A stretch of 64,000 bases of DNA from Ideonella sp. A 288. Lineage in GTDB: Bacteria; Pseudomonadota; Gammaproteobacteria; Burkholderiales; Burkholderiaceae_C. The position numbers and the translations under genes were made by a program. Numbering within the stretch: position 1 is the stretch's first letter; each line of letters starts with the position of its first letter. Below the pieces are notes generated by a model. It was given only the letters and a program-made list of their open reading frames with translations, was not told the origin of the DNA and ran no database searches. The stretch is from positions 62,001-126,000 of the forward strand of contig NZ_MWLO01000148.1 in the NCBI RefSeq assembly GCF_002198735.1, written 5' to 3'. Positions 1 through 64,000 of this stretch are shown piece by piece.

Positions 1-94
1 AGGTGGGGAAGTGCAGGTACTCGACGCGGCCTTCCTGCATCTCGAGCAGGCGGGCGAAGACGTTGAGCGGGAAGGAGAAGTCCTTGACGGTCAT
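1..94 (-). CDS. 5' fragment of an unidentified gene downstream of wzt
   Basis: Only the first 31 codons are inside the window; the gene continues past position 1. The fragment begins MTVKDFSFPLNVFARLLEM and shows no signal peptide or membrane segment. Its ATG overlaps the stop of the wzt-like gene as ATGA (positions 94-91), so it is translationally coupled to the glycan ABC exporter. Genes in this position often encode a methyltransferase or glycosyltransferase acting on the exported glycan, but the fragment is too short to identify. Confidence 0.6.
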   Translation of the reverse strand, partial: MTVKDFSFPLNVFARLLEMQEGRVEYLHFPT

Positions 95-1362
95 TCGGGG
101 GATCCGACTTGCCAGTGGTGCGGCAGGGCGACGACGCCCTGCTGCACGTCGTGCTGCACCACGTCGAGCGTGATCGCGTGCTCGGCGGCGGCGTAGAGGT
201 TGATGGCGCGGTCGCACAGCACGTAGGCCGACAGCGTGTAGCGGCCCTTGAGCAGCGGCAGCGCCGGGATGCACAGCGTGGCCTCGACGCGCCCGGCGGC
301 GTCGCGCGGCAGCGTGATGCCGTCGAGCCAGGTGCCGGCACTGCTGAGGGTGCGGCCGTCGGGGCCGTGCAGGGTGATGCCCAGCGTCGGGCAGGGGATG
401 GTGGGGTCGCTGCGGAAAGCAACACGCACGGTGAGCGCATCGCGCCGGCTGTGCAGCGGCGCGCCGTCGTCGGTCGGCGACAGCCGCTCGAAGCAGTCGA
501 TGGTGGCGGCGGCCGAGGCCAGCGGCGGGCGCCGCACCAGGGCCTCGTCGCCGCCGTCCGGGCCGCCGCCTGCGGTGCCGTCGGCCGCGATGCTGCCACC
601 GTCCGCCGCCCCGGCGCCGCGCGCGGCGGCGAGGAAGGCGTCGTAGGCCACCACGGCCTGCGAGGCCGGGCCATCGAAGCGCACGCGGCCGTCTTCCAGC
701 CAGATGGCGCGCGGGCACAAGGACTCCACCTGGAACATCGAGTGCGAGCAGAACAGCAGCGTGGCACCCCGTTCCTTCAGCGCCATGATGCGCTCGAAGG
801 ACTTGCGGGCGAACTCGCCGTCACCCACCGACAGCGCCTCGTCGATGACCAGGATGTCGGGCTCGACGCTGGTGGCCATCGAGAAGGCCAGGCGCACGAA
901 CATGCCGCTGGAATAGCTGCGCACCGGCTGGTCGATGTACTCGCCGATGCCGGCGAAATCGACGATGCCGGGCAGGCGACGCTCGATGTCGGCGGCGCTG
1001 ATGCCCAGCAACGGGCCGTTCAGGCGCACGTTCTCGCGCCCGGTGAGCTCGGGGTTGAAGCCGGCACCGAGTTCGAGCAGCGCCGCGATGCGGCCCTTGA
1101 CCCGGCGGGTGCCGCGGCTGGGCTGCAGCACGCCGCAGATCACCTGCAGCAGCGTGGACTTGCCCGCGCCGTTGCGGCCGATCACGCCGATGGCCTCGCC
1201 GCGGCGCACGCGCAGGTCCACACCATGCAGTGCGTGGTGCTGCGGGCCGTGGTCTTCGCCGCCGGCCAGTTGCTGCCACAGGCGGCGCCACGGACGGGAC
1301 TCGAGCGAGTAGCTCTTGTCCAGGCCGCACAGGTCGATCACCACGTCGTCGTCGCCGGCCAT
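91..1362 (-). CDS. wzt: Wzt-type polysaccharide/O-antigen ABC exporter, ATP-binding subunit
   Basis: This is the cytoplasmic ATPase of an ABC exporter for lipid-linked glycan (423 aa). The Walker A motif GRNGAGKS lies near residue 70, the signature is the SYSSGM variant typical of polysaccharide exporters, and Walker B is ILVIDEAL. After the nucleotide-binding domain comes a spacer rich in Ala, Gly and Asp, then a C-terminal beta-sandwich region (about residues 290-420) like the Wzt glycan-binding domain, which in this family selects the finished chain. The ATG at 1362 is 5 nt after the wzm stop; a GTG at 1371 overlapping that stop is an alternative start. It pairs with the permease upstream and is probably co-transcribed with the type I secretion genes. 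Confidence 0.88.
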   Translation of the reverse strand: MAGDDDVVIDLCGLDKSYSLESRPWRRLWQQLAGGEDHGPQHHALHGVDLRVRRGEAIGVIGRNGAGKSTLLQVICGVLQPSRGTRRVKGRIAALLELGAGFNPELTGRENVRLNGPLLGISAADIERRLPGIVDFAGIGEYIDQPVRSYSSGMFVRLAFSMATSVEPDILVIDEALSVGDGEFARKSFERIMALKERGATLLFCSHSMFQVESLCPRAIWLEDGRVRFDGPASQAVVAYDAFLAAARGAGAADGGSIAADGTAGGGPDGGDEALVRRPPLASAAATIDCFERLSPTDDGAPLHSRRDALTVRVAFRSDPTIPCPTLGITLHGPDGRTLSSAGTWLDGITLPRDAAGRVEATLCIPALPLLKGRYTLSAYVLCDRAINLYAAAEHAITLDVVQHDVQQGVVALPHHWQVGSPE

Positions 1363-1367
1363 CGTCG

Positions 1368-2150
1368 TCACACCAGGTCGGCAAAGCCCGGCCGCAGGCG
1401 GGCGAACAGCGCGCGCGCCACCACCAGGGCCAGCAGCGCCCCGCCCAGCGACCAGCCGGCGGATTCCCAGTCGAAGGGCTGGCCGAAGAAGGCCGTGCGA
1501 AACGCCTCGATCGGACCGGACAGCGGGTTGATGGCCAGCACGGCCTTCAGCACCGGCGGCGCGGCCGATTGCGGAAAGAACACCGGCGACAGGAACAGCA
1601 GCCCACTCATGGCCAGCGGCACCAGGTGCTGCAGGTCGCGCAGGTAGCAGCCCAGCGCGGACAGGCCCAGGGCCAGGGCCAGCATCAGCACCACCAGCCA
1701 CGGCACGGCCAGCAGCAGCCAGATGGCCGACGGGCCCAGGCCACCGCCCCAAACGGCCTGCAGCGCGCCCAGCACCAGCAACTGGATGGCCACATGCACG
1801 CCCACCTGCATCACCAGCGCCACGCACAGCAGTTCGAGCGGGAAGACGACCCGCTTGACCAGGTTGGCGTTGTCCTGCACCAGCCGCGTGGCCCGGGTGG
1901 CCACCTCGGCCACGGCCGAGAACACCACCAGGCCGGCAAAGACGCGCAGCGCGAAGTCGACGCCGTCGCCACCGGTGCCGGCCCAGCGCGCCTTGAACAC
2001 GCCCTGGAACACCGCGCTGTAGATGCCCACCATGGCCAGCGGCCCGGCCAGGGTCCACAGCACGCCGGCCACGCTGCCGCGGTAGCGCGCCATGACGTCG
2101 CGCTTGGCCAGCGGCCAGGCACGCGCCAGGTGGGCGGCGAAGGCGTGCAT
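1368..2150 (-). CDS. wzm: Wzm-type polysaccharide/O-antigen ABC exporter, permease subunit
   Basis: This is the inner-membrane permease of the glycan ABC exporter (260 aa), the usual length for the ABC-2 polysaccharide export family. It starts with an amphipathic stretch containing KRDVMARYRGS, characteristic of Wzm/KpsM-type permeases, followed by about six hydrophobic helices. Its partner is the Wzt-like ATPase immediately downstream. It begins 21 nt after the cyclophilin lipoprotein gene, so glycan export and protein secretion genes appear to form one transcription unit. An S-layer commonly anchors to O-polysaccharide, so this exporter could supply the anchor; that role is inferred. Confidence 0.87.
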   Translation of the reverse strand: MHAFAAHLARAWPLAKRDVMARYRGSVAGVLWTLAGPLAMVGIYSAVFQGVFKARWAGTGGDGVDFALRVFAGLVVFSAVAEVATRATRLVQDNANLVKRVVFPLELLCVALVMQVGVHVAIQLLVLGALQAVWGGGLGPSAIWLLLAVPWLVVLMLALALGLSALGCYLRDLQHLVPLAMSGLLFLSPVFFPQSAAPPVLKAVLAINPLSGPIEAFRTAFFGQPFDWESAGWSLGGALLALVVARALFARLRPGFADLV

Positions 2151-2171
2151 CGGTGCGGTGGCCCTCTGCGC

Positions 2172-3026
2172 TTACTTCGACTGCTGTGCCAGCGTGATCG
2201 TCACGTCCGACACCGGCAGCTTGGGGAACCCGCCGCTGGCGGCGGTCTCGACCTTGCCGATTTCATCGACGATGTCCATGCCCGCGACCACCTTGCCGAA
2301 GACAGCCCGTCCGGGCTGCGCGTCGCTCACACGGTCGAACTGCGGGTTGTCGGCCAGGTTGATGTAGAACTGCGAGGTGGAGGTGTCGCTGGCATCGCCG
2401 CGCGCGACGCCGATGGTGGCGCGCAGGTTCTTCAGGCCGTTGGCCGATTCGACCGCGATCGGGCTGAACAGTTCGACCTTGGCCGCCGGTCCGGCGGTGT
2501 AGCCGCCGCCCTCCACCCGCGAGCCCGCCTCGACGCGGTGGAAGATGGTGTTGGCGTAGAAGCCGGCGGCGACGTAGTCGATGAAGTTCTTGGTCGAGAT
2601 AGGCGCCGCCACCGGGTCGAGTTCGAGTGTGAAGGTGCCGCTGCGATCGCCCTGCTTCACGGCGACGAGCACCTGCGGCAAGGGCACGGTCAGCCGCATC
2701 GAGGCCAGCTCGGTGCCACTGGCGTCGTGGATGCGCGGGACCAGCAGCCCGGTGCCTTCGACCTTGCAGGTGAACTGCGCCAGCAGGTCGGTGCCGTTGG
2801 CGGCCTTGGTGACCGCGCCGCAGGGGCCTTCGACGGTCATCGTGAGCCCGCCCACGAGCAGCCCGGCCCCGTTGACGGTCACGGTCAGCGTTCGGCTGTA
2901 GGCCACGCCGGTGGCCGAGACGTTGGTCACCGCCGCGCTGCCGCCGCCGCCCCCGCCGCCGCAGGCGGTCAGGGCCATGGCCAGGGTGGCCGCGGCGGGC
3001 CACAACGGTCTGTTCGACATGAGCAT
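2172..3026 (-). CDS. Cyclophilin-type peptidyl-prolyl isomerase, predicted lipoprotein
   Basis: A cis-trans prolyl isomerase of the cyclophilin family (284 aa). The N-terminus has a short hydrophobic signal ending in the lipobox LTAC followed by a glycine run, so the mature protein is probably lipid-anchored in the periplasm. An unassigned beta-rich segment (about residues 30-125) precedes the cyclophilin domain, which shows the hallmarks KNFIDYV, FHRV, EGGGYT and TSQFYINLADN. It lies between the TolC-like gene and wzm. An extracytoplasmic foldase inside a secretion operon suggests help with assembly of the outer-membrane channel or exported partner (inference). ATG at 3026 is chosen; an in-frame GTG at 3038 overlapping the upstream stop is possible. 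Confidence 0.88.
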   Translation of the reverse strand: MLMSNRPLWPAAATLAMALTACGGGGGGGSAAVTNVSATGVAYSRTLTVTVNGAGLLVGGLTMTVEGPCGAVTKAANGTDLLAQFTCKVEGTGLLVPRIHDASGTELASMRLTVPLPQVLVAVKQGDRSGTFTLELDPVAAPISTKNFIDYVAAGFYANTIFHRVEAGSRVEGGGYTAGPAAKVELFSPIAVESANGLKNLRATIGVARGDASDTSTSQFYINLADNPQFDRVSDAQPGRAVFGKVVAGMDIVDEIGKVETAASGGFPKLPVSDVTITLAQQSK

Positions 3027-3034
3027 CTTCACTT

Positions 3035-4456
3035 TCACGGTTGCTTGGGCGCGTCGGCCGTGCCTGCCACCGCCACCAGAGACTGGTCGAGGTCGGCGGC
3101 CGCGTCGGCCATCGGCACGCCGGCCTGCACCATCAGGCGCATGCGCGAGATCAGGTAGTCGATGCGGGCCTGCGCCAGATCGCGCTGCACGACGTAGAGC
3201 TGGGCCTGCGCATCGGCCAGCTCGGTCATCGTGCCCACGCCGGCCTCGAGGGCACGGCGCGAGCCCTCGAGCGCCAGCGCTGCCGAGGCCACGGCCTGGC
3301 GGTGGGCGGCGATCTTCTTGGCGCCGTTGGCGGTGGCCTGGTAGTGGCGTTGCACCTCGAGCTCGACGTTCTCGCGCTCGGCGCGGATCTCTTCCTCGGC
3401 CCGGGCCTGCGAGGCCAGGGCCTGCTTGATGCTGGCCTCGACGCCACCGCCGTTGTACAGCGGCACGTTGAGCTGCACGCCCACCGTGCGCAGCGTGGCC
3501 GACTGGCCCAGGCTGGACAGCGATTCGTTCTCGCTGCGCGCCATGCTGGCGATCAGGTCGAGCCGCGGGTAGTGCCCGGCCGTCTGCCGCTGCACGGCCA
3601 TGCGCGCCACGGTCAGGGCTTGCTCGCGCGCGCGCAAGGTGGGGCTCTGGCGCAGCGCCAGGTCGAGCCAGGCCACCATGCCTTCGGGGATCAGCGAGGT
3701 CGGGGTGTAGTCGGGCGGCACCTGGCGCAGCGGCGGCGTGGGAAGCCCGGTGACTCGGCGCAGCGCACGGCGCGCCAGCTCGACCTGGTCCTGGGCATCG
3801 ATCTGGCGGGCGCGGGTGAGATCGAGCGCAGCCCGGCCCTGCGCCACGTTGACGCGCGTGCCCTCGCCGCGCTCCAGCCGACGTTCGGCCTGCTGCAACT
3901 GGACGATCAGCGCCTGCTCCTGCGCATCGACCAGGCGCTTGCCCTCCTCGGCCAGCAGCGCCTGGAGGTAGGCCACGGCCAGGCGGTCGACAAGGTCCAG
4001 GCCCTGGCCCCGGTAGACCGACTCGGCCACTTCGGACTGCGCCTGCGCCTGCTGGTAGACGCTGGACGCCTCGCGGTTGAACAGCGGCATGCGCAGCGTC
4101 ACGCTGGTCTGCGGCGCGTCGTAGTCGACGCGCAGCCGCACGTCCTGGTTGGAGCCGTTGGCGATGCGGCGCGTGCCCAGCACGCTGGATTCGGACACGT
4201 TGAGGTTCACCGTGGGCAGCAGCGCCGCCCGGGCCACGGGCACGCCTTGCCGTGCGGCCGTGAGCTCGTGGTTGGCCGCGCGGTAGCGCGCATCGTGGCC
4301 CCGCGCGGCCTCGTAGGCCTCGGCGAAGCTCATGGCCTGGGCACCGCTCGACAGTGCCATCAGGGCCAGCCACACCAGCCGGCGCGGCACCTTGCAGGGC
4401 GAGCCCGCCGCGCGCGCGGCGCGTCGGCCCGATCGATCGATCACGGACATCCTCAT
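3035..4456 (-). CDS. TolC-family outer-membrane channel of the type I secretion system
   Basis: The outer-membrane efflux channel (473 aa) that would complete a type I secretion apparatus with the two ABC exporters and the HlyD adaptor. A long basic N-region leads to a signal peptide with likely cleavage after SSGAQA. The mature protein has two repeats of long alpha-helical coiled-coil stretches typical of TolC/AprF, e.g. LPTVNLNVSES and YPRLDLIASMARSENES at equivalent positions. ATG 4456 overlaps the HlyD stop as ATGA, indicating coupling. The C-terminal 20 residues are acidic and Ala-rich. Confidence 0.92.
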   Translation of the reverse strand: MRMSVIDRSGRRAARAAGSPCKVPRRLVWLALMALSSGAQAMSFAEAYEAARGHDARYRAANHELTAARQGVPVARAALLPTVNLNVSESSVLGTRRIANGSNQDVRLRVDYDAPQTSVTLRMPLFNREASSVYQQAQAQSEVAESVYRGQGLDLVDRLAVAYLQALLAEEGKRLVDAQEQALIVQLQQAERRLERGEGTRVNVAQGRAALDLTRARQIDAQDQVELARRALRRVTGLPTPPLRQVPPDYTPTSLIPEGMVAWLDLALRQSPTLRAREQALTVARMAVQRQTAGHYPRLDLIASMARSENESLSSLGQSATLRTVGVQLNVPLYNGGGVEASIKQALASQARAEEEIRAERENVELEVQRHYQATANGAKKIAAHRQAVASAALALEGSRRALEAGVGTMTELADAQAQLYVVQRDLAQARIDYLISRMRLMVQAGVPMADAAADLDQSLVAVAGTADAPKQP

Positions 4457-5823
4457 TCCTCGGTCATCGAAGCCGACAGGCGCTTGAGCAGCGGGTGCAG
4501 CAGGTAAGTCAGCATCGAGCGTTCGCCGGTCTTGATCAGCACCTCGCCCGTCATGCCGGGTTGCACAACGCGGTCGCCGAGCGCCTTCAGGCCCTCCGGC
4601 GTCAGCACCACGCGGGCCAGGTAGAAGCTCTGCACCATGCCGGCCACGCTCTCGGACACCGCATCGCCCGACAGCGACACCAGCTTGCCGTGCACCACCA
4701 GTTGCGGCGAATTGGAGAAGGCCGAGAAACGCACCTCGACGGCATCGCCCACCTTGACGCGGTCGATCACGTGCGGCGGGATCTTGACGTCGAGCAGCAT
4801 CGATTCGCCGCGCGGCAGGATGTCCATCAGGTGCTGGCCCGGCTGCACCACGCCGCCGACGCCGCTGACCTGCAGGCCGATCACCTGGCCGGCCACCGGC
4901 GACTTGATCTGCATGCGGCCGAACTCGGCCGTGACGGCCGCGAGCCGCTCCTGGTTGGCCTGCACCTCGCGGCGCACGTCGGCGAGCTGGGTGCTGATCT
5001 CCTTGAGGTACTCCTGCTGGCGCTGGGCCAGGCGCAGGCGCGCCTCGGCGGCCGAGCTTTGCACGCGCAGCACGTTGGCCTCGAGGTCGGCGATGGTCGT
5101 CTGCAGTTCGGCCTGTTGCTGTTCGAGCTGCAGCGCCTGGTTGCGCGGGGCGAAGCCGTCGGCGGCCAGCGACTTGACGCCCGCCACCTGGCGCGCCTGC
5201 AGCGCCTGCTGCGCTCGACGGCCGTCGATCATCTGCTTCAGGCCCGCGACCTGCCCTTCCAGGCCGACGATGCTTTGCTGCGCGGCCGCGATGTCCGCCG
5301 CCTGGGCCGCCTTCCGCGACGCGAACAGCTGCTGCTGCACGGCCATGTGCTGTGCGGCATAGGGCTCGGTCGATTGCGTCAGGTCCGGGTGGAAGGTGAT
5401 GCTCGCGGCCCGGCTGGCCTCGGCGATCAGGCGGCTCTCGGTGGCACGCTGGCCGAGGTAGTTCTGGCGGATCGATTCCTGCGCGGCGCGGGCGGTGCCA
5501 TCGTCCAGCACCAGCAGCACGTCGCCCGGCTTGACCTCGGCGCCTTCCTTGACGACCACCTGCTGGATGATGCCGCCCTGCACGTGCTGGATGGTCTTGC
5601 GCCGGTTCTCGACCGACACCACTGCGCCGGCCGACACGCCTTCGTCCAGGGGCGCCCAGGCGGCCCACGCGAGGAACAGTCCGAAGCCCACGATGAGCAC
5701 CCAGAACCCGAGCCGGATGGGACCTCGGGTGTCGGCGGTCTGGCCGGCGTCGTCGACGTCGGTGATGTCGCCGGGTGCGCCCGGTGTGGGCGAGCCGCCG
5801 GTGGAGTTGGTCAGTGCGTTCAT
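4453..5823 (-). CDS. HlyD-family membrane-fusion (adaptor) protein of type I secretion
   Basis: The periplasmic adaptor (456 aa) linking the ABC exporter to the TolC channel. One transmembrane helix lies near residues 37-60 after a cytoplasmic N-tail. A lipoyl-like half follows (VVVKEGAEVKPGDVLLVLDD), then about 200 residues of Gln/Ala-rich coiled coil, and the second lipoyl half with the beta-barrel (IKSPVAGQVIGLQVS). The C-terminus carries the HlyD/PrtE signature GMTGEVLIKTGERSMLTYLL. It overlaps its neighbours by ATGA on both sides. Confidence 0.94.
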   Translation of the reverse strand: MNALTNSTGGSPTPGAPGDITDVDDAGQTADTRGPIRLGFWVLIVGFGLFLAWAAWAPLDEGVSAGAVVSVENRRKTIQHVQGGIIQQVVVKEGAEVKPGDVLLVLDDGTARAAQESIRQNYLGQRATESRLIAEASRAASITFHPDLTQSTEPYAAQHMAVQQQLFASRKAAQAADIAAAQQSIVGLEGQVAGLKQMIDGRRAQQALQARQVAGVKSLAADGFAPRNQALQLEQQQAELQTTIADLEANVLRVQSSAAEARLRLAQRQQEYLKEISTQLADVRREVQANQERLAAVTAEFGRMQIKSPVAGQVIGLQVSGVGGVVQPGQHLMDILPRGESMLLDVKIPPHVIDRVKVGDAVEVRFSAFSNSPQLVVHGKLVSLSGDAVSESVAGMVQSFYLARVVLTPEGLKALGDRVVQPGMTGEVLIKTGERSMLTYLLHPLLKRLSASMTEE

Positions 5824-7598
5824 GTGTTGGGCGTCCCAGGCTGAGCGGTGGGTGCGGGTCGCACCACCACGGGAAGTAGCTTGTCGATGCGGCCGGCGTC
5901 GAGCACGAGCAGGCGGTCGGCCACGGCGATCAGGTGCTGCTGGTGCACGATCATGAAGACGGTGGCACCGCGGGTCTTGAGCTCACGGACGGTGCGGGCC
6001 AGCGCGGCCTCGCCGGCGTCGTCGAGGTTGGCGTTGGGTTCGTCGAGCACCACGATGGTGGGCGCGCCGACGATGGCGCGGGCCAGGCCGATGCGCTGGC
6101 GCTGGCCACCCGACAGCAGGCTGCCGGCCTCTCCGATGGGCGTGTCGTAGCCCTTGGGCAGGCGCAGGATCATGTCGTGGATGCCGGTGCGCGTGGCCGC
6201 CTCGATGATCTGCTCGGGGTCTGCGGCGCTGAAGCGCGCGATGTTCTCGGCGATGGTGCCGTCGAACAACTCGATGTCCTGCGGCAGGTAGCCGAGGTAG
6301 GGCCCGAGGGCCTCACGCGACCACGACTGGACGGGATGGCCGTCGATCAGCACCTGGCCCTCGGTGTCGGGCCAGATGCCCAGCAGGCAGCGCGCCAGGG
6401 TGGACTTCCCGGCGCCGGACGGGCCCATGATGGCCACCACCTCGCCGGCCTTGAAGTCGGCGTCCAGGCCTTGCAGGATGGGGCTGGCGCGCCCAGGCGC
6501 CGTGGCCACGAGGCCGCGCAGGCTGACCTGCCCATGCACTGTGCCGCTGCGCAGCGCGGCATCGGGTGCGGGCTGCGACTGCAGCAGCGTGTCCAGGCGC
6601 CCGAAGGCCTGGCGGGCCTCGACGAACTGGCTCCAGATCTGCACGATGATGCCGATCGGTCTCAGGGCATTGCCCATCAGCGCGTTGCTGGCGACCATGG
6701 CGCCTGCGCTGATCTTGCCGTCGATGGCGAGCAGCGCGCCGAGCGCCAGCATCATGCCCTGCTGTGTGTACTGCACCCACTTGGCGAGGGCCTGGATGCG
6801 CCGCGTGGCTTCCTGCGCCTGCGCGTGGCTGGCCATCTGCTTGTCGTGCAATGCCAGCCACTGGTAGCGCAGGTTGCCCTGCATGCCCATCGCCTCCACC
6901 GTTTCGGCGTTGCGCAGCTTGGCCTGCAGGTACTGACCCGACTCGAGCGCCAGCTCCTGCGTCGCCTTGAGCCGGCGCGACGTGTAGCGGTGCGCTCCCA
7001 GCGCCATCGCGCCCTGCACCACGCTGAACACGATCGACGCCCAGCCCAGCCAGGGGTGCATCAAGAAGAGCGCGGCGATGTAGACCACGGTCCACGGGGT
7101 GTCGACCACCGCGAAGACGCCGTTGCCGGTGAGGAAGGTGCGCAGGAAGTTCAGGTCGGTGAGCGGCTGCTGCGAATTGCGCCGCGTGGCCGACAACTGC
7201 GCCAGGTAGGTGGCCGAGAAGACCGGGCGGTTCAAGGCCTCGTCGAACCGCCCCCCCGAGCGCACCAGCAGGCGCGAGCGCACCCATTCCGCAAAGCCCT
7301 GCACGAGATAGAAGAACACCATCAGCCCGGTGAGGGCCAACAGCGTGAGCGTGTTGCCGCTGAGCATGACGCGGTCGAACACTTGCAGCATGTACAGCGT
7401 GGGCGTGAGCTGCAGCAGGTTGACGAACATGCTGAACACGCACACCCAGGCGAACTCGCGGCGGAAGGTCCACAGCACGCGGCCGAGCTCGCTGCGCTCG
7501 AACAGGCTGCGGCGGGGGCCGGGCGTCGACGCGGCGGCCGGCGAACCGGTCGGCCGGGCGACCGTGGTGCTGGGCGTGTGGGCGGGCGTGGCGCTCAT
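5820..7598 (-). CDS. Type I secretion ABC exporter (PrtD-like), second of a tandem pair
   Basis: A fused membrane/ATPase exporter (592 aa) of the PrtD/AprD type, without an N-terminal C39 peptidase or C39-like domain. The membrane domain (about residues 50-330) precedes the nucleotide-binding domain, which has an intact Walker A GPSGAGKST near residue 390, signature LSGGQRQR near 496, Walker B VVLDEP with the catalytic Glu, and an H-loop His in IVHQQH. ATG 7598 has a strong GAGGAGGTG ribosome site and overlaps the preceding exporter stop by ATGA. Both tandem ATPases look catalytically complete, so they could form a heterodimer or two separate homodimeric pumps. Confidence 0.92.
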   Translation of the reverse strand: MSATPAHTPSTTVARPTGSPAAASTPGPRRSLFERSELGRVLWTFRREFAWVCVFSMFVNLLQLTPTLYMLQVFDRVMLSGNTLTLLALTGLMVFFYLVQGFAEWVRSRLLVRSGGRFDEALNRPVFSATYLAQLSATRRNSQQPLTDLNFLRTFLTGNGVFAVVDTPWTVVYIAALFLMHPWLGWASIVFSVVQGAMALGAHRYTSRRLKATQELALESGQYLQAKLRNAETVEAMGMQGNLRYQWLALHDKQMASHAQAQEATRRIQALAKWVQYTQQGMMLALGALLAIDGKISAGAMVASNALMGNALRPIGIIVQIWSQFVEARQAFGRLDTLLQSQPAPDAALRSGTVHGQVSLRGLVATAPGRASPILQGLDADFKAGEVVAIMGPSGAGKSTLARCLLGIWPDTEGQVLIDGHPVQSWSREALGPYLGYLPQDIELFDGTIAENIARFSAADPEQIIEAATRTGIHDMILRLPKGYDTPIGEAGSLLSGGQRQRIGLARAIVGAPTIVVLDEPNANLDDAGEAALARTVRELKTRGATVFMIVHQQHLIAVADRLLVLDAGRIDKLLPVVVRPAPTAQPGTPNT

Positions 7599-9379
7599 GC
7601 GGCACCTCCTCGGGGAGCAGGCGCTGTGAACGCGGGTTTGGGCAGTTGCACGGTGCGCCCGCGCGCCTTTTCGTTGGCTTCCTTCATCGCGGCCAGCACG
7701 TCGTCGCGCGGCCCGAAGGCGCCGACGGTGCCGTCGGTGAGCAGCAGCAGCTTGTCGGCCGCCGGCAGCACGCTGGAGCGGTGGGTGATCGCAATGAGCG
7801 TGGTGCCACGCGACTTGAGCCGTTGCATCAGGTCGAGCAGCGCCTTGTCGCCGGCCTCGTCGAGGCTGGAATTGGGTTCGTCCAGCACCACCAGCCGCGG
7901 CTGGCCGTAGATGGCGCGGGCCAGGCCGATGCGCTGGCGCTGGCCACCCGACAGCACTGCGCCCTCGTCGCCGATGGCGGTTTCGAAGCCTTGGGGCAGC
8001 TGCTCGATCATCGCCGTGATGCCCACCTCGTCGGCGGCCTGGCGCACCAGGGCCATGTCGACCTTGCCGAAGCGGGCGATGTTCTCGGCAATGGTGCCGT
8101 CGAACAGCTCCACGCCCTGCGGCAGGTAGCCGATGTGCGGGCCCAGCTGCGACTTGTGCCAGGCGTAGACGTCGGCGCCGTCGAGCCGCACCTTGCCGCC
8201 CTGGGCCGGCCACACGCCGATGAGCACGCGGGCCAGCGTGGACTTGCCGGCGGCCGACGGCCCGATGACCATCAGCGCCTCGCCCGGCGCCACCTGGAAA
8301 CTCACGCCCTTGAGCACCGGCGCCTGGCTGGCGGGCGGGCTGACATAGACGGCCTCGACCGTGAGCACGCCCTTGGGTGCCGGCAGTTCCATGCCCGGCT
8401 CACGCTGGGGCACGTGGGTCAGCAGTGCCGACACCCGCGCGTAGGCACTGCGCACGCTGGCGATCTGCCGCCATTGGCCCACCAGTTGCGCCAAGGGGGC
8501 GAGCACGCGCCCGCCGAGGATCGACGCGACGATCACCATGCCGCCGCCACCCAGCAGGTTGTTGCCCAGCATCAGCCAGGTGGCGAGGCCGAGCAGCAGC
8601 GAACCCTGCATGTTCTGGATCATCTTGGCCGCCGCCGAGGCCACGCTGGCCTGGTCGGAGGCCTGCGACAGCCGCTGCAGGAAGCGCCTCTGGCTGGCCA
8701 TCCAGCGCTGGTACATGGCGCCTTCCATGCCCATCGACTCGATCACCTGGGCATTGCGCAAGGTGCCGGTGGCGCGGTTCTGGGCCTCGATGGACGCCTG
8801 CATGGCCTCGCCATAGGGCGGCGACGTGCGGCGCTCCTGGACCAGGCCCAGGCCAGCCTGCAGCAGCGCCCCCAATGCGGCCATCAGTCCGAGCCAGGGG
8901 CTCATCAGGTAGAGCAGCACCAGGCACAACAGCGAGGCCGGCACGTCCATCGCACCGGTGACCGCCGGCGACGGGATGAAGTCGCACACGGCCCGCACGT
9001 CGGACAGGGCCTGCGTGGTGCCCCCGGGCTGCTTGCGCAGGTTGGCCTCGAAGCAGGCGTCGAAGACCCGGGGCGTGAGTTGCCGATCGACGGACTGCGC
9101 GGCGCGGAACAGGATGCGCGAGCGTGCGATCTCGAGCAGCTCGAGAACGACGTACACGCCCACCGCCGCCACCGACAGCCAGACCAGCGTCATGACGTTG
9201 CGGCTGTTGAGCACGCGCCCGTAGACCTCGAACATGTACCAGGACGGCACCAGCATCAGCGCGCCGATGACCACGCTCAATCGAAGGGCCTGCATGAAGA
9301 GCGCGCGTTGGCCCAGGATCAGGGCCTTCACCTCGGTGCCCGGGGCCTGTGGCGGCCTTGTGGAGGATGCTTTTTTCAT
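7595..9379 (-). CDS. Type I secretion ABC exporter (PrtD-like), first of a tandem pair
   Basis: A 594-aa inner-membrane exporter with fused ATPase. Hydrophobic segments occur near residues 33-53, 62-85, 143-180 and 250-290. The ATPase domain shows GPSAAGKST near 372, LSGGQRQR near 476, VVLDEPN near 498, and an H-loop His in ITHRSS. It has no C39 domain, as in exporters of Ca-binding RTX proteins and S-layer proteins such as Caulobacter RsaD. Its ATG overlaps the stop of the TnpB-like gene (ATGA), so its translation is probably coupled to that gene. The likely substrate is the large RTX/S-layer-like protein encoded just upstream (inference from proximity and family). Confidence 0.92.
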   Translation of the reverse strand: MKKASSTRPPQAPGTEVKALILGQRALFMQALRLSVVIGALMLVPSWYMFEVYGRVLNSRNVMTLVWLSVAAVGVYVVLELLEIARSRILFRAAQSVDRQLTPRVFDACFEANLRKQPGGTTQALSDVRAVCDFIPSPAVTGAMDVPASLLCLVLLYLMSPWLGLMAALGALLQAGLGLVQERRTSPPYGEAMQASIEAQNRATGTLRNAQVIESMGMEGAMYQRWMASQRRFLQRLSQASDQASVASAAAKMIQNMQGSLLLGLATWLMLGNNLLGGGGMVIVASILGGRVLAPLAQLVGQWRQIASVRSAYARVSALLTHVPQREPGMELPAPKGVLTVEAVYVSPPASQAPVLKGVSFQVAPGEALMVIGPSAAGKSTLARVLIGVWPAQGGKVRLDGADVYAWHKSQLGPHIGYLPQGVELFDGTIAENIARFGKVDMALVRQAADEVGITAMIEQLPQGFETAIGDEGAVLSGGQRQRIGLARAIYGQPRLVVLDEPNSSLDEAGDKALLDLMQRLKSRGTTLIAITHRSSVLPAADKLLLLTDGTVGAFGPRDDVLAAMKEANEKARGRTVQLPKPAFTAPAPRGGAA

Positions 9380-10086
9380 GCGTTGGCCTGGGGGGTCTGG
9401 GGACTCGTCGGCGCGAGGGTGGCGGCGTGCGCGAGCGATGCAGCCGCCATGGCGGCTCCCGGCAACCCGACGCCGCCCTGATCAGAGCCGTCGAGGACCA
9501 TAAGGTACTCGGGGAACTCGCTGGCGACGGGCGCGGCTTCCGCCGCCCCATCGGCCAGGTCGTCGCCTTCGGCGAAACTGAAGCTCAGGAGGTAGCCGTC
9601 TGGTCGTGACTGCAGCACGATCTCGCGCAGCTTGCCATGCCGGAACCGCAACTCATCCTGCGGCTCGAGCGGCAGGTTGAAGCGCATGCGGCCATCGAGC
9701 GTGTACATCGACACCTGCCCGTCCTTCAGGCTCAGCGTGTGCCGGTCGAAGTACACCGGCGCCTGGGGCTGGAACTGCACGACCGGCAGCGGCCGGCCCC
9801 CCAGCCGTTGCACATTGAATGGACTGGCCGGATGCTGATAGACCAGCCGGCAGGCGCGTGAGACCGAGTAGATGGCGTTGCACACCATCTGCGAGCCCAG
9901 CGCGGGGAACTGCTCGCGCAGCTGGCGATAGGCCATGTGGTGCAGTGCCACCCGGTTCCAGCAGGCGGTGCGTTGCGCCAGCGGCGCCAGCGTGTTGCAC
10001 ACCTGGGCAAACGCCTGCTGCAGCTCATGCAGGCGGGCGTTCTGGGCGGCCGTGGTTTGCAGCCGGATGTGCAGACTGGAATTCAT
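9376..10086 (-). CDS. TnpB N-terminal-half homolog lacking the RuvC domain, head of the secretion operon
   Basis: A 236-aa protein I would not recognise as a secretion component. Residues 1-75 read like the N-terminal helical domain of IS605-family TnpB (OrfB): a spaced pattern of RLQTT.AQ.ARL, a phenylalanine helix, WNRVALHHMAYRQLREQF and a final helix SQMVCNAIYSVSRA. Residues 105-165 (FDRHTLSLKDGQVSMYTLDG and following) match the beta-barrel/wedge segment of TnpB, which typically reads DxRxxSFK...VSLxTLxGR. The TnpB catalytic part should follow, with its GVDLGxxNLA RuvC-I motif, but here the sequence passes into an Ala/Pro-rich tail and stops, overlapping the first exporter by ATGA. That coupling indicates a stably domesticated gene and not a fresh truncation. 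The start codon is inside a perfect inverted repeat. A nucleic-acid-binding regulatory role is inference only. Confidence 0.75.
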   Translation of the reverse strand: MNSSLHIRLQTTAAQNARLHELQQAFAQVCNTLAPLAQRTACWNRVALHHMAYRQLREQFPALGSQMVCNAIYSVSRACRLVYQHPASPFNVQRLGGRPLPVVQFQPQAPVYFDRHTLSLKDGQVSMYTLDGRMRFNLPLEPQDELRFRHGKLREIVLQSRPDGYLLSFSFAEGDDLADGAAEAAPVASEFPEYLMVLDGSDQGGVGLPGAAMAAASLAHAATLAPTSPQTPQANA

Positions 10087-10124
10087 ATAGGAGCGGGATG
10101 ATAGCGCACTCCTATATGAATTCC
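10078..10124. repeat. 16-bp perfect inverted repeat enclosing the TnpB-like start codon
   Basis: Arms GGAATTCATATAGGAG (10078-10093) and CTCCTATATGAATTCC (10109-10124) are exact reverse complements around a 15-nt loop. In the minus-strand mRNA the ATG of the TnpB-like gene (10086-10084) sits in the 3' arm, while an AGGAG-like Shine-Dalgarno sits in the 5' arm; in a folded RNA both would be sequestered. A TATCAT -10-like hexamer lies in the loop (minus strand). It may be an operator, a translational switch, or a relic of a transposon-end hairpin. Confidence 0.9.
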
Positions 10125-10183
10125 GGCATCCTCATGCGCCGACGGGCACCGGCGTCGCACCCACCCAACGCCGCAGCCGAAAC

Positions 10184-10215
10184 GAAAAAGGCCTGCACCC
10201 AGGAAGGTGCAGGCC
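10184..10215 (-). terminator. Intrinsic terminator of the S-layer-like gene
   Basis: GGCCTGCACC (10190-10199) pairs perfectly with GGTGCAGGCC (10206-10215) around a 6-nt loop. On the minus strand the stem is followed by CTTTTT. It lies about 70 nt after the stop at 10283. Two further GC-rich hairpins (10228-10244 and 10249-10272) lie between stop and terminator. It should separate the abundant S-layer-like transcript from the secretion operon. Confidence 0.85.
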
Positions 10216-10282
10216 CTTGAATGATCACCCCGGCTTGGCCGGGGACAGCCACCACCCCGTGAAGGGCGGTGGATGCGGTCGA

Positions 10283-13200
10283 TCAGACGAAGTTGTCGGC
10301 GGTCAGCGCGGCCCAGGCCACGTCGGCCAGGTCGATCGAACCCATCAGTGTGGCGGTCACGTCACCGACGGCGACCGAGGTCGTGTCGACAACTTGGTAG
10401 ACCTTGCCGACGTTGCCGGTGGCGGCGTCGAACACGATGTAGACGTGCGACGAAGCGGTGGCGTCGTTGGCATACAGACCGGCGATCAGGGTCTGGCTGG
10501 CAGCCTCGGTGGCACCTTGGTTGCTGGCGTCAGCCACGGCCACGGTGATCGACTTGTTGGTGTCGATCGCCACGCCGAACTGCGCGCCAACGCCGTTCCA
10601 GGCGGTCAGGTCGAGCTGGTCGATGCCAGGGCCCGCCACGTCGAAGTTCAGGATGTAGTCGGTGATGGCCGTGTCGGCCGCACCGCTGTACACCACGACT
10701 TCGTTGCTGGAGTTCAGCGTGTCGGCACCGATGGTCGTGCCCAGCACGATCACGTCGCGGCCAGCGGCACCGGTGGTGGTGTTGTCGCTGGTGGTGACGC
10801 TGTCGAGACCAGCCACATCCGCCGCGGCGATCTGGCCGAAGGTGGAGGCGTAGTTGGCGGCGACGTCGGTCGTCGTCATGGCACCGGTCACGGCGGCATA
10901 GGTGGCCGCCAGGGCGGGGCCACCCGCCGGGCTGTACGCAGCGGCCAGGGCAGTGATCTCGGTCGAGGTCAGTTGCTCCACGGTCGGCAGCGTGACGACC
11001 ACGGCCAGGTCGCCGGCAACGCGGTCACCGTCGATCAGCGAGGTGACCACCAAGCTGGCAAACGGGCCATCCGACGCGACCAGCAGCTTGCTCAGCACCG
11101 GATCGTTGTTGATGGCAGCCTTGATGGCCTGGTTGATGTGCAGGTCGGTGGTGCGGAACGTGGCGGTGCTGCCGATGACGGCCTTGCCGACCAGACCCTT
11201 GAACGTCACCGTCATGTTGCCCTTGTAGAGCAGGTTGGTGTCGTTGGTGTCCGAGCGCAGGTCGCCCAGTTCCAGCACGCCAGGCAGCGCAGCCAGGGCC
11301 GCATCGGCCGACTGGAACGCGGTGTTGAACACCCACGTGGCCTTCTGGGCACCGGTGTTGTCGTTGTAGCTCGTGTCGTTGCCGGTGCCGAGGTTGATGA
11401 CGATGTCACCAGCTCCCGGGGTGTTGACCGTGTCGTCACCGTCGCCGGCGTTGATCGTGACGTTGGCATTTTCCTTCTGGTGCGAGTACCAGAATTCGTC
11501 ACCGCCGGGGTTGGCGGTGTTGGTGATGCGCGTCGTGATCTTGTCGTTGCCGGCGTTGCCGTTCACCACGAAGGTGAAGTCTTCGCGGCCGACTTGCACG
11601 TTGCTGTTGCTGCCGGCGATGCTGCCGTCGATGTCGACGGTGATCGAGTCGGCGGCCGAGCCACCCGAGTAGATGAAGTCAGCAACCTGCTGGACCTTCT
11701 TGCCCGTGTTGGAGGTGTTGTCACCAGCCGGATCGGGTTGGGTGTCCACCGTGTTGATGTACTTGGCGAACGAGTTCTCGCTGATCTGCGCGTCGAACGA
11801 GAACGCACCCTTCAGCGCGGAACCGTCGATCAGGCGAACGTCGGTGAAGCCGTAGTTGCCATGGATGTCGCCAGGGGCGCTGGTGTTGACGCCAGGATGA
11901 TCCTGGTTGGTGCTGTCGTTCGTGCCCGAGAAGCCCAGCACCGACAGCGTGCCGTTGCCGGCCGCATTGGTGTTGGTGCCGTTGACCAGCACGACTTCCT
12001 TCAGCGTGTTGGCGGTGGACGACATGATCTCGAGCTTGCTGTTGCGCTCGACGGTGACATCGAAGCGCTCGACGCCCTTCGACGACGAGGTCTCGCCGAC
12101 CGACAGGCCGCCGATGACCAGATCGCCGCCGTTGCTGCCGCGGCCCACGTCGTCCAGGATCACCTTGACCGTGACCAGGTCTTGCGACGTGGTGGCGGTG
12201 GTGTTCTGCACGGTGTGCAGACCGGAACTGGCGGGAACGGTGCCGTCGGCGGTCAGGAAGGCGCCGGTGGCCAGCGTGTCGCCGCTGCTGCTCGACAGGG
12301 TGATGACCTGACCGACTTGCGGGCGGCCAGAGATCGTGTCGATCGCGGTGAAGGTGCCGGTGATGCCGACGGAAATGTTGGCCAGCAGCGGGTTGGCGGC
12401 GACGGCGGCCTGCACGGCAGTCAGCAGCGCCGCGTAGGTGGTCGCGTCATCGATGGCTTGCGACTGCAGCTTGATCAGCGTGCCACCCAGCGTGAACTGG
12501 AAGCCGTTGAACGGGCTTTGCAGCAGGGGATCCAAACCGGCATCGGCGCTGCGGGTGTCCATCAGTTCGATGTTCAGGACCGAGGCGGTGTTGCTGTTCG
12601 AACGCAGCGAATGCTGGTCGAAGTACAGCGCGTAGTCGACGTGGCCCGGATCGGTCGACACCATCGCAACGGTGATGTCCTTGGTGATCTGGGTCGACAG
12701 GATGCGCACGTCTTCGACGATGACGTCGGCACGGCTGTTGTTCGATTCCCAGCGGTTGACACCGACGGTGCGCTCGGCGTCGACGTTGACGCGGCCTTCG
12801 AAGGCCACGTTGTTGTCGCCCGTGTCGGTGGCGCGCGACTGGGCGCGGATCATGAACGTCTCGATGCCGGTGGTCTCGGGCGTGACGGCGAAGTTCTGCG
12901 ACGCACCCATGTCGGCCAGCAGCATGTCGGTGCCAGCACCGCCGGAGACGACGTCACCGGATTGCAGCGTGTTGCTGTTGTCGATGATGCGGGCGGCGAA
13001 GCTGTCGTTGCCAGCGGTGCCGGACAGGAAGTCCAGGCCGGTGGTCAGGTTGAAGCTCGGCGTGACGTTGACCACGTCCGACAGCAGCGCGTCGGAGGTG
13101 CCGGGGGTCTGCGCGTAGGTGACGGCAGAGGCGACTTGCGCGTTGAACGCGGTGGCGGCGGCGCCCCACAGCGGGTCGCTGGTCAGCGTGGAGAACACGT

Positions 13201-13513
13201 TGACGAGGTTGGCGACGGTGGAACCCTTGGTGCCGGCAGGCGCGGCGGCCAGGGCGGCAGCGACAGCGGCTTCAGCACCCGCGGCGTTGGCGCCGGTGAT
13301 GCCCAGGTTGGCGACAACGGCAGCGGCGACAGACGCGTCGGTGGCGGAACCATAGCTGGCGTTGAAGGCGTCATTGATGACGGAGTTCAGGCCACCGCTT
13401 TGGAATGCGGCCTGTTGCAGAACCGAGGCCGTCGTGGCGGCGCCGAGCTTCACGCCCCACAGGGCGGCAGCGGCGCGGGCGACGATGGTGTTATTGAAAG
13501 TGGGAGTTGCCAT
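10283..13513 (-). CDS. Large type I-secreted, Ca-binding RTX/S-layer-like protein
   Basis: A 1076-aa protein rich in Ala, Thr, Asn, Ser and Asp, nearly free of Cys, with no N-terminal signal peptide. It starts MATPTFNNTIVARAAAALWG. Scattered Gly/Asp nonapeptide-like motifs resemble RTX repeats: GTAGNDSF (~164), GGAGTDML (~193), GNAGNDKI (~652), AGDGDDTV plus LGTGNDTS (~690-715) and GAAGRDVIVLG (~915). The acidic C-terminus ends DLADVAWAALTADNFV, consistent with an uncleaved C-terminal type I secretion signal. Size, composition and the neighbouring exporter resemble S-layer loci such as Caulobacter rsaA-rsaDEF. A secreted adhesin is the alternative. TGGAG lies about 8 nt before ATG 13513. A long leader with a CRP-type site precedes it and a strong terminator follows, as expected for an abundant product. 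Confidence 0.85.
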   Translation of the reverse strand: MATPTFNNTIVARAAAALWGVKLGAATTASVLQQAAFQSGGLNSVINDAFNASYGSATDASVAAAVVANLGITGANAAGAEAAVAAALAAAPAGTKGSTVANLVNVFSTLTSDPLWGAAATAFNAQVASAVTYAQTPGTSDALLSDVVNVTPSFNLTTGLDFLSGTAGNDSFAARIIDNSNTLQSGDVVSGGAGTDMLLADMGASQNFAVTPETTGIETFMIRAQSRATDTGDNNVAFEGRVNVDAERTVGVNRWESNNSRADVIVEDVRILSTQITKDITVAMVSTDPGHVDYALYFDQHSLRSNSNTASVLNIELMDTRSADAGLDPLLQSPFNGFQFTLGGTLIKLQSQAIDDATTYAALLTAVQAAVAANPLLANISVGITGTFTAIDTISGRPQVGQVITLSSSSGDTLATGAFLTADGTVPASSGLHTVQNTTATTSQDLVTVKVILDDVGRGSNGGDLVIGGLSVGETSSSKGVERFDVTVERNSKLEIMSSTANTLKEVVLVNGTNTNAAGNGTLSVLGFSGTNDSTNQDHPGVNTSAPGDIHGNYGFTDVRLIDGSALKGAFSFDAQISENSFAKYINTVDTQPDPAGDNTSNTGKKVQQVADFIYSGGSAADSITVDIDGSIAGSNSNVQVGREDFTFVVNGNAGNDKITTRITNTANPGGDEFWYSHQKENANVTINAGDGDDTVNTPGAGDIVINLGTGNDTSYNDNTGAQKATWVFNTAFQSADAALAALPGVLELGDLRSDTNDTNLLYKGNMTVTFKGLVGKAVIGSTATFRTTDLHINQAIKAAINNDPVLSKLLVASDGPFASLVVTSLIDGDRVAGDLAVVVTLPTVEQLTSTEITALAAAYSPAGGPALAATYAAVTGAMTTTDVAANYASTFGQIAAADVAGLDSVTTSDNTTTGAAGRDVIVLGTTIGADTLNSSNEVVVYSGAADTAITDYILNFDVAGPGIDQLDLTAWNGVGAQFGVAIDTNKSITVAVADASNQGATEAASQTLIAGLYANDATASSHVYIVFDAATGNVGKVYQVVDTTSVAVGDVTATLMGSIDLADVAWAALTADNFV

Positions 13514-13547
13514 TCAGAACGCTCCAGTTGGATGCTTTGGGAAGGTA

Positions 13548-13567
13548 GATTTCTTTGCAAAGAAATC
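13548..13567. repeat. 20-bp perfect palindrome in the S-layer leader
   Basis: GATTTCTTTGCAAAGAAATC is fully self-complementary. It ends 34 nt upstream of the start codon, so in RNA it could form a hairpin near the ribosome site, and in DNA it could bind a dimeric protein. It is AT-rich compared with its surroundings. Confidence 0.85.
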
Positions 13568-13598
13568 GAGTGTGAGTGATCAAGCTTTCACCCGCACT

Positions 13599-13635
13599 CG
13601 ACTCAACGCCGGCAAAAACCGGCGGCGTTGAGTCG
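13599..13635. repeat. 12-bp inverted repeat (leader hairpin) upstream of the S-layer-like gene
   Basis: CGACTCAACGCC (13599-13610) pairs with GGCGTTGAGTCG (13624-13635); the 13-nt interval contains a further GCC/GGC match. In the minus-strand transcript it forms a stable stem in the 5' UTR. A T-run lies only inside the loop, so it is not a standard terminator; mRNA stabilisation is a plausible role. Confidence 0.8.
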
Positions 13636-13696
13636 AATTGGGTTCGAGTCTGGTGATCATCGTGGACGCAGTGTGTGTCGGTTTCCTGCCACCCCA

Positions 13697-13712
13697 TGTG
13701 ATCGCCATCACA
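13697..13712. promoter_or_regulatory. CRP-type binding site TGTGA-N6-TCACA
   Basis: TGTGATCGCCATCACA is an exact match to the CRP consensus and sits in a longer CCATGTGAT/ATCACATGG palindrome. It is 184 nt upstream of the S-layer-like start codon. The Crp-family regulator encoded at 19056-19754 has the matching recognition helix, so direct regulation is plausible but inferred. Confidence 0.65.
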
Positions 13713-13883
13713 TGGACCGGCTGCTTTTTGGTGGGGCGCCTTGGACCGCGCCTCCCCAGCCAGAACCGACAACCGCGGGATTATTGCACCCGACTCAGGG
13801 GGTGGATTCCAGGGGGGCCCCGGAACGAGACGCTGTGCACGCCCAGAGAGTTGTATCTCAACAACAGTGAGCAGTGCCATGCA

Positions 13884-15353
13884 CTACCAAGCCCACCGAA
13901 TGCCCGCATAGATCGATTGTGCGTCGTAATTGAAGAGGGCCAGATTGCTGGACTGCCGGATGGCATGCCACTGAAGCAAGGCTTCGGCACCCGGCCAGCG
14001 GTCGGAATGCAAGGGCCGGGACAGTTCGACCGCGAGTTGCGGTTGTGTCAATGTGCGCCGCGCGTTGTACTCGAGCAACGGGCTGTAGCCCTCGGCGTCG
14101 TTCACACGCCCCAATCGGGCCGTGGCATCGAGGCGAACGTCCGCCCCGACCGGCCCCGTCAGGCGCAGCGCGGCGTTCCACAGCCGCTGCACACCGCCGG
14201 GGCGGTCGTCGCTGGCGGGTTTGTCTAGCCCGGCCCGCAAGACCGTCGACCAGGTCCAGTCGGGAAACAAGGGCACCGCACATTGGTTGCCGCCAAGCAA
14301 CACGATGCTGGTGCCATCGGCGCTGCGCGTCGTGCTCTGGCGTCGCTGCTCGGCCTCGAGGGCGAATCGCCACCGGCAGCCATTGACCTGGCGGTCGACC
14401 GCGGCGCCCAGGCGGGTCAGGCGATAGGACTCGCTCAGCGGTCCGCCCACCCAGGCCAGCCCGAGTTCCACCTGACCCCGCCACGCCGCCCACTGCCGCG
14501 ACGCACTGGTCACCCACTGGATATGGTGCCAGTCGGTGCGGCCTTCTGCCGGGGTGCTGCGGGCGGCCAGGTGAATGCCGCTGCGCCAGATTTGGCCAGC
14601 CGATGGGCTGCGCGCGACCTGCCACGAGAGGTTGACCAGGGCGGCGGTGCCCGCGCGCGGGTCACTGATCACCGGGAACTGGGCGGAGGTGCCATCCGGC
14701 GCGGTCAGCGTCAGCTCGGTCAGCCGGGGCGAGTGGTCGAGGTTGGTCTCGCGACCGATCAGGACACTGGCCTCGCGGAGGCTGACCCACCCCGACGGGG
14801 TGTCCTGACCCAGGCGGGCCCGGGGCAACTGCGCACCTGGTGCATTGGCCGCCTGGTCCGGGAACAGCTTGTCGCGCAGCGACGCCGGGATGTCGCGCCG
14901 GCCCCGCAGGGCCCGGCTCAGTTCGGCCAGCGCAGCGGGCTGCCCCAGAGCGGACAGCGCCAGGGCGAGGTCCGCCTGGGTGCCGAGGTTGCCAGGGTCC
15001 AGCAGCAGGGAGCGCTCCAGCCAGATCAGCGCCTGTTCGGCTTCGCCCTCCTCGAGCCACAGCGCGCCGACGACCGCCAGATAACCAGGGTGCTGCATGC
15101 AGTGGGGTCGGGCCAGTTCCATGCGGAGGAGATGCGCCCGCCGCGCGATCGTGCCCTCGGGCCAGGGCGACGGGATCAGTCGGTCGCAGGGGTCGAGAAG
15201 CTGCCCCCTGTCGCCGGGCGGTGTTCCTGCGGGTGTCTGCTCGGACGCCTCGGATGTCGACACCTGCGCGTCGACACGCGCCGCCACCAGGACGAGCGCG
15301 GCCAACAGCAGGCAACATCGAGCGATGTGCCCGGGCCAGACTGCAGATTTCAC
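13884..15353 (-). CDS. TPR-containing predicted outer-membrane beta-barrel protein
   Basis: A 489-aa protein. The GTG start at 15353 (GTGA overlap with the cyclase stop) gives a signal peptide whose hydrophobic core CCLLLAALVLVAA ends at ARVDAQ. Residues about 60-160 contain TPR-like helices (ALIWLERSLLLDPGNLGTQADL). The rest alternates polar and hydrophobic residues in beta strands (RTDWHHIQWV, QVELGLAWVGG) and ends YAGIRWAW with a terminal aromatic, as in outer-membrane barrels. Overall size and order (TPR then barrel) recall Slam/DUF560 proteins, but I cannot assign it to that family. It is the last gene of a FecR-cyclase-barrel operon. Confidence 0.72.
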   Translation of the reverse strand: MKSAVWPGHIARCCLLLAALVLVAARVDAQVSTSEASEQTPAGTPPGDRGQLLDPCDRLIPSPWPEGTIARRAHLLRMELARPHCMQHPGYLAVVGALWLEEGEAEQALIWLERSLLLDPGNLGTQADLALALSALGQPAALAELSRALRGRRDIPASLRDKLFPDQAANAPGAQLPRARLGQDTPSGWVSLREASVLIGRETNLDHSPRLTELTLTAPDGTSAQFPVISDPRAGTAALVNLSWQVARSPSAGQIWRSGIHLAARSTPAEGRTDWHHIQWVTSASRQWAAWRGQVELGLAWVGGPLSESYRLTRLGAAVDRQVNGCRWRFALEAEQRRQSTTRSADGTSIVLLGGNQCAVPLFPDWTWSTVLRAGLDKPASDDRPGGVQRLWNAALRLTGPVGADVRLDATARLGRVNDAEGYSPLLEYNARRTLTQPQLAVELSRPLHSDRWPGAEALLQWHAIRQSSNLALFNYDAQSIYAGIRWAW

Positions 15354-17479
15354 GCGTCGCGGAGCTGGATCGACCCGACAGCGCGCAGTGGACCGGCGAC
15401 CGTGGTGCCCGACGATGCGTTGTCTGCCCAACGCGACCATTCGGTCGAGTCGTTCTGCCGATCGGCACCCGCAGCGGCACTGGCGGCCCAGTTCGGGTCG
15501 ATCGACACCAGATCGGACCAGCCCACCGGAGCGAACAGGCGATAGTGCTTGCTCAGGCCCTCGAGGAGGTATTCACCTTGCGGCTCGACGCCCTCTGCTG
15601 GCAGGCCGGCGGCGAGGGTGGGCCCCACCAGGATGGGCATGGAAAGGTCTGCAGTCATTTGCTGGATGCGATTGGCCACGCTCACCGGCTCACCCAGAGC
15701 GGCGTGGGCACGTCGCCGCGCCGGGCCGAACGAGCCGACGATGGCCGAACCGGATTCCAGGCCCACCCCCAGCGCCAGCGGCTGGACGGGGCTGCTCTCG
15801 GTGATCGGCGGGCCGCTGGCCAGCAATTGCCGCGTGGCACGAACGAGTTCCTGGGCGGCGGCCATGGCTTGCTTGGGGTGGTCTGGGCAGTCGGAGTAGG
15901 CGTTCCACACGGCAAGCACGGAATCGCCGACCACATTCTCCACCACGCCACCGAACTGCTCGACCACGTCCACTGCGATGCAGCAGAACGAATGAAGCAT
16001 GATGGCGGTTTCCTCGGCCGGCCGATGGGTGGCGAAGGCCGAAAAGTTGCGGATGTCGGCCACCAGGACCGTCACGTCGCGCTGCTCGACCTGCAGGCTG
16101 CCGCTGGGGTCGGACTTCATCAGGCGCTGGGCCACGGGGGCCGGCAGGTACGACCCAAGGTGGGCAGACAGTCGCTCCCGCTGAGCGCGCGTGAGCGCAT
16201 GCTCGGCCGTGGCCAGCATCACCGATGCGAGCATGGCGAACAATGCCGTCGATGCCCAGGGCAGCCACAGGTCGAATCGCAGCAGCCCAACGACCGCACC
16301 GGCAATGCACACTGCCGCCAGCGCCAGCCCCGTCAGCGGCAGACGCTTGGCCGGTGCCCCTCGGCCCTGGCGAGCCACCAGGTGAAGCGTCGTCGCGACG
16401 ACCAGCATCGCCACCCACTGCAGCGCCGGCCAGGTGGTCGGGGTGTAGGGCAGCCGATGGTCGAGCAGACCGACCAGCGCTTGCGCATGGACCTCCAGGC
16501 CGGAGGCGACCGCCCCGTGTGGGGTGGCCACCGTGTCGCCGATGCCGAAGGCGGTGGCGCCCACCAGCACCACGGCGCCCTTCAGCATGGCCGTGTCGGC
16601 CCGGTCCTTCAACACGTCCGAGGCCGACACCGACGCGAAAGCCTTTCGGTCGAGCGCATAGGGCACCCTCAAGTCGCCCTGGGCGTCCAGCGGAATCACC
16701 AGACCCGGCAGACTGCGGCTGGTCAACCAGGCCGCCGGCGCCAGCAGGCCGGACACAAGGCGATGATCCGACGCGATGTGCCACTCCCAATCGGGCAGCG
16801 GCAATCCGCGCGCTGCCCCCTCGGCCGCGCCGGATTCGGGCTGCGCTGCACGCCAGAGCGTGGCCAGCGCCAGGCTGGGATAGGCGCGCCCCTGGTGACA
16901 CACGAGCGCCGGCAGCTTGCGCACGACGCCGTCGGCTTCGATGCGGGGCGTGAGGTGTCCGACGGCCGGATGCGCCGGCAGCAGCGCCTCTGAACTGCCG
17001 TAGTGGCCGTGGCTCACTGGCGCGAACGGAGGACAACCCGCCATGCCCAGGTGGCCGGAAACGACACCTGCGACGGGCGTGACCGACGGATCGATCGAGA
17101 ACACCTGCCCGGCCACTACCGCGGTCTGCGCCCAGGCTTTCTGCAGTTCGTCATCGCCAGCCTTGGCATCGGTGAATGCGATGTCGTAGGCCTGCACCAG
17201 GGCACCCGCCTTGGCGAGCTTCTGCGCCAGTTCGGCCATGGTGGCGCGCGGCCACGGCCATGGGCCGACATCGCGCAGGCTGGCCTCGTCGATGTCGACC
17301 ACTACCAACCGACGCTCAGGCTGACTGGAAGCGCCCACCCGCCAAGCCATGTCGCCGGTGAACGCCTCGACGCCGCCGAGGGTTCGCGGCGCCAGCCACT
17401 GAACGAGCACGACCACGATGGCCGCAGCCACGAGCGCTGAGGCACGAAGCAGCCACGGGCGATTGCGCCAAAGTGCCAT
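15350..17479 (-). CDS. CHASE2-domain class III nucleotide cyclase with non-canonical active site
   Basis: A 709-aa membrane protein. One helix near the N-terminus leads to a periplasmic CHASE2 sensor (about residues 40-330; VVVDIDEASLRDVGPWPWPR and GAVVLVGATAFGIGDTVATP are typical). Two or three helices (about 345-430) then precede a cytoplasmic class III cyclase domain (about 460-640). The metal-binding Asp residues are present in VADIRNFS and VVGDSVLAVW. The purine-site Lys four residues before the second Asp is Asn (VVENVVGD), the usual Asp/Thr before the LGEPV loop is Ala, and the transition-state Asn of the GdxVN motif is Ser (GEPVSVANR); the Arg is kept. Activity is therefore doubtful or altered. 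It lies 61 nt downstream of fecR. Confidence 0.85.
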   Translation of the reverse strand: MALWRNRPWLLRASALVAAAIVVVLVQWLAPRTLGGVEAFTGDMAWRVGASSQPERRLVVVDIDEASLRDVGPWPWPRATMAELAQKLAKAGALVQAYDIAFTDAKAGDDELQKAWAQTAVVAGQVFSIDPSVTPVAGVVSGHLGMAGCPPFAPVSHGHYGSSEALLPAHPAVGHLTPRIEADGVVRKLPALVCHQGRAYPSLALATLWRAAQPESGAAEGAARGLPLPDWEWHIASDHRLVSGLLAPAAWLTSRSLPGLVIPLDAQGDLRVPYALDRKAFASVSASDVLKDRADTAMLKGAVVLVGATAFGIGDTVATPHGAVASGLEVHAQALVGLLDHRLPYTPTTWPALQWVAMLVVATTLHLVARQGRGAPAKRLPLTGLALAAVCIAGAVVGLLRFDLWLPWASTALFAMLASVMLATAEHALTRAQRERLSAHLGSYLPAPVAQRLMKSDPSGSLQVEQRDVTVLVADIRNFSAFATHRPAEETAIMLHSFCCIAVDVVEQFGGVVENVVGDSVLAVWNAYSDCPDHPKQAMAAAQELVRATRQLLASGPPITESSPVQPLALGVGLESGSAIVGSFGPARRRAHAALGEPVSVANRIQQMTADLSMPILVGPTLAAGLPAEGVEPQGEYLLEGLSKHYRLFAPVGWSDLVSIDPNWAASAAAGADRQNDSTEWSRWADNASSGTTVAGPLRAVGSIQLRDA

Positions 17480-17540
17480 CAGGACGCCTTCGTGGTGCGT
17501 TCAGGTCGACCGGGAACCGCGGCGCGGGATCGACGGGAGC

Positions 17541-18920
17541 TCAGTTGCCCCAGAGGGTCTTGCCTCGGAAGGTGGCCCCGCCGCCGACACCACGCTCGAA
17601 GAGGTAGCCCGCCTCCTTGCCGTCCAGCGACACGGCACCGGCGATGCGGTCGTCCCCTACCTTGCGGGCGAAGAGCCCATCGCTCCGCAGGACACCGTCC
17701 ATCGTGAACTGTGTCTTGACGCCGGAGCTGGATGCCAGCGCCAACGCCGTGGCAAAGGTGCGGCGCCCGAAGTCGATGGTCAGGTTGCGACCGGAGACGG
17801 ACGCAGCCTCCTGGGTGGTGCCAGATTCGTAGGTGACGTTGGCCCGCGTCAGCCTGAACTCGACACTGGCGTTGAGCGAGTCGGACAGCAGTTGCCCCGG
17901 CTGGGTCGGGTTGGTGCGGAACAGACCGGCAGAATCGTCGGCCACCGTGACATGGCGTCCCAGCCGCGCCAACGCGAAGGGCACGCTGAGTGAGTCGTCG
18001 GCCGCCGCGCTGATGCCCCATCGGCCCCAGACCAGTTGCGACGCGATGAGCGTGGAATCCGCGGCCCTGGCGGTCAAGGCGACACGGTCGGCGACGGTGA
18101 CCGACGCCAATGTCAGCAGTTCTGCGGTCGTGCGGTCGTTGCCGCGCGAATGCTCTGACGGCGTAGGCTCCGCGGCAGACAAACCGGCCGACCGGGCGGC
18201 CGTGGCCGCACGGGCCGAGGCCCGGTCGTCGGCCACCGATGCGGTGGCGACGATGGCGCCCGCCGTCGGCACCAGGCGAGCCATGCGGTCGCCGGGCTTC
18301 AGTTCGGCCATCACCCGGCCCATGTCGGCCGACAGCACACGGTCGTCTGAGCCACCGCAGGGGCCGAGCCCCGCCGCCGAGCACCCCGCTCCCAGCGCCC
18401 CGACCACGATGGCGCCGTCGGCCACCGTGGCCCGCACGCCGGACGCGTCGGTCTGCACGATGAAATCGGTGCCGCGCACGCCGATGGCGGCAATGGGCGT
18501 GTTGAGGCGGAAACGGGTCTTGTCGAGTTCGGTCGCCGCGCCGGAGATCGAGCGGCTGGTGCCCTGCTCAACCCGCAGGCGGACCTCGTTGGACTGGGGA
18601 CGCTGCGCGTCGTAGCGATAGGCCTGCACCTCGAGCACGCTTTCAGGCCGGACGCTGACGGCCGCGTTGTCGATGAAGCGCACGTGCACGTGGCCGTTGG
18701 CGGCGGTCTCGATGCGGTCGCCCACCTGGATGCTGGCACCCCGGTGCAGCACTTCGCGGCTGCCATCGGCGCGGACCACCCGCGCCTCACCGATGAGCAG
18801 GCTGACCTGGCCGACGGCGGATTCCGAGGCCCGCGCGACGCTGACCCCGCCGATCGAGAACGCTGCCAGGATGGCGGCGGCCACGGGTCGGACGACTCGG
18901 GCTGAACGGTAAGAGGTCAT
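17541..18920 (-). CDS. FecR-domain periplasmic protein
   Basis: A 459-aa exported protein. The signal peptide (RPVAAAILAAFSIGGVSVARA) precedes a FecR domain at about residues 40-170, with the features GDRIETAANGHVHVRFID, RVEQGTSRSISG and TPIAAIGVRGTDF. The remaining 280 residues form a variable region with no recognised domain. FecR/CHASE2-cyclase/outer-membrane protein operons occur in betaproteobacteria; the FecR domain probably senses or binds an extracytoplasmic ligand. ATG 18920 has GGAG at a suitable distance; an in-frame ATG at 18932 is an alternative. It is divergently transcribed from the Crp-family gene. Confidence 0.85.
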   Translation of the reverse strand: MTSYRSARVVRPVAAAILAAFSIGGVSVARASESAVGQVSLLIGEARVVRADGSREVLHRGASIQVGDRIETAANGHVHVRFIDNAAVSVRPESVLEVQAYRYDAQRPQSNEVRLRVEQGTSRSISGAATELDKTRFRLNTPIAAIGVRGTDFIVQTDASGVRATVADGAIVVGALGAGCSAAGLGPCGGSDDRVLSADMGRVMAELKPGDRMARLVPTAGAIVATASVADDRASARAATAARSAGLSAAEPTPSEHSRGNDRTTAELLTLASVTVADRVALTARAADSTLIASQLVWGRWGISAAADDSLSVPFALARLGRHVTVADDSAGLFRTNPTQPGQLLSDSLNASVEFRLTRANVTYESGTTQEAASVSGRNLTIDFGRRTFATALALASSSGVKTQFTMDGVLRSDGLFARKVGDDRIAGAVSLDGKEAGYLFERGVGGGATFRGKTLWGN

Positions 18921-19001
18921 GGCGGGCTCCATCGATGCACTGGCGCTCGCACCGGACGAGGTGCGAGAGAATGGATATTGCACCCAAACACCCGGCCCAG
19001 T

Positions 19002-19017
19002 TGTGTTGTGCGTCACA
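19002..19017. promoter_or_regulatory. CRP-like site between fecR and the Crp-family gene
   Basis: TGTGTTGTGCGTCACA matches TGTGA-N6-TCACA with one mismatch. It lies 81 bp upstream of the fecR start and 39 bp upstream of the Crp-family start, a position suited to autoregulation or control of both divergent units. Confidence 0.5.
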
Positions 19018-19055
19018 AGCCCCTCGGCTTTGCGGCAGCACAGTTCGAGCCCCAC

Positions 19056-19754
19056 ATGCCGATCCTGATCCCGATATTGCAGGGCCTGCGCCTCTTCGAC
19101 CGGCTGCCTGCCGAGAAGCTCGCCGAGATCGCCCCCACGATGAGCGAGCGCAAGGTGGAGCGGCGCGAGGTGGTCATCAAGCGCGGCGAGACCGATGCGG
19201 GGCTGGGTTTCCTGATCGAAGGCCGGCTCCAGACCGTCAATTTCACGCTGGATGGCAAGGAAGTTGGCATTGACTTCATCAACGACGGTGACTTCTTTGG
19301 CGAACTGTCGGTGATCGACGGGCTGCCCGCACCCGAGTACATCATTGCCGTGGCGCCGTCCCGCCTGGCCTTCCTGGACCGTGACCGCGCGCGCGAACTG
19401 ATGTTCGCCACACCCAAGGGGTCGGAAGCGGTCGCCACCCGACTGGCCGAGCGGATGCGCAAGGCCGCCAGCCACCGGGCCATGCTGGCCCTGCCGAGCT
19501 CGTTTCAGCGCGTCTGCGCGCAACTCAGCCTGCTGGCGCAGCGCAGCCCGACCGGTCAGGTGGTGATCGTGATGCCCCCCACCCACCAGGAAATCGCCAT
19601 CATGGTGAACACGAGCCGGGAGACGGTGACGCGCACGCTGCAGTTCCTGCAGGGCATGAAGGTCGTGTCGCGGGCAGGCAACGAGCTGGTCGTCGAGCAG
19701 CCCGACACGCTTCAGCAGGCCGCCGATGGCAAGGTCGCCCCCGCGAAATCCTGA
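19056..19754 (+). CDS. Crp/Fnr-family transcriptional regulator
   Basis: A 232-aa regulator. Its N-terminal cyclic-nucleotide-binding fold (about residues 5-125) keeps GDFFGELSVIDG, but where E. coli CRP has the phosphate-contacting Arg-Ser-Ala it has Pro-Glu-Tyr (GLPAPEYIIAV), so canonical cAMP binding is unlikely. The C-terminal winged helix contains THQEIAIMVNTSRETVTRTL, in which the CRP DNA-contact residues Arg, Glu and Arg of SRETVGR are all conserved. It lacks the Fnr cysteines. The ATG at 19056 is chosen because the CRP-like site at 19002-19017 would otherwise lie in the coding region. It is divergent from the FecR/cyclase operon. Confidence 0.88.
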   Translation: MPILIPILQGLRLFDRLPAEKLAEIAPTMSERKVERREVVIKRGETDAGLGFLIEGRLQTVNFTLDGKEVGIDFINDGDFFGELSVIDGLPAPEYIIAVAPSRLAFLDRDRARELMFATPKGSEAVATRLAERMRKAASHRAMLALPSSFQRVCAQLSLLAQRSPTGQVVIVMPPTHQEIAIMVNTSRETVTRTLQFLQGMKVVSRAGNELVVEQPDTLQQAADGKVAPAKS

Positions 19755-19773
19755 CGCCGGCGGACCCGGCCCT

Positions 19774-19802
19774 TTGGCACTCATCTTAGCCGAGTGCTAA
19801 TA
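19774..19802 (+). promoter_or_regulatory. CIRCE (HrcA operator) overlapping the rpoH sigma-70 promoter
   Basis: TTGGCACTC (19774-19782), nine bases, then GAGTGCTAA (19792-19800) match the CIRCE consensus TTAGCACTC-N9-GAGTGCTAA with one mismatch. The same bases provide a -35 TTGGCA (19774-19779) and a -10 TAATAT (19797-19802) at 17-bp spacing. Bound HrcA would therefore block RNA polymerase. The start codon is about 40 nt downstream. Confidence 0.85.
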
Positions 19803-19842
19803 TTTGTGGAACCAACCCCAGGAATGCCGGTCAGAACCCACC

Positions 19843-20769
19843 ATGTCACTGTCCACAACCACTGCGCTGTCCCTCCGTGATCCCTGGGCCCTGGTCCCCT
19901 CGCTGGGCAACCTCGATGCGTACATTTCAGCCGTCCATCGGCTGCCGATGCTGTCGCAGGAAGAAGAAACATCCCTTGCCCGCCGGCTTCGCGACCAAGG
20001 CGACGTGGCGGCCGCCGGGCAGATGGTGTTGTCGCACCTGAGGTTGGTGGTGTCGGTGTCTCGGCAGTACCTGGGCTATGGGCTGCCCCACGGCGACCTC
20101 ATCCAGGAGGGCAACGTCGGCCTGATGAAGGCCGTCAAGCGCTTCGACCCGGAGCAAGGGGTGCGGCTGGTGAGTTACGCGCTGCACTGGATCAAGGCCG
20201 AGATCCACGAATACATCCTGCGCAACTGGCGCATGGTCAAGGTGGCCACGACCAAGGCGCAGCGCAAGCTGTTCTTCAATTTGCGCTCCAAGAAGCAAAG
20301 CTTCAAGGGCGAGGCCGACGATGCCAACCTGCATCGCAGCACGCTGTCGCCGGCCGAGATCGAGCGGATGGCCGAGGATTTGAACGTCAAGCCGTCCGAA
20401 GTCATCGAGATGGAAACCCGGATGTCGGGTGGCGATGTGGCGCTCGAACCGCAAGTCGACGATGGCGAGGAGAGCTTTGCGCCGATCGCCTACCTGGCCG
20501 ACGAAAGTTCGGAACCGACCCGCGTGATCGAGTCGCGTCGGCGCGATGCCTTGTCGGGCGACGGCTTGTATCAGGCGTTGGAAGTGCTGGACGCGCGCAG
20601 CCGGCGCATCGTCGAAGAGCGTTGGCTGAAGGTCAACGACGACGCCTCGGGCGGCATGACGCTGCACGAACTGGCGGCCGAGTACGGCGTGAGTGCCGAG
20701 CGAATCCGTCAGATCGAGGTGGCGGCCATGAAGAAGATGCGCAAGTCGCTGGAAACCGTCGCGGCTTGA
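19843..20769 (+). CDS. rpoH: RNA polymerase heat-shock sigma factor sigma-32
   Basis: A 308-aa group 3 sigma factor that directs RNA polymerase to heat-shock promoters. Region 2 is clear (LRLVVSVSRQYLGYGLPHGDLIQEGNVGLMKAV), with the -10-recognition stretch SYALHWIKAEIHEYILRNWR. The RpoH-box segment follows (KAQRKLFFNLR), which DnaK/FtsH regulation uses, and region 4 ends in the helix SAERIRQIEVAAMKKMR. The promoter is embedded in a CIRCE element, linking sigma-32 synthesis to HrcA. It converges with the SCO gene. Confidence 0.97.
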   Translation: MSLSTTTALSLRDPWALVPSLGNLDAYISAVHRLPMLSQEEETSLARRLRDQGDVAAAGQMVLSHLRLVVSVSRQYLGYGLPHGDLIQEGNVGLMKAVKRFDPEQGVRLVSYALHWIKAEIHEYILRNWRMVKVATTKAQRKLFFNLRSKKQSFKGEADDANLHRSTLSPAEIERMAEDLNVKPSEVIEMETRMSGGDVALEPQVDDGEESFAPIAYLADESSEPTRVIESRRRDALSGDGLYQALEVLDARSRRIVEERWLKVNDDASGGMTLHELAAEYGVSAERIRQIEVAAMKKMRKSLETVAA

Positions 20770-20792
20770 GCCGGTGCCCGGGCCGCTGGGTT

Positions 20793-20810
20793 GGGGCTCG
20801 GGCGAGCCCC
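20793..20810. terminator. Hairpin between convergent rpoH and SCO genes
   Basis: GGGGCTCG and CGAGCCCC are perfect complements around GG, midway between the two stop codons. There is no T-run on either strand, so intrinsic termination would be weak; it may act as a bidirectional or mRNA-end hairpin. Confidence 0.4.
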
Positions 20811-20824
20811 AGTGACCGCGACGC

Positions 20825-21451
20825 TCAGGCGGCTTCCGACAGCAGCGCCTTCAGGTCATCGGTGAGGGCCTTGCGGCCGGTGCCGTAGCGCGTGAAGAGG
20901 CGAATCTTGCCTTTTGCATCGAAGACATACGAGCCGGCCGTGTGGTCGACGGTGTAGCTGCTGTCCGTCTTGCCCGGCACCTTGTTGTAGAACACCTTGA
21001 ATTCGCGAGCGACCTCCTTGGTCTGCTCAGGCGTGCCGCGCAGCCCGACGATGTCGGGCCCAAAGTTGGCGGCATATTCCTTCAGCAGGGGCGCCGTGTC
21101 GCGCTCGGGATCGACGGTCACGAAGATGCCCTGCACCCTGGCACCATCCGCGCCCAGTCCACGCTTGACTTCGGCCAGTTCGGCCATCGTGGTCGGGCAG
21201 ACGTCCGGGCATTGCGTGTAGCCGAAGAAGACCACCACCACCTTGCCCTTGTAGTCGGCCAGCGTACGCGTCGCGCCATTGCCATCGGTGAGCGTGAAGC
21301 CCCGCGCATACTCTGCGCCAGTGATGTCGACCGCATTGAAGGCACGCGGCGCTCCCACGGACAACCCCTTGCCATCGCAGCCCGCCAGGGCCGCGCTGGA
21401 GATCGCAACGAGACCGAGCAGACGTCGGCGAGAGAGGGTCAGTGGAGCCAT
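20825..21451 (-). CDS. SCO1/SenC-family copper chaperone for cytochrome oxidase
   Basis: A 208-aa membrane-anchored thioredoxin-fold protein delivering copper to the CuA centre of subunit II. The N-terminus has a signal ending in a lipobox (SAALAGC). The metal site is complete: the CPDVC pair in [14 protein letters not shown] and the distal His in [12 protein letters not shown]. It is the last gene of the assembly operon; ATG 21451 overlaps the ctaB stop by 13 nt. Confidence 0.94.
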
Positions 21452-22350
21452 GGCATCAGGTAGTGGTCGGCGAGCAGCGCCGCGAACAGCAGCGACAGGT
21501 AGAGGATGGAATAACGGAACGTGCGCCGGGCCAGTGCGTCGCTGTATTCGCGCCACAGCATCACACCGTAGGCGATGAACACGAGCCCCAGCACGACGGC
21601 CGAAGCCAGGTACAGCCAGCCGCTCATGCCGGTGATGAACGGCAGCAGCGTGGCGGCGAAGAGTACCAGCGTGTAGAGCAGCACATTGAGCCGGGTGAAG
21701 TCGGATCCGTGCGTCACCGGCAGCATGGGAAGGCCAGACTTGCGATAGTCCTCGACGCGGTACAGCGCCAGGGCCCAGAAGTGCGGCGGTGTCCACAGGA
21801 AGATGATCAGGCACATCATCAACGCCTCGGGCCCGACCTCGCCACGGATGGCCGCCCACCCCAGCACCGGCGGCATCGCGCCCGAGGCCCCGCCGATGAC
21901 GATGTTCTGCGGTGTCAATGGCTTGAGCACGACCGTGTACACCACGGCGTAGCCCACGAAGGTGGCGAAGGTGAGCCACATGGTCAGCGGGTTGACCAGC
22001 AGGTACAGCACCACGCTGCCGCTCAGACCCAGCACGCCGGAAAAGACCAGGGCCTGGGTGTTCGACAACTGCCCCTTGGCCGTGGGCCGCCACGCGGTGC
22101 GCGCCATCTTGCGATCGATGTGCTGCTCGACCAGGCAGTTAAACGCAGCCGCTGCGCTGGCCACCAGCCAGATGCCGACGGTGGCGGCGGCCGCCACCCG
22201 CAGGTCGGGCAGGCCCGGGACGGCCAGCAACATGCCGATGACCGCGCAGAAGACGATCAACTGCACCACGCGTGGCTTGGTCAGGGCCATGTACTGTGAC
22301 CAGGCAGAACCCGTCTTGGCCGGGGTGGCGATCGTCTGTGTCATCGACAT
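21439..22350 (-). CDS. ctaB: Protohaem IX farnesyltransferase (haem O synthase)
   Basis: A UbiA-family prenyltransferase (303 aa) that adds a farnesyl group to haem B, giving haem O. It has about nine membrane helices. The conserved polar loops are present: [19 protein letters not shown] and [12 protein letters not shown]. It follows ctaA by one base, and the pair makes haem A for the caa3 oxidase encoded nearby. Confidence 0.96.
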
Positions 22351-22351
22351 C

Positions 22352-23497
22352 TCAGATTCTATGGACTGGGCGACCCACGCCCGCGAGCGGCGATGGGCAG
22401 GCCGATGAGCCCGCCCGGACCCGGGACGACAGCGACACCAGCACCGCCACCAGGGCCGCCGCCCCGGCGCTGTGGGCCAGCGCAGCGACGATGGGCCACC
22501 CCAGCACGACGTTCGACAAGCCACTGCCCACCTGAGCCAGCATCAGCACCAGCAGGACGATGCCGAATCGGCGGCCCTCGGCGCTGCCACAACGCCACAG
22601 GGCACGCACCAGCGCCCCCAACGCCAGCACCGCCACCAGCGCGAAAAGCCGATGGGCCATGTGGATGGCCACCAGCGCATCGAAGCTGAGCAAGGCGCCG
22701 TGCCCGGCGCGCCCCAGTTCGCGCAACACGGTGAAGCCCTCGGCCGGCGCCATGGGCGGCCACCAATGGCCATTGCAGGTGGGAAAGCCACTGCAGGCCA
22801 GCACCGCATAGTTGGTGCTGACCCAGCCGCCGAGCAACACCTGAACCATCAGCAGGGCCAGGACGCCCAGCACCGCCCCGCGCGACACCGGCACGGCACT
22901 GGACCGCGCCCGGAACGACTCATGCTGCAAGACCAGCAGACCCAGCAGCACCAGGCCACCCAACAGGTGCAAGGTCACCACCGCCGGATACAGCTTCAGC
23001 GTGACGGTGTACTTGCCGAACAGGCCCTGGACGATCACCCAGACCAACGTGGCCGTCGGCCACCATGGTGAATGCGGCAAGGCTGCACGCTGTCGCCAAC
23101 CGAGACCAGCGGCGACCAGGATCAGGGCCCCGACGACCATCGCCAGGTAGCGGTGGGTCATCTCGATCCATGCCTTGGTGGTGGTCACCGGGCCGGTGGG
23201 CATCGCCGCCTCTGCGGCGGCGATGTCCGATCGTGCGCCGAGCGGGCTCGCCTGCCCGTAGCAGCCGGGCCAGTCGGGACAGCCCAACCCGGAATCGGTG
23301 AGCCTGGTGAAGGCGCCAAAGGCGATCAGATCGAAGGTCAGGAACAGCGTGATCGCGGTCAACGCGGCCAGTCGGGCCCGGGCATCGGCGCCACGCTGGC
23401 GCCCCCACCACCAGGCCAGTGGCACCAGCGCCGCCAGGGCCGCGACGGCCAGCAGCTTCAACAGGGCCGGCAGGCCCGCCATCGCGGCACCAGTCAT
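22352..23497 (-). CDS. ctaA: Haem A synthase (COX15/CtaA family)
   Basis: A 381-aa polytopic enzyme converting haem O to haem A. An early loop carries [16 protein letters not shown], with the Cys pair common to this family. His ligands occur in [22 protein letters not shown] and ALAHSAGA. It lies in the oxidase assembly operon between the second SCO-like gene and ctaB, with 1-6 nt gaps. Confidence 0.95.
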
Positions 23498-23503
23498 GTC
23501 GGA

Positions 23504-24208
23504 TCAACGGCCTGGCAGATCCCAGCTGGCGCTGGCACGGAGCAGGCGCTCGAGGTCGCGCTTGACGCGCGTCGGGTCGGCCTGCGCCGGCACACGCATC
23601 ATCCATTCGCCCATCGGGTCGACAAGGTAGAGGTGGTCCTCGAGGCGCTGCCCGTCGGCCGGCCGCAGCCAGGCCGCCACGGTGTCGCGCGGCAAGCGCA
23701 GGATGGTCATGCCGGGTGAGCCCTGCAAGGCCGAACGCAGCGCAGGTCGCACGGGCGCGTCGTCCACCACCAGCCAGACCTTGTCGATGCGGGAACGCTC
23801 TCGCCCGGTCATCTCGCGCAGTTGCCGCTGCATGAACAGGCGCTGCTCGCAGGCCTCGGCGCAGGCACCACCGTCCACCGCCACCAGCAACCACTGGCCC
23901 TTCAACGAGCGCAGTTCCACAGGGCGCCCTTCGAGATCGCCCGCCAGCGCGGCCGGCGTACCCACCGTCGGCTGGATCAGCGTGCCATAGGCACTGCCAC
24001 CGCCGCCGGGCCGGATGACGAAGTAAGTGAAGTAGCTGGCGATCACCGGCGCCGCGCAGACCAGCAGGACGGCGATCATCTTGAGGCGCCCACTCGTCGT
24101 GCGCTGGCGCTGCAGCATCTGCTGTGGCGACGGCATCGAGTGCACGGTCAGGCCGAGTGGTTCACTGGGTTCGGGCATTTCGGGGACGGAGGAGTTGGAA
24201 CCAGACAT
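23504..24208 (-). CDS. Membrane-anchored SCO-like thioredoxin-fold protein of the oxidase assembly operon
   Basis: A 234-aa protein with one transmembrane helix at about residues 43-65 and a periplasmic thioredoxin-like domain. A CAEAC motif sits where SCO proteins have CPDVC, and EDHLYLVDPMG resembles the SCO VDH...YLVDPDG segment, so the Cys-Cys-His copper site may be retained although the remaining sequence is divergent. Its start lies 47 nt inside the SURF1 gene, so the two are co-transcribed. A copper-transfer or thiol-reductase role in oxidase assembly is inferred. Confidence 0.72.
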   Translation of the reverse strand: MSGSNSSVPEMPEPSEPLGLTVHSMPSPQQMLQRQRTTSGRLKMIAVLLVCAAPVIASYFTYFVIRPGGGGSAYGTLIQPTVGTPAALAGDLEGRPVELRSLKGQWLLVAVDGGACAEACEQRLFMQRQLREMTGRERSRIDKVWLVVDDAPVRPALRSALQGSPGMTILRLPRDTVAAWLRPADGQRLEDHLYLVDPMGEWMMRVPAQADPTRVKRDLERLLRASASWDLPGR

Positions 24209-24884
24209 ACAGGCCGATGATCAGGGCACACAGCGCGAACCACTGGAAGGCATAGCCATGGTGCTTTCCGACACCGAGGGCCGGCGCCAGCCACTGGCGG
24301 CGAAGGCCGTCGTCGGGCGCATCAGGGGCGTCGAGTTGCTGGACCGAGAACGGCCGCAACGGCAGACCGATCTCGCGCGAGAAATCCGTCAGATCCAGAT
24401 TCTGCCGGATGGGGCCTGAGGCTGCCGTGTCGAACTCGTACAACTTGGAGGGCGAGGGGGCCATCCGGCCGATCACCACCACCGCGCCGTCGGCGCGTGG
24501 CAAGGGCTGCAGGCGGGTGCGGTCGGTCGGATCCCGAGGCATCCAGCCACGTTGCACCAGCACATGGTCCCCGGGGGACAACTGCAGCGGCGTCACGACG
24601 AAAAAGCCAGGCACGCCGTTCATCTGACGGTTCTCGAGGAACACGGTGTGAGCGTGCAGCCAATGGCCGGTCACGACAACCCGCCGATGCAACTGGCCCG
24701 TCACTTCGGCAGCGTTGCGAGGCAACTCGGCCGGCGCCAAGGCCGGCATGGCGCCGCGCTGCTCGAGCTGCGTTGCCAGGTCGACCTTCTGCGCGGCGCG
24801 GTCGAGTTGCCATAAGCCCAGTCTGGCCGTGAGCGCCGCCGAAAGCAGCGCGACCACGGCCACGGCCCAGCGCGAACGGATCAT
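24162..24884 (-). CDS. SURF1-family cytochrome oxidase biogenesis protein
   Basis: A 240-aa inner-membrane protein with one helix at each end (residues 5-22 and 213-232) and a periplasmic domain between. Family hallmarks are LGLWQLDRAAQK, FLENRQMNGVPGF, VQRGWMPRD and KHHGYAFQWF. SURF1 proteins help insert haem A into subunit I. It is the first gene of the minus-strand assembly operon and overlaps the next gene by 47 nt. Confidence 0.94.
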   Translation of the reverse strand: MIRSRWAVAVVALLSAALTARLGLWQLDRAAQKVDLATQLEQRGAMPALAPAELPRNAAEVTGQLHRRVVVTGHWLHAHTVFLENRQMNGVPGFFVVTPLQLSPGDHVLVQRGWMPRDPTDRTRLQPLPRADGAVVVIGRMAPSPSKLYEFDTAASGPIRQNLDLTDFSREIGLPLRPFSVQQLDAPDAPDDGLRRQWLAPALGVGKHHGYAFQWFALCALIIGLYVWFQLLRPRNARTQ

Positions 24885-24952
24885 CGGGGAGCGCTCCGAC
24901 CGTTCACCACGGTATGCCAGCGGCGCGGCGGCTCGCCGGATAATCCAGGCCG

Positions 24953-25174
24953 ATGAAGACCTTCATCGTGCTCGCGCTGGTCCTCGTGCTGGCGGCTCTG
25001 GCCAGTGCGGGGCTGTTCATGTTGCGCAAGGGCAATGACACCGCGGGGCGCGACGCACGCATGGCACGCGCGCTCGCCTGGCGGGTGGGCTTGTCCATCG
25101 CCTTGTTCCTGTTCGTGCTGCTGAGCTGGCGCATGGGCTGGATCCAGCCCACCGGGCTGCCCATCGTCCGCTGA
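24953..25174 (+). CDS. DUF2909-type twin-transmembrane protein
   Basis: A 73-aa protein with two hydrophobic helices (residues 3-23 and 46-62) separated by a short basic loop. The ends MKTFIVLALVLVLAAL and RMGWIQPTG match the DUF2909 family, which sits in oxidase gene clusters of betaproteobacteria. It is the only plus-strand gene inside the cox region. Function unknown; a role in oxidase biogenesis is suggested only by context. Confidence 0.8.
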   Translation: MKTFIVLALVLVLAALASAGLFMLRKGNDTAGRDARMARALAWRVGLSIALFLFVLLSWRMGWIQPTGLPIVR

Positions 25175-25200
25175 CGAAGGCTCCCGGGTCGCCAAAGCAA

Positions 25201-25223
25201 AGACGCCGCGCGAGGCGGCGTCT
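25201..25223 (-). terminator. Terminator of the cox structural operon
   Basis: AGACGCCGC (25201-25209) pairs with GCGGCGTCT (25215-25223). On the minus strand the stem is followed by TTGCTTTGG, a modest T-rich tract, 23 nt after the coxC stop. It also lies downstream of the convergent DUF2909 gene. Confidence 0.6.
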
Positions 25224-25245
25224 GCTGGAGTGTCGAGGCTGCCGA

Positions 25246-26130
25246 TCAGAGCCAGTAGACCAGGAAGTACAGGCCCAGCCACACGACGTCGACGAAGTGC
25301 CAGTACCAGGCGGCGCCCTCGAAACCGAAGTGCCGCTGTGGCGTGAAGTGGCCCTTCATCAGGCGCAGGGTGATGAACAGCAGCATCAGCATGCCGATGA
25401 ACACGTGGAAACCGTGGAAGCCGGTGAGCATGAAGAACGTGGAGCCGAAGATGCCAGAACTGAGCTTGAGGTTCAGGTCGCTGTAGGCATGCGCGTACTC
25501 GTAGCCCTGCACGAACAGGAAGGTCAGGCCCAGCGCCACGGTGATCCACATCCAGGCGATGGTCTTGGCGCGCTTGTTGGCGATCAGCGCATGGTGGGCG
25601 ATGGTCAGGGTGAGGCCGGAGGTGAGCAGCAACCCGGTGTTGATGGTGGGCAGCCAGAACGGGCCCATGGTGGCGAACGGCTCCACGGTGCCGGCAGGCG
25701 ACGCGGTGAGGCCACCGCCCGCGCTCGGCCAGATGGCCTTGAAGTCGGGCCAGAGGATCTGGTGATCGAGGTTGCCCAGCATCGGCAGCGTGTGGACCCG
25801 CGCCCAGTACAAGGCGCCGAAAAACGCCGCGAAGAACATCACCTCGGAGAAGATGAACCAACTCATGCTCCAGCGGAACGACACGTCGATGCGCTCGGAA
25901 TACATGCCGCCTTCGCTCTCGGCGATCGCCTCCCGGAACCAGACGAACAGCGTGGACAGCAGGATCAGCATGCCCACGAGCAGGGACCACGCACCCCAGC
26001 CGTGGCCATTGACCCATTGGCCGGCACCGAGCACCACGAAGAACAGGCCGAACGCGGCCATGGCCGGGTGCCTGGACGGGCTTGGCACGTAGTAGTAGGG
26101 CGTTGACCCGTGATGCGTCGCTGCGGACAT
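25246..26130 (-). CDS. coxC: Cytochrome c oxidase subunit III
   Basis: A 294-aa subunit of the haem-copper oxidase with seven predicted membrane helices. Conserved stretches include SRHPAMAAFGLFF, the WFIFSEVMFFAAFF helix with its membrane Glu, and FHGFHVFIG and WYWHFVDVVWLGLYF near the end. The ATG has a good GAGGAGAG ribosome site. It is the last structural gene of the operon. Confidence 0.97.
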   Translation of the reverse strand: MSAATHHGSTPYYYVPSPSRHPAMAAFGLFFVVLGAGQWVNGHGWGAWSLLVGMLILLSTLFVWFREAIAESEGGMYSERIDVSFRWSMSWFIFSEVMFFAAFFGALYWARVHTLPMLGNLDHQILWPDFKAIWPSAGGGLTASPAGTVEPFATMGPFWLPTINTGLLLTSGLTLTIAHHALIANKRAKTIAWMWITVALGLTFLFVQGYEYAHAYSDLNLKLSSGIFGSTFFMLTGFHGFHVFIGMLMLLFITLRLMKGHFTPQRHFGFEGAAWYWHFVDVVWLGLYFLVYWL

Positions 26131-26187
26131 CTTGTGTGCTCTCCTCGAAACCGAAAGTTGAATTTGGTGGAACCGGGATTCGGTGGG

Positions 26188-26418
26188 CTAGGTGGCCACG
26201 CCACTGCCGACCACCCACTTGACGAGCAGGATCAGCGACAGCACGAACAGCGCCGCCCCAATCAGGCCCGCGATGATCACGTGCACCGGGTTGAGCCGTG
26301 CCACGTCGTTCTCGAGGTCGGTCGATCGGCGCACACCGAAGAACGACCAGGCCACGGCCTTCATCGTCTGCAATGGCGAAGCCTTGCGGCCGGCAGCGGA
26401 CTTGAGGTCGCCGCTCAT
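26188..26418 (-). CDS. DUF2970 small membrane protein
   Basis: A 76-aa protein with one C-terminal helix (about residues 47-70) and a basic N-terminal half containing LQTMKAVAWSFFGVRRSTD, the typical DUF2970 motif. ATG 26418 overlaps the ctaG stop as ATGA. It is regularly found between ctaG and coxC in Burkholderiales; a role in oxidase assembly is inferred from that position. Confidence 0.82.
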   Translation of the reverse strand: MSGDLKSAAGRKASPLQTMKAVAWSFFGVRRSTDLENDVARLNPVHVIIAGLIGAALFVLSLILLVKWVVGSGVAT

Positions 26419-27038
26419 GAGTTGGGCTCCGCCGCCAGGACCGACACAGACTTCGGAGCGGGCGGCACCTTGCCACCCACCTCGAAGAAGGTGTACGAGA
26501 GCGTGATGGTCGTGACGTCCTTGGGCAGCTTGGCGTCCACGTAGAACACCACTGGCCACTGCTTGCTTTCGCCGGGCTTCAAGATGTATTCGTTGAAGCA
26601 GAAGCACTCGAGCTTGTTGAAGTGCGGTGAGGCCTGTTGCGGCGCATAACTGGGGATGGCCTGAGCGGCCATCGTGCGGTCCTGGCGGTTGCGGAACTCG
26701 TACATGACCGTGGCCAACTCGCCCGGGTGCACCTGCACCGAGCTCATCGCGGGCTTGAAATCCCAGGGCCCCCGTGCGTTGGCATCGAACTCGACAGTGA
26801 TCTTGCGCGAGTAGTCGACCTGCGTGTTGGCACTGCGCTCGCGCGTGCCCGACATGCCGGGCGACGTGAGCTTCTCGCTCAGGCTCAGCACGTTGATGCC
26901 GAGCGCCGTGCAGATGGCCCGGTACATCGGCACCAGCGCATACCCGAAGCCGAACATCAGGCCGGCGATCAGGATGAGCTTGCCGAGCATGCGACGGTTG
27001 TCCCGCCGCAGGCCGATGAGCATCTTCTGCAGTGGCAT
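26415..27038 (-). CDS. ctaG: Cytochrome oxidase copper-insertion protein CtaG/Cox11
   Basis: A 207-aa protein that inserts copper into the CuB site of subunit I. One N-terminal helix anchors a periplasmic immunoglobulin-like domain. The copper-binding motif ECFCFNE and the adjacent FNKLE are intact, and the C-terminal half contains TLSYTFFEV. It lies directly after a tiny assembly gene and overlaps the DUF2970 gene. Confidence 0.96.
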   Translation of the reverse strand: MPLQKMLIGLRRDNRRMLGKLILIAGLMFGFGYALVPMYRAICTALGINVLSLSEKLTSPGMSGTRERSANTQVDYSRKITVEFDANARGPWDFKPAMSSVQVHPGELATVMYEFRNRQDRTMAAQAIPSYAPQQASPHFNKLECFCFNEYILKPGESKQWPVVFYVDAKLPKDVTTITLSYTFFEVGGKVPPAPKSVSVLAAEPNS

Positions 27039-27046
27039 CGCGGGCT

Positions 27047-27166
27047 TCAGCGGCCGAACAGCACGATCTTGGCCACAAAACCGAGGCCCAGCACCAGGGC
27101 CACGGACGCCAGCACCAACGCCAGCTTCACGTTGGCCTTGCGCTGTCGTTCGTCCGGCCCGGTCAT
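27047..27166 (-). CDS. Cytochrome oxidase small assembly protein
   Basis: A 39-residue protein: a charged N-terminus (TGPDERQRKAN) and one hydrophobic helix (VKLALVLASVALVLGLGFVA). Tiny single-helix proteins of this form occupy the coxA-ctaG gap throughout betaproteobacteria. A TTG at 27184 overlapping the coxA stop would add six residues. Confidence 0.75.
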   Translation of the reverse strand: MTGPDERQRKANVKLALVLASVALVLGLGFVAKIVLFGR

Positions 27167-27180
27167 GGTGCGCAGATCGT

Positions 27181-28797
27181 TCAAGCGATCACCTTGGTGG
27201 CCGATGCGTTGAGCTTGGGCGGGTTCTCGAAGGTGTGGAACGGCGCCGGCGACGGCACTTCCCATTCCAGGCCTTCGGCGCCTTCCCAAGGCTTCTGCGG
27301 TGCCTTCTGGCCCTGGCCGCGCATCATCGGCACCACCACGAAAACGAAGAAGTACACCTGCATCAGGCCGAAGCCGAAGGCACCGACCGAGGCCAGGGCG
27401 TTGAAGTCGGCGAACTGCATGGGGTAATCGGCATAGCGGCGCGGCATGCCGGCCAGCCCGAGGAAGTGCATCGGGAAGAAGGTGACGTTGAAGGTGATCA
27501 GCGAGCCCCAGAAGTGGATCTTGCCGCGGGTCTCGGAATACATGACGCCGGTCCACTTCGGGCCCCAGTAGTAGACGCCCGCGAACAGGGCGAACAGCGA
27601 GCCCGCCACCAACACATAGTGGAAGTGGGCGACGACGTAGTAGGTGTCCTGCAACTGGATGTCGATCGGCGCCATGGCCAGGATCAGGCCGGTGAAGCCG
27701 CCGATGGTGAACACGAAGATGAAGCCCACGGCCCACAGCATCGGGGTCTCGAAGGTCATCGAGCCGCGCCACATCGTGGCCACCCAGTTGAAGATCTTCA
27801 CGCCCGTGGGCACGGCGATCAGCATGGTGGCGTACATGAAGAACAGCTGGCCGGTCACCGGCATGCCGGTGACGTACATGTGGTGCGCCCAGACGATGAA
27901 CGACAGGATGGCGATCGACGCGGTGGCATAGACCATCGAGGTGTAGCCGAACAGGCGCTTGCGGGCGAACGCCGGCACGATGGCGCTGACGATGCCGAAG
28001 GCCGGCAGGATCATGATGTAGACCTCGGGGTGCCCGAAGAACCAGAAGATGTGCTGGTACATGATCGGGTCGCCACCGCCCGCGGGCGTGAAGAAGCTGG
28101 TGCCGAAATGACGGTCGGTCAGGGTCATCGTGATGGCGCCGGCCAGCACGGGCATCACGGCGATCAGCAGGTAGGCCGTGATCAGCCAGGTCCAGGCGAA
28201 CAGCGGCATGCGCATCAGCGTCATGCCGGGCGCGCGCATGTTGAGGATGGTGACGATGATGTTGATCGAGCCCATGATCGAACTGGCGCCCATGATGTGC
28301 ATCGCGAAGATGCCGGCATCCATGCTGGGGCCCATCTGCAGCGTCAGCGGCGCATAGAGCGTCCAGCCCGCGGCGGGTGCGCCGCCCGGCATGAAGAACG
28401 AACCGGCCAGCATCAGCGCGGCGGGGATCAGCAGCCAGAAGCTGAAGTTGTTCATGCGCGCGAAGGCCATGTCGGACGCGCCGATCTGCAGCGGGATCAT
28501 CCAGTTCGCGAAGCCCACGAAGGCCGGCATGATGGCGCCGAACACCATGATCAGCCCGTGCATCGTGGTGAACGAGTTGAACAGTTCGGGGTTGAAGAAC
28601 TGCAGGCCCGGCTGGAACAGTTCGGCGCGGATGCACAGCGCCAGGATGCCGCCGATCATCAGCATCGTGAACGAGAACAACAGGTACATCGTGCCGATGT
28701 CCTTGTGGTTCGTCGCGAAGACCCAGCGCCGCCAGCCGTGCAGCGGGCCGTGGTGGTGATCGTCGTGGTGGTCGGGGTGGTCGAGGACGGCGCTCAT
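27181..28797 (-). CDS. coxA: Cytochrome c oxidase subunit I
   Basis: The catalytic 538-aa subunit with twelve helices holding haem a and the haem a3-CuB centre. FTMLMIGG and [12 protein letters not shown] are in place at the N-terminus. The CuB helix shows [14 protein letters not shown] with the His-Tyr pair, followed by AHHMYVTGM, and the haem ligands are in [10 protein letters not shown]. It is separated from coxB by 34 nt. Proton D- and K-channel assignment was not attempted. Confidence 0.98.
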
Positions 28798-28831
28798 GGG
28801 CGGTGCCTTTCAGCGATCTTGTTCGGGTGAA

Positions 28832-30007
28832 TCACTTGCGCGCGGCGACGATGTCGGCGGGCTGGACGATCTGGCCGGTCTTGTTGGACCAGGAGTTCTT
28901 GGCGTAGGAGATCACCGCGGCAAGCTCGGTGTCCGACAGCGCCTTCCAGGCCGGCATCGCACCGTTCAGTCGGCCATTGAGCAGCACATCGATCGCCTTG
29001 GCCTTGTCGGCATCGGTGACGAGCGCCGAGCCGTCCAGCGCCTTGATCGGGCCGGCGCCCTTGCCGTCGGGCTTGTGGCAGACCGCACAGTTGGCGCTAT
29101 AGACCTTTTCGCCGCGGGCGACGATCTCCTCGAGCTTCCAGACCTTGGTCGGGTCATCCGCCTTGGCGGCCAGTTCCTTCTTCTTGCCTTCGACCCACTT
29201 GGTGTAGTCCGCTTGCGAGACCACCTTGACGTGGATGGGCATGTAGGCGTGCTCCTTGCCGCAGAGCTCGGCACACTGGCCGTAGAAGTCGCCGGTCTTG
29301 TCGGCGCGGAACCAGGTGTCGCGCACGAAGCCCGGGATCGCGTCCTGCTTCACGGCGAAGGCCGGCACCATCCACGCATGGATCACGTCGTTGGCCGTCG
29401 TGATGATGCGGATCTTGCGGTCCACCGGCACGACCAGCGGGTTGTCCACCTTCAGCAGGTAGTCGTCGCCCGCGGGCTTGCCGGCATCGGACATCTGCCG
29501 CTGTGCGACATCGAGCGTGGCCAGGAAGCCGATGCCCTCGCCCTCGCCCTTGAGGTAGTCGTAGCCCCACTTCCACTGGTAGCCGGTGGCCTTGATGGTG
29601 ACGTCCGCATTGCTGGTGTCCTTCATGGCCACGACGGTCTTGGTGGCGGCCAGGCCCATGACCACGACGATCACGAAGGGCACGATCGTCCAGGCGATCT
29701 CGACCGCCACGCTCTCGTGGAAGTTGGCCGACTTGTGGCCCACCGACTTGCGGTGCTTGAGGATGGAATAGAACATCACGCCGAACACGGCGATGAAGAT
29801 CACGAGGCAGACGATCAGCATGAAGCTGTGCAGCCCCTGAACCTCGGCCCCGATCTTGGTGGCAGCCGGATGCAGGTCGATCTGGTTGCGGGCGGGACCG
29901 CCCGGCAGATCGTTGACCGCCATCGCGGTGGTTGCGGCTGCCGCCGCGGCCAGAGCCAGCACACCCTTGCCGGCCCGTTGCCAAATCGTCTTCATGGTTG
30001 TCGTCAT
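28832..30007 (-). CDS. coxB: Cytochrome c oxidase subunit II with fused cytochrome c domain (caa3 type)
   Basis: A 391-aa subunit. A signal peptide (ALAAAAAATTAMA) and two membrane helices precede the periplasmic CuA cupredoxin domain, with the ligands visible in GQCAELCGKEHAYM plus the upstream His in DVIHAWMVPAF. A C-terminal class I cytochrome c domain follows (haem motif CAVCH near residue 310, distal Met in AMPAW), making this a caa3-type enzyme that can carry its own electron donor. It starts inside the DUF2244 stop (ATGA). An internal ATG at 29995 is an alternative start. Confidence 0.96.
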   Translation of the reverse strand: MTTTMKTIWQRAGKGVLALAAAAAATTAMAVNDLPGGPARNQIDLHPAATKIGAEVQGLHSFMLIVCLVIFIAVFGVMFYSILKHRKSVGHKSANFHESVAVEIAWTIVPFVIVVVMGLAATKTVVAMKDTSNADVTIKATGYQWKWGYDYLKGEGEGIGFLATLDVAQRQMSDAGKPAGDDYLLKVDNPLVVPVDRKIRIITTANDVIHAWMVPAFAVKQDAIPGFVRDTWFRADKTGDFYGQCAELCGKEHAYMPIHVKVVSQADYTKWVEGKKKELAAKADDPTKVWKLEEIVARGEKVYSANCAVCHKPDGKGAGPIKALDGSALVTDADKAKAIDVLLNGRLNGAMPAWKALSDTELAAVISYAKNSWSNKTGQIVQPADIVAARK

Positions 30008-30588
30008 GCTTGATGTCCGTGGTCCAAATCGTGTTCGCCGGCTGTTCTCGCCAGGCTCAATGCGCGACGCAGTTCGTCGGCCAGTTCGACCCGCAGTTCA
30101 GGGCGGATGTGACGCCCGACCTTGACGCTGCGACCTTGGCCGGACAGCTCGACCAGCGAGCCATCCGCCCCAGCCGGTTCGACACGCACCCATTCGGCCC
30201 GAAAGGATGCGCGGTCGACATGGGCCCCGCAGTGGTGCTCGACCGCAAGCTCGCGATCGGCCAAGGTGATGAGTTCGCGGTCGCCCGTGTGCCGTGCAAC
30301 GAACAACAGCGCGACGCCCGCAGCGGCCAGTTCGATGCCCGTGAACACCATGACGGCGCCGACGCCCTGCCACCAGAAGCTTGTGGCCACGGCCAGCGAC
30401 ACGACGCACAACACCGCATAGGACAGCAGCAGCTGGCGCGGGCTCATGGAGACGTTGCGCTTGAGTTCGAAGCGCCAGCCCCGGCCTCGCCCCGCCTGTG
30501 CGGCCATCTCCCGAGCAAATCGCCAGCCCACATCACGGCACCCTGAACGGGGTGCCGGCCAGGGGCTGGGGGCGAAAGTGGTGTTCAT
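30004..30588 (-). CDS. DUF2244 integral membrane protein at the head of the cox operon
   Basis: A 194-aa protein. Its core (from about residue 35) contains WRFELKRNVSMSPRQLLLSYAVLC, two adjacent membrane helices (about 53-97) and a C-terminal polar domain with AEWVRVEP and GRHIRPELRVELADELRRAL, typical of DUF2244. Its stop overlaps the coxB ATG. The N-terminal 25 residues are weakly conserved-looking, so the start may be further inside. Function unknown; its constant position suggests a role linked to the oxidase. Confidence 0.78.
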   Translation of the reverse strand: MNTTFAPSPWPAPRSGCRDVGWRFAREMAAQAGRGRGWRFELKRNVSMSPRQLLLSYAVLCVVSLAVATSFWWQGVGAVMVFTGIELAAAGVALLFVARHTGDRELITLADRELAVEHHCGAHVDRASFRAEWVRVEPAGADGSLVELSGQGRSVKVGRHIRPELRVELADELRRALSLARTAGEHDLDHGHQA

Positions 30589-30718
30589 GTCCGAGTGGGC
30601 GTCCGCATGCACTGTAGGGGATCTCGGCCCCGAACTGACTCGGGACAAAGACCGAGTAGGAACCGGCTGGCCGGTGCCGAATGCATGAGCTGGATCAACC
30701 GATGATTCTAGCGGAGTG

Positions 30719-31636
30719 TTATGAGCGATCCGGACCGGCCCGGGGTTTCCGAAGTGATGAGCGAACCTCTTCCACCGAGATCGTGACGGGTTCCCCGCGT
30801 CGAGCGCGTGGCTTGACCTTCACGGCATGGCCGTAGACCAGCTCGAAGCTCATGCGGATGCGCCCCTCGGCGTCCACCCGGCGGGCCAGCGCAGCCAGCA
30901 ATCGGTCGCGCCAGCGCGGGGTGCGCAGACCGGGCGGGCGCGACCCGTCGAGTTGGGCCCCCATCGACCGCAGCTCGGCCAGCAAGGCCTGGGGCGACGA
31001 CCAGGTCAAGACCAGGTGCTCCTGGTCCATCACCGGATCGGCGAAGCCGGCGTGCACCAGCGCATCGCCGATGTCGTGCATGTCGGTGAACGGCGCGTGT
31101 GGCGGCGCCCAACCCTCCTCGGCGTAAAGCTCGCGCAGCTCCAGCAAGGTGTCCGGCCCAAAGGTCGAGAACATCAGGAAGCCGTCGATGTCGAGCGCGG
31201 CCTGCCAGCGCGCCATCGTCGCCGAAGGGTCCGGGCTCGCATGCAGCACCATGTTGGCCCACAGCAACTGCGCCTGCCCGGCGGGCACCTCCGGTTCGAG
31301 GTGGAAGGCCTGTGCATCGCCCGGTCGGGCTCCGATCGACCACCAGGGCCGACGTTGGCTGCGCCGGCTGGCCTCGAGCAGGGCCGACGTTGGCTCGACG
31401 ACGCGCCGCGCTGCCTTTGGCAGCACCTGCGCCACCGCGTTGGCGCTGCCGCCCTGATGGCCCCACCAATCGAGCCAGTCGCGCGGGGCCTCGCGGATCA
31501 GGGGCAGGCGCTCGGCCATGCGCCGGGCCGTCTCCTGGTGCAGCCATGGCGCCTGCTCTGCACGCGACAGCCGGGCCAGCAGGCGGTTCAGCGATGCCGC
31601 ATGCACGCGGGACGGTGGCTCGGCTGTAGACGGCAT
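30719..31636 (-). CDS. BioC-like SAM-dependent methyltransferase
   Basis: A 305-aa protein resembling the betaproteobacterial branch of malonyl-ACP O-methyltransferase, which starts biotin synthesis. The SAM-binding loop appears in the variant form WWGHQGG instead of DxGxGxG, followed by VVEPTSALLEAS. The downstream motif LWANMVLHASPDPSATMARW and FLMFSTFGPDTLLELRELY are typical of BioC. No other bio gene is in the window, so the physiological substrate is not certain. It is divergent from the ComF gene with a 22-bp gap between start codons. Confidence 0.75.
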   Translation of the reverse strand: MPSTAEPPSRVHAASLNRLLARLSRAEQAPWLHQETARRMAERLPLIREAPRDWLDWWGHQGGSANAVAQVLPKAARRVVEPTSALLEASRRSQRRPWWSIGARPGDAQAFHLEPEVPAGQAQLLWANMVLHASPDPSATMARWQAALDIDGFLMFSTFGPDTLLELRELYAEEGWAPPHAPFTDMHDIGDALVHAGFADPVMDQEHLVLTWSSPQALLAELRSMGAQLDGSRPPGLRTPRWRDRLLAALARRVDAEGRIRMSFELVYGHAVKVKPRARRGEPVTISVEEVRSSLRKPRAGPDRS

Positions 31637-31658
31637 GGCCGGGCAGTATATTGAGGCG

Positions 31659-32399
31659 ATGACGGGCACCTCGCCAACTCGCGCCGCAGGGGCGTCCCAT
31701 CGCCGGCCGTGGCGCTGGGCCACGTTGCCGCGAACCTGCGAGCTGTGCGGCGCCTGGGGACCGGCGTCGATCTGCGAGGCCTGCGTGGCGCGATTCGCGG
31801 CGCCACAACCGCGTTGCCCATGTTGCGCCCTGCCCTGCCCCGGCGATCAGGTCTGCGGCGAATGCCTTCGGCAGCGGCCTCTCCAGGACCGCACCCTGGC
31901 GGCGGTGGACTATGCTTTTCCGTGGGATCGCCTGGTGACGCGGTTCAAGTACCAGGCTCAGCCCGAACTGGCAACCTGCCTGGCCGAGCTGATGGTCGAT
32001 GCGATGGGGGCCAGCGGTGCCTCGGGTACCGACACGGTCCTGGTGCCCATGCCATCGAGCGCCTCGCGGCTGCGTGAGCGGGGATTCAACCAGGCCTGGG
32101 AACTGGCTCGCCGCGTCGGCGCCCGGCTCGGGCTGGACACCGACGTCGACGGGCTGCGGCGTTGGCGCGACACACCGCACCAGGTGGGGCTGTCGCGCCC
32201 CGCACGCGACGCCAACCTGCGCGACGCGCTGTGGATGCCGCCGGACGCCGCTCGGCGGCTGCACGGCCGCTGCGTGGCGGTGGTCGACGACGTGATGACC
32301 ACGGGCGCCTCCGCCAACGCGGCCGCCCACGCGCTGCGGCAGGCCGGGGTCGCGCAGGTGCAGGTGTGGGTGCTGGCACGGGCACCCCGGCCAGATTGA
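31659..32399 (+). CDS. ComF-family phosphoribosyltransferase-like protein
   Basis: A 246-aa protein with an N-terminal zinc-ribbon-like cluster of Cys pairs (CELCGAW, CEACVARF, CPCC, CGECL) and a C-terminal type I phosphoribosyltransferase fold whose PRPP loop reads CVAVVDDVMTTGAS. ComF proteins contribute to DNA uptake during competence, and the type IV pilus control system lies further along the window. Further typical segments are VTRFKYQAQPELA and RGFNQAWELAR. Confidence 0.92.
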   Translation: MTGTSPTRAAGASHRRPWRWATLPRTCELCGAWGPASICEACVARFAAPQPRCPCCALPCPGDQVCGECLRQRPLQDRTLAAVDYAFPWDRLVTRFKYQAQPELATCLAELMVDAMGASGASGTDTVLVPMPSSASRLRERGFNQAWELARRVGARLGLDTDVDGLRRWRDTPHQVGLSRPARDANLRDALWMPPDAARRLHGRCVAVVDDVMTTGASANAAAHALRQAGVAQVQVWVLARAPRPD

Positions 32400-32428
32400 C
32401 GGCACCGCGCAGGCCCACAATCCGGGCC

Positions 32429-32899
32429 ATGTTCAACATCGTCCTGGTGCACCCCGAGATCCCGCCGAACACCGGCAACGTGATCCGGCTGGCGGCCAAC
32501 ACGGGCTGCCAACTGCACCTGGTCGAGCCTCTGGGCTTCTCGATGGAGGACAAGCTGCTGCGGCGCGCCGGCCTCGACTACCACGAGTGCGCGTCCGTGA
32601 AGCGGCATGCCTCGTGGCAGGCGCTGCTGGACGCCGAGCGCCCGCCGAGCCACCGCACCTTCGGCTTCACCACCCGGGGCAGCCGGTCGTTTGCCGACGT
32701 GCGCTATGCACCGGGCGATTGGCTGGTGTTCGGCGGCGAATCGACCGGGCTGCCGACCGATTTGCGAGATGGCCTGGCCGACGAGCAGCGCCTGCGACTG
32801 CCGATGCGTCCCGGCCAGCGCAGCTTGAACCTCAGCAATGCGGTGGCCGTGGCCGTGTTCGAGGCATGGCGGCAATGCGGGTGGGAAGGCGCCGCTTGA
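32429..32899 (+). CDS. trmL: tRNA (cytidine/uridine-34-2'-O)-methyltransferase
   Basis: A compact SPOUT methyltransferase (156 aa) that modifies the wobble base of tRNA-Leu. The N-terminus FNIVLVHPEIPPNTGNVIRL and the knot motifs GGESTGLP and RSLNLSNAVAVAVFEAWRQ are characteristic. It lies 29 nt after the ComF gene on the same strand and converges with gpsA. Confidence 0.95.
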   Translation: MFNIVLVHPEIPPNTGNVIRLAANTGCQLHLVEPLGFSMEDKLLRRAGLDYHECASVKRHASWQALLDAERPPSHRTFGFTTRGSRSFADVRYAPGDWLVFGGESTGLPTDLRDGLADEQRLRLPMRPGQRSLNLSNAVAVAVFEAWRQCGWEGAA

Positions 32900-32923
32900 C
32901 GCGCGGCACTATCGCGCGGGCGG

Positions 32924-33907
32924 TCAGTCGATTTCCGACCGCGACTCGCGCGCCATCAGGGCCTGCAGCGCCTGCCCCGGCGAACTGCGGCCGTCCAGCA
33001 CCGACATCACCGCCTCGGTGATCGGCATCTCCACCCCCAGCGCGCGGGCACGCTGCAGCACCGTGGGGGCGCTGTACACGCCTTCGGCCACATGGCCCAG
33101 GCGCTCGAGGATGGCCGGCAGCGCCAGGCCGGTGGCCAGCATCAGGCCCACGCGGCGGTTGCGCGACAGGTCGCCCGTCGCGGTGAGCACCAGGTCGCCC
33201 AGGCCCGACAGCCCCATCAAGGTGGACGGTTGCGCGCCCAGCGCGGTGGCCAGGCGGGTCATCTCGGCCAGGCCGCGGGTGACGAGGGCCGCGCGGGCGT
33301 TCTGCCCGAGCGACAGGCCGTCGGCGATGCCGGTGGCGATGGCCATCACGTTCTTGACCGCACCGCCCACCTCGACACCCACCGGATCGGCCGACGAGTA
33401 CACGCGCACCACCGGCCCGTGGAAGGCCTGCACCATGCGGGTGGCCAGGTCGGCATCGTCGCTGGCGGCCACCAACGCGGTGGGCCGCCCCTGGGCCACT
33501 TCCAGCGCGAAGCTGGGGCCCGACAGCACGCCGTTGGCCGCACCGGGCCGAAGCTCGCGGGCGATCTCATGGCCGAGCGCCCCGCTGCCGGCCTCGAAGC
33601 CCTTGCACAGCCAGCAGGCCGGGGTGTGCGCGGGCATCACGGCCAGCAGGGCGCGCAGGCCCGCCATCGGCGTGGCGACGACCAGCAGGCCGCCTTCGCC
33701 CCAGGCCAGCGCCTCGGCAAGATCCGCCGTCAGCGTGAGCGATGCCGGCAGCGCGACCTCGGGCAGGTAGCGCTCGTTGACGCCGCCCCGGCGCATGGCC
33801 TCGACTTGATCGGCGTCACGGCCCCAGAGCATCAGCCCATGGCGGGGCGCGGCGGCGATCGCCAGGGCCGTGCCCCACGCACCGGCGCCCAGGACGGCGA
33901 TGCGCAT
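32924..33907 (-). CDS. gpsA: NAD(P)-dependent glycerol-3-phosphate dehydrogenase
   Basis: A 327-aa cytoplasmic enzyme reducing dihydroxyacetone phosphate to sn-glycerol 3-phosphate for phospholipid synthesis. The Rossmann loop is [12 protein letters not shown] at the N-terminus. [17 protein letters not shown] and the catalytic-Lys segment [13 protein letters not shown] are present. It lies 13 nt after secB, in the usual secB-gpsA order. Confidence 0.96.
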
Positions 33908-33920
33908 GGCCGGGCAACGA

Positions 33921-34388
33921 TCAGTTCGGTGCCGACAGGCTGCCGTTGCCGGCAGCGGCGGCCTGGGCCTGCTGGGCCTCGAACATGGCCTGGAAGTTGA
34001 CCTCGGTCAGCACGATCGGCGGGAAGCCCGCGCGGGTGCACACGTCGGACACGATGGCACGCAGGTAGGGGTAGATCATCTGCGGGCACACCATGCCCAG
34101 GATGCCTTGCAGCTGGTCCTGCGGGATGTTGCGGATCTCGAAGATGCCGGCCTGCTTGGCCTCGATCAGGAACACCGTGCGGTCCTTGATCTGGGTGGTG
34201 ATGGTGGCAGTGACGGTGACCTCGTAGACGCCCTCGGCGATGCTGCCGGCACCCATCTGCAGGTTGATGTCGACCTGGGGTTGCTGCTGCTCCAGCAGGA
34301 TCTGCGGCGAGTTGGGCTGCTCGAGCGACAGGTCCTTGAGGTACATGCGCTGGATCTGGAACACGGGGTTGTCGTCTTGGTCGGCCAT
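33921..34388 (-). CDS. secB: Protein-export chaperone SecB
   Basis: A 155-aa tetrameric cytoplasmic chaperone that keeps Sec preproteins unfolded and hands them to SecA. Typical segments are [31 protein letters not shown], and the C-terminal [13 protein letters not shown]. The preceding 180 bp contain a terminator-like hairpin. Confidence 0.96.
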
Positions 34389-34423
34389 GGTGGGTGGTGC
34401 GCGGGCAGCGGCTGGAAGGAAAG

Positions 34424-34451
34424 AAAAACCCGCGACCGGCAAGGGTGCGGG
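34424..34451 (-). terminator. Terminator-like hairpin between grxC and secB
   Basis: On the minus strand CCCGC-ACC pairs with GGT-C-GCGGG around a 6-nt loop and is followed at once by TTTTTC. It lies about 35 nt before the secB ATG. It could end the rhodanese-grxC transcript or act as an attenuator in the secB leader. The other 130 bp of this gap show nothing recognisable. Confidence 0.5.
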
Positions 34452-34569
34452 CTGGTGGAGCCTGAGATTATCTCGCAGCGCCTGTGACCGGGGCCTGCGG
34501 CAAAAGCACGCGCCGGCGGACAAGGTGCGTCGTCTGCCACGGGCAGGCCGCCCGCGGCCCCGGGCGCGC

Positions 34570-34830
34570 TCAGGAGGCTTGCAGCAGAGGCGCCAGACCG
34601 CCGCTGCGATCGAGCGCGATCAGGTCGTCGCAGCCCCCGACATGGGTGGAGCCGATGAAGATCTGCGGCACCGTGCGCCGACCGGTGGCCTCGATCATGC
34701 GGTCGCGCTCGGCCGGGTCGAGATCGATGCGGATCTCGTCGATCTGCTCCACGCCACGCTGCTTGAGCAGGGCCTTGGCCCGCAGGCAGAAGGGGCAGAC
34801 CTGGGTCGTGTACATGCGGACGGCGTTCAT
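34570..34830 (-). CDS. grxC: Glutaredoxin 3
   Basis: An 86-aa thioredoxin-fold redox protein. The active site is CPFC in [15 protein letters not shown], with the cis-Pro segment RTVPQIFIG and the glutathione-binding GGCDDLIAL. It stands between the rhodanese gene and secB, as in many Burkholderiales. The ATG at 34830 is preferred over upstream in-frame starts because it gives the normal glutaredoxin length. Confidence 0.95.
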
Positions 34831-34922
34831 GGTGGCACGTTCAGTGGTCAAACCGACATTGTGGCGTGAGGGCAAGCCCCGCGCAGGCGTGCGCCTTCAG
34901 GCCAGCGCCCAGGCGTGCACCG

Positions 34923-35333
34923 TCAGGCCGACTTCCTGTCGACCGGCAGGCCGGCCTCGCGCCAGGCGGCCAGGCCGCCGCCGACGGCGATGGCGTTCTC
35001 GTAGCCCGCCTTGCGCAACAGGCCGGCAGCGCGGCCGGCACGGGCGCCGCTCGGGCACATCAACACCAGCGGCAGCGCCTTGTTGCTGGGCAGGTCCTTC
35101 GAACCTTCCAATGAACCCAGCGGGATGTTGCGTGAACCCGTCGCGTGCGCGGCGGCGAACTCCGCCGGCTCGGCCACGTCGATCAGCACCGCCTTCTCGC
35201 GGTTGATCAGCCGCACCGCCTCGGCGGTGCCGATGGAGCCCGCCTGGCTCTTCTGCAGCGTCTGCCACAGCAGCAGGCCACCGGACGTGGCGGCCATCAG
35301 GATGAGCATCCAGTTGTCGATGATGAATTTCAC
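34923..35333 (-). CDS. Membrane-anchored rhodanese-like sulfurtransferase
   Basis: A 136-aa protein with one N-terminal helix ([21 protein letters not shown]) and a rhodanese domain. The catalytic Cys lies in the loop [12 protein letters not shown], and the fold is marked by [25 protein letters not shown]. The GTG at 35333 is chosen because homologs begin just before the hydrophobic helix. It is the first gene of the rhodanese-grxC-secB-gpsA run, divergent from gpmA. Confidence 0.88.
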
Positions 35334-35415
35334 AGGTGGGCAGCCAGGGACGGAAAGGGCCCGAATTATAGAATTCGAGGTTGCCCAGCCCATGACCACG
35401 TCCACGATCCCGACC

Positions 35416-36159
35416 ATGCACAAGCTCGTCCTCATCCGCCACGGCGAATCCACCTGGAATCTCGAGAACCGATTCACCGGCTGGACCGATGTCGAGCTCA
35501 CGCCCACCGGCGTGGCCCAGGCTCAGGAGGCCGGCCGCCTGCTCAAGGCCGGTGGCTTCGAGTTCGACGTGGCCTACACCTCGGTGCTCAAGCGCGCGAT
35601 CTGGACGCTGTGGCACACCCTCGACCAGATGGACCGCACCTGGCTGCCGGTGGTCAACGACTGGCGGCTCAACGAGCGCCACTACGGCGCGCTGCAAGGC
35701 CTGAACAAGGCCGAGACCGCGAAGAAGTTCGGTGACGAGCAGGTGCTGGTCTGGCGCCGCAGCTACGACACGCCGCCGCCTGCGCTGGAGCCGGGCGACC
35801 CGCGCAGCGAACGCAGCGACCGGCGCTACGAGAAGCTCGCACCCGGCCAGGTGCCGCTGACCGAGTGCCTGAAGGACACCGTGGCGCGCGTGCTGCCATG
35901 CTGGGACGAGGTGCTGGCGCCGGCCATCCGCGGCGGGCAGCGCGTGCTGATTGCCGCGCATGGCAACTCGATCCGCGCGCTGGTGAAGTACCTCGACGAC
36001 ATGAGCGACGCCGACATCGTCGGGCTGAACATCCCCAACGGCGTGCCGCTGGTGTACGACCTGGACGCAGACCTGAAGCCGATCGGCCGCCGCTACCTCG
36101 GCGACCCCGAGGCGGTGGCGCGCGCCGCGGCCGCCGTGGCCAACCAGGGCAAGGCCTGA
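35416..36159 (+). CDS. gpmA: 2,3-bisphosphoglycerate-dependent phosphoglycerate mutase
   Basis: A 247-aa glycolytic enzyme interconverting 3- and 2-phosphoglycerate. The phosphohistidine motif [20 protein letters not shown] is at the start, and the second catalytic His is in [16 protein letters not shown]. An ATG at 35392 would add eight residues. An AT-rich patch (TTATAGAATTC, 35366-35376) in the divergent region may be the -10 area. Confidence 0.97.
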
Positions 36160-36173
36160 GCATCCCGCCGATG

Positions 36174-36187
36174 GGCCCGCTCGGGCC
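36174..36187. terminator. Weak hairpin between convergent gpmA and HD-GYP genes
   Basis: GGCCCG and CGGGCC pair around CT. There is no T-run; this is a candidate only because it sits between two convergent stop codons. Confidence 0.25.
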
Positions 36188-36214
36188 GGCCTCGCGGCGC
36201 CCGAAAGCGCTCGC

Positions 36215-37336
36215 TCACTCGACCAGGCCGTAAAGCCGCTCCGGCAACAGTCGCTGCATCATGGCCTTGTCCACCGCCAGGGCCTTGATGGCGTAGCCAG
36301 GCTGCGCGGTGTCGCGACGTTGGGTGTTGACCACGGGCATGCCCTTCCGGTCGGTGATCGCCGCCGCCAGTGGCGTGTGCGCCGTGGCGCCACGCCGAAT
36401 GACCACCGCCAGTTCGCCGGAAGCCAACTGCACGAAGTTGCCCGGTGGGTAGATGCCGTACTCCTTGATGATGGCCGCCGCCGCCGGGCTGCCCTTGGCC
36501 TCGCTGAACATCTGCCGCGCCGCGTCCTGGATCGACAGCGCAGCCCGTTCGACCCGCGGGCTGATCTTGGCCATGAACACGTCGGCCAGGCGCAGGGCGT
36601 CGGCCAGTTCGCCGATCTGCATCAGATTGGCCGGATAGCCGCCGCCACCGGGGTGCTCGTGGTGCTGCAGCACCGCCTCGAGCCAGGCCTCATCGTCGAC
36701 ACCGGCGGCACGCAGCTGCTCGACCGCCTGCTCCGGATGGGCGCGGATCTGCGCCCGCTGGGCCTCGCCGAGGCGCCCCAGCGCCGCGAAGCGACCTTGC
36801 ACGTCGATGATCGACAGGTTCATCGTGAGCGCAGCCTTGACCAGCGTGCGGGTGCGCTCGGGCGCCCAGCCGATGCGCAGGGCCATCAACTGGCACAGCA
36901 GCGCCGTGTGCAGGGCATGGGTGAGGCCATACAGGCTCAGCCGCCGCTCGTCCTGGCGCACCGAGAGGTAGATGGCGATGTCGGGATCGCGCGTCACCAG
37001 GGCCATCAGCTGGCCGGCGAACTCGTCGCAGCGGGCGGGGAAACCGGGCTCGGTGCCGATGCCGCGGAGCAGGCGGTCGAGTCGCCAGACGATCTGCTCC
37101 CACAGGTCGAACAAGGTGAGCTTCTGGCGATCGGCCTCGTACTTTCGCCCTTCCTTCAGGGCCTTGACCTCATCGAGGTCAACGAAGATGCCGCGGGAGA
37201 GCAGCGCCTCGAGCTGCAGCTCGCTGCCGACCATCTGGCCTCGGGCGAGCAGCAGCTTGCCTCGCTCGTCGCGGATGCCAAAGGGCAGCGGTTCGCCCAG
37301 CTTCACCTGGTTGGACACCAGCTTGAGCAGGTCCAT
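36215..37336 (-). CDS. Degenerate HD-GYP-domain protein
   Basis: A 373-aa cytoplasmic protein. The C-terminal half (about residues 150-300) has the order of an HD-GYP c-di-GMP phosphodiesterase and keeps HHEHPGGGGYP. The metal-binding HD pair, normally in a HDIGK stretch, is replaced (LTMNLSIIDVQGR), and the GYP loop appears without the usual Arg-Asp. The N-terminal domain resembles a PilZ-like or adaptor region (PFGIRDERGKLLLARGQMV). It is therefore probably a c-di-GMP receptor or regulator and not an active hydrolase. ATG 37336 is used; an upstream TTG is less likely. Confidence 0.75.
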   Translation of the reverse strand: MDLLKLVSNQVKLGEPLPFGIRDERGKLLLARGQMVGSELQLEALLSRGIFVDLDEVKALKEGRKYEADRQKLTLFDLWEQIVWRLDRLLRGIGTEPGFPARCDEFAGQLMALVTRDPDIAIYLSVRQDERRLSLYGLTHALHTALLCQLMALRIGWAPERTRTLVKAALTMNLSIIDVQGRFAALGRLGEAQRAQIRAHPEQAVEQLRAAGVDDEAWLEAVLQHHEHPGGGGYPANLMQIGELADALRLADVFMAKISPRVERAALSIQDAARQMFSEAKGSPAAAAIIKEYGIYPPGNFVQLASGELAVVIRRGATAHTPLAAAITDRKGMPVVNTQRRDTAQPGYAIKALAVDKAMMQRLLPERLYGLVE

Positions 37337-37430
37337 TGCCAACGCGGTCTCCTGAATCGGGCCGGTGCTTCGACCGAAGCCCCGACTCTAGGGTCGGCCC
37401 GCCGCGGCAACAAGCGTGCAAACGATCGGA

Positions 37431-38312
37431 TCAGAGTTGCCCGACGGCCTCGGCGAGCAGCCCGGCCAGCGGCACCACCGACGTGACGTGCGGCACCGCA
37501 TCGGTGCTCCACACGTGGCGCGCACCCGCCCGCCTCAACTCGGCCAGCGCGTCGCCGACAAACAAGGCATGCGTCACCGCCACGTCCACGCTGGCCGCGC
37601 CGGCGCGCAGACTGGCGGTGCAGGCCTCGATCAGCGTTCGGCCGGTGCTGGCCACGTCGTCCATCAGCACCACGTGGCGGCCGGCCAGGTCGACGTCCGG
37701 CAGCACGACCCGAACGTCGTGGTCGCCGAAACGCTGCTTGCGGCACACCGCGTGCTCGATGCCGTGCAGACGACCGGCCTCGCCCACCCACTGCGCGGAC
37801 TCTTCGTCCGGCCCAAGCAGCAGCGGCCGCGGCACCTGCTGCGCCACCCATTCGCCGAGCAACGACGCCGCACTGACCGCGCGCGTGCGGCAGCCCGGCA
37901 TCACCTCGTCCAGGCTGGCGATGCGGTGCAGGTGCGGATCGACCGTGACCAGCGCGTCGACGCAGCGGGCCAGCAGGCCGGCGATGTGGCGCTGGCTCAC
38001 CGCCTCACCCGGATGGAAGGCAATGTCCTGCCGCATGTAGGCCAGGTAGGGGCTGACGAGCGCGATCTCGCGGGCCCCCAGCGCCCGCGCCGCCGGCACG
38101 GCGATGACGATCTCGACCAGCTTGTCGTTGGGTTGGTGCAGGCCCCTGAGCAGCAGCACCGTCGGCGGCAACTCTGGCGGCAGCTGCAGGCGCAACTCGC
38201 CGTCGGGGAAGCGGTGGCGTGTGACCTCGGCCCACGGCACGTCCAGCGCCGCTGCCAGGGCCTGGGCCTGGGGACGCTCGTCGTCGAAGGCCAGCACCAC
38301 CCCGGGCCTCAT
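37431..38312 (-). CDS. Atypical ribose-phosphate pyrophosphokinase (PRPP synthetase-like)
   Basis: A 293-aa protein of the PRPP synthetase family, shorter than housekeeping Prs (about 315). Conserved elements are [31 protein letters not shown] and the PRPP loop [14 protein letters not shown]. The usual ENVRG and YARQDRK stretches are changed, so substrate or regulation may differ. ATG 38312 overlaps the phosphorylase stop (ATGA), so both are made together, which suggests salvage of ribose phosphates released by the phosphorylase (inference). Confidence 0.82.
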
Positions 38313-39862
38313 GCCGCCTCCGCTTCGCCAGGGCGGTCGCCGTCGTGCGCCGTGCCCAGTCGATAGCCGCTGTCCTTCCGGGCCAGGTCGCGCGCAAACC
38401 GCAGGTCGGTCTCGTACTGCGCGTGCAGCCGGTACAGTGCCTGGCCAGCCGCCACGCTGTCGCCCACCTTGACCAGCAGGTCGACGCCGGCACCGGGCAC
38501 CTGCGGCGCGCCGGCCAGCCGCGCGATGCGGGCCAGCCGCAGGTTGTCGATGGACTGCACGGTGCCGCCCGCCTCCGCCAGCACCTCGTGCGTCATCTCG
38601 CCGAGGGCCGGTGGCTGGGTACGGCGCCCCTGGGCCTCGATGATGGCCTGCATCTGCGCCAGCGCGCGGCCCGATTCGAGGATGTCTCGGGCGATGCGCC
38701 AGCCGTCGCCACCGCGCACGTCGGGGTCGAACTCGATCATGCGGCCGGCCAGCAACAGGGCCTTCTGGCGCAGGTCGGCCGGCGCCGCCGGGTCGTTGCG
38801 CAGCACGCGCATCACGTCGCGCGCCTCCAGCACCGGGCCGATGCCCGAGCCGATGGGCTGGCTGCCGTCGCTGATGACCGCGTCGAGTTGCAGGTTCAAG
38901 CGCCCGGCGACGAATTCGAACAGCTTCTTCAGCCGCTGCGCCTCGGCCATCGAACGCACCTTGGCGCTGGGCCCCATCGGGATGTCGAGCACCAGGTGGG
39001 TGGAGCCGGCGGCGATCTTCTTCGACAGGATCGAGGCCACCATCTGGCCCGGCGAATCGAGCGCCAGCGGCCGTTCGACCGAAATCAGGATGTCGTCGGC
39101 CGGCGACAGGTCGGCCGTGCCGCCCCAGGCCAGGCAGCCGTTGGTCTCGCGCACGATGGCGGCCAGCTTCTCGAAGGGCAGCGCCACCTCCGCCAGCACC
39201 TCCATCGTGTCTGCCGTGCCGGCGGGTGAGGTGATGGCGCGCGACGAAGTCTTGGGGCACAGCATGCCGTGGGCGGTGACGATGGGCACCACCAGCATCG
39301 AGGTGCGGTTGCCCGGGATGCCGCCGATGCAGTGCTTGTCGACCACCGGGCCGCCGCGCACCTGGGTGCCCCAGTCGAGCCGGCGGCCGACCGAGATCAT
39401 GGCCTCGGTGAGGTGCCACACCTCGTCGCGGTCGAGCCCGGTCTGGTGCGTGGCGACGACGAAGGCCGCCAGCTCGATCTTGGAATAACGCGCTTGCGCC
39501 ACATCCTGGATCAGGGCGAACAGGTCGGCGCGGTCGAGGCGCTCGCCGGCGATCTTGCGGTGCAAGGCCGCGATCGAGGCCGGCGCCTCGGCATGGGCCA
39601 CCTGCACGTCGTGGCCCTCGGCCACCTGCAGCCGTGCGAACGCATCCTCCGACAGGCCCAGTTCGCAGGCTTCGACGATGCGGTCGTCGTCGACGACGTT
39701 GAGCACCGCGGCGATGGTCTTGCCGTTGGCCCGCACCGCCACCTTGGCCAGCGCCTGGAAGCCGGCAGCACGCACCACGGGGCAGTTGCGGTGCAGGTAG
39801 GCGACGTTCTCGCGCCAGGTGTCGATGCCGACGCGGCGGATGCGCAGCGCGGGGGTGTCCAT
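38309..39862 (-). CDS. Thymidine/AMP phosphorylase-family protein
   Basis: A 517-aa nucleoside phosphorylase-II family enzyme. An N-terminal extension of about 85 residues, as in archaeal AMP phosphorylases, precedes the catalytic domains. The phosphate-binding stretch reads [20 protein letters not shown], and [16 protein letters not shown] and [21 protein letters not shown] are clear. In Proteobacteria this form is listed as putative thymidine phosphorylase; AMP or another nucleotide may be the true substrate. It is coupled to a PRPP-synthetase-like gene. Confidence 0.85.
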
Positions 39863-39871
39863 GGCCCGACT

Positions 39872-40621
39872 CTACGCCGTCCCGGGCCCCTGCCCGGCAA
39901 CGCCTGCGATCAGTTCCCGCAGGTGCTCGGCCAGCGCGCGCCTGTCGGCATGCACCGAGGCCACCGGCGGCAGGGCCACCACGCGGACGACCACGCCCTG
40001 GGCGCCGGCGATGTCCCACAGGCTGCGCACGAGCGTGGTGTCACCGACCCAGCCGACCGTCGGGCTGGTGGCATGGCCCGGCTCGCGGTAGTGCAGGCAC
40101 ACCGGCTGCACGGGGGTGCCGGTGGCGATGGCGGCCTGCAGCAGGTTGGCATGGAAGGGCAGCAGCGCGCGCCCATCCCCGGTGGTGCCCTCCGGGAACA
40201 CGCCGACGGTGTGGCCGGCCGTCAGCGCCTCGGCCATCTGGTGCACCACGCGCAGCGCGTCGCGCTTGCGCTCGCGCTCGATGAACAGCGTGCCGGCCGA
40301 GGCGACCAGCCAGCCCAGCAGGGGCCAGTGCTTCACGTCGGCCTTGGAGACGAAGCGGGCCTGAGGGCACACCGCGTGGATGGCCAGGATGTCCAGCCAC
40401 GACACGTGGTTGGACACCAGCAGCGACGCGCCGGGCCGGTACAGGCCCTGCGACTCGACCCGGATGCCCAGCAGGCGCAGCAGCTTGCCGGCCCACCAGG
40501 CGATGCGCGCATGCCGGCCGGCGTCGTCGAGCCGCGGAAAGGCCAGGGCCACCACGGCCATGCCGTGCAGCACGTGCACCACCGTGCGCGCCAGGCGCCA
40601 CAGCGCGATCGGGCCGCGCAT
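39872..40621 (-). CDS. plsC: 1-acyl-sn-glycerol-3-phosphate acyltransferase (PlsC family)
   Basis: A 249-aa membrane-associated acyltransferase making phosphatidic acid or acylating related lipids. The catalytic motif NHVSWLDI, the ERERKRDA segment and the FPEGTT motif are all intact. One N-terminal hydrophobic helix anchors it. It follows the dihydroorotase-like gene by 8 nt. Confidence 0.93.
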   Translation of the reverse strand: MRGPIALWRLARTVVHVLHGMAVVALAFPRLDDAGRHARIAWWAGKLLRLLGIRVESQGLYRPGASLLVSNHVSWLDILAIHAVCPQARFVSKADVKHWPLLGWLVASAGTLFIERERKRDALRVVHQMAEALTAGHTVGVFPEGTTGDGRALLPFHANLLQAAIATGTPVQPVCLHYREPGHATSPTVGWVGDTTLVRSLWDIAGAQGVVVRVVALPPVASVHADRRALAEHLRELIAGVAGQGPGTA

Positions 40622-40629
40622 GCCGGGGG

Positions 40630-41937
40630 TCAGCGGGCCTGGTGGGCCAGCGTGCCGGCCACCAGTGTGGCCTTCACCCGGCCGGGCAGGGCCATGCCGG
40701 TGGCGTCGAACGCGAACGGCGTGTGGCGCCCCTGGCTGCGCAACTGATCGGGGGCCACCGACCAGGTGGTGGCGGGGTCGAACACGCACACGTCGGCCAC
40801 GCCGCCCTCGACCAGCCGGCCGGCGCTGGACACCAGCGAGCCCAGCGCATCGCCGAGCACGCGCACGGGCTCGCTGGTCACCCTGGACAGCGTGGCGGGC
40901 AGCGACAGACCGGCATCGGCGCCCCACTTCAGCGCCAGGCTCAGCAGCAGTTCCAGGCCCGTGGCGCCCGGCTCGGCCTCGCCGAAGGGCAGGTTCTTGG
41001 CATCGGCATCCACCGGCGTGTGGTCGGACACCAGCGCATCGATGGTGCCGTCGGCCAGCGCCGACCGCAGCGCCTCGCGATCGGCGCCCTGGCGCAGCGG
41101 CGGCGTCAGGCGCATCGCGGGGTTGAAGAAGCCGATGTCGACGTCGGTGAGGTGCAGCGAGTTGATGCTCACGTCGGCCGTGATCGGCAGGCCTTCGGCC
41201 TTGGCCTGGCGCACCAGGGCCACGCCGGCGGCGCTGGACAGGCGGCACAGGTGCACGCGCGCGCCGGTGGCGCGCACCAGTTCGATGATGGTCTGCAGCG
41301 CGATGGTCTCGGCGGCCACCGGCACGCCCGACAGGCCCAGGCGCGTGGCCACCGCCCCGCTGGCCGCCACGCCCTTGCCCAGCCAGCCGTCCTGGGGCCG
41401 CAGCCAGACGGCATAACCGAAGGTCGACGCGTACTGCAGGGCGCGCATCAGCACCTGCGTGTCGCGCACCGCCACCTCGGCCTGCGAGAAGCCCACGCAG
41501 CCGGCGGCGGTGAGCTCGGCCATCTCGGTGAGCACTTCGCCGGCCAGGCCACGGGTCAACGCGCCCAGCGGGAACAGCCGGCACCGCGACAGCTTGCGGG
41601 CGCGGAACTTGAGCATCTCCACCAGGCCCGGCTCGTCGAGCGTCGGGTCGGTGTCGGGCGGGCAGACGAGGCTGGTGACGCCGCCCGCGGCGGCCGCATT
41701 GAGCTCGGACTCGAGCATGCCTTCGTGCTCGTGCCCCGGCTCGCGCAGGCGCGCGGCGAGGTCGACCAGGCCGGGCGCGACGACACAGCCTGTCGCGTCG
41801 ATGGTGCGGTCGGCCGCGAACTCGCTGCCCACGCTGCCGATGCCGACGATGCGGCCGCCGGCAATGGCCAGGTCGGCGCGCTCGTCGCGGCCGGAAGCGG
41901 GGTCGACCACGCGGCCGTTGCGGATGAGGATCTTCAT
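40630..41937 (-). CDS. pyrX: Dihydroorotase-like protein (PyrX/PyrC'), catalytically degenerate
   Basis: A 435-aa amidohydrolase-fold protein. Where active dihydroorotases have DxHxHLREPG it has [10 protein letters not shown], so both zinc His residues are lost. The catalytic FTDDG is FSQAE, the HVS His is Arg (CRLSS), and only the final Asp (SDHTP) remains. Such pseudo-dihydroorotases are known in Pseudomonas as structural partners of aspartate carbamoyltransferase, which fits the ATGA overlap with pyrB here. An active pyrC is expected elsewhere in the genome. Confidence 0.9.
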
Positions 41938-42896
41938 GCGTCGTTCCCGGCAATGATCGACATCACGGCCATGCGCACCGCGATGCCGAAGGTCACCTGC
42001 GGCAGGATCACGCTGTGCGAGCCGTCGGCGACCGATGAATCGATCTCCACGCCGCGGTTGATCGGCCCGGGGTGCATCACGATGGCGTCGGGCTTGGCCA
42101 GCGCCAGCTTGTCGAGGTCGAGCCCGTACTTCATCGAGAACTCGCCGGCACTGGGCAGCATGGCGCCGCTCATGCGCTCGTTCTGCAGGCGCAGCATGAT
42201 CACGACGTCGGCGTCGCGGATGCCCTCGGCCATGTCGTGGCACACGCGCACGCCCATCGAACGCAGGTCGCCGGGCACCAGGGTCTTGGGGCCGACCGCG
42301 CGGATGTCGGGCACGCCCAGCGTGGTGAGGGCATGGATGTCGGAGCGCGCCACGCGCGAATGCACGATGTCGCCGACGATGGCCACCGACAGCTGCGTGA
42401 AGTCGCGCTTGAAGTGCCGGATGGTGTACATGTCGAGCAGGCCCTGCGTGGGGTGCGCATGGCGGCCGTCGCCGGCATTGACCACGTGCACGTGCGGCGC
42501 GCAGTGCTGGGCGATCAGGTAGGGCGCCCCGCTCTCGCTGTGGCGCACCACGAACATGTCGGCGTGCATGGCCGACAAGTTGGCGATGGTGTCGAGCAGG
42601 CTCTCGCCCTTGGCCGCGCTGGACTTGGCGATGTCGAGGTTGAGCACGTCGGCCGACAGGCGCTTGGCGGCGATCTCGAAGGTGGTGCGCGTTCGCGTGC
42701 TGTTCTCGAAGAACAGGTTGAACACGCTCTTGCCGCGCAGCAGCGGCACCTTCTTGACCTCGCGGTCGTTGACCGACAGGAAGGTGCCCGCCGTGTCGAG
42801 GATGTGCGTGACGACGTCGCGCGGCAGGCCCTCGATGGACAGCAGGTGGATCAGCTCGCCCTGGCGGTTGAGCTGCGGGTTGCGGCGGTTCAGCAT
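41934..42896 (-). CDS. pyrB: Aspartate carbamoyltransferase catalytic subunit
   Basis: A 320-aa enzyme catalysing the first committed step of pyrimidine synthesis. The carbamoyl-phosphate motif [24 protein letters not shown] and the aspartate-binding [12 protein letters not shown] are complete. No pyrI regulatory gene is adjacent; the pseudo-dihydroorotase downstream probably completes the holoenzyme. It starts one base inside the pyrR stop. Confidence 0.97.
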
Positions 42897-43399
42897 CAGC
42901 CGTGCTCCTTCACCGTGAAGCTGAAGCGGCCGTCATCGCCGCGGGCCAGCGCCAGCTTCTGCCCCGGCGGCAACGCGATCTTGGCGGCGGCGAAGGCGGG
43001 CTGGATGGGCAGCTCGCGGCCGCCCCGGTCGACCAGCACCGCCAGCGTCACGCTGGCCGGCCGGCCGAAGTCGTACAGCTCGTTGAGCACCGCGCGGATG
43101 GTGCGGCCGGTGAACAGCACGTCGTCGAGCAGCAGGATGTGCGCGCCATCGACCGCGAACGGGATCTTGGTGGCGCCGGTGCCGCTGGCCAGGCCGCGCT
43201 CGCTGAAATCGTCGCGGTGCAGCGCGCTGGAGATCACGCCCGGCTTGCCAGGCAGGTGCAGGTCGGCATGCAGCCGCTCGGCCAGCCAGGCGCCGCCCGA
43301 CCAGATGCCCAGCAAGGCCATCTCGGGCCGCCACAGGCTGCGCACGCCGGCCAGCAGTTCGGTGTAAAGCGCCTCGGCATCCAGGGTCAGGGTCGTCAT
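42896..43399 (-). CDS. pyrR: Bifunctional pyr operon regulator/uracil phosphoribosyltransferase
   Basis: A 167-aa phosphoribosyltransferase-fold protein. The PRPP loop [18 protein letters not shown] and [23 protein letters not shown] match PyrR. In Gram-positives PyrR attenuates pyr mRNA; I see no clear attenuator here, so only a possible regulatory or UPRTase role is stated. It lies between ruvX and pyrB, overlapping both. Confidence 0.94.
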
Positions 43400-43788
43400 G
43401 GCAGGGTGTTGAGGTACTGGTCGAGGATGATGGCCGCCGACGCGGCATCCACGTCCGCCGCGCCGCTGGCCAGGGCTTCGGTGGTGCTGTAGCGCTCGTC
43501 CACCTCGTGCACGGTCAGGCCGAAGCGGCCGTGCAACTGGCGTGCGAACTTGCGGGCGCGCTGCGTATTGTCGTGTGGCGCGCCATCGGGATGGAACGGA
43601 ATGCCCACCACCAGCGCATCGGGCTGCCATTCGGCGACCAACCGGCCGATGCGCTCGAAGCGCTGTGAGCCTTCTGCGGCGATGGTGGTGAGCGGTGTCG
43701 CGCTGCGCAGCAGGCCATTGCCGCTGGCCACGCCCACGCGCTTCACACCGAAATCGAAGGCGAGGTAGGACAGCGGACGGCTCGACAC
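43396..43788 (-). CDS. ruvX: Holliday junction resolvase-like / pre-16S rRNA nuclease RuvX (YqgF)
   Basis: A 130-aa RNase H-fold nuclease needed for 16S rRNA 5'-end maturation. The N-terminal catalytic motif is AFDFGVKRVGVA, with VVGIPFHPDG and the C-terminal VDERYSTTEA. The start codon is GTG (43788). Its stop overlaps pyrR and it follows yqgE by 30 nt, the common yqgE-ruvX-pyrR-pyrB order. Confidence 0.94.
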   Translation of the reverse strand: MSSRPLSYLAFDFGVKRVGVASGNGLLRSATPLTTIAAEGSQRFERIGRLVAEWQPDALVVGIPFHPDGAPHDNTQRARKFARQLHGRFGLTVHEVDERYSTTEALASGAADVDAASAAIILDQYLNTLP

Positions 43789-43818
43789 GGGTCAGAGGCG
43801 CAGGGTGGCCTCAGGCCG

Positions 43819-44397
43819 TCACGCGTGCCCGGCCTCTTGGCTGAGCATGCGCGGGTCGATGCCCAGCAGCGACAGCGCACGGTCGTAGCGCTCGCCGACC
43901 GGAGTGTCGAAGATGACCTCGGGCGCGGCATCGACGTTGAGCCAGCCGTTGCGGCCGATCTCGTCCTCGAGCTGGCCGGCCCCCCAGCCGCTGTAGCCCA
44001 GCGTGACGAGCAGGCGCTTCGGGCCGGCACCATGCGACAGCGCCTCGAGCACGTCCTTGCTGGTGGTCATCGCCAGGCCGCCCGGGATCGACAGCGTGGA
44101 GCTGTACGGGCTGTCGTCGTCACCCAGCTTGTCGTGCAGCACGAAGCCGCGTTCGGTCTGCACCGGGCCGCCGAAGAAGACGGGCTGCTCGCCGAGTTCG
44201 GTGGAGTCCAGGCTCAGCTCGACCTTCTCGAACAGGTTCTTCAGCTTGATGTCGATGGGCTTGTTGATCACCAGGCCGAGCGCGCCCTTCTCGGTGTGCT
44301 CGCACAGGTAGACCACCGACCCGGCAAAGGTGTCGTCCGCCATGCCGGGCATGGCAATGAGGAACTGGTTGGTCAGGTTGATGCGGGCCGCGGACAT
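43819..44397 (-). CDS. YqgE/AlgH family protein
   Basis: A 192-aa cytoplasmic protein of the UPF0301 family. It shows NLTNQFLIAMPGM, LGLVINKP, FFGGPVQTERGFVLH, and TLGYSGWGAGQLEDEI near the end, all family signatures. Function is not established. It is the first gene of the minus-strand ruvX-pyr run, divergent from phrB with 34 bp between. Confidence 0.94.
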   Translation of the reverse strand: MSAARINLTNQFLIAMPGMADDTFAGSVVYLCEHTEKGALGLVINKPIDIKLKNLFEKVELSLDSTELGEQPVFFGGPVQTERGFVLHDKLGDDDSPYSSTLSIPGGLAMTTSKDVLEALSHGAGPKRLLVTLGYSGWGAGQLEDEIGRNGWLNVDAAPEVIFDTPVGERYDRALSLLGIDPRMLSQEAGHA

Positions 44398-44431
44398 GCG
44401 CCGATTCTAATGATCCGCGACACTCGGGTCC

Positions 44432-45901
44432 GTGGAGAAGTCCGTCGATCGAGCGCTGGTCTGGTTCCGCCGCGATTTGCGGGCGGATGACCATGCGGCG
44501 CTCTACCACGCCCTGAAGGCCGCGCGGCACGTGTGGTGCGCCTTCGTGTTCGACCGCGACATCCTCGATCCGCTGCCCCGCGCCGACCGCCGGGTGGAGT
44601 TCATCCGCGACAGCCTGGTCGACCTCGACCAGCAGCTGCAGAGCCTGGGTCTGTCGCACGGCGTGGCCGGCACGGGGCTGCTGGTGCGCCACGGGCACGC
44701 GGTCGAGGCACTGCCCGCGCTGGCCCGTGAACTGGGCGTGCAGGCCCTGTACACCAACCACGACGACGAGCCGGCCGCCCTGGCGCGCGACGCCCGCGTG
44801 CGCGGCGCCCTGGCCGATGCCGGCATCGTGCTGCACACCGCCAAGGACCACGTGGTGTTCGAGCGCAGCGAGGTGCTCACCGCCACCGGCAGCCCCTACA
44901 GCGTGTTCACGCCCTACAAGAACGCCTGGCTGAAGAAGCTCGAGCCGTTCTTCCTGCGCGCCTACCCGGTGGCCCGACACGCGGGCGGGCTGGCGGCGCG
45001 GCCCGAGCCGGCGTCGGTGCCCACGCTGGCCGAGATCGGCTTCGAGCGCACCAACCTGCACGCGCTGAAGCTGCCCACCGGCACCAGCGGCGCCCATGAG
45101 CTGCTGGACGACTTCCTCGACCGCATTGACCGTTACCACGAGCAGCGCGACCTGCCCGCGGTGAAGGGGCCGAGCTACCTGTCCACCCACCTGCGCTTCG
45201 GCACGGTGTCGATCCGCCGGCTCGCACGCGAGGCCTGGCAGCGCATGCAGGCCGGCTCGCGCGGCGCCGAGGTGTGGTTGTCCGAGCTGATCTGGCGCGA
45301 CTTCTACCACCAGATCCTGCACCACCATCCGCGCGTCGTGACGCAGGCCTTCCGGCCTGAGTACGACACGATCCGCTGGGACCACGGCAAGCACGCCGAC
45401 GCGCTGTTCGAGGCCTGGTGCCAGGGCCGCACCGGCTACCCGCTGGTCGACGCCGCGATGCGGCAGATCAACCAGACCGGCTACATGCACAACCGGCTGC
45501 GCATGGTGGTGGCCAGCTTCCTGACCAAGGACCTGGGGCTGGACTGGCGGCGCGGCGAGGCCTACTTCGCCCTGCACCTCAACGATTTCGACCTGGCCGC
45601 CAACAACGGCGGCTGGCAATGGGCCGCCTCGACCGGCTGCGACGCCCAGCCCTATTTCCGCATCTTCAACCCGGTGAGCCAGAGCGAGAAGTTCGACGCC
45701 GGCGGCCGCTTCATCCGCCGCTACCTGCCCGAACTGGCCGCCCTGCCGGACGACCTGCTGCACGCCCCCTGGCTGGCGCGCGAGATCGACCTGGCGGCTG
45801 CCGGCATCGTGCTGGGGCGCGACTACCCGCGGCCGATCGTCGACCACGCGCTGGCACGGCAACGCACGCTGGAGCGCTTTGCGGTGGTCAAGCAGAAGTG
45901 A
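44432..45901 (+). CDS. phrB: Deoxyribodipyrimidine photolyase (cryptochrome/photolyase family)
   Basis: A 489-aa light-driven DNA repair enzyme reversing cyclobutane pyrimidine dimers. The N-terminal antenna domain begins ALVWFRRDLRADDH. The FAD domain shows SELIWRDFYHQIL, NRLRMVVASFLTKDL and WQWAASTGCDAQPYFRIFNP. The start is GTG 44432, since no in-frame ATG precedes the conserved ALVWFRRDLR. Confidence 0.96.
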   Translation: MEKSVDRALVWFRRDLRADDHAALYHALKAARHVWCAFVFDRDILDPLPRADRRVEFIRDSLVDLDQQLQSLGLSHGVAGTGLLVRHGHAVEALPALARELGVQALYTNHDDEPAALARDARVRGALADAGIVLHTAKDHVVFERSEVLTATGSPYSVFTPYKNAWLKKLEPFFLRAYPVARHAGGLAARPEPASVPTLAEIGFERTNLHALKLPTGTSGAHELLDDFLDRIDRYHEQRDLPAVKGPSYLSTHLRFGTVSIRRLAREAWQRMQAGSRGAEVWLSELIWRDFYHQILHHHPRVVTQAFRPEYDTIRWDHGKHADALFEAWCQGRTGYPLVDAAMRQINQTGYMHNRLRMVVASFLTKDLGLDWRRGEAYFALHLNDFDLAANNGGWQWAASTGCDAQPYFRIFNPVSQSEKFDAGGRFIRRYLPELAALPDDLLHAPWLAREIDLAAAGIVLGRDYPRPIVDHALARQRTLERFAVVKQK

Positions 45902-45907
45902 CCGGCA

Positions 45908-45924
45908 GGCGCCCGTTGGGCGCC
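45908..45924. terminator. Hairpin between convergent phrB and diguanylate cyclase genes
   Basis: GGCGCCC and GGGCGCC pair perfectly around GTT, between two convergent stops 35 bp apart. No T-run on either side. Confidence 0.4.
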
Positions 45925-45936
45925 AGGTCACGCGGG

Positions 45937-46962
45937 TCAGAACAGCTCGACGTCCCCGCTCTTGGACGCGTCGCTGGCCTCGCCACTGGCCAGCAGGTCC
46001 GCCAGGTTGCACACCCGGTTGCGACCGTGGGCCTTGACCCAGTAGACCGCCTTGTCGGCGCGCTCGAAGGCGCCGCTGGGCGAATCGCCGGCCAGCACCT
46101 CGGTGTAGCCCACCGACACGGTGATGGTGCCCACCTGCGGGAACTTGTAGGCCTGCACGTTGGCGCGCAGCCGCTCGAAGGCCTGCCCGGCGTCCTCGGC
46201 CGAACCGCAGCGCATCAGCACGACGAACTCCTCGCCACCGAAACGGTAGAGGCGGTCGTGGAAGCGGAAGCTCGACCGCATCAGCCGCGACAGCAGCAGC
46301 AGCACCTCGTCTCCGATGAGGTGGCCGTGCGAGTCGTTGACGGCCTTGAAGTGGTCGATGTCGATGACGCCGATGAAGTGGTGCTGCGGCTGGTGCTCGA
46401 GCCGGCGGTCGGCCGCCAGTTGCGCGTCGCGGTGCGCTGCCGCGGAGATCTTGTAGAAGGCCTCGTCGAAGGTCTTGCGGTTCAGCAGGCCGGTGAGGGT
46501 GTCGCGCTCGCTGTAGTCGAGCAGGCCCTGGAAGTTGCGGTAGATGCGCAGGATGCTGCCCACCAGGCGCAGATGCTCCGGGTCGATGGCCACCACCGAC
46601 TCGATCTCGACCACACCGACCACCTCGCGGTCGGTGGCCAGCGGGAACACCGTGACCACGGACTCGCCCAAGGTCACCACCGGACCGTCCTGCGCCAGCG
46701 CCGCCATCCGCGTCGGAAAGTCTTCTAGGCGCGGCAGCGATTCGAGCTCGACCCACACCGGGTCGGCCTCTGCCGCCGCGTCGCCGGCGCCCAACCGGGC
46801 ACGGGTGAGCCAACGTTGCGCGCCCTCGTCGCCGACGCAGCGATGCACCGCCACCCGGCGCGGACGCAGCAGGTCGCGGATGGCGGCGGCCAGCGTGGTG
46901 TCCAGCACATCGCGGTCGCGATGCCCGGTCAGCTGGGCCAGGTGGTCAGCCAGCTGGGACAT
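45937..46962 (-). CDS. GGDEF-domain diguanylate cyclase with N-terminal GAF-like domain
   Basis: A 341-aa predicted cytoplasmic protein. Residues 1-150 look GAF-like (VTVFPLATDREVVGVVEIES). The C-terminal GGDEF domain (about 150-325) carries the active-site RFGGEEF and, five residues before it, an RFHD inhibitory site (RxxD), so it should make c-di-GMP with product feedback. It follows chpA by 30 nt and probably shares its transcript, linking pilus chemosensing with second-messenger output (inference). Confidence 0.92.
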   Translation of the reverse strand: MSQLADHLAQLTGHRDRDVLDTTLAAAIRDLLRPRRVAVHRCVGDEGAQRWLTRARLGAGDAAAEADPVWVELESLPRLEDFPTRMAALAQDGPVVTLGESVVTVFPLATDREVVGVVEIESVVAIDPEHLRLVGSILRIYRNFQGLLDYSERDTLTGLLNRKTFDEAFYKISAAAHRDAQLAADRRLEHQPQHHFIGVIDIDHFKAVNDSHGHLIGDEVLLLLSRLMRSSFRFHDRLYRFGGEEFVVLMRCGSAEDAGQAFERLRANVQAYKFPQVGTITVSVGYTEVLAGDSPSGAFERADKAVYWVKAHGRNRVCNLADLLASGEASDASKSGDVELF

Positions 46963-46992
46963 CGGGGCGCTTCTGGCGGACCGGCAACCGGC

Positions 46993-49900
46993 TCAGGCCG
47001 CGGCCACGGCCCGATTGGCATAGCGGGCCACGAGCGCCAGCAGGTCGTCCTCGACGTACGGCTTGCCGAGGTAGTGGCTGACGCCGAGTTCGGCTGCGTA
47101 GTCCCGGTGCTTCTGCGCGATGCGCGAGGTGATCATGATGACCGGCAGGCGCGCCAGTCGTGCGTCGGCCCGCATGTTGCGCACCAGGTCGAAGCCGTCC
47201 ATGCGCGGCATCTCGATGTCGGTGAGCACGACTGCCGGCAGCTCGTCGGCGAGACGCTCGAGGCCATCGAGGCCATCCTTTGCGACCAGCACCCGATAGC
47301 CTTCGCGGACGAGCAGGCGCTGCGTCACGCGACGCACGGTGAGCGAATCGTCGACCACCAGCACCAGTGGCGCCTGCGGCACCGCCGGCGCATCGCGCAC
47401 ATCGTGGGCCGCCAGCCGTGCCACACCCAGTGCCGCGAGCGTGTTGCCGCGAGCAGCCTGCCCATACAGTGCAGCCAGAGCCACCGGGTTGTAGATGAGC
47501 GTCGGCGCACCCGACGGCAGCAGGGTCAGGCCGGCCAGACCCGGCAGGCGCGACAGTTGCGGGCCCAGGTTCTTGACCACCACTTCCTGGTTGCCCAGCA
47601 CTTCATCCACGTGCAGGGCGATGCGCTGGGCCGCGCTGCGGATCACGACCACGGCCACGGTGCGGCCGACGGCCGAGCCGAACGGCGTGCCCTGCAGCAA
47701 GGACCCCAGCCAGTGGAACGGCAGGTCGGCATCGCCGTGGCGGTAAAGGCCCCGCTCGTACAGGCCGGCCAGTTCGGTCGCCGGCACGCGCCGCACGATC
47801 TCCACCAGCGTCGACGGCACCGCCACGGTGAGCTCGGCGCAGCGCATCAGCACCACCTGCGTGACCGCCGTGGTCAGTGGCAACACCAGCCTGAAGCTGG
47901 TGCCGCGCCCGATGGCGGTGGAGGTGACGATGCGACCACCCATGGCGTTGACATCGGACCGCACCACGTCCATGCCGACACCGCGACCGGCCAGGCCGGT
48001 GACATGGTCGACGGTGCTGAAGCCCGCCTGGAAGATCATGGCGGCGAGGTCAGCCTCGCTGGGCTCGGCATCGGGCGGGATCAGGCCACCGGCCAGCGCC
48101 TTGTCACGGATGCGCTGCAGGTCGAGGCCCGCGCCGTCGTCGCGGAAGTCGATGGCGACTTCATTGCCTTCCTGCGCCACCGAAATCGTGACGGTGCCGA
48201 TGGCGTCCTTGCCGGCTGCGACGCGTTCGGCCGGCGTCTCGATGCCGTGCACCACGCTGTTGCGCAGCAGGTGTTCGAAGGCGCCCGTCATGCGGTCGAG
48301 CACGCCACGGTCGATCTCGATGGTGCCGCCCGCGATGTCCAGCCGCACCTGCTTGCCGGTCTCCTTGGCGGCCTGTCGGACCACCCGATAAAGGCGCTCG
48401 GACAATCCGTCGAACTCCACCATGCGGGTGCGCAGCAGGTCTTCCTGCAGGTCGCGCGTCAGGCGGGCCTGATGGGCGAGTTCGTCTTCGGTCGACTGCA
48501 GCGTGCGCTGCAGGCCGCGCTGCACGGTGGCGACGTCGTTCACCGACTCGGCCATCATGCGGGTGAGTTCCTGGAAGCGCGTGAAGCGGTCCATCTCCAG
48601 GGGGTCGAACACCTGCGAGGCGGCACGGGCGGCCTCGAGCCGGGTGTCGATCTGCGTCTCGGCCTGCAGTTCGATGTCGCGCAGCTGGCTGCGCAGCCGC
48701 TCGAGGTTCTCTGTGAGATCGCCGAGCGCGACCTTCATCTGGCCCACGTCGGACTCGATGCGGGCCCGCGTGATGCTGACCTCGCCAGCGTGGTTCACGA
48801 GGCGGTCGAGCAGCGGCGCGCGCACACGCACCGCTGCGGCCGAGGTGCCGGCCGGTGCGACGCGCGCCTCGCTCGCGGCGGTCGGGCCGGACACCGCGTC
48901 TGCGGGTTCGAACTGCGTCCAGTCGATGGCCAGCGATGGCATCGCATGGGCCGGCATCGTCGCGACCGGCTGCGGTCGGCGCTCGGGCGCTGTGGCCGGG
49001 ACAACGATCGGTGCCTGCGCCAGCGGTGGCTGCGGCAGCGGCTGGTCCGCGAGGACGTCCGCGGGTTCGCCCTGTCGCAGGACGTCGAAGCGCGCTTCCA
49101 ACACATCGACGTAGGCCACGAGCTTGTCGACATCGGAGGCGCTGGCATCGCCGTCGACGTGCAAGGACTCCACGGCGCTCTCGAGCCGGTGCGCCATCTC
49201 GCCCAGGCGCATTGCGCCGGCGAGACGGGCACTGCCCTTCAGCGTGTGCAGCGTGCGCATGCAGGCCGAGGCCAGCGAGTGGTCTTCCGGCCTGACGGCC
49301 CATTCGCGCAGGCGCGTCTGCAACTGCGGGATCAGCTCGGAGGCTTCTTCCTCGAAGATCTCGAAGAGTTCGGCATCGATCGCATCGACCGCGTCGATGT
49401 CCTCGTCGACGCCGAGCGCGTCTGCGCGGGACGCCGCCGACCGCTGCACTGGCTCGGCCAGGGCCTCGAACGGCATGAGGGCCGGCTGGCCCAGCTGGCC
49501 GAACACGTCTTCGACTTCGGAAGAGGCGGTCGATGCCGGCCCCGCATCGGCCGCCGGCATCGGCGCCGCGTCGGCCGGCAGCTCGGGCGCCGCTTCGAAG
49601 GACACGGCCTCGGGCTCCGCAGGGGGCGCCACCCATTCCGACACCTCGGGCTGGTCCTGCAGGTCGTCATCGAGGGGCGTCGACACGAATGCCGACAGCG
49701 GCTCGGGCGCCGCATGCTCCACATCGAACAGCCGCTGCAGCAGGTCTTCATCGGGAACCCGCAGGAACCCGGCCGCGAACTGGTGCAACAACCGGCGAAT
49801 CTCTTCGGCCGCCGCGCCAAACAGCTCGGCATCCGCGGCGCGACCATGCTGGCGCCCGTTCGACCGCATCAGCGCGTGCTCGAGCGCGCGGGCCAGCTGA

Positions 49901-52900
49901 GAAAGGCCACTGAAACCCACCGTGGCCGAACTGCCGGCCAGCGAATGCGCCAGCACGACGGGTGTCTCGCCGGCCGGACGGTACAGCTCATGGGCCCACT
50001 CGGCCAGGTCGGTGGACAGGCGACGCGACAGCTCGTCGGCCTCGTTGAGGTAGATGTTGAACAGCGGGATGCTGACCCGCAGGTCACCGATCACCTTGAA
50101 CTGTTCTTCCTCGTCGGCGGCCAGGAATGCGTCCGAGGCCGCGGGCTCGGCCGGTGACGTCAGATCGTCGACATGCAGATCGGTGACCAACGGATCGGCC
50201 ACCGGCAGGTCGGAGCCTGGCAGGTCGGCGCCTGGCAGGTCGTCGAGTGCGTGTTCGACGAACGGCGGAGCAGCGGCGTCGCCCACGTCACCCAAGTCGG
50301 TGCCCACGGCTGTGTCAGCAACGGCCTCGTCGGGCAGGGCAAGATCGGGCAAGGGCACGGGCTCGGGCGGCGGCACCGCCGGCTCGAGGCCGGCAAACGC
50401 CGGGAAGTCGGGCAGCGACGCCAGATCGAGCTCGATCGCTTCTGCGGCCGGGGGGGCAGGCGTTTCAGGCGACTCCAGCGCCTCAAGGTCGAGTTCGATC
50501 AGCCCCTCGGGCATGGGCTGCAAGGGCTCGCCACCTGCCGGGGTTTCGGACGACAGGTCGAATGACGGCAACGTCACCCAATCGGCGCCAAGATCGGCAA
50601 CGATCTCGGGCACCGACAGGTCCAGGTCTGTGGCGCTCGGCAGGTCGGGCACGCGCGACTGCAAGGTCGACACGTCCGGCATGGCGGCCGAGTCGGGCCA
50701 CGGCGGCGACAGGTCGACGGCCTCTGGTTCGGGTGCGGCCGTGGGTTGCGGCGGCTCGACCTCGGACGCAAAGGCCTCCAGCGGTGCCGGCGCGGGCGCC
50801 GGGGCGGTCGGCACGGCAGGGGCGGCGCCGTGGGCCGGTGCCGCGCTGGCCAGGGGCACCCAATGCCCCTCGAGCCGCAGGGCATCGGCCGATTGAACGA
50901 TGGGCGCGGACCCGAACCCCGTGACGTCGCCGGCTTCGATCGCATCGACCCAGTGCTCGAAGTGGTCCAGCACCTCATGGCTGAAGCCGCGGAAGTCACC
51001 ATCGGCCGACCGGGAATCGGCCAACCGGGCGTTGTAGAGTTGCTCGCAGGCCCATGCGGCATCGCCCAGGTCGCCCAGACCGACCATTCGGGCGCTGCCC
51101 TTGAGCGTGTGGAACGCTCGACGCACGACCGTCATCGCAGGCAGGTCGTCGGGACGCTCGCGCAGGTCTGCCAGGCCCTGCCTGGCGGTGGCCACCACCT
51201 CGCGGGCCTCCTCCAGGAAGATCTCGCGCATTTCGGCATCGTCTTCGAGGCCGGTCTGACCGGGCGCCGCGGGCGGGCCCGGCGGCGGGATCGGGCGCGA
51301 GGGCTCCAGCGCTTCCGGCAGGGTTCCTTCCTGAGTGGACACGAACTCACTGATCGACTCGGCCAGATCGCGACGGGCCTGGTCGAAGTCGCCAGGCTGC
51401 GTGGCGCGCGCCAGGCTCGACTGGGCGCGGCTGACCACCTCGGCCAGCCCCGCCTGATCGGCCGCGCGGGCTTGCTGCGACAGGCGCTCGAGATCGCGCC
51501 CGAGGGCCGTTGGATCCGCCTGCGGCTGAGTCGCGGCCAGCGCGAGTGTTTGCGCCTGCTCCACCAGCGCCGGTTGCTCATTGGCCAGCGCGTCGAGGGT
51601 GCTGAATCCGCTCGGCCTTTCGGCTCGACCCATCGTGGCCTGCAACTGCCCGGTGGCCGCGTCGAAACGGAACAGCGACTTGGCCATCTGCGGCTGGACG
51701 CTGACCATGTCGATCAGGAAGCTCAGTGCGCCCAGGTTGTCGGCCAGGCGGTCGAATGTGCCGGTCTGCGCGGCGCGTTCAGGATCGACTTCGGTGCTGG
51801 CCAGGGCGTCGACGTCGTCGCGCATGCGCAGCACGGCCTGCGAGGCCTGATCCATGTCGAGCAGCGACAGCACGCCACGCATCGACGACAACTGGCTGGG
51901 CACGGGGATCAACACGTCGCGCTGCGCCGGATTGCGGAAGTACTGGTCGATCTGCTTTTCGACCTCGGACAAGGCGGCGCGCAACTCCTGCACCACGTTG
52001 CCGATGGTCTGCCGGTCGGAGACTCGGCGGTACAGGTCTTCCATCCAGGCCTCGAGAGGGCCGGTGGGGTGGCCCTGGCGCACCTCATCGAGTCGATCGG
52101 CCAGGCTGCGCACGCGAGCAGGCATCTCGGCGTGGTCGAACTCGGCATCCTCCAACGAGGCGTCGAGGTACAGCAGGGCCGTGGCCACTTCCATGGCCAG
52201 GGGCGCCGACGGCTCGGCACCCAACATCTGGCATTGCTGCGCCACCGACTGCAGCGATTGAGCCAGTTCGACGCCGTTCGGATACAGGCGGTTCAGCGAA
52301 TCGCCGACCAGCGAGAACGGCTCCGTCAGGCCAGACAGCCGGGCCAGTTCTCCGGCGGCCACGGCCGACCAGACTTCCTTGGCCGCGGTGACACGCTTGC
52401 GAGCCTGCGCCACGAGCGCTGGATCGAATCGGCCCAGAGAAGACGACTCGTAATCGACAGCGACCTCGGCGTCGAGACCGTAGGCGCGGCGCGCGGCCGA
52501 CAGCCGCGGCCCTGCCGCATGTTGAGCGCTGGGCGTGGCCTGCGCGCAGAAAAACAGCAGATCCTGCGCCAGGCGATCCGACGCCTGGCCCTCGGGGCCT
52601 GCCCTCAGTTGGGCCAGCAGACGCGACGCGGCCCGCTTGGCATGCACGTCGAACGCCAGCAAGCCGTCGGACAGGGCTTCGAGAAAACCCGCCGCCAATT
52701 GCCAGATGGCCGCCAGGTTGCCATGGCTGCCGGCGGCAAGCCCCGCACACAGCGCACCCAGGCGAGCGGCCGCACCGGGCCGCGATCGCATGAGGCCGAG
52801 CATCTCGGCCTCGAACAATCCGACGGCCGTGGCATCGGCGGCCCGCGGTGGCTCGAGACCGTCGGCGGGCACCGAACGCCACTCCCATTCACGGCCCCAC

Positions 52901-53361
52901 AGATCGGCCGGATGCGCGCGCGGCGCTCCCGCCAGTTCCTGCAGCGCCCGGTACTGCGGGAACAGCGACAGCGGCGACACCGGTTTGCCCGACAGCTTGC
53001 GCGACAGATAGTCGAGCAAGGCGAACGAACCATGCTCGATGGTGTGCACCGCTGCGGCAGTGATGAGCCCAGGCCTCGCGGACATGCGCTGAACGGCTGC
53101 CTCGGACGCGCGCAACGGCTGCGCCGCCACGCCCAGGCCGACCAGTTCGAGCGCGCCCACGCTTTGATGGAAATGCGCACGGGCCTGCCGCAGCACCGAG
53201 GGATCGACGCTCGCCAGGTCGGAATCGCCCGACGCCTCGGCCTCCTTCAGGCAGCGGCGCAACGCCTTGTGCGCCGCGTCGAGCGAGCGGTGCACCTCGT
53301 CGGCCACCCAGGACAGGGCGCTGAGGTCGTCGGTGGTACCGCTCTCTGGCATGGAGACCAT
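46993..53361 (-). CDS. chpA: Giant hybrid chemotaxis histidine kinase ChpA/PilL
   Basis: A 2122-aa CheA-type kinase of the Pil-Chp system controlling twitching motility. The N-terminal 600 residues contain degenerate FimL/Hpt-like helical blocks. Three phosphotransfer domains with intact His follow: AFHTLKGSARM (~750), LAHSLAGSSAT (~1139) and TLHTLKGSARL (~1372), separated by long acidic Ala/Pro linkers. A dimerisation helix, the ATPase with EHLLRNSVVHG and GRGVGMDVVR (~1700-1810), a CheW-like domain and a C-terminal receiver (VLVVDDSLTV, phospho-Asp in TDIEMP) complete it. ATG 53352 is an alternative start. It is downstream of pilJ in the usual order. Confidence 0.95.
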   Translation of the reverse strand: MVSMPESGTTDDLSALSWVADEVHRSLDAAHKALRRCLKEAEASGDSDLASVDPSVLRQARAHFHQSVGALELVGLGVAAQPLRASEAAVQRMSARPGLITAAAVHTIEHGSFALLDYLSRKLSGKPVSPLSLFPQYRALQELAGAPRAHPADLWGREWEWRSVPADGLEPPRAADATAVGLFEAEMLGLMRSRPGAAARLGALCAGLAAGSHGNLAAIWQLAAGFLEALSDGLLAFDVHAKRAASRLLAQLRAGPEGQASDRLAQDLLFFCAQATPSAQHAAGPRLSAARRAYGLDAEVAVDYESSSLGRFDPALVAQARKRVTAAKEVWSAVAAGELARLSGLTEPFSLVGDSLNRLYPNGVELAQSLQSVAQQCQMLGAEPSAPLAMEVATALLYLDASLEDAEFDHAEMPARVRSLADRLDEVRQGHPTGPLEAWMEDLYRRVSDRQTIGNVVQELRAALSEVEKQIDQYFRNPAQRDVLIPVPSQLSSMRGVLSLLDMDQASQAVLRMRDDVDALASTEVDPERAAQTGTFDRLADNLGALSFLIDMVSVQPQMAKSLFRFDAATGQLQATMGRAERPSGFSTLDALANEQPALVEQAQTLALAATQPQADPTALGRDLERLSQQARAADQAGLAEVVSRAQSSLARATQPGDFDQARRDLAESISEFVSTQEGTLPEALEPSRPIPPPGPPAAPGQTGLEDDAEMREIFLEEAREVVATARQGLADLRERPDDLPAMTVVRRAFHTLKGSARMVGLGDLGDAAWACEQLYNARLADSRSADGDFRGFSHEVLDHFEHWVDAIEAGDVTGFGSAPIVQSADALRLEGHWVPLASAAPAHGAAPAVPTAPAPAPAPLEAFASEVEPPQPTAAPEPEAVDLSPPWPDSAAMPDVSTLQSRVPDLPSATDLDLSVPEIVADLGADWVTLPSFDLSSETPAGGEPLQPMPEGLIELDLEALESPETPAPPAAEAIELDLASLPDFPAFAGLEPAVPPPEPVPLPDLALPDEAVADTAVGTDLGDVGDAAAPPFVEHALDDLPGADLPGSDLPVADPLVTDLHVDDLTSPAEPAASDAFLAADEEEQFKVIGDLRVSIPLFNIYLNEADELSRRLSTDLAEWAHELYRPAGETPVVLAHSLAGSSATVGFSGLSQLARALEHALMRSNGRQHGRAADAELFGAAAEEIRRLLHQFAAGFLRVPDEDLLQRLFDVEHAAPEPLSAFVSTPLDDDLQDQPEVSEWVAPPAEPEAVSFEAAPELPADAAPMPAADAGPASTASSEVEDVFGQLGQPALMPFEALAEPVQRSAASRADALGVDEDIDAVDAIDAELFEIFEEEASELIPQLQTRLREWAVRPEDHSLASACMRTLHTLKGSARLAGAMRLGEMAHRLESAVESLHVDGDASASDVDKLVAYVDVLEARFDVLRQGEPADVLADQPLPQPPLAQAPIVVPATAPERRPQPVATMPAHAMPSLAIDWTQFEPADAVSGPTAASEARVAPAGTSAAAVRVRAPLLDRLVNHAGEVSITRARIESDVGQMKVALGDLTENLERLRSQLRDIELQAETQIDTRLEAARAASQVFDPLEMDRFTRFQELTRMMAESVNDVATVQRGLQRTLQSTEDELAHQARLTRDLQEDLLRTRMVEFDGLSERLYRVVRQAAKETGKQVRLDIAGGTIEIDRGVLDRMTGAFEHLLRNSVVHGIETPAERVAAGKDAIGTVTISVAQEGNEVAIDFRDDGAGLDLQRIRDKALAGGLIPPDAEPSEADLAAMIFQAGFSTVDHVTGLAGRGVGMDVVRSDVNAMGGRIVTSTAIGRGTSFRLVLPLTTAVTQVVLMRCAELTVAVPSTLVEIVRRVPATELAGLYERGLYRHGDADLPFHWLGSLLQGTPFGSAVGRTVAVVVIRSAAQRIALHVDEVLGNQEVVVKNLGPQLSRLPGLAGLTLLPSGAPTLIYNPVALAALYGQAARGNTLAALGVARLAAHDVRDAPAVPQAPLVLVVDDSLTVRRVTQRLLVREGYRVLVAKDGLDGLERLADELPAVVLTDIEMPRMDGFDLVRNMRADARLARLPVIMITSRIAQKHRDYAAELGVSHYLGKPYVEDDLLALVARYANRAVAAA

Positions 53362-53380
53362 GGGTGTGTCGCCTGCCGGG

Positions 53381-55714
53381 TCAGCTGATCTTGAACCGGG
53401 AGACCGACTGCTTCAGGTCCTCGGCAGAACGGGACAGCTCGCGCACCATCTGGGCAGTGGACCGCGTGCCCTCGCCGGCCTGCTCGGTGACGGCGAAGAT
53501 GTGCTGGATGTTGCTGGCCACCACGTTGGCGGATTCGGCTTCCTGCAGCGCCTGTCGGGAGATGCTCTCGATCAGTTCGGCCAGCTGGCGCGTCACGCGG
53601 TCGATGTCACCGAGCGCCGAGCCCGCGGCGTCGGACAGCCTGGCGCCGTCGACCACGCCCTGAGTCGACCGGGCCATCGCGGACACGGCGTCCTGGGTGT
53701 CGGTCTGAATGGTCTTGACCAGCGCCGAGATCTGGCGCGTGGCGTCGGCGGACCGCTCGGCCAGCCGCTGCACCTCCTCGGCCACGACCGAGAAGCCGCG
53801 CCCCGCTTCACCGGCCGAGGCGGCCTGGATGGCGGCGTTCAGCGCCAGAACGTTGGTCTGTTCGGTGATGTCCGAGATCAGTTCGGTGATCTCGCCGATC
53901 TCCTGGGACGACTCGCCGAGCCGCTTGATGCGCTTGGAGGTTTCCTGGATCTGGTCGCGGATGGAGTTCATGCCGCCGATGGAGTTCTGCACCGCGGTCA
54001 GGCCTGATTCGGCGGCCTGCAGCGATTGGCGGGCCACCTGGGCCGACTGCTGGGCCTGGGCCGACACCTCGTTGATTCGGGTGGCCATCTGCAGCACCGA
54101 TTCGCCGGTTTCGCGGATCTCGCGCAGTTGCTCGTCGGACGCCGCCAGCAACTCGGTCGACGTGTTCTCGACCTGCTGCGTGGTGTCGGTCACCCGACCC
54201 ACCGTGGCCTGCACCTGCGACACCAGGGTGCGCAGTTCTTCCACCGTGTAGTTCACCGAATCGGCGATGGCGCCGGTGATGTCCTCGGTGACCGTGGCCT
54301 GCTGCGTCAGGTCGCCCTCGGCCACCAGCTGCAGCTCGTTCATCAGCCGGAGAATGGCCGCCTGGTTCGCGTCGTTGACACGCTTGGCCTCCAGTTCCTG
54401 GCGCTCGGCTTCCAGCCGCTGCGATTCGGCGAGCATGGCGCGCTGCGACTGGTCGCTCACATACAGGCGCAGGAAGCCCCAGCCGCCCGCGATCATCATG
54501 GCAACGGCCACCAGCATGCCGATCAGGTGCAGCACGCTGAAGCCGCCGATGCGGGCGAGCTGCTCCTGCACGCCCTCGAGGCCCTTGCGCAGCGGCTCGC
54601 TGTCGCGAAGCACCACCACCTGGGCCTCGCGGGCGGTGACCAGACCCTGCAGGTTGCCGAGGATGGCGCTGGCCTGCGTGCGGGTCTGCTCGTACTGCTT
54701 GATCAACTGCTGCAGACGCTCTTTGGTCTGCGGATCGCGCGTACCGGGCAGGCGCAGGTCGGCATTGCCATTGGTCACGCCTTCGGCGATCTCGCGGAAG
54801 GCGTTGAGGTCCTTGCCGAGCAGGAACACGGCCTCGGGGCTGACGCCTTCCATCGTGAGGAACTCGTTCGCGCTCTTGCCGATGCGCTGCGTCAACATCA
54901 CCAACTGGCCCACCGCCGACAACTCGGCGGCGCCGGCGCCCTGCTGCAGCTTCAGCGAACTGACGGTTTCAGCCGTCTCGAGCAGGTCGGAGGACTGCCG
55001 ATTGATGGCCCGCAGTGCCTCGCCGACCTGGGTGAGGGTCTTTTGTTGGGCCAGCACCTGTCCGGCGCTCTTCTCGGCGCGCTCGACCAGCAGCATCATC
55101 GGGTCCATCGACTCCTGGACGGAGCCAGGCACGGCCGCCACGTCGGCGTCGCCGTTCTTCAGCGCCCGCACGTTGCGGCCGAGCACCTCCACCGACTCCT
55201 TGACCTCGGGAAACGACTGCACCGCACCCACCAGCGCCTGCGACACGGCCTTGGCCAGCCGCTGCGACTGCATCAAGGCCTGGCCCGTGGCCGCCACCTG
55301 GGCCGAATTGCGGCTGGCCGCATTGAGGGCCAGCACCAATGACAGCACCAGCAGCAGCAGACCGCCGACCAGCAGGCCGCCCAGGATGCGCTGCTGCTCG
55401 GCCGCCGGACGATTGCCGATGAAGGGCAGCACCACACCCTCTGGCGCGGCATCCGACGGGGCCGCAGCCAAACGCGATTCGACGAAGTCCTGCGCCATCT
55501 CGGACGGTGCCGCCTCGGAAATGATCGACGAATCGGCCATCGTGGGAGACCCGTCGAGGTTCTGGGTGGCCACGCCCTCGTTGTGCAACGAAGCCTTGCC
55601 TGCGGCCAGATCACCTTCGACTTCGGCCTCCACCTCGTCGAAGCCCATGGGCCGATCGGGGCTGTCGCCGTCCTTGCCTCGGCCTTTGTTCTTCAATCTG
55701 TCCAGCAAGCCCAT
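53381..55714 (-). CDS. pilJ: Type IV pilus methyl-accepting chemotaxis protein PilJ
   Basis: A 777-aa membrane receptor. A 100-residue acidic cytoplasmic N-tail, unusual for MCPs, precedes the first helix (~110-132). A periplasmic PilJ-type helical sensor (~135-385), a second helix (~390-417), a HAMP-like region and the signalling coiled coil follow. The conserved hairpin tip is [20 protein letters not shown] followed by [20 protein letters not shown]. No CheR or CheB homolog is encoded next to it. Confidence 0.96.
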
Positions 55715-55777
55715 GGCTACCCCTCTTCATTCTGATGCCGGCCACCCGTTGACCCGGCACCGATCCCGCCAGCAACG

Positions 55778-56302
55778 TCAGCCGGCGATCCCCAGAAACA
55801 TGTCGTGCGTCGCCAGTTCGTTCAAGGCGATCTCTTGCCACGGTCGGCCCGCGGCGTCGGTCCAGCGCGCGACGGCGAAGGCCGGACGTTGCGTGTCGTC
55901 GGGGGCCTCGCGCCGAAGGTCAGCGGCATGGCGCAGGCCTTCGAGCCTGTCGACCAACAGGGCGCAGTTCAGCCCCAGGCTGGCGTTGAAGGCGACAAAG
56001 TGGGCGTGCTCCGGCAGGGGCCCGCTGCGCGCCGCGCGCAAGCCGAGGAACCCGGCCAGGTCGACCACCGTGTGCAGACCGCCCCGCAAATTGGCCACGC
56101 CAGCCAGCCAGGGCTGGGTGTGGGGCACTGGCAGCAACCCCTGCGCATCGAAAATCTCACCGGCCTGGCGCAGGGGAAACAGCACGCCCATGCCGGCACA
56201 GTCGACGGCCAGCCAGGATTGCCCTGGTGTCTCGGTGCGCACGGCGAGCATGCGCTCGGCTAGCCGGTTCTGCAGGTCTCGCAGCGCTTCCTTGTTGGCC
56301 AT
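55778..56302 (-). CDS. pilI: CheW-like coupling protein PilI
   Basis: A 174-aa cytoplasmic adaptor bridging PilJ and ChpA. The CheW fold is indicated by PVPHTQPWLAGVANLRGGLHTVVDL and ALLVDRLEGLR. It sits between pilH and pilJ in the standard pilGHIJ order. Confidence 0.92.
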   Translation of the reverse strand: MANKEALRDLQNRLAERMLAVRTETPGQSWLAVDCAGMGVLFPLRQAGEIFDAQGLLPVPHTQPWLAGVANLRGGLHTVVDLAGFLGLRAARSGPLPEHAHFVAFNASLGLNCALLVDRLEGLRHAADLRREAPDDTQRPAFAVARWTDAAGRPWQEIALNELATHDMFLGIAG

Positions 56303-56320
56303 GGGCGGTGGTGCGCGCGA

Positions 56321-56686
56321 TCAGTCGAACTGCCTGATCTTGGCGATCAGTTCGTCCGGCTGGACCGGCTTCACGATGTAGTCCTTCGCCCCCTGGCGCA
56401 TGCCCCAGACGCGGTCGGTCTCCTGATTCTTGCTGGTGCACATGATCACCGGCACGGTGGAGAACCGCGGGTCGCGGGTGATGCTGCGCGTCAGCTGGAA
56501 GCCGTTCTGCCCGGGCATGACCACGTCCATCAGGATCAGGTCGGGTCGCTCGTCGTTGAGGCGCTGCATGGCCTCTTCGCCACTGGCAGCCGTGCGCACG
56601 GAATAGCCGCGCTTGGTCAGCAGGTCCGACAGGTAGTGCAGCTCGGTCCTCGAATCGTCGACCAGCAGGATCTTGCTGATGGGCAT
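56321..56686 (-). CDS. pilH: Response regulator PilH
   Basis: A 121-aa single receiver domain. The acidic pair is in LLVDDSRTE, the phospho-Asp in LILMDVVMPGQNGFQL, and the conserved Lys in DYIVKPVQ. As second CheY-like protein of the Pil-Chp system it is expected to modulate pilus retraction. Confidence 0.95.
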   Translation of the reverse strand: MPISKILLVDDSRTELHYLSDLLTKRGYSVRTAASGEEAMQRLNDERPDLILMDVVMPGQNGFQLTRSITRDPRFSTVPVIMCTSKNQETDRVWGMRQGAKDYIVKPVQPDELIAKIRQFD

Positions 56687-56726
56687 GTTCAGTCTCCCTC
56701 GGTCGCCAGGATGGTCCGGCGGCCGT

Positions 56727-57134
56727 TCAAGGCAGGTCGGCCGGTTGCTCGGCCGGCAAGGCCACCACAGGCCCGAACTGCTGGACGGCGCGAAGCAACT
56801 GGTCCTTCGTGAACGGCTTGGTCAGGTACTCCTCCGACCCCACCATGCGGCCCCGCGCCTTGTCGAACAGCCCGTCCTTGGAGGACAGCATGATCACCGG
56901 CACGTGGGCGAATCTGGGATTGCGCTTGATGATGGCGCAGGTCTGGTAGCCATCGAGGCGAGGCATCAGGATGTCGCAGAAGATCAACTGGGGCGAATGG
57001 TCGTTGACCTTGGCCAGCGCATCGAAGCCGTCTTCGGCCAGCACGACGTCGTGCCCGCCCTGGCGCAGGAAGATCTCGGCGCTGCGCCGGATCGTGTTGC
57101 TGTCGTCGATCACCAGCACCTTGGTGGCTGGCAC
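56727..57134 (-). CDS. pilG: Response regulator PilG
   Basis: A 135-aa receiver-only protein of the Pil-Chp system. It shows VLVIDDSNTIRRSAEIFL, LIFCDILMPRLDGYQTC with the phospho-Asp, and EYLTKPFTKDQLL. There is no in-frame ATG. GTG 57134 is preferred because a GAGG lies 8 nt before it and the length equals known PilG; a TTG at 57164 would add ten residues. First gene of the minus-strand pil-chp operon. Confidence 0.92.
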   Translation of the reverse strand: MPATKVLVIDDSNTIRRSAEIFLRQGGHDVVLAEDGFDALAKVNDHSPQLIFCDILMPRLDGYQTCAIIKRNPRFAHVPVIMLSSKDGLFDKARGRMVGSEEYLTKPFTKDQLLRAVQQFGPVVALPAEQPADLP

Positions 57135-57224
57135 CGCCGAAGCCTCGGGTAGGGCATGTTCCAACTCAACGACTCCCGCGCGTGGTGGGCGATGGCCTGG
57201 CTGGCGTGCGCAGCATCTGCACGC

Positions 57225-57398
57225 TCAGATCTGCACCATCTCGAAATCTTCCTTGCGGGCACCGCATTCTGGGCATGTCCAGTTCAATGGAACATCGGCC
57301 CAGGCCGTGCCTGGTGGAATGTCATGCTCGGGGTCACCCGCCACCTCGTCGTAGATCCAGCCGCAGATGAGGCACATCCAGGTGCGCGATTCGGTCAC
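57225..57398 (-). CDS. Rubredoxin
   Basis: A 57-aa iron protein with the two knuckles CLICG and CPECG, and the intervening GTAWADVPLNWTC typical of type I rubredoxins, ending RKEDFEMVQI. GTG 57398 is the likely start. It lies upstream of pilG on the same strand; this rubredoxin-pilG order is frequent in betaproteobacteria and may reflect a shared promoter and not shared function. Confidence 0.93.
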   Translation of the reverse strand: MTESRTWMCLICGWIYDEVAGDPEHDIPPGTAWADVPLNWTCPECGARKEDFEMVQI

Positions 57399-57415
57399 GA
57401 TATCGGGTCGGGTCA

Positions 57416-57438
57416 CTACAATGAAGCAACGATTGTAG
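57416..57438. promoter_or_regulatory. Putative divergent promoter pair between rubredoxin and thiD
   Basis: CTACAAT (57416-57422) and ATTGTAG (57432-57438) form an inverted repeat that places a TACAAT -10-like hexamer on each strand. The -35 regions are weak. Expected transcripts are rubredoxin/pil on the minus strand and thiD-hemL on the plus strand. Confidence 0.45.
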
Positions 57439-57555
57439 CCACGCGGATCCGGCAAAAGACAAGGGCCCGTAGGCACATGCGCAACATTCTTCATATCTTT
57501 CTGGAAGTCTGCAGCCCCTCCGCGCGGCCCTCCGGATCGACTTTCCCGGATCACC

Positions 57556-58521
57556 ATGAACCCTGACATCAATGCCGGCGACGCCCCCGTCGAGGCACCG
57601 CTGGAGCCCCCGCCGCCCGCGTGCGTGATGAGTTTCAATGCCGCCGACCCGAGCGGCGCCACCGGCCTGGCCGGTGACGTGGCCACGCTGGCCGCCATGG
57701 GCGCGCACGCCCTGCCGGTGACCACCTGCATCCTGCTGCGCGACAGTGCCGAGATCTTCGACCAGCACGCCCTCGAAGCCGAGGTGGTGGCCGAGCAGGC
57801 GCGCACGGTGCTGGAAGACATCACCGTGGCCGGCTGGAAGGTCGGCTTCCTGGGCAGCGCCGAAGCCATCAGTGCGGTGGCCGAGATCCTGTCCGACTAC
57901 CCCGATGTGCCGCTCGTGTCCTACCTGCCCAACCTGGGCTGGCTCGACGACGACGCGGGGCAGAGCTACCACGAGGCCTTCCGCGAACTGATCCTGCCGG
58001 CCACCGAGGTGCTGGTGGGCAACCACAAGACGCTGACCGACTTCCTGCTGCCCGACTGGGACAGCGAGCGGCCGCCCTCGGCCCGCGAGCTGGCCGTGGC
58101 GGCCGGCGAACACGGCACGCGCTTCGTGCTCGTCACCGGCATCATGCTGGCGGCCAAGGGCACCGAGCAGTTCATCGACAACGTGCTGGCATCGCCGCAA
58201 GGCGCCCTCACCGGCGAGAAGTTCGAGATGTTCGAAACCTCGTTCGTCGGTGCCGGAGACACACTCAGCGCCGCGCTGGCTGCGCTGCTGGCCGCCGGCA
58301 GCGAGATCCAGGCGGCGGTCGGCGAGGCGCTGGCCTTCATGGATCAGAGCCTGGACGCCGGCTTCCGGCCCGGCATGGGCAACGTCATCCCCGACCGTTT
58401 CTTCTGGGCCATGCCGCCCGCAGAAGACGGCGAGGAACCACCCCCCGAGGCCGGCGGCCAACTGCAAGAAACCGCAACTCCCGAATCCAAAGGCAAAGGG
58501 GCGCCCCGTCGTGTCCACTAA
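57556..58521 (+). CDS. thiD: Hydroxymethylpyrimidine/phosphomethylpyrimidine kinase
   Basis: A 321-aa ribokinase-fold kinase of thiamine pyrimidine synthesis. The N-terminal substrate motif is [17 protein letters not shown], and the anion-hole motif [19 protein letters not shown] is near residue 232. It is about 50 residues longer than E. coli ThiD owing to a Pro/Glu-rich tail and an N-terminal extension. No other thi gene is nearby. Its last 11 nt overlap hemL. Confidence 0.9.
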
Positions 58522-59800
58522 TCAGCAATTGTTCGAACGCGCTCAGCGCGTCATCCCCGGTGGCGTCAATTCGCCAGTGCGTGCCTTTCGTGCGGTTGGC
58601 GGCACGCCGCGCTTCATCGCCCGCGCCCAGGGCGCGTACATGTGGGATGCCGAGGGCCAGCGCTACATCGACTACATCGGCTCCTGGGGCCCGATGATCC
58701 TGGGCCATGGCCACCCGGCCGTGCTCGAGGCGGTGCAGAAAGCCGCGCTCGACGGGTTCAGCTTCGGTGCCCCCACCGAGCGCGAAGTCGAACTGGCCGA
58801 GGCCATCATCGCCCTGGTGCCCAGCGTCGAGCAGGTGCGGCTCGTCAGCAGCGGCACCGAGGCCGGCATGAGCGCCATCCGCCTGGCGCGCGGTGCCACG
58901 GGCCGCAGCAAGATCATCAAGTTCGAGGGCTGCTACCACGGGCATGCCGATGCGCTGCTGGTCAAGGCCGGATCGGGCCTGGCCACCTTCGGCCATCCCA
59001 CCAGCGCCGGCGTGCCGGCCGAGGTGGTGCAGCACACGCTGGTGCTGGAGTACAACAACCTCGCGCAGATCGAGGAAGCCTTCGCCACCCAGGGCCACGA
59101 GATCGCCTGCGTGATGATCGAGCCGATCGCCGGCAACATGAACTTCGTCCGTGCGCAGGTGCCTTTCGTCCAGCGCATCCGCGAGCTGTGCACCCAGTAC
59201 GGCGCGCTGTTCGTGTTCGACGAGGTGATGACGGGCTTCCGCGTGGCGCTGGGCGGCGCGCAAAGCGTCTACGCCAAGGCCATCCCCGGCTTCCGGCCCG
59301 ACATCAGCGTGTTCGGCAAGGTCATCGGTGGCGGCATGCCGCTGGCGGCCTTCGGCACCACGCGCGACATCATGAAGCAGCTGGCGCCGCTCGGCCCCGT
59401 CTACCAGGCCGGCACGCTCAGCGGCAACCCGGTGGCCACCGCCTGCGGGCTGGCCACGCTGCACGAGATCGCCAAGCCAGGCTTCTACGAGGCGCTGGCC
59501 GCGAAGACGCAGACATTGGTGGCCGGGCTCACCGCGGCCGCCAGGGAGGCCGGCGTGCCCTTCGTCGGCGACAGCGAGGGCGGCATGTTCGGGTTCTTCT
59601 TCGCCTCCGAACTGCCGCAGAACTACAACGTCGTGATGGCCACCGACAAGGAGCGCTTCAACCGCTTCTTCCATGGCATGCTCGACCGCGGCGTGTACCT
59701 GGCACCGGCGTTGTACGAGGCGGGCTTCGTGAGCGCGGCCCACACCGCCGACGACATCGCCGCCACGGTGGACGCGGCCCGAGGCGCACTGCGCGCCTGA
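58511..59800 (+). CDS. hemL: Glutamate-1-semialdehyde 2,1-aminomutase
   Basis: A 429-aa PLP enzyme forming 5-aminolevulinate in the C5 tetrapyrrole pathway, relevant to the haem-rich oxidase in this window. [14 protein letters not shown] opens the protein, [16 protein letters not shown] binds phosphate, and the PLP Lys is in [18 protein letters not shown] 58511 starts the gene within the thiD coding region. Confidence 0.97.
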
Positions 59801-59815
59801 CGAGCGGAGCCCGCG

Positions 59816-60649
59816 ATGATCAAGCCCACGCAGGCGCTGGGCCAGCCGGCGATGTGGCTGCGCGCGCCCGATGGCGCGCAGGCCACCGTGCTGCTGCACG
59901 GTGCGCACCTCGTGTCATGGATCCCGGCGGGCGACCAGGAGCGGCTGTACCTGTCGCCGCATGCGGTGGCCGGTGGCTCGCACGCGGTGCGTGGCGGCAT
60001 CCCGGTGATCTTCCCGCAGTTCGGGCAACGCGGCCCGCTGCCCCGCCACGGCCTGGCCCGCAACCGGCCCTGGCAGTGGGTGGAAGGCGCCGAGCGCAGC
60101 GGCGTGGCCATCGGCGTGTTGCGGCTGACCGATGACGACGCCACCCGCGCGATCTGGCCGCATGCCTTCGAGGCCGAGCTCAGCTTCAGCCTGGCCGGCC
60201 TGCAGCTCGACGTGGAACTGGCCATCACCAACACCGGGGAGGCACCCTTCGACTTCACCGCCGCCCTGCACACCTACCTGTTGGTGGACGACGTGCGCCG
60301 GGCGCGCCTGGGCGGCCTCTACGGCGTGCGCTATGTCGACAGCCTGACCGGAAAGTCCCAGCACCAGGAGATGGACCCGTTCAGCTTCGCCGGCGAGATC
60401 GACCGCATCTACTTCGATGCCACCGAATCGCAGACGCTCAGCACCGCGATGGGCCGCATGACGATCCGCCGCGAAGGCTTCGACGACGTGGTGGTGTGGA
60501 ACCCCGGGCCCGACAAGGCTGCCGCCATGACAGACATGCCCTCCGACGACTGGTTGCGGATGCTCTGCGTCGAGGCCGCCGCCATCGGCGCGCCCGTCAC
60601 GCTGGCGCCGGGCCAGCAATGGGTGGCGCGGCAGGGTTTCGAGGCCTGA
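59816..60649 (+). CDS. D-hexose-6-phosphate mutarotase (aldose 1-epimerase family, YeaD-like)
   Basis: A 277-aa beta-sandwich enzyme that equilibrates sugar-phosphate anomers. Family features include GGIPVIFPQFG, PRHGLARNRPW with a catalytic His, LHTYLLVDD, and WNPGPDKAAAM near the end. It lies 15 nt after hemL and may be co-transcribed. Confidence 0.9.
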   Translation: MIKPTQALGQPAMWLRAPDGAQATVLLHGAHLVSWIPAGDQERLYLSPHAVAGGSHAVRGGIPVIFPQFGQRGPLPRHGLARNRPWQWVEGAERSGVAIGVLRLTDDDATRAIWPHAFEAELSFSLAGLQLDVELAITNTGEAPFDFTAALHTYLLVDDVRRARLGGLYGVRYVDSLTGKSQHQEMDPFSFAGEIDRIYFDATESQTLSTAMGRMTIRREGFDDVVVWNPGPDKAAAMTDMPSDDWLRMLCVEAAAIGAPVTLAPGQQWVARQGFEA

Positions 60650-60740
60650 CGGCGCCGTCCGGCGACCGACCCGATCCGCCCTCACGCGGCTGGCGGCCCC
60701 CGGCGGCAGTCGCCGGGCCGCCACCTAGAATTCCGCCCCC

Positions 60741-62093
60741 ATGCACATCCACATCCTCGGCATCTGCGGCACCTTCATGGGCGGGTTGGCGGCCATCGCC
60801 CGCGAGGCCGGCCACCAGGTCACCGGCTGCGACGCCAACGTCTACCCGCCGATGAGCGACCAGTTGCGCGCCCTGGGCATCGGCCTGACCGAAGGCTGGT
60901 CGCCCGACCAGCTGGCCACCAAGCCCGACCTGTTCGTCATCGGCAATGTCGTCACGCGCGGCAACCCGCTGATGGAGGCCATCCTCGACGCCGGCCTGCC
61001 CTACACCAGTGGCCCGCAGTGGCTGGCCGATCACGTGCTGGCCGGCCGCCACGTGCTGGCCGTGGCCGGCACGCACGGCAAGACCACCACCACGTCGATG
61101 CTGGCGTGGATGCTCGAATGCGCGGGGCTGCAGCCCGGCTTCCTGGTGGGCGGCGTGCCGCTGAACTTCGGCATCTCGGCTCGGCTGGGTCAGGGCCGAT
61201 GCTTCGTCATCGAGGCCGACGAGTACGACACGGCCTTCTTCGACAAGCGCAGCAAGTTCGTGCACTACCGGCCCCGCACCGCGGTGCTCAACAACCTGGA
61301 ATACGACCACGCTGACATCTTTCCCGACCTGGCGGCCATCGAAACGCAGTTCCACCATCTGGTGCGCACCGTGCCGTCGACCGGCCGGCTGGTGGTCAAC
61401 AGCCGCGAAGAGGCGCTGGCTCGCGTGCTGGCCCGAGGCTGCTGGAGCGAGGTGCAGCGCTTCGGCCCGCGCAAGGAAGAACCCGGCGCGCTGCGCTCGC
61501 GCGGTGAGCCGCACGCCTTCGACGTGCTGCGCGGCAGCCTGAAGGTGGGACGCGTCGATTGGACGCAACTGGGTGAGCACAACCAGCTCAATGCATTGGC
61601 TGCCATCGGCGCGGCCGAGCATGTGGGCGTGTCGCCCGAGGCCGCGGCGGCCGCGCTGGGCAGCTTCCAGAACGTGCGTCGCCGGCTCGAGTTGCGCGGC
61701 GAGGCCGGCGGCGTCAAGGTGTACGACGACTTCGCGCACCACCCCACGGCCATGCGCACCACCGTCAATGGCCTGCGCCGCAAGGTGGGGCTGGCGCGCA
61801 TCCTGGCCGTGTTCGAGCCGCGCACCAACACGATGAAGCAGGGCGCGATGAAGGCCCTGCTGCCCTGGGCACTGGAGGAGGCCGACCTGAGCTTCTGCCT
61901 GCAAGGCAACTATGGCTGGGACGCCGCCGAGGCGTTGGCGCCGATGGGCCGGCAGGCCATGGTGGCCGACAGCGTGGACAAGCTGGCCGCGCAGATCGTG
62001 CGCGAGGCCAAACCCGGCGACCACGTGCTGGTGATGAGCAACGGCGGCTTCGGCGGCATCCACGACAAGCTGCTGCAGGCGCTGGCGCCGTGA
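60741..62093 (+). CDS. mpl: UDP-N-acetylmuramate:L-alanyl-gamma-D-glutamyl-meso-diaminopimelate ligase
   Basis: A 450-aa Mur-ligase-family enzyme that recycles cell-wall tripeptide onto UDP-MurNAc. The N-terminus HIHILGICGTFMGGLA, the ATP loop AVAGTHGKTTTTSM (~110), the EADEYDTAFFDKRSKFVHY stretch and YDDFAHHPTA are diagnostic of Mpl versus MurC. Confidence 0.96.
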   Translation: MHIHILGICGTFMGGLAAIAREAGHQVTGCDANVYPPMSDQLRALGIGLTEGWSPDQLATKPDLFVIGNVVTRGNPLMEAILDAGLPYTSGPQWLADHVLAGRHVLAVAGTHGKTTTTSMLAWMLECAGLQPGFLVGGVPLNFGISARLGQGRCFVIEADEYDTAFFDKRSKFVHYRPRTAVLNNLEYDHADIFPDLAAIETQFHHLVRTVPSTGRLVVNSREEALARVLARGCWSEVQRFGPRKEEPGALRSRGEPHAFDVLRGSLKVGRVDWTQLGEHNQLNALAAIGAAEHVGVSPEAAAAALGSFQNVRRRLELRGEAGGVKVYDDFAHHPTAMRTTVNGLRRKVGLARILAVFEPRTNTMKQGAMKALLPWALEEADLSFCLQGNYGWDAAEALAPMGRQAMVADSVDKLAAQIVREAKPGDHVLVMSNGGFGGIHDKLLQALAP

Positions 62094-62677
62094 CGATCTC
62101 GCACCTGCTGTACCTGCATGGCTTCCGCTCGTCGCCGCAGTCGTTCAAGGCTCGGAGGCTGGCAGACTGGTTGGCGGCGCACCGACCCGACATCACCTGG
62201 TGGTGTCCGCAACTGCCGCCCTCGCCTGCCCAGGCCTGGGCCTTGATCCGGCAGGGCACGGCCGACTGGCCAGCCGACCGCACGGTGGTGATCGGCAGCT
62301 CGCTCGGCGGCTTCTACGCCACCGCCTTCGCCGAGGCCACCGGTTGCCGCGCGATGCTGCTCAACCCGGCCGTCGACCCGGCGCGCGACCTGGCGAAGTA
62401 CATCGGTGAGCAGACTCAGTTCCACCGGCCCGAGGAGCGTTTCGAGTTCCTGCCGGAGTATGTCGACGAGTTGCGGGCGCTCACCGTGCCCGCCGTCAGC
62501 CTGCCGACACGCTACGGCGCGATCATCTGCAAAGGCGACGAGGTGCTCGACTGGCGCGAGATGACCGGCCGCTACCCCGGCGCGACGGTCAAGCTGCTCG
62601 ACGGCAGCGATCACTCGATCACCGACTTCGACGACCACCTTCCATTCCTGTTGAGATTCCTCGAGCTATGCGACTGA
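62090..62677 (+). CDS. yqiA: YqiA-family esterase
   Basis: A 195-aa alpha/beta-hydrolase. The oxyanion region [15 protein letters not shown], the nucleophile elbow GSSLGGFYA, an acid residue in CKGDEVLDW and the His in DGSDHSI form a complete triad. GTG 62090 overlaps the mpl stop (GTGA). Confidence 0.92.
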
Positions 62678-63408
62678 AGAACAAGGTTTCCATCATCACC
62701 GGTGCCGCCCAGGGCATCGGCCTGGCCACGGCTCTGAAGTTCGCTGCCGAAGGCGCGATCGTCGTCGTCTGCGACCTGCGCGCGGATGGCGTCGATGCGG
62801 CGGTGGCCGCCATCCATCAGGCCGACGGACAGGCCATCGGCTTCGCACTGAACGTCACCCACCGCGACGAGGTCGACGCCATGGTGGCGGCCGTGAAGGC
62901 GAAGTTCGGCCGCATCGACGTGCTGGTCAACAACGCCGGCATCACCAAGGACGCGCGCCTGCAGAAGATGACGCTCGACCAGTTCGACGCGGTCATCGAT
63001 GTCAACCTGCGGGGCGTCTTCCATGCGTCGCAGGCAGTGGTCGACACCATGGTCGCGCAAGGCTCCGGCGTGATCCTCAACGCGTCCAGCGTCGTCGGCA
63101 TCTACGGCAACTTCGGCCAGACCAACTACGCCGCCTCGAAGTTCGGCGTCATCGGCTTCACCAAGACCTGGAGCCGCGAGCTGGGCCCCAAGGGCATCCG
63201 CGTCAACGCGGTGGCGCCGGGCTTCGTCGAGACGCCGATCCTGCAGACCGTGCCCGACAAGGTGCTGCAGCACATGCGCGACCAGGTGCCGCTGCACCGC
63301 CTGGGCAAGCCCGAGGAGATCGCCGCGGTCTACGCCTTCCTGGCCAGCGACGAGGCCAGCTACGTCAACGGCGCCGTGCTCGAAGTCTCGGGCGGCATGA
63401 CCGTCTGA
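62668..63408 (+). CDS. FabG-like short-chain dehydrogenase/reductase
   Basis: A 246-aa NAD(P)(H)-dependent reductase. The Rossmann motif [14 protein letters not shown], the catalytic Ser in LNASSVVG and the YxxxK pair in YAASKFG are complete; the C-terminus is VSGGMTV. It resembles 3-oxoacyl-ACP reductase (FabG) or an acetoacetyl-CoA reductase; there is no fab or pha context here, so substrate is open. Its ATG overlaps yqiA by 10 nt. Confidence 0.9.
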
Positions 63409-63418
63409 CCCTGCGGCC

Positions 63419-64000
63419 ATGACCCCCGACCGTGCGTGGCTGGCCCAGGCGCTGCAGCGCATCGAGGCCGATGCGCGCCGGTCCGCCGACACGCACCTGA
63501 TCCCGCTGGCGCTGCCCGAGGCGCCGGGTGTGGACGTGTACCTGAAGGACGAGTCCACGCACCCGTCCGGCAGCCTCAAGCACCGGCTGGCGCGCTCGCT
63601 GTTCCTCTACGGCCTGTGCAACGGCCACATCGGCCCAGGGACGACCGTGGTGGAGGCCAGTTCCGGGTCCACGGCCATCAGCGAGGCCTACTTCGCCCGA
63701 CTGCTCGGCCTGCCCTTCGTCGCCGTGGTGCCGCGCGGCACGGCGGCCCGCAAGCTGCAGGAGATCGCCTTCTTCGGCGGCCAGTGCCATGAGGTGGACG
63801 CCGCACAGGTGTACGCCGAGGCCGAGCGCCTGGCGCGCGAACGACGCGGCCACTACATGGACCAGTTCACGCACGCCGAACGGGCCACCGACTGGCGCGG
63901 CAACAACAACATCGCCGAGAGCATCTTCACGCAGATGCGGCACGAACCGCACCCGCTGCCCCGCTGGATCGTCGTCGGCGCCGGCACCGGCGGTACCTCG
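63419..64000 (+). CDS. PLP-dependent cysteine synthase-like enzyme (3'-truncated by window end)
   Basis: The first 194 codons of a fold-type II PLP enzyme. The Schiff-base Lys is in [11 protein letters not shown]. The substrate loop, TSGNT in cysteine synthases, reads SSGSTAIS, so the Asn contacting the PLP O3' is Ser. [12 protein letters not shown] and the glycine-rich phosphate loop VGAGTGGTS are present. Homologs are annotated as cysteine synthase or D-cysteine desulfhydrase; substrate cannot be fixed from this fragment. It starts 10 nt after the dehydrogenase gene. Confidence 0.87.

Follow-up and report, generated by a model that had tools for sequence, protein, structure and literature searches.

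A nuclease-free TnpB derivative in a type I secretion operon is a candidate autorepressor that reads a TAM-containing operator

The window analyzed in this study is a stretch of 64,000 nucleotides from Ideonella sp. A 288. On its minus strand, an open reading frame at positions 9376–10086, which we term tnpN, encodes a protein of 236 amino acids that corresponds to the REC and WED lobe of TnpB and carries neither the RuvC nor the TNB domain. The plus-strand reading of the same interval is interrupted by stop codons. The stop codon of tnpN overlaps the start codon of the next gene as ATGA. This gene, prtD1 (7595–9379, minus strand), encodes a type I secretion permease/ATPase of 594 amino acids that matches the PrtD-type exporter model TIGR01842 of NCBIfam at 6e-185. 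It is followed on the same strand by prtD2 (5820–7598), which a family scan identifies as a second type I secretion permease/ATPase, and by two genes whose names we assume from their position and from recall: mfp (4453–5823), presumably coding for a membrane-fusion protein, and tolC (3044–4366), presumably coding for a TolC-like protein. Homologues of both are present in 39/39 related operons, and the TolC-like protein is 56% identical over 442 amino acids to its equivalent at locus L043.

Upstream of tnpN, also on the minus strand, is an S-layer-like gene (10283–13513) for a protein of 1076 amino acids, a possible export substrate, to which no family in Pfam or NCBIfam was matched. A predicted intrinsic terminator (10187–10218, minus strand) is located between this gene and tnpN. 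Because the terminator separates the two, tnpN should begin its own transcription unit, and on this reading the S-layer-like gene is outside of it.

The initial annotation had proposed that the protein resembles the N-terminal part of TnpB and ends before the RuvC domain, and both observations hold. Profile–profile comparison aligns residues 1–174 of TnpN with TnpB at a probability of 99.8% (E = 3.8e-29, 35% identity), and the alignment ends about ten residues ahead of RuvC-I. In direct comparisons, residues 13–159 are 38% identical (E = 4e-19) to a TnpB from genome G054 that has TnpA upstream, RuvC motifs, and a zinc ribbon. Members of the TnpN family share 47–50% identity over 133 amino acids with a TnpB from G826, and residues 7–169 share 37% with a TnpB encoded on a Methylomarinovum plasmid. 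An additional full-length relative, in G1124, was detected through its 66% identity to the plasmid protein, and further full-length TnpB relatives of TnpN sit on viral contigs. TnpN is homologous to the REC and WED lobe of IS200/IS605 TnpB. The RuvC catalytic domain is absent, with homology stopping ahead of RuvC-I, and a Pfam scan gives no match in TnpN to the TNB zinc ribbon PF07282, which was found in 3/3 full-length TnpB relatives scanned. There is likewise no transposon context at tnpN, whose neighbors are exporter genes.

The relationship is not evident from family libraries, as scans of Pfam, NCBIfam, and PHROGs yield no TnpB match for TnpN, and the TnpN alignment, used as a profile against PDB sequences, returns nothing up to E = 10. 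A Pfam scan of 34 members brings up six unrelated weak families, each in 1/34 members. An AlphaFold2 model of TnpN (pLDDT 85.7, pTM 0.79) agrees with the TnpB assignment, since a first strand is followed by three long helices and then by a set of strands, which is the order expected for WED-REC-WED. The assignment of WED and REC in TnpN is based on sequence alignment together with this order of secondary structures.

In a tree of 50 rows, three of which are long-branched and whose bootstrap had not settled, all 27 TnpN rows form one clade (100/100) amid full-length TnpBs. The sister relationship of this clade to the group of L161, L175, and L177 is weakly supported (87/47). The presence of a single TnpN clade points to one domestication event. 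Additional TnpBs of the TnpN-related clade are rare in the genomes searched. At E ≤ 1e-60, none was found in 369 genomes across the class; 3/349 genomes across the order and 1/299 across the phylum have one, and the single positive genome among 78 from the order of G1124 is G1124 itself.

Matches to a TnpN query are present in 9/60 relatives, a count that includes the genome under study as well as G054, which matches solely through full-length TnpBs, and in 39/399 genomes at the family level, again with the genome under study included. Among the best 80 of 175 relatives from a species collection, the lineages, where named, are ones that we take to be betaproteobacterial. A total of 98 distinct loci was drawn from 122 after removal of eight weak or TnpB matches (L009–L016), two loci with the start off the contig, and 14 protein duplicates. 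The encoded proteins range from 200 to 263 amino acids with start codons chosen by us, some of which are misplaced (e.g., L007, L008, and L042) so that a few positions are blurred.

Identity reaches 98% or more in 51 of the 174 columns across these 98 members. Over 999 pairs, dN/dS has a median of 0.32 and a maximum of 0.68, and the five lowest values are 0.03–0.08. Given the number of distinct members, the conserved columns, and the dN/dS values, tnpN is a living gene. Together with the ATGA overlap, this evidence upholds the earlier view that it is a functional member of an operon and not debris.

The co-occurrence of tnpN with tandem PrtD exporters, suspected from the single locus, is found throughout the family. 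A PrtD homologue is present downstream from tnpN, on the same strand and within 2.1 kb, in 97/97 testable loci; the 98th, L060, is cut by the contig end. The tnpN stop codon and the next start codon overlap as NTGA in 79/98 loci, 70 of which have ATGA. The gene order tnpN-prtD-prtD-mfp-tolC is intact in 39/39 loci that have at least 7.5 kb of downstream sequence. Among 21 genomes of the genus, PrtD1 (cut-off E ≤ 1e-150) is found in 6/6 that have tnpN and in 0/15 that do not, some of the latter being incomplete assemblies. All five extra genomes, which were picked for having tnpN, encode PrtD1.

A homologue of the S-layer-like protein lies within 9 kb upstream of tnpN in only 1/36 distinct loci with enough sequence. 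Since the exporter gene is present at every testable locus and the S-layer homologue at just one of these 36, the linkage of tnpN to secretion is constant and that to the S-layer is not. The initial placement of the gene at the head of an S-layer/type I secretion operon therefore stands for the secretion genes, whereas the S-layer-like gene is split off by the predicted terminator. Some S-layer-like similarity is also seen upstream at L006 and L044, which are outside the set of 36.

The tnpN promoter region is flanked by an 11-mer, TTCATATAGGA. Most often it is present as two inverted copies, one of which spans the start codon. In the window, the predicted operator copy 2 is at positions 10082–10092, where the plus strand reads TTCATATAGGA and the gene strand reads TCCTATATGAA, and it covers the tnpN start codon. 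The predicted copy 1 (10110–10120, minus strand) reads TTCATATAGGA on the gene strand. It is upstream of a predicted −10 box, TATCAT (10098–10103, minus strand), which is positioned between the two copies. This word around the promoter had been missed in the earlier reading of the sequence.

At least one site with no more than one mismatch to TTCATATAGGA is present in 95/98 distinct loci, and two or more sites are present in 85/98. Three loci have no site at this threshold, and one of them, L112, has none with up to two mismatches. The copies are inverted (><) in 60 of the 98 loci and direct in nine (<< in eight and <<< in one), with mixed or single arrangements in the rest. If up to two mismatches are allowed, 198 sites are found, of which 172 are exact and 189 begin with TTCAT. 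The bases flanking the sites are not conserved between loci. However, positions −1 and +11 agree more between the copies of one locus than across loci, in a comparison that takes loci as they are, kinship included. The site is a near-palindrome, which makes binding by a TnpN dimer conceivable. Cas12f enzymes, which act as dimers, are among the nearest relatives of these TnpBs with a solved structure when RuvC/TNB sequences are compared.

Exact copies of TTCATATAGGA occur twice in the 7-Mb genome of this strain, both times at tnpN. The search was extended to 43 more genomes, of which 42 have a TnpN match and one, G054, has full-length TnpB alone. It gave 72 exact matches in 37 genomes, versus one for the reversed control. 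All but four of these 72 matches (68) are within ∼300 bases of a tnpN match. The others, two in G247 and one each in G256 and G400, are single sites at the background rate with no common context, and no TnpN or PrtD homologue is beside them in the stretch inspected. In 40 genomes without tnpN, three matches to TTCATATAGGA were found versus five to the control, and none of the three is near TnpN or PrtD homologues. The candidate operator is specific to the tnpN locus.

This specificity bears on the biological role suggested originally, a nucleic-acid-binding regulator of the surface layer. The regulatory part of that proposal is strengthened considerably, with TnpN now a candidate for the protein that recognizes a DNA operator at its own operon. 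Its surface-layer target was not supported, given the terminator between the genes, the near absence of S-layer homologues at other loci, and the lack of the 11-mer elsewhere in the genome.

A consensus scan of the window did not reveal a full −35/−10 promoter. The pattern TAnnnT is present in the interval between the copies in 64/66 loci with an intact pair versus 45% of shuffled segments, and it is located at −17 or −16 relative to the ATG in 40/66. The position of this putative −10 box would put the transcription start only a few bases from the ATG, and the predicted tnpN mRNA is nearly leaderless.

The sequence of the operator has a counterpart in the transposons most closely related to tnpN. 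ISDra2 inserts at a target sequence that is identical to its TAM (PMC8612924). According to a structural report, the TAM duplex of ISDra2 TnpB lies in a cleft formed by the WED and REC domains, where it is contacted by Y52, S56, K76, F77, Q80, T123, and N124 (PMC10097598). We find that the left flank is TTCAT in 6/6 G054 copies read (seven were fetched and one was missed by the pattern) and in 2/2 G924 copies read, the third being masked. It is NTCAT, with N being T, A, and C, in 3/3 aligned copies on viral contigs (L175, L176, and L183). For elements whose ends were judged by resemblance only, the flank is TTCAT in L174, L190, and L189 and NTCAT in L182, L185, L179, and L161. The flank of L184, GACAT, does not fit, and L158, L177, L178, and L180 are left out of the set because their ends are unreadable. 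Thus, the nearest readable TnpB transposons insert 3′ of (T)TCAT, which is their TAM.

Because TTCATATAGGA begins with TTCAT and consists of the (T)TCAT TAM followed by ATAGGA, the candidate operator contains the TAM of the nearest TnpBs, L184 excepted. For copy 2 this reading carries a caveat, as a Met-Lys or Met-Asn start is encoded as ATGAA and makes TTCAT automatic. Copy 2 by itself is therefore no proof of a TAM, and the independent evidence is confined to the noncoding copy 1 and to the bases upstream of the ATG. The chance of finding a given 5-mer in an 11-mer on either strand is ∼1.4%.

The protein may have retained the corresponding contacts. When these highly divergent sequences are placed in one multiple alignment, the TAM-contact residues of ISDra2 TnpB would correspond to Y53, R57, S65, Q66, C69, D114, and R115 of TnpN. 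The alignment is a remote one, and a comparison of ISDra2 by itself with the clade profile in hhalign falls short of significance (probability 0.4%, E 0.16). All seven of these columns are invariant in 98/98 members, for which random placement gives 0.0015.

The operator word is also found in transposons. Within the clade, 12 distinct TnpBs were counted as tnpA-less on the basis that there is no tnpA match in 1.3 kb upstream. TCCTATATGAA is present at the start codon exactly in four of them (L177, L179, L182, and L185) and within two mismatches in nine, with one mismatch in L175, L176, and L189 and two in L180 and L183; L175, L176, and L183 are close copies, and this count is partly nonindependent. 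Three others were counted as misses (L161 with three mismatches, L184 with five, and L178 with eight). L191, which also lacks tnpA but is more distantly related, differs at three positions. Another 11 TnpBs were compared, and none comes within four mismatches of TCCTATATGAA. Six or more of these, from the clade or outside it, have tnpA upstream (L009, for which no candidate start was scored, L158, L160, L171, L174, L190, and L215), and four are distant ones without tnpA (L169, L170, L172, and L173). It is mainly because the TnpB lobe is the component common to the transposons and the exporter operon that we name TnpN as the probable binder of the word.

These patterns are best explained by an autorepressor function for TnpN, a TnpB derivative that would read its TAM-containing operator directly and probably without a guide, and we assign this reading a probability of roughly two in three. 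A domesticated TnpB would have retained the REC and WED lobe with its TAM-reading cleft and shed the nuclease lobe, comprising RuvC and TNB. TnpN would bind TTCATATAGGA directly, with one bound copy upstream of the −10 box and the other over the start sites of transcription and translation. Binding would then repress its own promoter and hence the tnpN-prtD1-prtD2-mfp-tolC operon. We infer the identity of the binder, its repressive effect, its independence of a guide, and the promoter and start site from sequence patterns. We are not aware of any REC and WED lobe that binds a TAM on its own.

A more far-reaching version of this model is about an even bet. It holds jointly that TnpN is a guide-free transcription factor, with TAM recognition, normally a licensing step, now making up its entire DNA-binding function, and that the switch is older than the exporter operon's use of it. 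From the word at the start codons of TnpB-only elements, it would follow that full-length TnpBs of the clade already regulated themselves by TAM reading; the exporter operon would then have acquired a finished switch consisting of protein plus operator. The overall pattern suggests that a part of a transposon was turned into a built-in gene switch.

Other explanations for these data are conceivable. TnpN descends from an RNA-guided protein and could still use a short RNA, as TldR does, whose seed AUAGGA directs it to sites composed of TAM plus seed. The length of the 11-mer equals that of a 5-nt TAM and a 6-nt seed, and mutations in the TldR seed (nucleotides 1–6) relieve silencing, according to a report on TldR (PMC13418256). 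We nevertheless regard such guidance as unlikely. The RNA scaffold of ISDra2 is bound mainly on the WED and RuvC surface in the structural account (PMC10097598), and TnpN has no RuvC. Moreover, no k-mers common to the loci rise above the shuffled background between −300 and −60, and there is no Rfam match within the window. Neither search gives a sign of a bound guide RNA, although a divergent or distant one might escape them. The TnpB-only elements share the start-codon word although transposon guides follow a right flank that varies, and the excess identity between copies is found on both sides of the site (−1 and +11) rather than on the guide side alone.

TnpN with its operator could be an activator or a ligand-sensing switch instead of a simple repressor, and the location of copy 1, ahead of the −10 region, is one that an activator can occupy. 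An operator over the transcription start is the typical position for a repressor, however, and in most loci copy 2 extends across both the expected transcription start and the start codon. In addition, no added sensor domain was found in TnpN by Pfam and NCBIfam scans, and we judge activation or sensing to be quite improbable. It is very improbable that a different host factor binds the motif while TnpN has an unrelated role in secretion. Such a role would agree with the PrtD linkage seen in every testable locus, but the motif tracks tnpN and falls to background in genomes that lack it. The motif also recurs at TnpB-only start codons, where the TnpB lobe is the common component, and there is no variation in the columns that align with TAM contacts.

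Finally, the motif might function in RNA as a hairpin, or as a signal for leaderless translation inherited from the ancestral transposon. The two copies in the window do pair as a strong stem when folded as RNA, and tnpN and the TnpB-only elements have a common start context. We set the hairpin aside because nine of the 98 loci have direct copies only, which argues against it. The expected start site is also downstream from copy 1, and the mRNA would probably lack this copy. The word is also absent from the remainder of the genome, and we give the least credence to a function in RNA. Autorepression through direct reading of the TAM-containing operator is the explanation that we favor.

If this reading is correct, a conserved family that keeps the TAM reader alone would show that a nuclease guided by RNA can be turned into a conventional sequence-specific regulator. 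TnpN would provide a small system for studying TAM and PAM recognition by itself. Autoregulation by TnpB, which would be a second function of that protein if true, becomes directly testable, and a type I secretion operon of betaproteobacteria gains a candidate regulator in TnpN. A RuvC-less TnpB, or any TnpB in a type I secretion operon, is undescribed in the titles and abstracts of the open-access literature matches listed. The exaptations of TnpB of which we are aware, Cas12 and TldR, have retained both the nuclease fold and the use of a guide RNA.

TnpN is classed as neither a TnpB nor a TldR because it lacks defining features of each. The IS200/IS605 TnpBs of the clade (L158, L161, L174, L179, and L009) share with TnpN the whole REC and WED lobe. 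They have (T)TCAT beside the element, and most members without tnpA carry the same word at the start codon. In contrast to these TnpBs, TnpN has no RuvC, zinc ribbon, or transposon ends and is linked to PrtD. In TldR, RuvC is inactivated by mutation and a guide RNA is used (PMC13418256). TldR and TnpN are alike as domesticated TnpBs with a fixed genetic partner and repression at TAM-bearing sites, the last of which is presumed for TnpN. However, TldR keeps its inactivated RuvC, whereas TnpN lacks RuvC and TNB altogether, and for TnpN these searches show no guide RNA signal, and there is a fixed candidate operator on its own promoter.

Similar distinctions apply to more distant systems. Cas12m and Cas12k are type V effectors that do not make double-strand cuts, retain the RuvC fold, and use a crRNA. 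They resemble TnpN in that a TnpB-related protein binds DNA without cleavage, but TnpN shows neither the RuvC fold nor a crRNA. Classical operon autorepressors have paired operators that span the promoter, and the regulator gene is the first in the operon. TnpN is like these repressors in its layout, whereas its DNA reader would be a TnpB lobe instead of a helix–turn–helix or another of the usual folds.

The putative operator word, an 11-mer found around the tnpN promoter, is also present outside the exporter operons. Four tnpB genes on viral contigs (L177, L179, L182, and L185), whose products belong to the TnpB clade related to TnpN, carry TCCTATATGAA at their own start codons, and in each case a −10-like box lies immediately 5′ of this sequence. 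These TnpBs have no tnpA match upstream, and they are either full-length or cut by a contig end. It is possible that TCCTATATGAA at these tnpB starts is a TnpB autoregulatory site that is independent of the exporter.

Within the window, each of the two sites (10082–10092 and 10110–10120) forms, together with the next base, the near-palindrome TTC(A/C)TATA(T/G)GAA. At its two asymmetric positions, one orientation is nearly always fixed. The tnpN loci of genomes G029 (L008) and G036 (L007) have an operator copy with an ATG well 5′ of the usual TnpN protein start. Because this ATG is in frame with tnpN in G029, the TnpN of that genome likely has an N-terminal extension. A separate, exact copy of the operator word accompanies a partial, second tnpN match of genome G402 (L213, G402:C13:38584-38916).

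The S-layer-like protein gene (window 10283–13513, minus strand) yielded no match in Pfam and NCBIfam scans. The N terminus of the encoded protein resembles a 2416-amino-acid protein adjoining L043, a related tnpN exporter operon in another genome (40% identity over 177 amino acids). This resemblance suggests that the S-layer-like protein may be an export substrate. The gene at window 2250–2933 (minus strand), a counterpart of the L043 protein encoded after the TolC-like gene (47% over 231 amino acids), is probably an additional exporter-associated gene.

TnpN itself (window 9376–10086, minus strand) has a conserved tail at residues 192–197, in which P192 and Y194 are almost invariant. This tail occupies the expected starting point of the first TnpB RuvC strand, and it may be a relic of that strand.
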